Of a DNA stretch of 26,823 bases, positions 1-26,823 are shown in pieces. The stretch is taken from positions 1 to 26,823 of the IMG/VR virus record IMGVR_UViG_3300044612_001995. One strand, written 5' to 3'. The notes beneath the pieces were generated by a model. It was not told the DNA's origin. It searched no databases and was given only the letters and a program-made list of their open reading frames with translations. Positions within the stretch are counted from its first letter, which is position 1. Each line of letters begins with the position of its first letter. Origin of the DNA: a virus. The translations under genes and the position numbers were made by a program.

Positions 1-117
1 GTCAGACACTATATGACGGTTTGGTATGGGGACAAGTGCCCATAACACATTTTCGGGCGTAAGCCCTTCTTTTTCAGCAGTGTATAGTATGCACGCGATA
101 GCCAGTTCTTCTTTCAT
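1..117 (-). CDS. Small hypothetical protein, C-terminus beyond the window edge
   Basis: An open frame starts at ATG 117-115 and runs off the left edge after 39 codons without a stop. The protein begins MKEELAIACILYT and is acidic then hydrophobic at the start. A good Shine-Dalgarno sequence (AGGAGA) lies about 12 nt upstream of the ATG, which supports the start. It follows the two RHH genes on the same strand and probably belongs to the same transcript. I do not recognise the family, and with the C-terminus missing no function can be assigned. Confidence 0.6.
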   Translation of the reverse strand, partial: MKEELAIACILYTAEKEGLTPENVLWALVPIPNRHIVSD

Positions 118-140
118 CGGCCAAGTTTCTCCTGAGGGGT

Positions 141-157
141 AGGACAAATGCTGTCCT
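141..157. promoter_or_regulatory. Perfect 6-bp inverted repeat, possible operator
   Basis: AGGACA and TGTCCT flank a 5-nt spacer. The element touches the stop codon of the second RHH gene and lies just upstream of the Shine-Dalgarno site of the next gene. RHH repressors usually bind short inverted repeats, so autoregulation is a reasonable inference. There is no T-tract, so a terminator is unlikely. Confidence 0.35.
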
Positions 158-329
158 ATGGTTTAGGTTTTTTCCGACGTTTGGGGCAGTCGGTGCCCTG
201 CGTGTGAGGAAGTGTGACACCTTGGTGCTTTTTTAATAGCCTGTCGATATATTCCGAGCGCGAAAGATTGCTCCGCGCCTCGTCAATTAGCCGGGTCGTT
301 TCCTCGTCAAGCTGGATCGTCTTTTTCAT
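156..329 (-). CDS. Ribbon-helix-helix (CopG/Arc-like) small DNA-binding protein
   Basis: This 57-residue protein begins MKKTIQLDEETTRLIDEA and has the pattern of a short N-terminal beta strand, helix, turn and second helix typical of the ribbon-helix-helix family. In that family a strand from each monomer of a dimer enters the DNA major groove. The tail is short, proline-rich and very basic (CPKRRKKPKP). The start at 329 is chosen because it begins at the conserved beta strand and has a purine-rich AGAAGG upstream. A longer frame extends upstream but would only read through the preceding gene. It overlaps the end of that gene by 23 nt, so the two are probably coupled. Likely roles are a repressor or an excision/integration regulator. 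The fold is fairly sure, the role is inferred. Confidence 0.7.
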   Translation of the reverse strand: MKKTIQLDEETTRLIDEARSNLSRSEYIDRLLKKHQGVTLPHTQGTDCPKRRKKPKP

Positions 330-495
330 TGGTTTTGCGCCCTTCTCTTTTTCGCTCTGCCGCAATAAGTGACCTAACGAAAGTCGAAAAATCATCGAGG
401 CCGCGCCTGCGCGCCTCTGCCATCGCCCAAGCATAAAGCTCCTTGCCCACCGTAATTGTGGTGCGGCGGATGTTATCTGCTCTCTGGTTGGGCAT
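307..495 (-). CDS. Ribbon-helix-helix-like small protein directly downstream of the integrase
   Basis: This 62-residue protein contains RRTTITVGKELYAWAMAEA followed by a second helix (DDFSTFVRSLIAAERKR), which is the RHH layout of a basic beta strand and two helices. The ATG at 495 comes 2 nt after the integrase stop codon, so translation is very likely coupled to the integrase. The lysine/arginine-rich C-terminus overlaps the start of the next RHH gene. Two adjacent but different RHH proteins behind an integrase suggest a directionality factor or a control circuit for lysogeny. No sequence feature says which of the two does what. Confidence 0.7.
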   Translation of the reverse strand: MPNQRADNIRRTTITVGKELYAWAMAEARRRGLDDFSTFVRSLIAAERKREGRKTNEKDDPA

Positions 496-497
496 GG

Positions 498-1502
498 CTA
501 AAGATTCCACCAAGCCCGCCAATCCGCAAGAGCGGCAGGCACAGCATAGACCCGCTGCACCATCGCGGACGAGGTGTGGCCCATCTGGTAAGCGGTCAGT
601 CCTGCGTTTTTGGCTTTGGCAAGGTGGTAGGTCGCGTAGCTATGCCGCAGGCAGTTGTCGGGCCACACAGCCAGCACAGGCGCGCAAGCCTTGCGCCGAT
701 GGGTGTGCAGAGTTTCGGAGGCCACAGGGATGATCTTGCCCTTTTGCTTCGCAAGCCACGCCCTTCGCCGTCGTAGCGGCTCGGTGAAGTCCACGATGCG
801 CTGGTCAAAGCCTCCCGAATCTTTCATCGCCCCCGGCACCACATGGATCTGGCCCGATTTAGTATTTACGTGGCTCCAGTCCATCCGCTCGACCTCCTCA
901 GTCCGCAGCCCCGCAAAGCCCCCAAGAAGCAGCAAGGCGCGCACATGGTCGGGAAGCTCCAGCTTCAGCAGTGCCTTCATCTGGTCGGGGGTCAGGATAT
1001 TGCGGCCCGGCTTAGTCTTAGGAGCGGGAACCGCCGTGATCGGATCGTGCGGGACGAGTCGGTTGGCCGCGAGGTAGCCGAAGAACATCCGCGCATAGCG
1101 GTAATACATGGCCTGAGTGTTGCCATTGGCGCTGCGGGCTTTGATCCACCGCCGAAGATCGACGGCCTCGATGTCGCCCACCGCCCCGCGAAACGCCTTG
1201 CCAAACGCCCGTTCAAAGATGCCAAGTTTTTCCTCGTGGCTGCTGCTTTGCGGATCGGCCTCGTTCACGAACATCCGCAATGCGGCCTTGACCGTCAGGC
1301 CGTCAGGATTGTGCAGGGATTGCATCCCCTTCTCGGTCACACGGGCCGTCAGCTTGGCCCCCTCCGCCCACGCCAATTCATCGGTCGGGAAAAACTTTCG
1401 AACCCTTTTGCCGTGGGCAAAGAAATCGCAGCACCACGGGTTTTTTTCGTTCCAGTCGGCCCGCCGCACTCGGAATCGCACGGGGTTAATGTTGCGCGCC
1501 AT
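498..1502 (-). CDS. int: Tyrosine recombinase (phage integrase)
   Basis: This 334-residue site-specific recombinase would insert the phage into a tRNA-Ser gene. The C-terminal catalytic domain shows Arg200 in GFAGLRTEEV, Arg286 in NCLRHSYATYH, His309 in MGHTSS and the nucleophile Tyr319 in QRVYAV. The usual first His of the HxxR box is Asn283, a variation that occurs in related integrases. An N-terminal arm/core-binding region spans roughly residues 1-165. The start at 1502 (MARNINP) is preferred; ATG 1508 is also possible. The frame stays open further upstream only because it reads through the tRNA fragment. No Shine-Dalgarno site is visible. ATTGCCA repeats overlap the start codon, which suggests that integrase binding at attP could repress its own gene. 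Confidence 0.93.
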   Translation of the reverse strand: MARNINPVRFRVRRADWNEKNPWCCDFFAHGKRVRKFFPTDELAWAEGAKLTARVTEKGMQSLHNPDGLTVKAALRMFVNEADPQSSSHEEKLGIFERAFGKAFRGAVGDIEAVDLRRWIKARSANGNTQAMYYRYARMFFGYLAANRLVPHDPITAVPAPKTKPGRNILTPDQMKALLKLELPDHVRALLLLGGFAGLRTEEVERMDWSHVNTKSGQIHVVPGAMKDSGGFDQRIVDFTEPLRRRRAWLAKQKGKIIPVASETLHTHRRKACAPVLAVWPDNCLRHSYATYHLAKAKNAGLTAYQMGHTSSAMVQRVYAVPAALADWRAWWNL

Positions 1503-1547
1503 TGCCATAATTGCCAAAACCCTACGCTTGATTGCCAACATTGCCAA
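1501..1547. repeat. Four ATTGCCA repeats, probable integrase arm-type sites (int side)
   Basis: ATTGCCA occurs at 1501, 1510, 1531 and 1540, that is, two pairs with 9-bp spacing inside each pair and a 30-bp period between pairs. The array lies between the attP core and the integrase coding region and overlaps its start. Evenly spaced short direct repeats flanking a core are the usual form of arm-type sites for lambda-family integrases. The assignment is inferred from position and regularity. Confidence 0.55.
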
Positions 1548-1621
1548 ACGAAAAGCCGCGACAAGCAAAGACACTGGAGCGGCGTAAGTGTCTGAACTTG
1601 TGCGGCTTTTACAGAGAAAAA

Positions 1622-1679
1622 TGGCGGAAGGGGTGGGATTCGAACCCACGGTTGGTTTAACCCAACGCTCGATTTCGAG
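1622..1679 (-). other. attP core: 3' fragment of tRNA-Ser(CGA)
   Basis: Read on the minus strand, this contains an anticodon loop CTCGAAA (anticodon CGA), the 3' anticodon stem TCGAG, a long class II variable arm (GTTGG/CCAAC), a T-arm GTGGG-TTCGAAT-CCCAC, the 3' acceptor strand CCCTTCC, discriminator G and an encoded CCA. The 5' half (acceptor, D-arm, 5' anticodon stem) is absent. The sequence upstream does not pair with the 3' strands, so this is not a functional tRNA. Such a fragment is what phages carry as attP to restore the target tRNA after insertion. CGCTC and GAGCG flank the anticodon loop as an imperfect inverted repeat, consistent with strand exchange within the loop. Confidence 0.85.
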
Positions 1680-1718
1680 GGGAGCGGTCGCCTCTAATAG
1701 TCAACGACTTGCGAAAGC

Positions 1719-1737
1719 GTTGCCAACGATTGCCAGC
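1719..1737. repeat. Two TTGCCA repeats on the other side of attP, probable arm-type sites
   Basis: GTTGCCAAC (1719-1727) and ATTGCCAGC (1729-1737) repeat the hexamer TTGCCA at 10-bp spacing. They match the array found on the integrase side and lie 40-58 bp beyond the tRNA fragment. Together the two arrays bracket the core. Confidence 0.5.
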
Positions 1738-1761
1738 GCTCGCGTTTTTCTATGTCACGCT

Positions 1762-1767
1762 TTGACA
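1762..1767 (+). promoter_or_regulatory. TTGACA start-proximal motif before the plus-strand operon
   Basis: CTTTGACACGCG precedes the GTG at 1784 with 16 nt between TTGACA and the start codon, the same arrangement as on the minus strand. TGTCA at 1753-1757 makes a 5-bp inverted repeat with TGACA here. No Shine-Dalgarno sequence is visible before this GTG. Confidence 0.5.
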
Positions 1768-1783
1768 CGCGCCACGGCCTTGC

Positions 1784-2524
1784 GTGGCGAACATCACCCG
1801 ACGTTGGAAACGGTTCTTGGCCTCCGGGTGCAGCCACGGGCATCTTGCCGACCCCAAGGCAACCAACGCCATCCTCAAATTCCGCAAAGCGTGGAAGCCT
1901 GACGAGTGCTGGCATCTCGGTGACGCCGTAGACCTCGCGGCCATGCGGGCGGGGGCCCAGCGAGATCCCGACAGCGGCGACAGGGCGCAAGACATGGCCG
2001 ACGATTTGCTCGCGGGGCTGAGTTACTTGCAGGAACTTGAGGTCACGAAGTGGTTCATGGGAAACCACGAGGATAGGCTTGCGCGGCTGGCTCACTCGCC
2101 CAACGCCGTGGTCAGCTACGCCGCCGGGGCCGTGATCGGGCGCATGGCCGATGCCATGAAGGCATTAAAAGCCGAGATCGTGCCCTACGCGGGCCTTCGC
2201 CCCGAATGTTGCCGCCAGCTTGGCGACACGCTTTTCTTGCACGGGTCGCTCTACAATATGCAGGCCGCACGCGACACGGCAGAGGCGCTTTCCTCGAATT
2301 GTGTGTTTGTTCACACACACAAAGTGGCAATGGAGCGCGCCCGCACTCAGCGCCCCTTCACTGGTTACAACGCGGGGTGCTCCGTTCGGCTCGATGTGGA
2401 TTACGCCAAGAACAACCGCAGCACGCTGTCCTGGGCGCATGGCTTCGCTTGGGGCGAATACACGGACAACCAATGCATCGTGCGGCTGGAGCAGCTTTCT
2501 CCCCACTACAGGCTCCCCCTATGA
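1784..2524 (+). CDS. Metallophosphoesterase-like protein
   Basis: This 246-residue protein has the calcineurin-type order of metal-binding motifs: SGCSHGH (residues 14-20), GDAVD (46-50), GNHED (93-97), LHGS (about 152-155) and VHTHK (176-180). These enzymes hydrolyse phosphoesters of nucleotides, proteins or nucleic acids with a two-metal centre. The first motif normally carries Asp two residues before His. Here that position is Cys16, so one metal ligand is changed and activity may be altered. The GTG start follows the TTGACA motif at 16 nt and keeps the full first motif. It is the first gene of a plus-strand operon of four overlapping genes. The substrate is unknown. Confidence 0.8.
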   Translation: MANITRRWKRFLASGCSHGHLADPKATNAILKFRKAWKPDECWHLGDAVDLAAMRAGAQRDPDSGDRAQDMADDLLAGLSYLQELEVTKWFMGNHEDRLARLAHSPNAVVSYAAGAVIGRMADAMKALKAEIVPYAGLRPECCRQLGDTLFLHGSLYNMQAARDTAEALSSNCVFVHTHKVAMERARTQRPFTGYNAGCSVRLDVDYAKNNRSTLSWAHGFAWGEYTDNQCIVRLEQLSPHYRLPL

Positions 2525-2805
2525 GGTCAAAAATTTTGACCACCAAGGCTGGCGGCAATTTGCCCCCCTCCCTCGATCCCGATCTCGCCCAGTGGTGCGC
2601 GGCCCTCGCAGCCCCTGCCGTGACAGACGTTGTGCCGCCCGGCTGGTTCACCACGAAGACGTTGGCCGACAAGCTCGGCAAGACACGCCCGACAATGGCC
2701 CGCCTGCTCGCCGATGCCGTCGCCGATGGCCGCTGCGAGGTGCGGAAATTTCGCGTTAGCGTGGGCAGTTTTTCGCGGGCGACTCCGCACTACCGACCGC
2801 GATGA
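2521..2805 (+). CDS. Small winged-helix-like DNA-binding protein
   Basis: This 94-residue protein starts at an ATG overlapping the previous stop (ATGA). Its central part, GWFTTKTLADKLGKTRPTMA followed by RLLADAVADGRCEV, resembles a winged helix-turn-helix with a recognition helix and a C-terminal beta wing ending in PHYR. Proteins of this style are frequent in phage genomes and are thought to bind DNA, but the target here is unknown. Its place between the phosphoesterase and the HExxH protein, with overlapping ends, suggests co-translation. Confidence 0.65.
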   Translation: MRSKILTTKAGGNLPPSLDPDLAQWCAALAAPAVTDVVPPGWFTTKTLADKLGKTRPTMARLLADAVADGRCEVRKFRVSVGSFSRATPHYRPR

Positions 2806-3146
2806 AAAAGCCCGCCACAAGCCAGCCTCGGCGCAAGAGCAAGCGTCCCACGCTGCGCTTCAAGGTCGATGGCGAATGGTGGAAGGTGGTTGTGGCTCGC
2901 CCGCCTGCCAAAGAGCTTTGCGAGGGCATTACGCATTACAAACGCAGGACAGTTTATCTCCACCCAAATGCCGTGGCGGGCAATTTGCTCGGCATTGTCG
3001 CGCATGAAATCGCCCATGTGACCATGCCTTGCGTGGACGAAACCCATGTGCGCGATCATGAGCGGATCGTTTCGGTGGTCACGGCTTGGGTGGCAAACCA
3101 GTTTTGCGACGGCAAGATTTCCATTGGAAAGCACAAGGCGTCGTGA
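2802..3146 (+). CDS. HExxH-motif putative zinc-binding protein
   Basis: This 114-residue protein starts at ATG 2802, overlapping the upstream stop (ATGA). The N-terminus is basic (KKPATSQPRRKSKRP). The motif VAHEIAHVTMP at residues 67-77 is the HExxH zinc site of gluzincin/SprT-type metallopeptidases. A further His in DETHVRDHERIV may complete the zinc site. The protein is short for a full protease and resembles small phage or mobile-element proteins with an HExxH core. Protease activity is therefore possible but not shown. Confidence 0.65.
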   Translation: MKKPATSQPRRKSKRPTLRFKVDGEWWKVVVARPPAKELCEGITHYKRRTVYLHPNAVAGNLLGIVAHEIAHVTMPCVDETHVRDHERIVSVVTAWVANQFCDGKISIGKHKAS

Positions 3147-3289
3147 CCTTCTGGCCCTTACTCGCCTCAACCCTGCTCTATCTCGCCACGGCCTACGGCT
3201 TTTGGCGCGACGGCAACGGGCCGCTGGCCTTTGCGTTCTTTGGCTACGCTCTCGCCAACTGCGGTTTCCTTGCACTTTCTGCAAAGTAA
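3143..3289 (+). CDS. Small two-helix membrane protein
   Basis: This 48-residue protein begins at GTG 3143, overlapping the preceding stop (GTGA). Two hydrophobic segments (TFWPLLASTLLYLATAYG and PLAFAFFGYALANCGFLAL) are joined by a short polar turn WRDGNG. It is probably an inner-membrane hairpin. It could be a holin-like or superinfection-type protein, but nothing in the sequence identifies a function. It is the last gene of the plus-strand operon. Confidence 0.6.
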   Translation: MTFWPLLASTLLYLATAYGFWRDGNGPLAFAFFGYALANCGFLALSAK

Positions 3290-3310
3290 CGCGCATCTTT
3301 TGTGAACTTC

Positions 3311-3365
3311 GCTATACGCAATGCGCGCTTGTGTATAGCAAACGGCGCTTTTGTTTACGCAAACA
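3311..3365. terminator. Stem-loops between two convergent operons, possible bidirectional terminator
   Basis: GCTATAC (3311-3317) and GTATAGC (3333-3339) form a perfect 7-bp inverted repeat with a 15-nt spacer. A second hairpin, TGTTT-ACGC-AAACA, spans 3352-3365. They lie where the plus-strand operon ending at 3289 meets the minus-strand late block ending at 3355. Neither hairpin is GC-rich and the T-tracts are short, so terminator function is only suggested by position. The first repeat could instead be an operator. Confidence 0.35.
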
Positions 3366-3486
3366 GCTTTAGAAACCAACGCAACACGCTGAAACGAACC
3401 GCAGTTCGCCTCGGAGTGATGCGCGGGACAAAGCCGAGTCCGCCGTAGGGGCTGTAAACCAAACCCAATTCGGTTGATCGGTGCAT
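3355..3486 (-). CDS. Small basic protein of 43 residues after the lysis genes
   Basis: An ATG at 3486 has a strong Shine-Dalgarno sequence (AAGGAGG) about 9 nt upstream, and the frame runs 43 codons to TAA. The protein begins MHRSTELGLVYSPYGG and ends in an arginine-rich segment followed by a short hydrophobic tail (LRWFLKLFA). It is the last gene of the late block, 43 nt after the amidase gene. The stop codon lies in a small hairpin. No family is recognised. Confidence 0.55.
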   Translation of the reverse strand: MHRSTELGLVYSPYGGLGFVPRITPRRTAVRFSVLRWFLKLFA

Positions 3487-3529
3487 TGTTGGAGTCCTCC
3501 TTTCACCTTCGTAATAACAAAAGCAATCG

Positions 3530-4171
3530 CTATGCCAACCGCGCAGCCAGATACTTTTTGAAGCGCGCCAGTTCGACCGGGTTCAAATCGTCTTTGCGCT
3601 TCGGCGAAACCGTGCGGTGATCGGTAACATCGCCCAAGGCAAGGTTGTATTGGCGCATGATAGGCAGAAGGTAGTCGGCCATGCTCGCCATCTCGTCCTC
3701 GCTAAGTGGCCGCTTGTAGGTGTCGCCTTCGAACGCGGCCCCGATGCTCCAGCTATTCAAGTCACGCTTGCCCCGCCATGACGAAACGCCAGTGTGCCAC
3801 GCTCTTTCATCGGGATCGGCCAAGGTGGAGCGCCTGCCGTCCTTGGCGACGATGCAATGGTAGCTGACCTTGCTCGCCGGGTTCATGCACCATGCGACAG
3901 ATCCCCCGTAGGTGCCGCTCGTGTGGTGCAACACGATGGCCTTTGGCTTGATGCGCTTGCCCTTCGTGACGTTCGGAGAGTTAAGCAGCTTCTCCGGGTA
4001 AGACTTAGGGCTTTTCGCCTTTGTGCTTTGCTTGCTTTTTGCGGGTGCCTCGATCGGCTTCGGCGCGGCGGTGAATTTCGCTGTGGAGGAGGCCGAGGAG
4101 TTCGGCAAGGTCGGTCGTGGGCCACGCCCGAATGGCGCGAATAAGCGTTTTAGGTAGCACAGCGGGTTCAC
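3530..4171 (-). CDS. N-acetylmuramoyl-L-alanine amidase (endolysin, Amidase_2/PGRP type)
   Basis: This 213-residue lysin would cleave the amide bond between N-acetylmuramic acid and L-alanine in peptidoglycan. A low-complexity Ala/Lys/Pro/Ser-rich linker (about residues 20-65) precedes the catalytic domain. Zinc-site and active-site motifs are KAIVLHHTSG (His82/83), SYHCIVAKDG, AWHTGVSSW, SIGAAFEG, VTDHRTVSP (His186) and KRKDD (193-195 region). The GTG at 4171 overlaps the stop of the lipoprotein gene (GTGA) and is preferred over an upstream in-frame GTG at 4249, which would lie inside that gene. No signal peptide is seen, so export would depend on the holin. Confidence 0.9.
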   Translation of the reverse strand: MNPLCYLKRLFAPFGRGPRPTLPNSSASSTAKFTAAPKPIEAPAKSKQSTKAKSPKSYPEKLLNSPNVTKGKRIKPKAIVLHHTSGTYGGSVAWCMNPASKVSYHCIVAKDGRRSTLADPDERAWHTGVSSWRGKRDLNSWSIGAAFEGDTYKRPLSEDEMASMADYLLPIMRQYNLALGDVTDHRTVSPKRKDDLNPVELARFKKYLAARLA

Positions 4172-4308
4172 TTTTTGTTGCTGCCCGGAGGCGGCAATTC
4201 GCCGCTCACCGTCCACTGTTTTGTCTGCGGGTTGTAGCCGACCGCCCACTTGAGGCCCGCGCAGCCCGTGAGGGCCAGAGCGGCCAGCGCCAATAGTGCG
4301 AGGCGCAT
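4168..4308 (-). CDS. Small lipoprotein in the lysis cassette (o-spanin-like candidate)
   Basis: This 46-residue protein begins MRLALLALAALALTGC, a lipoprotein signal peptide with the lipobox LTGC. The mature part is about 31 residues and ends in a proline-containing tail (ELPPPGSNKK). The ATG shares a base with the holin stop (TAATG) and the end overlaps the amidase start (GTGA). A short lipoprotein between holin and endolysin is what Rz1-type outer-membrane spanins look like. No matching inner-membrane spanin is obvious, so the assignment stays tentative. Confidence 0.75.
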   Translation of the reverse strand: MRLALLALAALALTGCAGLKWAVGYNPQTKQWTVSGELPPPGSNKK

Positions 4309-4466
4309 TACTTCTTAGCGTCTGCGGCGAAGATTAAACCGACTCCCGTGATGACCCCGGTGACAAGCGCGGGGTCGAACGGCTGGCCCGACAGCACTGC
4401 CTTTGTGATTGTGAGGATCGAGATGAGTGCGCCCAAAACGCCCGTTGCGGTGGTCTTCCAGTTCAT
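4308..4466 (-). CDS. Holin-like small membrane protein
   Basis: This 52-residue protein begins MNWKTTATGVLGALISIL and has two hydrophobic helices (about residues 7-25 and 33-48) separated by a turn containing Gly-Gln-Pro. The N-terminal style MNWKTT-x-G is common in small phage holins. It directly precedes a lipoprotein and an amidase with overlapping ends, so holin is the best call. The start lies 14 nt after a TTGACA motif, and a CCCC/GGGG hairpin lies between the motif and the start. Confidence 0.75.
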   Translation of the reverse strand: MNWKTTATGVLGALISILTITKAVLSGQPFDPALVTGVITGVGLIFAADAKK

Positions 4467-4480
4467 ACCCCGCGCAGGGG

Positions 4481-4486
4481 TGTCAA
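4481..4486 (-). promoter_or_regulatory. TTGACA start-proximal motif before the holin gene
   Basis: GGCTTTGACACCCC lies 14 nt before the ATG at 4466 and 3 nt after the stop of a 20-residue ORF. CCCC-TGCGC-GGGG between motif and start can fold. No Shine-Dalgarno sequence is present. See the finding on this motif. Confidence 0.5.
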
Positions 4487-4489
4487 AGC

Positions 4490-4552
4490 CTACGTAGCCG
4501 CAGGGCTTCCGTAGCTGGCCGCAGGCGCAGGCGTTGGATTCATCGCCGTCAT
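4490..4552 (-). CDS. Coupled 20-codon ORF of unknown meaning
   Basis: ATG 4552 overlaps the stop of the upstream gene (ATGA) and has a strong GGAGGG sequence before it. The frame encodes 20 residues rich in Ala and Pro (MTAMNPTPAPAASYGSPAAT) and ends in TAG just before the TTGACA motif of the holin gene. It may be a real micropeptide, or a leader that brings ribosomes to the holin start. There is no similarity I can name. Confidence 0.35.
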   Translation of the reverse strand: MTAMNPTPAPAASYGSPAAT

Positions 4553-4845
4553 TGCGGCCCTCCTGCGGGAAGTTCTGGCTGCGGCAACGCAGCCTCGTAT
4601 TGAGCCTGCGTGATTTCCGTGGCCGCGCCACCGCCAAGCAACCCCTCCACCGCACTCTTAAACGGCTCCATGTCGCAATGGACGGTTCGGATGGCAATGA
4701 GGACTTGGCCGCTTTGGTCTTTCGGCGCGGTTGCCAACGGCTCAATGCTTGTTTCGCCCGCAGGAAATCCCCATGCGGCATCGACAGCAAGGCGTGTCTG
4801 CTCGTAAGCGGCTGGGTCTATTGTGAAATAACGCAGTTCGCTCAT
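4549..4845 (-). CDS. Hypothetical protein after the LamG gene (tail-fibre-accessory candidate)
   Basis: This 98-residue acidic protein starts at ATG 4845, overlapping the stop of the LamG gene (ATGA). It begins MSELRYFTIDPAAYEQTRLA and contains a central segment ending HCDMEPFKSAVEGLLGGG and a proline-rich tail. It is probably soluble. Small proteins immediately after fibre or adhesin genes are often chaperones for them, but this is inferred from position only. Confidence 0.6.
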   Translation of the reverse strand: MSELRYFTIDPAAYEQTRLAVDAAWGFPAGETSIEPLATAPKDQSGQVLIAIRTVHCDMEPFKSAVEGLLGGGAATEITQAQYEAALPQPELPAGGPQ

Positions 4846-5699
4846 GGCGTTATGCTCCACTTAGACATGAGGTATCCGCGCACGGCTTGCGTTTCGTTTG
4901 CGGATAAATTGCGCGAATAGGCAATGACCTCGTAGATTTTGCCATTGAAATATAAATTGTTTGCATATGCTCCTATAGTTGACGTTTGATTAGAACGAAC
5001 ATCGTTGGCCGCAAGTCCTCCAGTGTGTGCGTAGTATTCAGTGTTATTGACCGCGAACACTCCTTCCAATGCTGCGCGCTTTTTAAAATCGACAACATAA
5101 GTTTTCGCTGTAGAAAGCGTTACGTTGTTAGCGTTTGTATAAGTGCGGAATGTTGCAACTACTCCCGATTCGCCAACATAGCTAATATTTTGCGCGCCCG
5201 TGTTTTGCCCAAGCTCGAAAAAACAATCCGTTGTGTTCTGCGTGTCGAAGCGCAGCAATGTTGGATCGCCGCTAAACGAATCGGCGTTGAACACGACAAA
5301 GAGTGAAAATGTAGTCAGACCAGCAAGCACATTGCTTCCGTTGGTCGCCTGCATTTGATCGTTGCTTCCGTCAAAGTCTAATCCGCCGCCAGAGACATAA
5401 AGCGGACGGTTGTTTGCAGTGCTTTGTGTAAAGTGAAGGGCGTTGGTCGATTTATCCTGCCATCGCGCCACGGCATTGCCCGCTGTGACTTGGTTGCCTC
5501 CGCTTGTTGCGTCAAACACCGTTGCGCCATCCGCCCCGTCAAGCCACATCACAAGTCCGCTAAATTCAGACGGCGCTGTAAGAGTCCATTGGCTTTCCTT
5601 TTTGAAATTGCCCTGCTGTCGAACGCTCCAAATGCCAGAAGGCCGCGCAGGCATATCTGCGCGCTTGCCAATGACAGAACCGTTCCAAAAAGAAGCCAT
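4842..5699 (-). CDS. LamG/concanavalin-like lectin-fold virion protein
   Basis: This 285-residue protein has a short N-terminal lead (about 45 residues) and then a beta-rich domain. Typical pieces are LVMWLDGADGATVFDATSGG, AVARWQDKSTNALHFTQS, LDFDGSNDQM and a C-terminal YEVIAYSRNLSANETQAVRGYL. This is the pattern of LamG/concanavalin A-like jelly-roll domains that bind glycans. The gene sits at the end of the tail-fibre group. A role in host surface recognition is likely, perhaps as a receptor-binding protein. The ATG shares a base with the upstream stop (TAATG). Confidence 0.75.
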   Translation of the reverse strand: MASFWNGSVIGKRADMPARPSGIWSVRQQGNFKKESQWTLTAPSEFSGLVMWLDGADGATVFDATSGGNQVTAGNAVARWQDKSTNALHFTQSTANNRPLYVSGGGLDFDGSNDQMQATNGSNVLAGLTTFSLFVVFNADSFSGDPTLLRFDTQNTTDCFFELGQNTGAQNISYVGESGVVATFRTYTNANNVTLSTAKTYVVDFKKRAALEGVFAVNNTEYYAHTGGLAANDVRSNQTSTIGAYANNLYFNGKIYEVIAYSRNLSANETQAVRGYLMSKWSITP

Positions 5700-6076
5700 T
5701 AGCTGACCTCCTCGTAGCTCACGACAATTTCAAGGTCGCTGGCGACTGCCGCCGTTGCGCCGAGCGACGAATCCTCGCGCAGATAGAGCGGAGCGTCTTT
5801 GCTGATCACGACAACCGTGGCATCGGCGGGAACGCTGACAGTGCTGGCGATTTTGAAGGCCGTGCCTCCGATATCGTCTTGCGTGTAGTAGGCGACCGTC
5901 ACATCGCAGGCGCTTGTGCCGTCCACGTTGGCGACATAGACCGAGTTGACCTTCATCAACTTGCCCGACGAGGCGGCGTTGTTGAGGATTGCCGTGGCGT
6001 TGGTCGTGGAGAGCGCCGTGCCAGTGGTGTAGCCCGTGATGTTCTTCGTTGCATCGTTGATGTTTGGAGTTGCCAT
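5699..6076 (-). CDS. Small virion-associated protein of a type seen in marine phages
   Basis: This 125-residue protein begins MATPNINDATKNITGYTTG and has a central SGKLMKVNSVYVANVDGT and PADATVVVISKDAPLYLRED. It is beta-rich, without membrane segments. From memory, similar proteins occur in cyanophages and other marine phages as small structural proteins of unknown role. A clear ribosome binding site (GAAAGGAAT) precedes the ATG at 6076. It lies between the collagen-like fibre and the LamG protein, so a place at the tail tip is likely. Confidence 0.65.
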   Translation of the reverse strand: MATPNINDATKNITGYTTGTALSTTNATAILNNAASSGKLMKVNSVYVANVDGTSACDVTVAYYTQDDIGGTAFKIASTVSVPADATVVVISKDAPLYLREDSSLGATAAVASDLEIVVSYEEVS

Positions 6077-6094
6077 AGTTTTATTCCTTTCAAA

Positions 6095-7885
6095 TTAGTT
6101 GAGGACGAAGCCGACTGCGATGGACTGCATGATGGAGGAGCCGCCGCCCGATGCCGCCTTCCAAGCCATCCCCGTGGCCTCTGCCGAGTCCACCGTGAGC
6201 ACATGGCCATTCGTGCCGCCCACAGGGAGCCGCGCCACGGTGTCTGCTGACGAGGCCACAATGAGGTCGCCTTTGGCGTCGAGGAGGGTTGCAGGGATGC
6301 CCGCGCTGACGGTGGAAGACAACTCCCCCGCCGACAGGCTCAAGCCCGAGCCGATTGTGATCTCCTCGACGGCACCTGTGCTGGCACTCGTCCTTCCGAG
6401 TATCCGCGCCGTGGCTTGGGTTAGGCCCGACGAAGTGATGGAGCCAGAGGCGGCTGCGCCTGTTACGTCCGCGACAGTGTGGGTGTGATTGCCTGCGGCT
6501 ACTTGCGTGGAGCCTGTGCCGACAGGGAGGCGGGCTACGGCAATGGTGCCAGAGGTGATGTCGGCGGCGGCGTGAGTGTGCGTATCGACGGCAACGAGCA
6601 TCCACTCTTGCGGCCCTGCTCTGTAAATCAAACGATACTGCTTGTCTACTTCCGTGATTGTAACAAGCGTCTGTGGCGAGCCGCCAACAGGGTTATAGCC
6701 AATAGTGACAGACGCATTGATAAAATTAGTGCTGCGAAATACTGCAATGTCTCCCTCTTGAGAAGCTGTAATAGGAAGGGTGATGGTGTAGGCGCTGCTA
6801 TAGTTACTGACATCGAAGATGCGCGCTCGGCCCGCCGACAAAGTTGTTGCCCCCGTGATGCTTGAAGATGTGAATAACGACTGCGCCCCGATATCACTCG
6901 GAGCCAGCGCATCCGTGCCGTTTGTGGCGTGAGAGACTTTGTGCGCGAGAGTGCTGCTTGGCGTCCTCGCGTCCGAAAGCCGCGCATCATTTCCCTCGCA
7001 AAAGCTCCCTGCCGCCGTGCCGAAAGAACCCGCCTCGATGACGCCGTTTGTGCCTGTTTTTAAGGGGAGGTTGGCGGTGGTGCCGATGGCTCCCGCGTTG
7101 GTTAGGTTGCCGTGGGTGTGGGAGGCGGCTGCAAATGCGGTGCTGTCTGCGATAGCGGCGGTGCCGAGGCCGCTCACGCTGGTGCTTGGCACGCTGTCGC
7201 CAACGAAGAGGAAGGTGCTGCGGGCGCGGCCTACAATGGTGGACAGCTTGGCTTTTTCTATTGATCCATCCCAAGCGGACAGCCAAGGCCACGCAGCGTT
7301 GTCATCGTCGCTTGACTCAATAATGTTCGCCGTGATGGGCGAGCCATCCGTGATGTGCCAGCGAAGGTTTTCAAAGAAAACATAGTGGCCCGTGATATCG
7401 CGATATGTGCGCCTGCTGTTAAGCGCAACGTCAGGAAGCGGGTAGTAAAGCCCGTTGCCGTCTGCAAATTCGTAGGTGACAAAAGCGGCCAAATCGTCGT
7501 TGCCGCTTGTGTCGAGGTCGGAGCCATCGAGAATAACGGTGCCTGTCTCGCCATTAACGCTCGTGACCGCCCCCGACTCGTTGGCCCAATGCGGCAACCC
7601 CTGAGACGAAACTTTTAAGATTTGGCCCGCGCTTCCAATTCCAACGCGAATTGCCGCGCTGTCGTTGCGCGATAGAATGTCGCCCTTAGTCGTGAGCGTC
7701 TCGATGCCCGTTCCCGCTGGCCCCTGCGCCCCGGTCGCGCCTGTTGCGCCCGTGGCTCCCGTTGCCCCGGTTGGCCCGGCGGGGCCGATCGTCGGAAGCG
7801 TCACGTTCACCGTCTGCGGCGAAGGAATCCCAACCTCGACCGCGTTGGTGTTCAGACTGACCTCGACTTTGTGATACGCGGCCAT
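6095..7885 (-). CDS. Tail fibre with collagen-like repeat
   Basis: This 596-residue protein begins MAAYHKVEVSLNTNAVEVG. Residues about 34-60 form Gly-x-y collagen-like triplets (GPAGPTGATGATG and so on), which trimerise in phage fibres. The rest consists of fibre modules, including LTTKGDILSRNDSAAIRVG and LLDAKGDLIVASSADTVARL, two versions of a KGD(I/L)...(R)(V/L) module ending in a Trp-containing strand. Many Asn/Ser/Thr and Gly residues indicate beta-helical shaft segments. It starts 1 nt after the upstream stop. A host-contacting fibre is the likely role. The C-terminus lacks an obvious chaperone domain. Confidence 0.85.
   Translation of the reverse strand: MAAYHKVEVSLNTNAVEVGIPSPQTVNVTLPTIGPAGPTGATGATGATGATGAQGPAGTGIETLTTKGDILSRNDSAAIRVGIGSAGQILKVSSQGLPHWANESGAVTSVNGETGTVILDGSDLDTSGNDDLAAFVTYEFADGNGLYYPLPDVALNSRRTYRDITGHYVFFENLRWHITDGSPITANIIESSDDDNAAWPWLSAWDGSIEKAKLSTIVGRARSTFLFVGDSVPSTSVSGLGTAAIADSTAFAAASHTHGNLTNAGAIGTTANLPLKTGTNGVIEAGSFGTAAGSFCEGNDARLSDARTPSSTLAHKVSHATNGTDALAPSDIGAQSLFTSSSITGATTLSAGRARIFDVSNYSSAYTITLPITASQEGDIAVFRSTNFINASVTIGYNPVGGSPQTLVTITEVDKQYRLIYRAGPQEWMLVAVDTHTHAAADITSGTIAVARLPVGTGSTQVAAGNHTHTVADVTGAAASGSITSSGLTQATARILGRTSASTGAVEEITIGSGLSLSAGELSSTVSAGIPATLLDAKGDLIVASSADTVARLPVGGTNGHVLTVDSAEATGMAWKAASGGGSSIMQSIAVGFVLN
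7706..7786 (-). repeat. Collagen-like Gly-x-y coding repeat in the fibre gene
   Basis: Nine-base units coding Gly-Ala-Thr are repeated here (plus-strand gttgcgcc/ggttgcccc-like units). They encode a short collagen-type triple helix in the fibre. Such repeats often vary in copy number by slippage. Confidence 0.7.
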
Positions 7886-7886
7886 G

Positions 7887-8255
7887 TTAGAGCGGGGCGG
7901 TGCGAGTGGTTACGTCGGAGAGGACTTTCCACAGGCCGCCGAAAAGCGTGTAGATTTTGTTGGATGAGTCCTTCAACTGCACATCGTAGTAGCGCGTTCC
8001 TGCCGTGGCGTTGTCCGTGGTCAGAAGATCAAAGTGGGAAATCCCACCCGCCGCGTTGCTGTGGCTGGTCACTTCCTTGCGAATCACAGCGGCAGAATCC
8101 GCATCGGTGAGCGCGTTTTTGACGGTGAGAAACAGCGTTGCTCCGACGAGGCTGTAGGCATCGCCGTCCGCGTCTTTCACCGAGACATCGAGGCGTCCGC
8201 TGTCGCCGCGCGTCCAGCAGAGATCGGCTTGAGATGAAGTGCAGGCTGCGCTCAT
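7887..8255 (-). CDS. BppU-like N-terminal-domain protein (baseplate/fibre adaptor)
   Basis: This 122-residue protein has the pattern of the BppU/upper-baseplate N-terminal domain: TRGDSGRLDVSVKDADGDAY, LVGATLFLTVKNA, a polar stretch, and TRYYDVQLKDSSNKIYTLFG. In known baseplates this domain attaches fibres to the tail tip. Here it is a stand-alone domain right before the collagen-like fibre, so an adaptor role is inferred. The ATG at 8255 overlaps the preceding stop (ATGA). A related but more divergent domain is encoded at 9135-9668. Confidence 0.6.
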   Translation of the reverse strand: MSAACTSSQADLCWTRGDSGRLDVSVKDADGDAYSLVGATLFLTVKNALTDADSAAVIRKEVTSHSNAAGGISHFDLLTTDNATAGTRYYDVQLKDSSNKIYTLFGGLWKVLSDVTTRTAPL

Positions 8256-8437
8256 TTGTTGCGATCCTTCCAGACTTTGCGTGCGGACATCGCCGCGACA
8301 AACAGGCCGAGCGCCAAAGCGGACAGGCGCATACCCGTTTCAAGGTGCGGCAAAAGCGAGACGATGACCGAGCCGAGCGAGGTGGTCACGCCGACGAGGG
8401 GCCGCGACAGAAAGTCGATTGGGTCGTGAAAGCTCAT
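8252..8437 (-). CDS. Small membrane protein, second holin-like candidate
   Basis: This 61-residue protein has a hydrophobic stretch VGVTTSLGSVIVSLLPHL, a stronger transmembrane segment (about residues 37-53, LSALALGLFVAAMSA) and a basic tail KVWKDRNK. It overlaps both neighbours by ATGA junctions and sits among fibre genes rather than in the lysis group. It could be a holin or antiholin, or a membrane anchor linked to the signal-peptide protein before it. Confidence 0.55.
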   Translation of the reverse strand: MSFHDPIDFLSRPLVGVTTSLGSVIVSLLPHLETGMRLSALALGLFVAAMSARKVWKDRNK

Positions 8438-9132
8438 GGCTCCTCGACATCCACAATGATGCCATTGCTAATACTAAGCGAAATAATGTTGGTAAGTTGA
8501 TATGTTCCAGACGCAGGTGTGTTTGTGTTCGTGGAACCCGCCAGCGCCCGCATCGTGGTGACGTTGCTGGTGTTGGTGAGGGCTGGAAGTGGAAGGCCGA
8601 GGTTGGTGCGGGTAACGGAGGCGTTGGTGGAGTTGTCGAACGTGATAGGAGTTCTTATTTCTAGCAGCGCAGCCTCGATTATAAAATTGTCGTCGTCTAG
8701 CTCTATAGATGCGTTAGTGGTTGTTGATTGCAAAAAGTCAGCAGTTATTCTGCTAAACGTCACATCATTCGTAGCCCCCAACCCAATCGCCGTGCGAAAA
8801 TTTGTGACGTTGTTGTTGGTGAGTGCTGCAAGCGGTATTCCGAGGTTGGTGCGGGTTGTGGCGGCGGTTGCAGGCGAATCAAATTGAATTTGTTCGTAGA
8901 AGGTTTGCGTTTCTGGTTCGTAACGAAGGTCTCCGCTCCAGTAAATTCCACCAGTTGAATCAATACGAAGATCGCCGCCGCCAAAGCGCACTTCGTTGGT
9001 GAACGTCAGTTTGTTCGTGCCGCTATAAGCCACAACGCCGTTGGTCGTATTGTAAGACAGCGCCTTCATCGTCTGGCCGTAGCTGGTGGCCGCGCAAAGG
9101 GTGGTGAGGAGAAGGGTGAGGAGGAGTTTCAT
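8434..9132 (-). CDS. Fibre-like repeat protein with an N-terminal signal peptide
   Basis: The start at 9132 gives 232 residues and begins MKLLLTLLLTTLCAATS, a textbook Sec signal peptide ending near SYGQ. The mature part contains repeats of the type TRTNLGIPLAALTNNNVTNF, TRTNLGLPLPALTNTSNVTT and smaller variants, as found in phage tail-fibre shafts. A much longer open frame upstream overlaps the preceding gene and is not used. The ATG lies 2 nt after the upstream stop. A signal peptide on a virion protein is unusual: the protein may be exported, or the hydrophobic helix may be a virion anchor. Confidence 0.65.
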   Translation of the reverse strand: MKLLLTLLLTTLCAATSYGQTMKALSYNTTNGVVAYSGTNKLTFTNEVRFGGGDLRIDSTGGIYWSGDLRYEPETQTFYEQIQFDSPATAATTRTNLGIPLAALTNNNVTNFRTAIGLGATNDVTFSRITADFLQSTTTNASIELDDDNFIIEAALLEIRTPITFDNSTNASVTRTNLGLPLPALTNTSNVTTMRALAGSTNTNTPASGTYQLTNIISLSISNGIIVDVEEP

Positions 9133-9134
9133 GG

Positions 9135-9668
9135 TTATTGCTTGGTGGCGGTCAGCACGCCGTCGTTGTCGATGGACACTGACCAGATCGCGTTGTCTGG
9201 CGATCGAAGTAGGAAAGAGGCTGCGGCAACCAAAGTCGGCACGCCTTCCCCACCACGAATCACATCGTTGTAAACGATTACAGAAGTCGGCAGTGTGGTT
9301 GTCGTTGTCCCGCTGACCGACCAAGTGACCTCGATTTTGGCGGTGATGCTGTCGGTTGTGGCGTCCGGGCTGAACTCCGCGTCCATGTTGGACGTGTTCA
9401 GGTTGAGGTCGAACGTGTAAACGGTGCTGCTGCCCGTTCCTGTTTTTGTCCATCCGCTGTCGTTGGCGAGGAAATTGCCCGTGAACGTCTTCTTAATCCC
9501 GATTTGGCCCGTGGCTCCCGCGCCCAATTCTACCACCGAGCCGCCGCGCACAAACTGCACCTCGACCGGGACAGTGTCGCGTCGAGTGAAATAGAGCGTG
9601 TTGACCCGTTGCGTCAGGACGGGCGAGACAACAAATTCAGAGGAGTCGAGATTGACGTAAACGCGCAT
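9135..9668 (-). CDS. BppU-like domain protein
   Basis: This 177-residue protein begins MRVYVNLDSSEFVVSP. It has RRDTVPVEVQFVRGGSVVEL, followed by GQIGIKKTFTGNF, beta strands, and a C-terminal SPDNAIWSVSIDNDGVLTAT. This resembles the upper-baseplate N-terminal domain plus a small extension. The start at 9668 is the only reasonable ATG. A TTGACA motif lies 22 nt before it, the largest spacing in the set. It is the first gene of a four-gene fibre group with overlapping or near-overlapping ends. Confidence 0.55.
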   Translation of the reverse strand: MRVYVNLDSSEFVVSPVLTQRVNTLYFTRRDTVPVEVQFVRGGSVVELGAGATGQIGIKKTFTGNFLANDSGWTKTGTGSSTVYTFDLNLNTSNMDAEFSPDATTDSITAKIEVTWSVSGTTTTTLPTSVIVYNDVIRGGEGVPTLVAAASFLLRSPDNAIWSVSIDNDGVLTATKQ

Positions 9669-9690
9669 GGCAGCCTGCCCCTCGCCCCTG

Positions 9691-9696
9691 TGTCAA
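9691..9696 (-). promoter_or_regulatory. TTGACA motif before the BppU-like gene
   Basis: CGGCTTTGACACAGG lies 22 nt before ATG 9668 and 5 nt after the stop of the cupin gene. GC-rich sequence (GGGGCGAGGGG) lies between. This is the copy with the longest spacing. Confidence 0.4.
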
Positions 9697-9701
9697 AGCC
9701 G

Positions 9702-10130
9702 CTAACGGCTCTGAACGCCCCACCGAAACGGAAAGGCCAGCGGCCCCCGGCGATCCTCATCGGGATTGGCGGGATCGTATTCGCGGGATGGAAGGTTAAG
9801 AATTGCCGCCTCGCGGTGACTGTGGCATGGCGTGAATCCGTGAAACAACCCCGCCGGGATGATGAGTAGCTGCGGCGTGTCGGCGGCAAGGATGATCGTC
9901 TGACCGCGCTTTTGCTCGGCGTCCCAGATGCCGACTTTAGCCGTGCCCGCTACGCAAAACCAGCGATCCACTTGCAGCTTGTGGCGATGCCATGCCTTCA
10001 CCACGCCCGCCGCGCAAGTCGTGATGTAGGCTTGGCCGAATCCGTGCGCGTCATCCGAGGCGCGGAAGATTTCGGTCAGCTTGCCGCGCTCATCGAGGTG
10101 GGCCGTCAGTGGGCGAAGCTCGGCTAACAT
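9702..10130 (-). CDS. RmlC-like cupin (dTDP-sugar epimerase/isomerase family)
   Basis: This 142-residue protein matches the pattern of dTDP-4-dehydrorhamnose 3,5-epimerase-like cupins: HLDERGKLTEIFR (11-23), AWHRHKLQVDRWFCVAG (47-62 region), VGIWD, IPAGLFHGF (91-99) and YDPANPDEDR. The His-x-His of AWHRHK corresponds to the family's catalytic or structural His region. Its start (ATG 10130) overlaps the end of the glycosyltransferase gene. The protein is shorter than cellular RmlC (about 180 residues), so a sugar ketoisomerase or epimerase with another nucleotide sugar is also possible. It probably supplies or edits a sugar used by the neighbouring transferases. Confidence 0.75.
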   Translation of the reverse strand: MLAELRPLTAHLDERGKLTEIFRASDDAHGFGQAYITTCAAGVVKAWHRHKLQVDRWFCVAGTAKVGIWDAEQKRGQTIILAADTPQLLIIPAGLFHGFTPCHSHREAAILNLPSREYDPANPDEDRRGPLAFPFRWGVQSR

Positions 10131-11146
10131 GGCATCCATTCCTGTTGACGAACGCGAAGATGGCCCCGGTATTCCCCCTCGGTTTCGTGATACGCCCGGT
10201 GGTGGACAATCTTGCCGTCCTTGTCGCGCTTCACATGGTCGGCGACACAATGCGGGATGCAGGCGATTCGTAGCCCTGCGGGGTGCCAGCGGTGCCAGCA
10301 AAGGAACAAGTCTTGCGTCCCTCGCCCGTCGTAGCCGCTGAAATCGGCAAGCGCCAGCGCCTTGGCCGACATAAGCGTGCATCCAAGGCCGCACCAATCG
10401 GATGGGACAACTGACCCGCGCCCGATGCCAGGATATGCAAAATCCATCCAGCCCCTTCTTCTCCATCCGTGTTTACCGTTTACCTCAAAGACGTTGCCGT
10501 CTGGCGGGCATTTCTTCACGCGCTCGTGGAGTCGCGCCAACCGCTTGCCCTCGCGCTCGCCAATCTCCTTGTCCTTGCAGTCCTTCAGCCTTTCGCGGCA
10601 GACCTTCAAGGCGCGGACGAGGCGCGGTGGCAGTCGCCTTTCCTTTTCGGTGAAGTCCTCCGCGATTGGATGTTGGGGGCTCCCGTTGCCCCCCAAGAAT
10701 AAGCCATTGGGATACGTCACGGCTGCGACCTCGTAGTAGGGCGAGCCATCCGCCTGCGGCATTTGCAGTGTCCACTCGGCCACCCGGAGGGCATCGGCAG
10801 GCACAAGGTTGTCGGCCTCCACGCTCCACAGCATCGAGGCGCGGATCTTCCTCGCGGCGGCAAACGCGGCCCCCTGAAGCGCGGCAATTCGCATTTGTGC
10901 GGGTTCTTTGTAGTCCTTGCCTTCGGCTCCCCCATCCTCCAGCGGCAGGGTGACAGCCTGTATGCGCCACCCTTCGGGCAGTTCGTGGCGCGCTGCCTCA
11001 ATGGCTGCTTTAGCCTCGTCCGACTGATCGGTTGCCAGAATGAAATGCGCCTCGGCGTGATGCCCGGCAGCAGCGGCAATGCGCCTCAAAAATTGCGGCC
11101 AGCAATAGAAATAACTCTTGGTTGCGTAGGTTGCGATTGCCAGCAC
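10124..11146 (-). CDS. GT-A-like glycosyltransferase
   Basis: This 340-residue protein begins MLAIATYATKSYFYCWPQFL at GTG 11146. A Rossmann-like start is followed by DYKEPAQMRIAAL (79-91) and SVEADNLVP (108-116), a DxD-type nucleotide-sugar/metal motif as in GT-A enzymes. The region about 180-225 is a charged, probably inserted helix pair (VCRERLKDCKDKEIGEREGK). The C-terminal YDGRGTQDLFLCWHRW and IACIPHCVADHVKR resemble acceptor-side motifs of such enzymes. The gene sits between a Ser/Thr-rich structural protein and the RmlC-like cupin. Acceptor and sugar are unknown, and virion glycosylation is an inference. A TTGACA motif lies 16 nt upstream. Confidence 0.7.
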   Translation of the reverse strand: MLAIATYATKSYFYCWPQFLRRIAAAAGHHAEAHFILATDQSDEAKAAIEAARHELPEGWRIQAVTLPLEDGGAEGKDYKEPAQMRIAALQGAAFAAARKIRASMLWSVEADNLVPADALRVAEWTLQMPQADGSPYYEVAAVTYPNGLFLGGNGSPQHPIAEDFTEKERRLPPRLVRALKVCRERLKDCKDKEIGEREGKRLARLHERVKKCPPDGNVFEVNGKHGWRRRGWMDFAYPGIGRGSVVPSDWCGLGCTLMSAKALALADFSGYDGRGTQDLFLCWHRWHPAGLRIACIPHCVADHVKRDKDGKIVHHRAYHETEGEYRGHLRVRQQEWMPC

Positions 11147-11162
11147 TCGCGGGCGGGGCGGG

Positions 11163-11168
11163 TGTCAA
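11163..11168 (-). promoter_or_regulatory. TTGACA start-proximal motif before the glycosyltransferase
   Basis: CTTTGACACCCGCC lies 16 nt before GTG 11146. Its TGA is the stop codon of the upstream gene. No Shine-Dalgarno sequence lies between. Confidence 0.5.
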
Positions 11169-12904
11169 AGAGTAGGGACTGCCACTTCGTTCCGAAAAGC
11201 TGCCCACACTACGCCTGCCCCCGTTTCCGTGTGCGGCGACAAAAAGGAAAGGCTAATAACTGCCGAGGTTTGCGAGCTTTGGGCACCGACAAATGCGGTT
11301 GCTCCGTAATCGAAGGACTGGGTGCGAGACCCCACGCTGTCGTAAACTTGGTAAACGCCGAGCGCATTATTTCGCACCACCGTCGCGCCTTCCGGGTATT
11401 CCCCGCCCAACAGAGTTTTTGTGAAAAGCAGCGTCTTTTGTGCCTCGCCCCCCGTTGTCAGCAGGCCAGATCCCGAAGCGGTGGAAATGTTGTCTGTGTC
11501 GGTTTGTGTGGATCGCGTGTAGGAGAAACTGTCCGAAGAAAAATTAGCAATCCCGACCACGCTTGCATCAAAGCCTTGCTGAAAAGTTTTTGTGCCTGGC
11601 GCGATGCTCGCAAGGCCGTATTGGACAGAGCCAAATAACGGAGGATTTTCTGGGTTTAAGAAATCGTCAAAAGAACCAATTTCTTCACCGCACGTTACAA
11701 ACAGTCCGTTTTCAAAGTAGCCCGTTTCGCCATAGACGGATTCTCGGACGCGGTTGGCCGTGAGGTTGTCGTCCAAAGCGATGTTTCCAAATGGCCGTGA
11801 TGAGGTGGCAAGATGCGGGGCGGCTTTGTAAAAGTTGCCCTCGCTGGTTTCGTATCGGGTTCGTGCGCTGGCAGAACTTGCCACTCCCTCCGATTCTGTG
11901 GCGCTTAATGTGCGTGCAACCACATTTGCCGTGGTGGTTCTTTGCGTCGATACCGTGCTGGTAATCAACGAGACGGCGGTAGTCGATCCTGCGTCTCTCG
12001 GTATTGTGGATAAAATACTGAAATAATCCGCCGTGGTGAACGTGCTGCGCTTGTCTCTCCCAGAAGCGACAACTTGAGACGGCAGGAAGGTGGCGCTTTG
12101 GTTGGTGTCTTGCCTTGAAACGTCAAGCAGGGTGTCATTTTGCACTACCGTCTCGTGAGGCAAAACGCTTTTGTCTATTACCGAGCCTACTTCTCCAAGG
12201 TTGTAAGATGTGTTGTGCCAAGTGACATTGCTTGTGACGGCTGGGTTCGTAAAAGAGGTGATGTTTTCGGTCGTGTTTTGTTGGAGGGCGGTGCTTTGCG
12301 CCGTTTCCTGATACGGGTAGATGGTAAACTCTTGGCCGCTTACGGCTTGGTTTGAAGCGGGGGCAAGCCCCGCGACATTGGACGCGGCGACATTGGCCGT
12401 CCAAAGAACTTCATGCAATCCGCTGAGAGTTTCAGCTTTAAAGATGGTTGCTCTGAGCGGGGAGTTTGGGACGGTCGAGGGTGTTGTGATGGTTCGCAGG
12501 AACGTCGAGGCCGCAGTCTGCATCGGCCCGCCTGTGGTTGTCTCTTGCCGCCCGATGTTCGTTGTTCTCGTGGTTTGGTAAGAATACTCTCTTGTTGCTT
12601 GCTCGGTTGTTCTTTGCGTGACTGTTGCTGTATTGCTCACCACGCCAGAAGCGGCTGGAGGGTTTGTAATTTCAATGATGGGCGCGCTCGCTCCAAATAC
12701 CACTGTTCGCCCGGCGCTGATTGTTTCTGCCGTGGTGGTTCTTGACCACACCCCATTTGCCAGACTTTCAACAGATCCCGAAGAAGAATAAACCGTGCTT
12801 CGCAGTTGCGTTCCAAAAAGGGAACTTGCGCTGGAGGAAAATGAGTCGCTTGACCCGTAGCTGCTGGTCGTTTGCGGCTCTACGGTGATCGTCCACGAGA
12901 TCAT
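11165..12904 (-). CDS. Long Ser/Thr-rich virion protein, family unknown
   Basis: The start at ATG 12904 overlaps the previous stop (ATGA) and gives 579 residues beginning MISWTITVEPQTTSSYG. The composition is strongly rich in Ser, Thr, Val and Ala with almost no Cys. There are many short runs of Thr/Ser such as TTTAET, RTTTAN, TQTDTDN and SSSASS. It is probably beta-rich and extended. It lies downstream of the tape-measure gene, where tail-tip and distal-tail proteins are usually encoded. No domain can be named with confidence. A GT-A enzyme is encoded immediately after it, so it is a candidate glycosylation target. Confidence 0.65.
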   Translation of the reverse strand: MISWTITVEPQTTSSYGSSDSFSSSASSLFGTQLRSTVYSSSGSVESLANGVWSRTTTAETISAGRTVVFGASAPIIEITNPPAASGVVSNTATVTQRTTEQATREYSYQTTRTTNIGRQETTTGGPMQTAASTFLRTITTPSTVPNSPLRATIFKAETLSGLHEVLWTANVAASNVAGLAPASNQAVSGQEFTIYPYQETAQSTALQQNTTENITSFTNPAVTSNVTWHNTSYNLGEVGSVIDKSVLPHETVVQNDTLLDVSRQDTNQSATFLPSQVVASGRDKRSTFTTADYFSILSTIPRDAGSTTAVSLITSTVSTQRTTTANVVARTLSATESEGVASSASARTRYETSEGNFYKAAPHLATSSRPFGNIALDDNLTANRVRESVYGETGYFENGLFVTCGEEIGSFDDFLNPENPPLFGSVQYGLASIAPGTKTFQQGFDASVVGIANFSSDSFSYTRSTQTDTDNISTASGSGLLTTGGEAQKTLLFTKTLLGGEYPEGATVVRNNALGVYQVYDSVGSRTQSFDYGATAFVGAQSSQTSAVISLSFLSPHTETGAGVVWAAFRNEVAVPTL

Positions 12905-13530
12905 TGCATCCGATAGTAGATGTCGTATGGCGATTCTCCGGGGGCGGCTGGCGAGTCTTTGGGCAATATGATCCAAGTTTCTGGGTTCACTGTGGGCGTG
13001 TCTGTGCCAATCAGTCTTTGCGCGACTCCCTCGTCTGTAATCATTCCGAAGGGATATTCAACAGTGGTGGCAACGCCGTAAAGTTGGGCCGTCTGGTTTG
13101 TTGCCGCCGAGGTGTCTATGTCTATGGAAACTGAAATGATGTTCACCCCATCAGTTGAAATCACGGCCTTGGCGTAATAGACCGAACCTACTTGCACGGG
13201 AAATTCGTCATTCCAGTTGTCTGCGATGTATCCGCTGATCGTGCCGGGCATTACGGTGGCAATAAGTGCTTCTGGGTCTTCGGGGTTTGCGGGGTCTTGG
13301 CGCAGCACAATGTCCCACGGAAGCGGCTTGGCCGATGTCCCGCCGCCCTTTTTTGGAGTTGCTGTTAAATCAATGCAAACGCCTTGCCCGGTTTGCCTAA
13401 GTGTTGTTCCACGCCCGGCCAAGGGCTTGTTGCGGCGGATTTCCTCAACAATCGCATTGAGGCGGCTTGCGCTTATCTCGCGCAGAAGCGGCCTATTCGG
13501 CTGGAATTTTATGGAACTGAACTGCGCCAT
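12901..13530 (-). CDS. Tail structural protein, hypothetical
   Basis: This 209-residue protein begins MAQFSSIKFQPNRPLLREIS. Residues 20-45 look helical and basic (ASRLNAIVEEIRRNKPLAG). The rest is beta-rich, with GVATTVEYPFGMITDEG near the C-terminus. GGAG lies about 9 nt before ATG 13530. No domain is recognised. The position after the tape measure and before the Ser/Thr-rich protein suggests a tail-tip component. Confidence 0.6.
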   Translation of the reverse strand: MAQFSSIKFQPNRPLLREISASRLNAIVEEIRRNKPLAGRGTTLRQTGQGVCIDLTATPKKGGGTSAKPLPWDIVLRQDPANPEDPEALIATVMPGTISGYIADNWNDEFPVQVGSVYYAKAVISTDGVNIISVSIDIDTSAATNQTAQLYGVATTVEYPFGMITDEGVAQRLIGTDTPTVNPETWIILPKDSPAAPGESPYDIYYRMQ

Positions 13531-13535
13531 GCCGT

Positions 13536-14177
13536 TTAGCTCCAGTCATAAAGCTGTTCAACCTCGTCCCATGACGAGAAGTTTAGGGTGTATTCCCGCG
13601 TCACCTCATATTGATCGCCGATTGGCGTTGCGGTGATGGCAGTGCAAACCCAGAAGGTATTGGTTGGCGCGTTTAACTCCGAGGGGTTGGCAACTTTGGC
13701 AATGGGGTCAAGGCTTGGCAGGGCAGACTCGATTTCGGAAACCCGACCAACCACGGCGGGGGCTAAAAAATATTCAACGCCGCGAGACAGAAACGAATAC
13801 AGCAATTCTTGGTCTGGCGTCAGTGAGGTCAAAACCGATGTGTCTTTGTCATCAACGGCTTTTTGAACATCGCTAATTTCTTCAACGGTCATCGCCTTAA
13901 ACTTTGTGTGCGTAATGATCGGCACCTCGCGGGTGCCGCCCGCGAGTTCAACGCGCTTGCCGTATTGGTTGTAACTGGCATCCCCCGAACCAGCCACGGT
14001 GTATTCAAAGACGCCGCGCCTAATGCCGCCCGGCTCTTGCGTGACGCTCGCGTTTGTTAAGACGCCCTCTCCACCGGGCGCTTGCACGGTTGGGTCTGTC
14101 GAAACGACAACCTTTCTTGTTACTCTGCGGTCGCCGCTATCAATTACGCCGCCGCCTGTTGTTTCAAATTGTGCCAT
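13536..14177 (-). CDS. Tail structural protein, hypothetical (distal-tail candidate)
   Basis: This 213-residue protein begins MAQFETTGGGVIDSGDRR. Beta-rich N- and C-terminal parts flank a helical middle (TVEEISDVQKAVDDKDTS). It ends EVTREYTLNFSSWDEVEQLYDWS. It is the first gene after the tape measure, the position used for distal-tail (Dit-like) proteins in siphoviruses. I see no diagnostic motif, so the role rests on position. No Shine-Dalgarno site is seen before the ATG. Confidence 0.6.
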   Translation of the reverse strand: MAQFETTGGGVIDSGDRRVTRKVVVSTDPTVQAPGGEGVLTNASVTQEPGGIRRGVFEYTVAGSGDASYNQYGKRVELAGGTREVPIITHTKFKAMTVEEISDVQKAVDDKDTSVLTSLTPDQELLYSFLSRGVEYFLAPAVVGRVSEIESALPSLDPIAKVANPSELNAPTNTFWVCTAITATPIGDQYEVTREYTLNFSSWDEVEQLYDWS

Positions 14178-14182
14178 AGGAG

Positions 14183-15766
14183 TTAGTTGGATGAGGGCAA
14201 GACCAAAGGCTCGCCTTTTTTGAGGAGTTCGTAAATTTGCTTGGCCGCGTCTGCCGCCCGCTTTGTTTCTTTGCTTGGGTCTTCCCTGCGCCGGGTGTCG
14301 AAAAACTCGTTTGAGGCAAAGCCGATGCGCTGCAAGGATGATGCGCCCATTGATCCAACCAAAGCGCCTTGGCCCTGGCCTTGGATTTGTTGCTGCAATG
14401 CCATGATTCGCCCGATGGCCGCTTCTTTCTGCGCTTCAACCTCTGGCCCGACAAAACCCTCCAAGTCGGCCAGCCCCTGCATTTCAAAATCCAACTGCTC
14501 TTGCGGGGTCATCGTCGCCCGCCTGTTCGCCATTGCCTGCGATTGTGTTGAGGCAAGCGCGCTGCGTTGCGCGGCGGCTTGTGCCTTGGCGTTTCTTTCC
14601 GCCTCGTCGGCTATTTGTTTTTCCAGTTGCGCTTGAACTTGTTTGCTCTTGGCAATCTCAGCGTTCAGTTCGGCCACGCGCGCGGCGATTTCGGCCATTG
14701 ATTGCGCGCCTTGAGACGCGCCGACAACCTCGCCCTGCAATCGAGTTTGATTGGCCTGCTCTTGCGCCAGCCTTTCTTGCGGCGTCATGCCGATCTGCGC
14801 GGTCTGCGCGGTGGTTGCCGCTGTCTGCTGATTAGCGGCAAATTCGCGGGCTTGCGCGCTCATTTGATCCTGCATGGCTTGGATGCCTTGCAGTTCTCTT
14901 ACTTGCTGCTCAATACTTGCAGGATCGGCCCCCTGTGATTGAAGGCCCGATTGCAAATCTTCAATTTCCCTGCGCTTTTCTTGTTCTCTTTTAATGCGCG
15001 CAACTTCGGCGGGATCGCCACCCGCGCCCGTCAATTCAAACGCCTCCAAGTCCATCCGCGCCATGTTTGCCATCATGTTTTCTCTGGCAATGCGCTGCTG
15101 TTGCTCTTGCCCCGCATCCAATTCTCCGCGCACCGCCCCGCCTGTGCTTAGATCGGCCAGGCGCGCAAGTAGCTGCCCCGGTCGGCCCTGTATTGCGTTG
15201 GCAATGGCCTCGCCTATGTTTTTGCCGAAGGTTTCGGCAATGAGCTTGCCTGTTTGTTTTGCCGCGTTGCTGAGTTGAGTAAATTCTGAAATAGCGCCCG
15301 ATAGGCTTGTGGCCCGCCCCGCTTGGGAAAGGGTCTGATTAAATTGCTCTTGGATGCCAATGGCAGATTTTACGGCGGTGCTTAGTTGGTCGAACGCAGC
15401 CGAGACGATTTTTCCAACTGCGGCGGCTCCAGCAACTAACAACGTCATGCGCCCCGCGCTGCGGGCTATCCCGCCGCTAAATTCCTCTGCGGGCGCTGGA
15501 TCAAGAGCCTGCTGTGCGGCTTGCCGTGTCTTCTTTAGCTCCTCCTGCAATTCCCGCAACGGCCCAAGGCCGTAGTCGCCAATATCAATGTCTATCGGCC
15601 CGCCGCTGCCGCCCGGCTGTTTTACTTGCGGCATTCTTGGCGCGGTGGATGCCCGCGCAAAAGTTTGCTGCACTTGTGTCGCCGTCTTTTGTGCGTCGGC
15701 CAAGACGGACTGAAAACCAGTTTGCGTCTGGTTGGCCGCTGTGATTTTTACTTTTACTTCAGCCAT
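14183..15766 (-). CDS. Tape measure protein
   Basis: This 527-residue protein starts MAEVKVKITAANQTQTGFQ, preceded by AAGGAGG about 9 nt upstream, which decides the start. A hydrophobic patch (about 105-125, LLVAGAAAVGKIVSAAF) is followed by long glutamine- and alanine-rich coiled-coil stretches, with two copies of an MTPQE(R/Q)L element (near GMTPQERLAQEQ and TMTPQEQLDFEM). This is typical of tape measures, which set tail length. It is short for the family; at about 1.5 angstrom per residue it predicts a tail near 80 nm. It overlaps the end of the chaperone candidate by 8 nt. Confidence 0.85.
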   Translation of the reverse strand: MAEVKVKITAANQTQTGFQSVLADAQKTATQVQQTFARASTAPRMPQVKQPGGSGGPIDIDIGDYGLGPLRELQEELKKTRQAAQQALDPAPAEEFSGGIARSAGRMTLLVAGAAAVGKIVSAAFDQLSTAVKSAIGIQEQFNQTLSQAGRATSLSGAISEFTQLSNAAKQTGKLIAETFGKNIGEAIANAIQGRPGQLLARLADLSTGGAVRGELDAGQEQQQRIARENMMANMARMDLEAFELTGAGGDPAEVARIKREQEKRREIEDLQSGLQSQGADPASIEQQVRELQGIQAMQDQMSAQAREFAANQQTAATTAQTAQIGMTPQERLAQEQANQTRLQGEVVGASQGAQSMAEIAARVAELNAEIAKSKQVQAQLEKQIADEAERNAKAQAAAQRSALASTQSQAMANRRATMTPQEQLDFEMQGLADLEGFVGPEVEAQKEAAIGRIMALQQQIQGQGQGALVGSMGASSLQRIGFASNEFFDTRRREDPSKETKRAADAAKQIYELLKKGEPLVLPSSN

Positions 15767-16322
15767 TGGATTCGTCCTCCTTTTTGGCCTTGCTGCGGGC
15801 AATGGCAATGCGCTCGGCGTCGGTCACAATGTCGAGGTGTGTGCCGCTTTCGGTTTCGTAGGCTGCGGCCTCATACCATGCCGCCGCGCCCACGGGGGTG
15901 GCCCACGCTTGCTGTTCGCTCATGCCGAGGCGCATGAGCCGGGCCACGGTGCTGATGGCGTTCGGGATCTTGGACGGTTCGCCGCGTTCCTCCCCTGCCT
16001 TGGGTTGCTTGTTCCACATCTGCGGCGGGGCGCAGTAGTCGGCAACGTAGGTGCGCCAGCGCGCAACCTCGGCCACGAAATCAATCTTGCGCCATTTCCA
16101 CAGTCGGCAGGCGAAAGAATCCATGTCGGGCAAGACAAGGGCCGGGCGCGAGCAGATCCATGCGGCAAGGCGCAATTCCTGCTCGCTGCCCATCTGCCCG
16201 TGGTAAAATGGCGAGCCGATAGCTTCCAAGGTGAATGCATGGCCCACGGAAAGCGAGAGCATTCGCAGCCCGCAAACGCGGTGTGTCGCGTTTAAGAACG
16301 CTTCAGCGGCCAGCGCATCCAT
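15759..16322 (-). CDS. Tail assembly chaperone candidate
   Basis: This 187-residue protein begins MDALAAEAFLNATHRVCGL. Pieces such as HAFTLEAIGSPFYHG and LRLAAWICSRPALV (middle) and MSEQQAWATPVGAAAWYEAA (C-terminal third) resemble tail assembly chaperones. It lies between tail tube and tape measure, where siphoviruses encode such chaperones, often as a frameshifted pair. Here one continuous frame covers both regions and I see no good slippery site. The AAAAAGGAGG near the end is the ribosome binding site of the tape-measure gene. Confidence 0.6.
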   Translation of the reverse strand: MDALAAEAFLNATHRVCGLRMLSLSVGHAFTLEAIGSPFYHGQMGSEQELRLAAWICSRPALVLPDMDSFACRLWKWRKIDFVAEVARWRTYVADYCAPPQMWNKQPKAGEERGEPSKIPNAISTVARLMRLGMSEQQAWATPVGAAAWYEAAAYETESGTHLDIVTDAERIAIARSKAKKEDESNG

Positions 16323-16333
16323 AGCGCGAGCCC

Positions 16334-16894
16334 TTACGATCCGGCAAAAGCGACCGTGGTGACGGTGACGCGCTGGTAATCAGTGTTACCAAACCGCTTT
16401 TCAACGCGGATGGTGGAAGTAGAAGAATGGTCGCCCGTGGTGAGCGTTGAGCCGCCGACTGTCGCCGTGTTGATGGCCGTGCCACGGATGTTGGTCTTGA
16501 CCACATCGCCCGCCGTTTCGGCCTTTTCGGCGCTCAGAACAGTAAAAGAAATGCTGTCGAGCGAGAAGCCGCTGCCCGTGAAGTCGCCCAAAACCTGAGC
16601 CGAAGCCTCGGCACGAGGGTTGTAGAATCTGATGGCAGGGGGCGCGGTGTTGGCGCTTCCACTTTCAATCAGTTGCTCGTCCACTTGGGCGGTGATGGTG
16701 GCGTTGAGAACCTCGTAGCTGCCAATCGTTCCAGCGCCGAAGGTGGTTCCAACCGTCTCGGTGGTTGTCTCCGTGCGGACATACTTTGAGATGATCGTCG
16801 TGGTGACGCCGTTCTGGTCTTGAACCAGAAGTTTCTCAAACGTCTTGGCCGTGCTTTTGGAAAAAGCGCCCGAAACACCGTAGCTGATAGGCAT
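16334..16894 (-). CDS. Major tail tube protein candidate
   Basis: This 186-residue, beta-rich protein begins MPISYGVSGAFSKSTAKTFE. It contains many Thr/Val strands (TTTIISKYVRTETTTETVG) and no Cys or membrane segment. Size, composition and position (after the tail-terminator-like gene, before the chaperone and tape measure) fit the tail tube subunit. The ATG at 16894 follows a TTGACA motif at 14 nt with GCGAGGGT just before the start. The assignment is by context, not by a diagnostic motif. Confidence 0.7.
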   Translation of the reverse strand: MPISYGVSGAFSKSTAKTFEKLLVQDQNGVTTTIISKYVRTETTTETVGTTFGAGTIGSYEVLNATITAQVDEQLIESGSANTAPPAIRFYNPRAEASAQVLGDFTGSGFSLDSISFTVLSAEKAETAGDVVKTNIRGTAINTATVGGSTLTTGDHSSTSTIRVEKRFGNTDYQRVTVTTVAFAGS

Positions 16895-16908
16895 ACCCTC
16901 GCTGGGCG

Positions 16909-16914
16909 TGTCAA
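16909..16914 (-). promoter_or_regulatory. TTGACA start-proximal motif before the tail tube gene
   Basis: AATTGACACGCCCAGCGAGG lies before ATG 16894 with a 14-nt gap after TTGACA. The TGA within the motif is the stop codon of the upstream gene. Confidence 0.5.
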
Positions 16915-17792
16915 TTCTGCTGGCAATAGAGGGTCACGCTGAGAACGTCAGTAATGCGGTTGTTGGCCGTATCAACCGAGTGCGCGCTTTCCAGTAGCCC
17001 GGCAACCGTGACGTTGGCCGAGGTAAAGTCCTGGGCCACGATCTCGCGCAGGGTTTCCTCGACTTGCTCCACCACCTCGTCATGCGCGCTGGCGTATTCG
17101 CCGGGACTGATGATGTGAATGGTGGCGTCGGCCTGCCAGCGGGCCAACTGCGGGAAGGGTCGGCTGGCCGACAAGCAGGCGGCGACAATGCGCCGAGGCG
17201 GGGCCGTGGTTTCCGAGTAGTAGGGATAAACCGTGTAATCGTCCGTCACGGCGCTCGGAAGCTCGGTGCCAAGGTGGGCTGACACGATTTGCTCGATCTC
17301 ATGGCGCAGGCTGTAGGTCTGCGGGGTGGCCGAGGTCGGGCCTGTGGGGGCGGTGGCGATGCGGTCGCCTGCCACGGCGCTGATGCGGATGGTGTCGGTC
17401 TGGATGTTCGGGGCGGTGTTGCCCGAAAGCTCGACCAGATGCCATCCGTATAGTGTTAAATCGGTCTGTGCCGCGTTGATGGCGGCAAGCGCGGTGTTGG
17501 TATTGGTATCGTCCAAAATGCGCGACAGCGCGGCCACGCGGTTCTTGTGGGATGTCTGCCAGCCTGCTCCGTCATTGGCCGAGGTGAGAACGCTAAAGTC
17601 CACACTTACCCGGCTTGCCGATCTCACGCCGCCCTCGACAAGCTCGGAGCCTGCCGCCGAGACGATAACGCAAGGCAGGGCGAGCGGATCGGTCGGAACG
17701 GCATAGCGAATTGGGATGCCTGCGAGCGCGGTTCCCGTGCGGGCGGATTCGATGCGGGCGGCAAATTGAGCTTCTAATTGGCGGTGGATCAT
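16911..17792 (-). CDS. Tail-terminator-like protein with an internal tandem duplication
   Basis: This 293-residue protein is about twice the usual length of a tail terminator. Two halves share one pattern. The N half (about 3-140) has LPCVIVSAAGSE, then SVDFSVLTSAN with HKNRVAALSRIL, then WHLVELSG ending in DTIRIS. The C half (about 162-290) has RRIVAACLSAS, then DATIHIISPGE with HDEVVEQVEETLREIV, then AGLLESAHS ending in DVLSVTLYC. Single-domain terminators cap the tail tube at the neck. The order (neck protein, this gene, tail tube) supports the role. The ATG overlaps the upstream stop. Confidence 0.65.
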   Translation of the reverse strand: MIHRQLEAQFAARIESARTGTALAGIPIRYAVPTDPLALPCVIVSAAGSELVEGGVRSASRVSVDFSVLTSANDGAGWQTSHKNRVAALSRILDDTNTNTALAAINAAQTDLTLYGWHLVELSGNTAPNIQTDTIRISAVAGDRIATAPTGPTSATPQTYSLRHEIEQIVSAHLGTELPSAVTDDYTVYPYYSETTAPPRRIVAACLSASRPFPQLARWQADATIHIISPGEYASAHDEVVEQVEETLREIVAQDFTSANVTVAGLLESAHSVDTANNRITDVLSVTLYCQQN

Positions 17793-18688
17793 GCGGCTTG
17801 GGCTAACTTGCCGAGGCGGTTGTTCATTTCGCGCTCGATCTGTTTCTGGCGGAACTCAAGCAACCAATTAACCCGGCCTTGGCGGATTTTGTCGCTGGCG
17901 TTTTTTGCGGTGTTCGCCATTTCGATATACATATTCAAAGGATTGCCGAAGCTCCTGCGGCCCTTCCCGCTGCCTCGCGCAAGATTGTTGCTGACAAATT
18001 CTGGCAAATTCAGCGCGCCCGCCCCTACAAGTCCGAGGTCTTTCCATGCAGCGCCCCAACCCGCCTTGAGCGTTCCAACGCGCTTGGTCATTTTGGTCGT
18101 GTAGCTGTTCATTTTGCCTTTGCTAACGACAAGCTGCGACCAATGCGCTTGGTTCACTCGGCCCTGAGAATTTTGCCTGCTCTTGTGCAGATTGCGGTTC
18201 GGTTCTTGGCCCACATATTGAAGATTGCCCAACTTTGGCTCGCCCACTGCCGACACTTTCCGCGTCTGTGTGTAGCTGTTGACGCGCTTTCCTTTTTTCG
18301 TGGTGTAGGGCCGAACCTCAACCAGCGTCGGGGTCTGATTGTTCAGAAGATCCAAGGCGCGGGCCTCTGAGTAATTTGGGCCACCCTGTTTCATGTATCG
18401 GCTGAACGCGACAGACACCCCGCGCACTCCGCTATCGGCCAAGATTTTGCGAATGACGGCAACGCTGACAAAGACGCGGTTGATGTCTCGCGTGACTGCG
18501 CCGACGCCTTCCGCTTGGTCTTTGGGTGGAGTAATGGCAAGCAAGCCATTGTCGCCGCTATCACGCACAAGCAGTCTTGCTTGGCGGATAAGTTCTTGTC
18601 CGACTTCTTTTGTTGTCGCATTGACGAACTTCGGGACGAATTTACGCAATTCATCCAGCGTAATCTCGGCTGAGACTGCCGCCGCCAT
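17789..18688 (-). CDS. Neck/minor tail protein (gp10 or gpZ-like candidate)
   Basis: This 299-residue basic protein begins MAAAVSAEITLDELRKFVPKF. The N-terminal helical part carries TTKEVGQELIRQARLLVRDS, a pattern seen in HK97 gp10/lambda Z-type neck proteins. The middle is rich in Lys, Gln, Asn and Tyr (NSYTQTRKVSAVGEPKLG), and the C-terminus is a long basic helix (LLEFRQKQIEREMNNRLGKL). It lies between the head-tail joining protein and the tail-terminator-like gene, the expected place. It ends in an ATGA overlap. Confidence 0.6.
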   Translation of the reverse strand: MAAAVSAEITLDELRKFVPKFVNATTKEVGQELIRQARLLVRDSGDNGLLAITPPKDQAEGVGAVTRDINRVFVSVAVIRKILADSGVRGVSVAFSRYMKQGGPNYSEARALDLLNNQTPTLVEVRPYTTKKGKRVNSYTQTRKVSAVGEPKLGNLQYVGQEPNRNLHKSRQNSQGRVNQAHWSQLVVSKGKMNSYTTKMTKRVGTLKAGWGAAWKDLGLVGAGALNLPEFVSNNLARGSGKGRRSFGNPLNMYIEMANTAKNASDKIRQGRVNWLLEFRQKQIEREMNNRLGKLAQAA

Positions 18689-18690
18689 AA

Positions 18691-19023
18691 CTATTCGGCC
18701 AAGCCGCCCGCTGTGATTTCAACCACTGCGCCGTCCTGCGAGACGGCCAACACTTGAAGCTCTTGCCCGCGCACCGTCACGCGGCTCCAGATAGCAGGAA
18801 CGGCGTTGTCGATCTTGTCGAAGCGCGGCTCAAAGGCGCTGGCTTGGAGTGCCAGCCGCACGCTGCGGATCTGCCGCACCCCACCCTCGGCCAATTCGTC
18901 GCGGGTTTCAGTGTCGCCAACCACAGCTTTGTAGTCGATCCCGCCAATGGTCACGCACTCGCCGCCGACATCGGTAATCGCGGCCACGCCAAGGATGTGC
19001 GCGGTGTCTAACTGGCTTGCCAT
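18691..19023 (-). CDS. Head-tail joining protein candidate (gpFII-like)
   Basis: This 110-residue, mostly beta protein begins MASQLDTAHILGVAAITDVG. It has GGIDYKAVVGDTETRDELAE and a C-terminal RGQELQVLAVSQDGAVVEIT. The size and position after the capsid region and before the neck protein fit lambda FII-type joining proteins. AAGGA lies about 10 nt before the ATG. The assignment is mainly positional. Confidence 0.55.
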   Translation of the reverse strand: MASQLDTAHILGVAAITDVGGECVTIGGIDYKAVVGDTETRDELAEGGVRQIRSVRLALQASAFEPRFDKIDNAVPAIWSRVTVRGQELQVLAVSQDGAVVEITAGGLAE

Positions 19024-19026
19024 GCC

Positions 19027-20778
19027 CTAATCCTTGGAGTCAAAGGCGTCAGGGTTGCGGCGCTTGAAGACTTCCAAGCCGAAGCGGTATCCCTCGTTGC
19101 TGTTCTCGATGGCATAAATGTCATCGGTTGGGACGGCAGGATTAAAAAGCGGATGCTCGTGGCGCAGCACAATATCGCTTGGAACCATCCATCCGCGCTT
19201 TTTTGCCCGGTGCGTAAACTCGTTATCACAAAAAACACCCCTGTATTCGTCGCTGACGATGCCGCCTTTGTGTCCCATTGCCGCCAATGTCGGGCGAGTG
19301 ACACAGAAGGTTATGAGCAAATCGTCCGTCCTGTAACCGTCTCCGATTTGCAAGACGGCGGGGCTGTTGAGTTTGTCGGCCAGCGCGTTGTAAATCAGTT
19401 CGTCCCAAAAAAGACACGGCTCCAGATCATCTTGAATTGTCAGGATGATTTTTCCGCTACTGGCCCGCACGGCTGCGTTGTAGTTTTGCACCAAGGTTCC
19501 GCCCACGGCGTCCATGTTTCCGGCGGGCGAAAGGCCGTGCTTGAATCGCCCCAAAACGTCCCGCGTCTCGGCATCATCCTCGGCAAAGCCAAAGATGTAT
19601 TCCACGCTTTGCGGGTCTTTGGCCGCTTCCAGCCACTTCTTGCGCGTCTCGGCAGCTTGGAGCGGACGGCCACGGGTCGGGTGGCAAACGCTGATCTTTG
19701 CCCCGCACTTCTTGAACCACTCCAATTCAAACTGATCGGCGCGCTCGGTGTCGCCATTGGCTCGCAGGGTGCAGGCGTAAAGCCCGACGCCGCCGAAGCC
19801 ATAGACCACCGGGCGGTGCGTCCACGGGACAATCTCTGGCACAGGTAGGGCCATGAAAGCGCGGGCATAGGCCAAGGCATCTTGGGCCTCGCCGTTGTCC
19901 AGGCTGGTGGCCGCGAGTTGGGCCAGGGCTTCCCTGCGCCACGGACTGACCTTGTAGGCTTCGTGCAATAGCGATTTCTTGGGAGCGAATGCCTGCGTCC
20001 GCATGGCGAGTTGCAGATAAAGCTCATACCGCTCATCCCCTGAGAGCGATTCGTGTTTGAGCGCCTCGATGGCGAGTTCCATGCCGCGCGCATCCTCCTT
20101 CATGCCGAAATGCTCAAGGCTCCCGTAGAAAAGCCAGCGCGGGTCTTTATCCCAATCTGGCTGCGAAGCGATGATGCGCCAGTTGCGGGCATTGCCGCGC
20201 TTCTCGGATGCCTCGTCTTTCTTTTCGTCGGGGGCGTGAACAATGCGGGCGTCCTCCCACCTCACTTGCCCGTCTCCCGATTTGTCCAAGGGTTCAAGGT
20301 GTTCGTGAACAGCGCCGTCCCACTTGGCCGTCCCGCGCCGCCAGATGCGCTCACGCAAAAGGTTTAGTCCATTATTGGTCAGGCGATAGGGAACCATCGC
20401 CAGCGTGGTCGTGGGGGCCGTCTCGCGCAAATGCTGGCGGATAATGTCGCAGGACTCTTGCTCAATAATATCGTCCGTATCGGCCCAAATGAGCCAATCG
20501 TGGCCGTCTGCCTCGGCCATGTCCGTCGCCATCTGCCGGGCGGCGGCAAAGTTGTCCACATGATCCCAAAACTGGAACGCTTCGGCGTTCTTGTATTCGC
20601 CCGTCTTGCACCCCATTTCGCGGGCAATGTCGAGCGAGCGATCTGGCTCCCTGCCGCCGCAGGCGCGGACAATGTAGATGTGGGGCGTGAGCTTTTGGAA
20701 AGCCTCGATGAATCGCCCGATGTAACCCTCGCTATTTCCAGTAATAGCGACCAACGCCAAGGAAGGCTGTGTGTCCAT
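19027..20778 (-). CDS. Two-domain glycosyltransferase in the head module
   Basis: This 583-residue protein has an N-terminal GT2-like domain (LALVAITGNSEGYIGRFIEA, then WADTDDI at 98-104), a helical TPR-like middle (about 205-355), and a second GT-A-like domain (ISVCHPTRGRPLQAAETR at 362-379, then IQDDLEP at 448-454, and IVSDEYRGVFCDNEF). Both DxD-type motifs are intact. It follows the major capsid gene and its terminator and precedes the head-tail joining gene, so it is embedded in structural genes. Substrate and acceptor are unknown. Capsid glycosylation is possible, as is modification of a host surface glycan. A TTGACA motif lies 16 nt before the ATG. Confidence 0.8.
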   Translation of the reverse strand: MDTQPSLALVAITGNSEGYIGRFIEAFQKLTPHIYIVRACGGREPDRSLDIAREMGCKTGEYKNAEAFQFWDHVDNFAAARQMATDMAEADGHDWLIWADTDDIIEQESCDIIRQHLRETAPTTTLAMVPYRLTNNGLNLLRERIWRRGTAKWDGAVHEHLEPLDKSGDGQVRWEDARIVHAPDEKKDEASEKRGNARNWRIIASQPDWDKDPRWLFYGSLEHFGMKEDARGMELAIEALKHESLSGDERYELYLQLAMRTQAFAPKKSLLHEAYKVSPWRREALAQLAATSLDNGEAQDALAYARAFMALPVPEIVPWTHRPVVYGFGGVGLYACTLRANGDTERADQFELEWFKKCGAKISVCHPTRGRPLQAAETRKKWLEAAKDPQSVEYIFGFAEDDAETRDVLGRFKHGLSPAGNMDAVGGTLVQNYNAAVRASSGKIILTIQDDLEPCLFWDELIYNALADKLNSPAVLQIGDGYRTDDLLITFCVTRPTLAAMGHKGGIVSDEYRGVFCDNEFTHRAKKRGWMVPSDIVLRHEHPLFNPAVPTDDIYAIENSNEGYRFGLEVFKRRNPDAFDSKD

Positions 20779-20794
20779 GCGGCCACGGCGGGCC

Positions 20795-20800
20795 TGTCAA
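20795..20800 (-). promoter_or_regulatory. TTGACA start-proximal motif before the head-module glycosyltransferase
   Basis: AAGTTGACAGGCCC lies 16 nt before ATG 20778 and just after the terminator hairpin. GGCC-CGCCGT-GGCC between the motif and the start can form a small hairpin. There is no Shine-Dalgarno sequence. Confidence 0.45.
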
Positions 20801-20807
20801 CTTCACC

Positions 20808-20837
20808 AAAAGCAAAACCCCCGGCATAGCCGGGGGT
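20808..20837 (-). terminator. Rho-independent terminator after the major capsid gene
   Basis: The stem ACCCCCGGC/GCCGGGGGT (9 bp) has a 3-nt loop TAT and, on the minus strand, is followed by TTTTGCTTTT. It lies 29 nt after the capsid gene stop. It would end or reduce transcription so that capsid mRNA exceeds that of downstream genes. Confidence 0.8.
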
Positions 20838-20865
20838 CTGCTGAACACACGAACCAGAACAGTCT

Positions 20866-21780
20866 TTAGGCTTTCTTGGCGAGGATCTTAAGACCCTGCG
20901 TGATGCCGTAGGTGAATCCGCCCACCACCTCAAAATTGAGGAAATGAGTCCCACTTGCTGTATTATAGTGACGGCGATAGCCCAAACCAATACCAGAGAC
21001 GGGATCGACCACGGTGCGGGCTTCCAAGTATTCGCTCGGAGCCTGCGGCTGGAGGGTGCGGATCGCCACGGCGATGGCCGAGGGATGCACCGCGAAGCCT
21101 GCGAGGGTGATGCTGGTTCCGACGTTGGTGGCCGGGATCAGGGTGGACTCGTAGACGTTCATGCCCGCCAGACGGCGAACCACTCCCTCGCGCACACCTT
21201 CGGGGCCGAAGTTGAGGTTAGCGAGGATGTTGGTGCTGTCGGAGAGGAGAGCGTCGTAGGCTTCCGGCTCCAAGAACAACGCACGGTCGTTCTGCGGGGC
21301 TTTGGCCTTGGTGAGTTCCAAGCGGGCCTTGCGGACATCGGCCATCGAGAACGAGGCCGAGGTGAACGAGGCAACCGCCGCGCCGAAGTTACCCGTGGTG
21401 ATCATGCCCCAGGCTGCGCTGATGAAAGCCTGCGCCACTGCGCGGCCCTGCTCTGCGCCGATTTCGGCCAGCATCTGCGGGGTGAGCGCGGAGGACTTGC
21501 TCCACTGCGTGTCGGTGAAATCGACCGTGCTGAGATAGTGCTTGTCGATCGTGACCTCACGGGCGGTGAGGGTAACGTCTCCGTCTGCACCTTCGTAGGT
21601 GTTGTTGAACGTGGAGGCGGTGATCGAGGAGATGAGCGGGATGCTCACCACTTCGCCTTTGCGCGCGGCTTCGGCGTTGTAGTTCACGCTGAAAGCGTTT
21701 AGCGGATGGAGGGAATCAACGAACGCCTTGAGCGCCGCTGAAGAGATGATGTCGTCGTTAAGACCAGTGATGGAGGCCAT
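20866..21780 (-). CDS. Major capsid protein
   Basis: This 304-residue protein begins MASITGLNDDIISSAALKAF. Typical phage-capsid features are the early VVSIPLI...TFNNTYEGAD region, a long central helix region (MADVRKARLELTKAKAPQND), RALFLEPEAYDALLSDSTN, and the late GFAVHPSAIAVAIRTLQ and DPVSGIGLGYRRHYN segments. The fold would be HK97-type. The gene follows the protease/scaffold and is followed directly by a strong terminator, as expected for the most abundant virion protein. No ribosome binding site or TTGACA motif is visible before its ATG. Confidence 0.9.
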   Translation of the reverse strand: MASITGLNDDIISSAALKAFVDSLHPLNAFSVNYNAEAARKGEVVSIPLISSITASTFNNTYEGADGDVTLTAREVTIDKHYLSTVDFTDTQWSKSSALTPQMLAEIGAEQGRAVAQAFISAAWGMITTGNFGAAVASFTSASFSMADVRKARLELTKAKAPQNDRALFLEPEAYDALLSDSTNILANLNFGPEGVREGVVRRLAGMNVYESTLIPATNVGTSITLAGFAVHPSAIAVAIRTLQPQAPSEYLEARTVVDPVSGIGLGYRRHYNTASGTHFLNFEVVGGFTYGITQGLKILAKKA

Positions 21781-21789
21781 GTTAGTAGG

Positions 21790-22164
21790 TTATTTGGATT
21801 GTTTGAGCTTGTTGATGAGGGAGAAATCGCTGGCCTCAAGCGCCTTGCGGACGATTTCAAATTTCGTAGCGCGGTCGCCAGAAGCGTAAGCGTCTTCGAC
21901 CGAAACGGCGGAACCGTTGCCCGTGATGGCGTTGTCGCCGCGAGCGGCGAGTTCGACTTCCAGAGCGGAGAGCTTGGTCATCGCGGCATCGAGCTTCGCG
22001 GCCATTTCCGAATCAACGGGAGCGGCAACGGGCGCGGGAGTTTCTTCTTTGGCGGCGGCGAGGCCGTCCACGGTGGATTTGAGGTCGGCAACCGAAGCGG
22101 CCAACGATTCGATGGCGGCTTGAGCGTCAAACTCAACTTTGGCGACAGAACTATTTTCAGTCAT
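21790..22164 (-). CDS. Predicted nested scaffold protein (in-frame internal start in the protease gene)
   Basis: An in-frame ATG at codon 156 of the protease gene would give a separate 124-residue protein beginning MTENSSVAKVEFDAQAAIES. The product is helical and acidic with a coiled-coil-like stretch (AAKLDAAMTKLSALEVELA) and a proline/alanine linker, matching the scaffold type. It is preceded by TTGACA at exactly 14 nt, the same signal that marks separate genes in this genome. In lambda the protease C contains the scaffold Nu3 in the same way. The internal initiation is inferred, and no product has been shown. Confidence 0.65.
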   Translation of the reverse strand: MTENSSVAKVEFDAQAAIESLAASVADLKSTVDGLAAAKEETPAPVAAPVDSEMAAKLDAAMTKLSALEVELAARGDNAITGNGSAVSVEDAYASGDRATKFEIVRKALEASDFSLINKLKQSK

Positions 22165-22629
22165 GCCCACTGCGGCGGTGTCAACTTCGGGCGTTGCTTC
22201 GGGTTCCGACCCGGCACGGAAAACGCCGTCAGGGTTGGCGGCGGGGCGGGAAACCAGATCCACGCTGACGAGTTCTGAGACGCGGGCGAAACGCTTTCCG
22301 TCTTGCTCGTCGGGCGTTCCGCTGAACGTCATGGAAAAACCGACACGGTTTGGCGCTTTGGTCAGGATCTCGCTGTAGAAAGTGGCCTGCGGGTGCGAGC
22401 CGAGAAGTTCCAAGTCGGCGCGCAGTTGGTCTTCGACAATGCGGAAGTTGGCGAGGAAGCCGATGAGGGAATCAATGCTTTCGTCGTGATCGACAAAGAC
22501 TTTGACGGGTGAACCAGCAACGCCTGCGGCTTCGGCCTGCGAAAGCGTTGTCTCGTCCACCATCATCGCGTGGCCGAGTGCCGGGCCAACCGTGGCGACA
22601 GATATTCCTTCAAATTTGAGGGCGTCCAT
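21790..22629 (-). CDS. Prohead protease with C-terminal scaffold domain
   Basis: This 279-residue protein has an N-terminal prohead protease-like domain of the herpesvirus-assemblin/HK97 type: VFVDHDESID with His48, KAPNRVGFSMTF with Ser99, then RVSELVSVDLVSRPAANPDGVF, the common end of that domain. The C-terminal part (about 140-279) is a helical scaffold region. It would cleave scaffold and capsid during head maturation. It lies between portal and capsid genes, as usual. The ATG follows a TTGACA motif at 15 nt. Catalytic assignment rests on motif pattern. Confidence 0.8.
   Translation of the reverse strand: MDALKFEGISVATVGPALGHAMMVDETTLSQAEAAGVAGSPVKVFVDHDESIDSLIGFLANFRIVEDQLRADLELLGSHPQATFYSEILTKAPNRVGFSMTFSGTPDEQDGKRFARVSELVSVDLVSRPAANPDGVFRAGSEPEATPEVDTAAVGMTENSSVAKVEFDAQAAIESLAASVADLKSTVDGLAAAKEETPAPVAAPVDSEMAAKLDAAMTKLSALEVELAARGDNAITGNGSAVSVEDAYASGDRATKFEIVRKALEASDFSLINKLKQSK
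22179..22184 (-). promoter_or_regulatory. TTGACA motif inside the protease gene, before the nested start
   Basis: AAGTTGACACCGCC codes Val-Asp-Thr-Ala in the protease frame. It lies 14 nt before the in-frame ATG at 22164. It is the only minus-strand copy found that is well inside a coding region rather than at a gene end or in an intergenic gap. Confidence 0.55.
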
Positions 22630-22644
22630 ACTCGGACGCGCTCA

Positions 22645-22650
22645 TGTCAA
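22645..22650 (-). promoter_or_regulatory. TTGACA start-proximal motif before the protease gene
   Basis: TGCTTGACATGAGCGC lies 15 nt before ATG 22629. The TGA in the motif is the stop codon of the portal gene. Confidence 0.5.
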
Positions 22651-24176
22651 GCAGTCGCCTTCTTGCGGCGATAGATGCGTTTGCGCTTCTTGGGCAAAGC
22701 CAACTCTGTCGGTTCTTCTTTGCTTTCCAACTGCGGGGCGCTGTCCGCTGGCGCATCAATCGCCGGGACAACTTCAACCACGGGAGCCTGCGGCTGCGCC
22801 TGCTCCACCCCGATCATCACACCAAGATCGGCGGCAAATTCGCGTTCGGTCGCAATCTCGGCCACGGCCTCCTTCCAATCAATGCCCTGCTCACCGAAAT
22901 AATCCGAGAGAGTCATTAGCCCGGCCTTCACATCGTCGCGGCGGGCGGTGGCCTCGCGGCCTACGTCCACCGTGATCGAGCGCGGAGTTTGCCAGCCGAC
23001 AGACTGCCAACCGGGATTCATGGGAAGTTCTTTGCGCGAGATGGCGCGGGCAATCGCATAGCGCCAAAGTTTCGACAGGAACGCATTAACCAGCACATCC
23101 TGGCGGGCGGCAAAGCACCTCGCCGCCTTCTGTATGATAAACCTTTGCGCCACGCCGCCGATCGCGCTGGTGTCCCAAACAAACTCGTAAGGCAGGCCAA
23201 GGCCGATGGCCGCTGCGCGGATGTATTGCTCAAGGTGCTTATCGAGCTTCTCGTTCGGGCGGTTCATTACGAAAGATTGAATGTCTTCCGTATTCTTCAT
23301 GCGCGGAACCAGCCCGCCGCCGAAAATGCTTTCGCGGGTCAGGTTGCCATTGCTGTCCTTGCTGAAGTCGCCAAGGAATCCTTCCGCGCCGATGTTCCCC
23401 GTGGAGTTTTTAATAACGAGGCCGATGCTGCTGCCAGCCTTTGCCGCCATCATCTCAAATCGCAAAAGTTCGTCCCGATCCAAAACGCTGTTGAGCGCCA
23501 CGCCGATGGCAGGATAGCCGCGCACTTGGTCGGCGCGCTCTGGCTCGTAAACGTGAAGCATGGCGTCGGCCTTCACCTCGCGGTGGCGGCGCGGGTATTC
23601 GTCGCCCTCCCCAATGAAATAGCCAAGCGGGCGCTGGAACTTGTCGAGCTTCACGCCATCCACCACACCGCTGTTGCTTGCCGAGGTGTCGGGCGACTCC
23701 ACGCGGTGCGCCTCGACAATCTGCACGGCGGGAGCGCCGTCTGTCTTGGCCGTGAGGATGGCGAAAATTTCCCCGTCCCGGTCAATGGCCTCCGACACGA
23801 GCATTTGCAGGGAGCGCATATCGTGCCGCCCGCTGATTTCGGGCGAGCGCGCCCAATTCTCCCACCATTGCTCTGCCGCATCGTCCCACGCTTGATCACC
23901 TGACATGGCTTGCGGGCGAATGCCGATGCCGCTACCCACGGAATACATGGCCTTGTCGCGCACTGCGCCCCGCACTATCGCGTTGTTGTAGAAACATTTA
24001 CGCGAAAGCGCCATGAGGCGGGTGCGGTCATAGGAGGAAAGGTCAACTTTGGAATCCTGCGCCTGCGCGTAAACCCAACCACGCTCCTCGCTGCGGTGGT
24101 TCACGGCCTCAATCATGCGTGAGAACCCGAAGGCTGCGGCTACGCGGTCAACAAATTTGGTCTGCTTCGTTTTCAT
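22647..24176 (-). CDS. Portal protein (lambda B family)
   Basis: This 509-residue protein begins MKTKQTKFVDRVAAAFGFSR at ATG 24176, which overlaps the gpW-like stop (ATGA). An in-frame start further upstream would lie inside that gene. Portal features include RTRLMALSRKCFYNNAIV, YSVGSGIGIRPQ, the WWENWARSPEISG region, and a C-terminal part with LPYEFVWDTS and MTLSDYFGEQGIDWKE, as in lambda-type portals. It forms the dodecameric DNA channel at a head vertex. The last 35 residues are basic (PKKRKRIYRRKKATA), perhaps contacting DNA or scaffold. Confidence 0.9.
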   Translation of the reverse strand: MKTKQTKFVDRVAAAFGFSRMIEAVNHRSEERGWVYAQAQDSKVDLSSYDRTRLMALSRKCFYNNAIVRGAVRDKAMYSVGSGIGIRPQAMSGDQAWDDAAEQWWENWARSPEISGRHDMRSLQMLVSEAIDRDGEIFAILTAKTDGAPAVQIVEAHRVESPDTSASNSGVVDGVKLDKFQRPLGYFIGEGDEYPRRHREVKADAMLHVYEPERADQVRGYPAIGVALNSVLDRDELLRFEMMAAKAGSSIGLVIKNSTGNIGAEGFLGDFSKDSNGNLTRESIFGGGLVPRMKNTEDIQSFVMNRPNEKLDKHLEQYIRAAAIGLGLPYEFVWDTSAIGGVAQRFIIQKAARCFAARQDVLVNAFLSKLWRYAIARAISRKELPMNPGWQSVGWQTPRSITVDVGREATARRDDVKAGLMTLSDYFGEQGIDWKEAVAEIATEREFAADLGVMIGVEQAQPQAPVVEVVPAIDAPADSAPQLESKEEPTELALPKKRKRIYRRKKATA

Positions 24177-24436
24177 GTGCGGTTCGGGAAGCGCATTTGC
24201 GTCACGCGGCTGTTGCCAATCGTCCCGGCATTGATCGCCAGCGCCGTCTCGATGAGGCCAAGCATATCCCATGCATCGTAGCTCTTTTGCAGGGTGACAC
24301 TGCGACCGCCGACGCTGCTTGACACCACGAACGCCTGACTCGCCCCGCCAGCAAGGATCTGAGCCTTACAACTGGCTTTGAGTTGCGAAAGTTCAGAGGC
24401 CGTAAAAACTTGGGCCAGAATAGCAGCGTCCGTCAC
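24173..24436 (-). CDS. gpW-like small head-tail connector
   Basis: This 87-residue protein starts at GTG 24436 and begins MTDAAILAQVFTASELSQLK. Two helices and a short beta hairpin (QAFVVSSSVGGRSVTLQKS) match the gpW fold. Position between large terminase and portal is exactly that of lambda W. In lambda this protein joins head and tail after packaging. The GTG lies 14 nt after a TTGACA motif that overlaps the terminase stop. Confidence 0.75.
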   Translation of the reverse strand: MTDAAILAQVFTASELSQLKASCKAQILAGGASQAFVVSSSVGGRSVTLQKSYDAWDMLGLIETALAINAGTIGNSRVTQMRFPNRT

Positions 24437-24450
24437 GCACTCGCGGCGTG

Positions 24451-24456
24451 TGTCAA
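24451..24456 (-). promoter_or_regulatory. TTGACA start-proximal motif before the gpW-like gene
   Basis: TCCTTGACACACGCCGCGAG lies 14 nt before GTG 24436 and its TGA is the stop of the large terminase. No Shine-Dalgarno sequence lies between. Confidence 0.5.
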
Positions 24457-26234
24457 GGAGCGGGCTGGCCCGCTTGAAACTGCGACATGATGGAGTCGAT
24501 CAGAACCAGCGCCATCTTTTCGCAGTCGGCAAGGTGGTTCGGCCCAAGGCGCTGCCACCGCGCCACGCCTTCCTTTTCGATCAGCGCCTCGCCCTGCAAC
24601 TGCGAAACGTAGTCCTTGGCAATGTCGCGCGGCAGATACCAGCGCCCCCGGCCATCGCGCAAAACGTCATGGTAGAGCCTTGCCTGCCAAAACTCGGCGT
24701 CGAATTGCAGCATCCAGATATTGTGACCCGCACCCAAGATTTGCTGGAATTTCCACGGCTCGCGCAATCCCTGCGACACCGTGCGGCCCTTGGCCGCGCA
24801 GAATAGACCGCCCGACCGCGCCACAAAATCGTAAACGCCTGCCGGGGTCTTCGCCGCATAGCCCGAATCGACCACGCCCTTGAAGCATTTGTAATGGCGG
24901 AACTTTTCCATGACCAAATCCCAACCAATCGCCGCCCCGTAATCGACAAGGTAACTGCTCCCGTCTTCGTGCAATTCGCGGATGATCCACCACAGTTCCG
25001 TTTGCTGAACGTCCACCGACATGATGCGGCCCAACATCTTGCCTTCGGGCGGCTGGCCGATGGTGTAACGCGGCAAGGCGTCCACCCGCTCGCGGATCAT
25101 CGCCGTGGTGATGAGTGACCCCGCCGCCACCCAAGGCAGGGCCAGTTCTCGGTTAAAGAAATCCTGCAAGCCGCCCGGCGTCTCGCGGTCTTGGAGGAAT
25201 TTGACGGCCAGATCCGACCACCGCCGCCACGGAGCATAGAGCGAGGAAAGATGGTAACTGCGCCGCCCTGGCTCGGCAGCAAGGTCAGTCGCCCGCCATT
25301 CGCCACGCTCAAGCATCTGCGCTTTGTCGGCCTCGGTGTGCGCGTGGTCGCACTTCGGGCAATGGCACCGCGCCGATTCCGAGACAAGTTCCATGTTCCA
25401 CGCGGAATCTTGCTTGGCTTCCTGCGCCCACTTGATGCGCTCCCACTCCAAGACAAACATTTCGCCGCAGGCCGCACACGAGACGAAGTATTTGCGCTGG
25501 TCGCCCTTGAGCCATTCTTCCCAAATGGCCCCGTCCTCATAGGTCGGGGTCGAAGTGGTGATGATGATATGCTGCGGGTAGGTCGCTACGCGGGCCTCGG
25601 CCAACTGCAAGGGCGCTGATTCCTTGCCGCCCTTCGATGGGAACTTGTCCAATTCGTCCATGCACAGCGCGGCAATCGAGCGCGAGGAAAGCGAGGCCGG
25701 ACTGTTGCTGCCCGTGAACCACACGCTCATGCGGTCAAAGTGCTGTTCCAAAAGTCTATACTTGTCGGGATCGGCCTGCTTGTGCCGGGCGAGCGTCGGG
25801 TTCTGGTCAATCAACGGCATCCACCGCGTTTCCGAAAAAGACCGCGCCAAGTGCGTGGACGGCATAACCCACAAACACGGCGCAGGCGAGTTGTCCAATT
25901 TGTAGGCCATGCCCACGATGATGGCCGTGGTCTTCGATGTCTGCGCTCCCCACACCAAGGCCAGTCGCCGCACCCGATCGTCTGCGAAGCATTCCAAGAC
26001 TTCGCGCACATACGGGGTGCGCTGAGTCAGGTAGCTCCCCGGCTTGTTCGTGATTCGCTCCGAGAGCTTCAGATTGCCCTCGGCCCACGCGACCACCCCC
26101 GGCTTCGGCGGGGCAATCGTCACCTCATGGCTTGCCGCCCAAGCCTCGGCTAATCCGCCTTGGTCTGCTCGCTCAAGGATGGCGGCAATGTCGCCAGATG
26201 TTTTCGCAGTATCGAGGTCGCCTGTTCCCCCCAT
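24453..26234 (-). CDS. Terminase large subunit (GpA family)
   Basis: The start at ATG 26234 gives 593 residues. Walker A-like WGAQTSKTT (95-103), Walker B SIAALCMDE (187-195), a zinc-finger-like pair CAAC (253-256) and CHCPKC (290-295), and nuclease acidic residues in MSVDVQ (Asp408) and VVDSGY (Asp456) identify a GpA-type terminase that pumps and cuts DNA. The frame stays open upstream to 26696, but that part is low-complexity and antiparallel to no known domain; it is the shadow of the small terminase gene. The real gene overlaps the small subunit by 85 nt. Family membership predicts cohesive-end (cos) packaging. Confidence 0.92.
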   Translation of the reverse strand: MGGTGDLDTAKTSGDIAAILERADQGGLAEAWAASHEVTIAPPKPGVVAWAEGNLKLSERITNKPGSYLTQRTPYVREVLECFADDRVRRLALVWGAQTSKTTAIIVGMAYKLDNSPAPCLWVMPSTHLARSFSETRWMPLIDQNPTLARHKQADPDKYRLLEQHFDRMSVWFTGSNSPASLSSRSIAALCMDELDKFPSKGGKESAPLQLAEARVATYPQHIIITTSTPTYEDGAIWEEWLKGDQRKYFVSCAACGEMFVLEWERIKWAQEAKQDSAWNMELVSESARCHCPKCDHAHTEADKAQMLERGEWRATDLAAEPGRRSYHLSSLYAPWRRWSDLAVKFLQDRETPGGLQDFFNRELALPWVAAGSLITTAMIRERVDALPRYTIGQPPEGKMLGRIMSVDVQQTELWWIIRELHEDGSSYLVDYGAAIGWDLVMEKFRHYKCFKGVVDSGYAAKTPAGVYDFVARSGGLFCAAKGRTVSQGLREPWKFQQILGAGHNIWMLQFDAEFWQARLYHDVLRDGRGRWYLPRDIAKDYVSQLQGEALIEKEGVARWQRLGPNHLADCEKMALVLIDSIMSQFQAGQPAP

Positions 26235-26689
26235 TGAAACGTCGAAAAATCCTGCACCGCCGCCGAGATCAGCCCACGAATCGCCGCCACCGTCTCCGCT
26301 TTGTTGAGCGTGGTCTTGGTCATCGAAAGGAATTGCGAGAATTCCTGCTCCGCTTGCGCTGCCGCCTTCCGACTGTCCCGCCACGCTCCCGCCAGTTCGG
26401 CCACCGTGCGGCTGTTTATTTCGTCCACGTTGGCTGCGGCCTTCCACAGTTCGTAGTGCCGAAGCTCGCCCTCGGCGGCGCGGTCGAGTCGCGCCTTCGG
26501 CCCCATCGCCGGGTTGCTGCTTGCGGGCGGTGCTGAGAGCTTGCCGCCCTTCCTGCGGCGGATGTTCGCCGCCAGCCACGCCTTCGCCGTCTCCACCGAG
26601 TCGGTCGGCATCCCTTGGGCTTTCCACAGGCTGATGCTCGTCTGGTTCGCGTCGAGCGCGCGGGCGAGTTGGATCTGCGTCAGGGCCAT
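26150..26689 (-). CDS. Terminase small subunit (Nu1-like)
   Basis: This 179-residue protein begins MALTQIQLARALDANQTSIS, a helix-turn-helix that would bind the packaging site, followed by a helical middle (ARLDRAAEGELRHYELWKA) and a region that would bind the large subunit (C-terminal AVQDFSTFQWGEQATSILRK). Its place before the large terminase is as in lambda Nu1/A. There is no clear Shine-Dalgarno site before ATG 26689. It is the first gene of the late block in this window. Confidence 0.85.
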   Translation of the reverse strand: MALTQIQLARALDANQTSISLWKAQGMPTDSVETAKAWLAANIRRRKGGKLSAPPASSNPAMGPKARLDRAAEGELRHYELWKAAANVDEINSRTVAELAGAWRDSRKAAAQAEQEFSQFLSMTKTTLNKAETVAAIRGLISAAVQDFSTFQWGEQATSILRKHLATLPPSLSEQTKAD

Positions 26690-26716
26690 GCGGCATCTTG
26701 ATACGGCTTTTTCGTG

Positions 26717-26746
26717 TGTCTCACTATCAAATCGGCTATTGAGACA
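26717..26746. promoter_or_regulatory. Inverted repeat upstream of the terminase genes
   Basis: TGTCTCA (26717-26723) and TGAGACA (26740-26746) form perfect 7-bp arms with a 16-nt spacer. They lie 28 nt upstream of the small terminase start, in a 134-nt gene-free end segment. It could be an operator or part of a cos/terminase-binding region. Nothing else is recognisable in 26690-26823, and no convincing promoter is seen. Confidence 0.35.
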
Positions 26747-26823
26747 GCCAACCGCGAGAAGTGTTTATTACTTGAGCAAATCGCAATAAATTTTGCCCCA
26801 AATCTTGCCAGTCGTGGCCTCCT

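Follow-up and report, generated by a model that had tools for sequence, protein, structure and literature searches.

A candidate acceptor–transferase cassette in the tail-gene region of uncultured phages: a predicted GT-A glycosyltransferase beside a hypervariable Ser/Thr-rich protein

To our knowledge, few virion glycoproteins of phages have been described. In bacteria, the serine-rich-repeat adhesins of accessory Sec loci are Ser/Thr-rich proteins that travel with a transferase of their own, and these enzymes (GtfA/GtfB-type) have a GT-B fold. In mycobacteriophages, glycosylation of the virion is established (Freeman et al. 2023, as cited in PMC11256854 and PMC12619734), and, according to the excerpts of these papers, phage-encoded glycosyltransferases are linked to glycans on virion proteins. 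Within the searched portions of the open-licence literature, no report describes a hypervariable Ser/Thr-rich tail-region protein that is paired with its own transferase.

Such a pair is found in a 26.8-kb virus record, hereafter the window (i.e., the whole stretch of 26,823 nucleotides that was analysed). A preliminary description of this DNA had pointed to a Ser/Thr-dominated protein of 579 residues (ST579) next to its own possible glycosyltransferase (GT340), and had likened the two to the adhesin systems. The reading that we hold to be probable is that ST579 and GT340 form an acceptor–transferase cassette in the tail-gene region, in which a tail-region protein would be O-glycosylated by its own transferase.

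A chain of four genes in a phage genome

PHROGs matches in the window identify a terminase, a portal, and a major head protein on the same contig as GT340, and the transferase is thus encoded in a phage genome. Among phage records, the terminase comes closest to its counterpart in Akkermansia phage Moulinsart (32% identity across 71% of its length), and a relative of GT340 with 63% identity occurs in a Chthoniobacter MAG; these two matches hint that the hosts of these tailed phages are Verrucomicrobiota. Relatives of GT340 are encoded in 103 viral contig stretches, and the best 80 of the 103 were analysed.

Four minus-strand genes form a chain in the window, namely the companion gene g209 (12901..13530), ST579 (11165..12904; 579 aa, ATG start), GT340 (10124..11146; 340 aa, GTG start), and a cupin of the polysaccharide-synthesis/dTDP-sugar isomerase kind (9702..10139). 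The stop of g209 overlaps the start of ST579 (ATGA), the cupin overlaps the stop of GT340, and ST579 and GT340 are 18 nt apart, in agreement with the earlier statement that the transferase gene lies within 20 nt of the ST579 stop. A possible supplier of the donor sugar, the cupin is present in 43 of the 80 GT340 loci and was not found in the other 37, some of which are cut, so that no shared donor is indicated. The N-terminal half of g209 is conserved, and its C-terminal half, compared by eye, is different in relatives without the pair, which suggests that g209 carries the attachment site.

ST579 is poor in Lys and Cys and is indeed dominated by Thr (15.0%) and Ser (13.3%), its two commonest residues; their sum of 28.3% is the highest Ser/Thr share among the 22 window genes tabulated. 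A 186-aa gene (27.3%), a 177-aa gene (24.2%), and three others (22.0-23.0%) follow close behind, so that the composition is not striking within the window alone, and many tail genes of these phages encode proteins that lean towards Ser/Thr. No match to ST579 was obtained in Pfam, PHROGs, NCBIfam, or 50,697 phage records, nor among viral contigs when it served as a single query, and no tandem repeats were detected in 11165-12904 at score 40. Its structure prediction (pLDDT 42.8) is not interpretable; the weak model is nearly all beta.

Gene position is what marks ST579 as a putative tail-region protein. Genes just after the tape measure are usually tail-tip and fibre genes, and a tape-measure gene can be recognised in three distant relatives (L083, L084, and L186), each of which has the Ser/Thr-rich gene two to four genes further on. 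The window gene at 14183-15808, which stands in the tape-measure position, was not itself recognised as a tape measure.

Fold and invariant residues of GT340

At E <= 1, GT340 has no match in Pfam, PHROGs, or NCBIfam, and a sequence-profile search of the PDB returned one unrelated designed binder and otherwise nothing; likewise, no match was found among 50,697 phage records. The GT2-like family PF13641 is weakly matched by 8 of 37 GT340 relatives (best E 0.0014). An AlphaFold2 model built from 37 sequences reached a pLDDT of 82.2. Foldseek placed human COLGALT1 first (E 2e-8), with a TM-score on the model's length of 0.48, which is modest, and VIA-align likewise gave COLGALT1 as the top match (Z 19.0 over 241 residues, 3.6 A), followed by Mnn9, LH3, and others at Z 16-18, with 918 of 999 chains at Z of at least 8. 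On this model, GT340 is predicted to have a GT-A fold, which lends support to the earlier suggestion of a glycosyltransferase; many of its structural matches are tied, so that they do not single out one family within GT-A, and the absence of a family from the VIA-align list does not exclude that family.

Hallmarks of active GT-A enzymes are the DxD motif for metal binding, an acidic residue for catalysis, and a C-terminal His. Across 37 members, the invariant residues of GT340 are E110-x-D112, W251-C-G-x-G-C256, T277-Q-D279, and D303-H304, the motif being ExD as opposed to the classical DxD. The invariance of E110, D112, D279, and H304 would suit an active enzyme.

The top structural matches, COLGALT1 (a collagen galactosyltransferase) and LH3, also raise the question of whether GT340 glycosylates another virion protein, such as the collagen-like tail fibre of the window (6095-7885), where a G-A-T collagen-like stretch is present. 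This we regard as very unlikely. G-x-y runs of at least seven triplets, in any frame, occur in 14 of the 35 GT340 loci of at least 20 kb and are absent from 21 (some fibre genes may be cut), and a contig without GT340 (L103/L152) bears the same collagen stretch; co-occurrence thus does not favour the fibre as acceptor. In the ST proteins, a hydroxylysine acceptor of the COLGALT1 kind is unlikely, since they contain only 1.7% Lys.

Joint presence and absence of the two genes

The preliminary description had asked whether both genes co-occur across related phages, and they do. An adjacent Ser/Thr-rich ORF (at least 350 aa, with at least 20% Ser+Thr) was found in 77 of the 80 viral GT340 loci, with L070 and L073 counted by their upstream ORFs. 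The ORF lies upstream on the same strand in 66 of these loci and downstream and convergent in 11. The 11 convergent loci belong to a group whose cupin and GT340 genes are flipped with respect to the ST gene and its g209-like neighbour. The ST gene adjoins GT340 in this group as well, and the adjacency has therefore outlived the rearrangement. Of the three unpaired loci, two lie on contigs that break off within an open frame next to GT340 with 24-25% Ser/Thr; the third, whose contig starts 140 nt before GT340, cannot be judged.

The 77 adjoining ORFs have a median Ser+Thr content of 29.2% (range 21.5-39.4), relative to 12.2% for 305 other ORFs of at least 300 aa (95th percentile 22.8%; 47 of the 305 reach 20%). 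Iterated profiles join ST579 to 42 of the 77, such that 43 of 78, some from the inverted group among them, form a single family over the greater part of their sequence, and the controls were clean (0 matches in 780 shuffles and 98 other Ser/Thr-rich ORFs). The profile is specific rather than sensitive, as it misses 35 of the 78, including all four distant loci and the cut ORFs in L117 and L143; an N-terminal profile performed no better. The ends of the ST proteins are conserved, with an MISWT-like start and W-x-x-x-R-N near the C terminus.

The pairing extends to cellular sequences. Three GT340 relatives in MAG contigs (42, 59, and 63% identity) have a 23-27% Ser/Thr ORF directly upstream. Among 387 genomes of the phylum of the Chthoniobacter MAG, two match GT340, namely that MAG and G095 (locus L186), whose transferase is 43.7% identical to GT340 and has a 660-aa, 31% Ser/Thr ORF 16 nt upstream and, 26 nt downstream, a serine-repeat ORF of 462 aa with 55% Ser/Thr. 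A search of 274 genomes from the class of the other MAG gave a GT340 match in that MAG alone. In the four distant loci (the three MAG loci and L186), the Ser/Thr-rich ORF either overlaps by 4 nt or lies at most 34 nt upstream.

The opposite case, a Ser/Thr-rich protein without a nearby transferase, was sought using two upstream structural genes, of 213 aa and 186 aa, as anchors (33 and 46 loci, 79 in all). GT340 is present in 56 of these loci, every one of which has the Ser/Thr-rich protein; they lie on 32 contigs, of which 31 belonged to the GT340 set beforehand, so that what this search adds concerns absence. Ten anchored loci (6 contigs) have neither GT340 nor a comparable Ser/Thr-rich gene, absence being called where the contig runs at least 3 kb past g209 with no GT340 and no slot ORF of at least 250 aa with 20% Ser/Thr. 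The remaining 13 loci end too early, three of them (2 contigs) inside a Ser/Thr-rich ORF. Of the six contigs that lack both genes, three (L103, L105, and L155) have in this slot a protein of 287-296 aa with 15-16% Ser/Thr, and two near-identical ones (L097 and L115) have no clear gene there. One near-exception emerged in L146, which has no GT340 and where a 222-aa ORF with 21% Ser/Thr, just under the 250-aa cut, follows g209 with a start that by eye resembles the ST start; it is possibly a short or decayed ST relative without a transferase. Two ST profiles did not match this ORF, and they cannot decide on it because L117 and L143, apparently true members, are missed too. As a separate observation, some of the pair-less contigs carry, further downstream, ORFs of 160-175 aa with 26-27% Ser/Thr and fibre genes with 22-23%.

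When four Ser/Thr-rich proteins served as anchors instead, GT340 came next in 17 of 19 loci, and in the other two the contig stops within the Ser/Thr-rich gene itself. Of these 17, just 2 are on contigs that the GT340 set did not already contain. Finally, on a tree of the 186-aa protein (34 of its 46 loci plus the window, with 4 near-duplicates and 8 loci that end too early left out, and L118 in no group), parsimony gives five changes of state for the pair, of which supported branches force at least three.

Judged on gene order and composition, the pairing of ST and GT340 is not a matter of chance, and the two genes behave as one evolutionary unit, a stronger case than the preliminary description had made. 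This bears on the view that GT340 is a moron that modifies the host surface, in serotype conversion or superinfection exclusion, and merely sits beside a tail protein. Serotype-modifying phage glycosyltransferases are known, according to the excerpts of PMC12619734, and GT340 is very well conserved. An enzyme of this kind, however, requires no link to the ST gene, whereas GT340 is present and absent jointly with the Ser/Thr-rich gene, and their adjacency survives the inversion and is found in all four distant loci; we consider a host-surface role unlikely. Glycosylation of phage DNA, another known role of phage glycosyltransferases in the excerpts of the same paper, is extremely improbable for an enzyme whose gene is placed among the tail genes and comes and goes with the Ser/Thr-rich one.

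Divergence, proposed mechanism, and known systems

The two members of the pair differ sharply in their divergence. In 351 pairs drawn from 27 loci (11 near-duplicates were left out, together with loci without a clean ST, GT340, or 213-aa gene), GT340 is at least 80% identical, whereas the ST proteins have a median identity of 29%, the same in every GT340 band, against a shuffled baseline of 25.5% (95th percentile 28.5%). Neighbouring proteins have median identities of 38-84% in the same comparison. In 14 pairs, dN/dS was 0.11-0.81 for ST versus 0.03-0.15 for GT340; no positive selection on ST was seen, all 14 pairwise values being below 1. Several pairs have nearly identical ST genes amid diverged flanking genes, GT340 included. 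For example, ST dS is 0.023 in L004/L025 and 0.011 in L002/L003, where GT340 dS is about 0.6. These patterns indicate recombination of ST genes, whose alleles are apparently exchanged between phages and so meet different GT340 copies.

Within this divergence, Ser and Thr are preferentially retained. All 24 ST pairs of 50-95% identity conserve them more strongly than their other residues (0.81 vs 0.71); such pairs are not independent, and grouping into seven clusters gave the same result in 7 of 7, or in 6 of 7 with one tie for well-aligned stretches only. The opposite holds for eight other proteins (at least 200 pairs each), whose Ser/Thr conservation falls, on average, 0.07 to 0.21 below that of the other residues, the 186-aa protein with its 27% Ser/Thr being one of them; single pairs with better-kept Ser/Thr range from 0 of 316 to 52 of 229, the latter in the 213-aa protein. 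Two further proteins (1 and 11 pairs) show no Ser/Thr deficit. By residue, Thr is retained best in ST (0.83), followed by Pro and Gly, with Ser sixth (0.75) and Trp also well kept. Exchanges between Ser and Thr at changed positions (106 vs 89 expected) are slightly above independence and carry little signal.

This retention fits Ser and Thr being functional sites themselves, although it could also come about if a beta fibre depended on Thr for its structure. On that second account, Ser/Thr would be kept for a beta-rich fibre fold, and GT340 would be an inactive relative serving as a chaperone or adaptor, as might be argued from the nearly all-beta model of ST579, the good retention of T, P, G, and W with Ser lower, and an ExD rather than DxD motif. 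We find this quite unlikely, given that E110, D112, D279, and H304 are invariant in the 37 members and that the 186-aa protein, for all its Ser/Thr, is conserved in the opposite way.

Returning to the acceptor–transferase cassette, we infer its activity, acceptor, donor, and place in the virion as follows. In the host cytoplasm, GT340 would draw on an activated sugar donor, which the adjacent cupin may help to shape, and pass the sugar to hydroxyl groups of Ser and Thr in ST579. Once modified, the beta-rich protein would become part of the tail tip or a fibre, where the g209 protein may hold it. ST579 would change fast and be swapped between phages by recombination, the enzyme staying highly conserved; we propose that one such enzyme could serve many ST versions because its requirement would be for regions dense in Ser and Thr, possibly together with the conserved ends, and not for any particular sequence.

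More tentatively, and as something we would not yet call probable, GT340 may found a family of phage protein O-glycosyltransferases that read Ser/Thr-rich composition, with ST proteins providing a mucin-like, hypervariable, swappable layer for recognition or shielding at the tail tip. If so, a tail-tip protein could vary almost limitlessly yet stay sugar-coated, across a widespread group of uncultured phages. This would explain how a host-recognition or shield protein can diverge nearly beyond recognition with its modification kept, and it would offer a promiscuous Ser/Thr O-glycosyltransferase.

Among known systems, the mycobacteriophages are alike in encoding their own glycosyltransferases. 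There, according to the excerpted accounts, the acceptors are capsid and tail-tube proteins, whereas here the putative acceptor, as read from the genes, is a hypervariable tail-region protein with the transferase beside it. In predicted fold, GT340 stands with COLGALT1 (GT25), Mnn9, and LH3 (Z 17.1-19.0 over 205-242 residues), although at 12-14% identity and with no sequence-profile match in the PDB at E <= 1. The likeness to serine-rich-repeat adhesins holds for the layout, in which a Ser/Thr-rich protein has its own transferase and intracellular O-glycosylation would be the common theme. It does not hold for the transferase fold, GT340 being predicted GT-A and the GtfA/GtfB-type enzymes GT-B, or for the acceptor, as ST579 lacks tandem repeats, and it is best taken as an analogy. 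Nearer to the adhesins is the distant relative L186, in which a serine-repeat protein of 462 aa lies on the other side of the transferase.

A second glycosyltransferase-like gene beside the major head protein

Directly after the major head protein gene, the window encodes a second glycosyltransferase-like protein of 583 aa (19027-20778, minus strand; phrog_13126, E 2e-15). Both genes were matched in 17 of the 20 viral loci that carry a major head protein together with a relative of GT340, the 340-aa predicted GT-A-fold glycosyltransferase, and the gap between them was approximately 90 nt in all 17. Judged from sequence, capsid glycosylation via this predicted protein is possible.

The companion gene and other tail genes

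In four contigs without the Ser/Thr-rich and GT340 gene pair (L097, L103, L146, and L155), relatives of the companion gene g209 (12901-13530, minus strand) keep its N-terminal half, while by-eye comparison finds a different C-terminal half in its place; the pattern suggests that g209 is a modular adaptor to which tail appendages of different kinds can be fitted interchangeably. Immediately downstream of g209 in L146, which lacks GT340, lies a 222-aa ORF with 21% Ser/Thr (L146:13742-14410), its start similar by eye to that of the Ser/Thr-rich proteins. Could it be a short or decayed relative? Also on the window's minus strand are a tail-fibre protein with a short G-A-T collagen-like stretch (6095-7885) and a gene product that shows weak lectin-like similarity (4842-5699).

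Genes beside distant pairs

At the distant locus L186, two Ser/Thr-rich genes flank a single GT340 relative: upstream, one encoding a protein with 31% Ser/Thr, and, starting 26 nt downstream, one for a 462-aa serine-repeat protein (L186:9174-10562; 55% Ser+Thr; SSDSSLSSESS-like repeats). On L083, a Betaproteobacteria MAG contig, a sulfotransferase gene (L083:10338-11129; PF13469 match above the family cut-off) lies a short distance downstream of the distant pair, and the putative enzyme perhaps sulfates the glycan.
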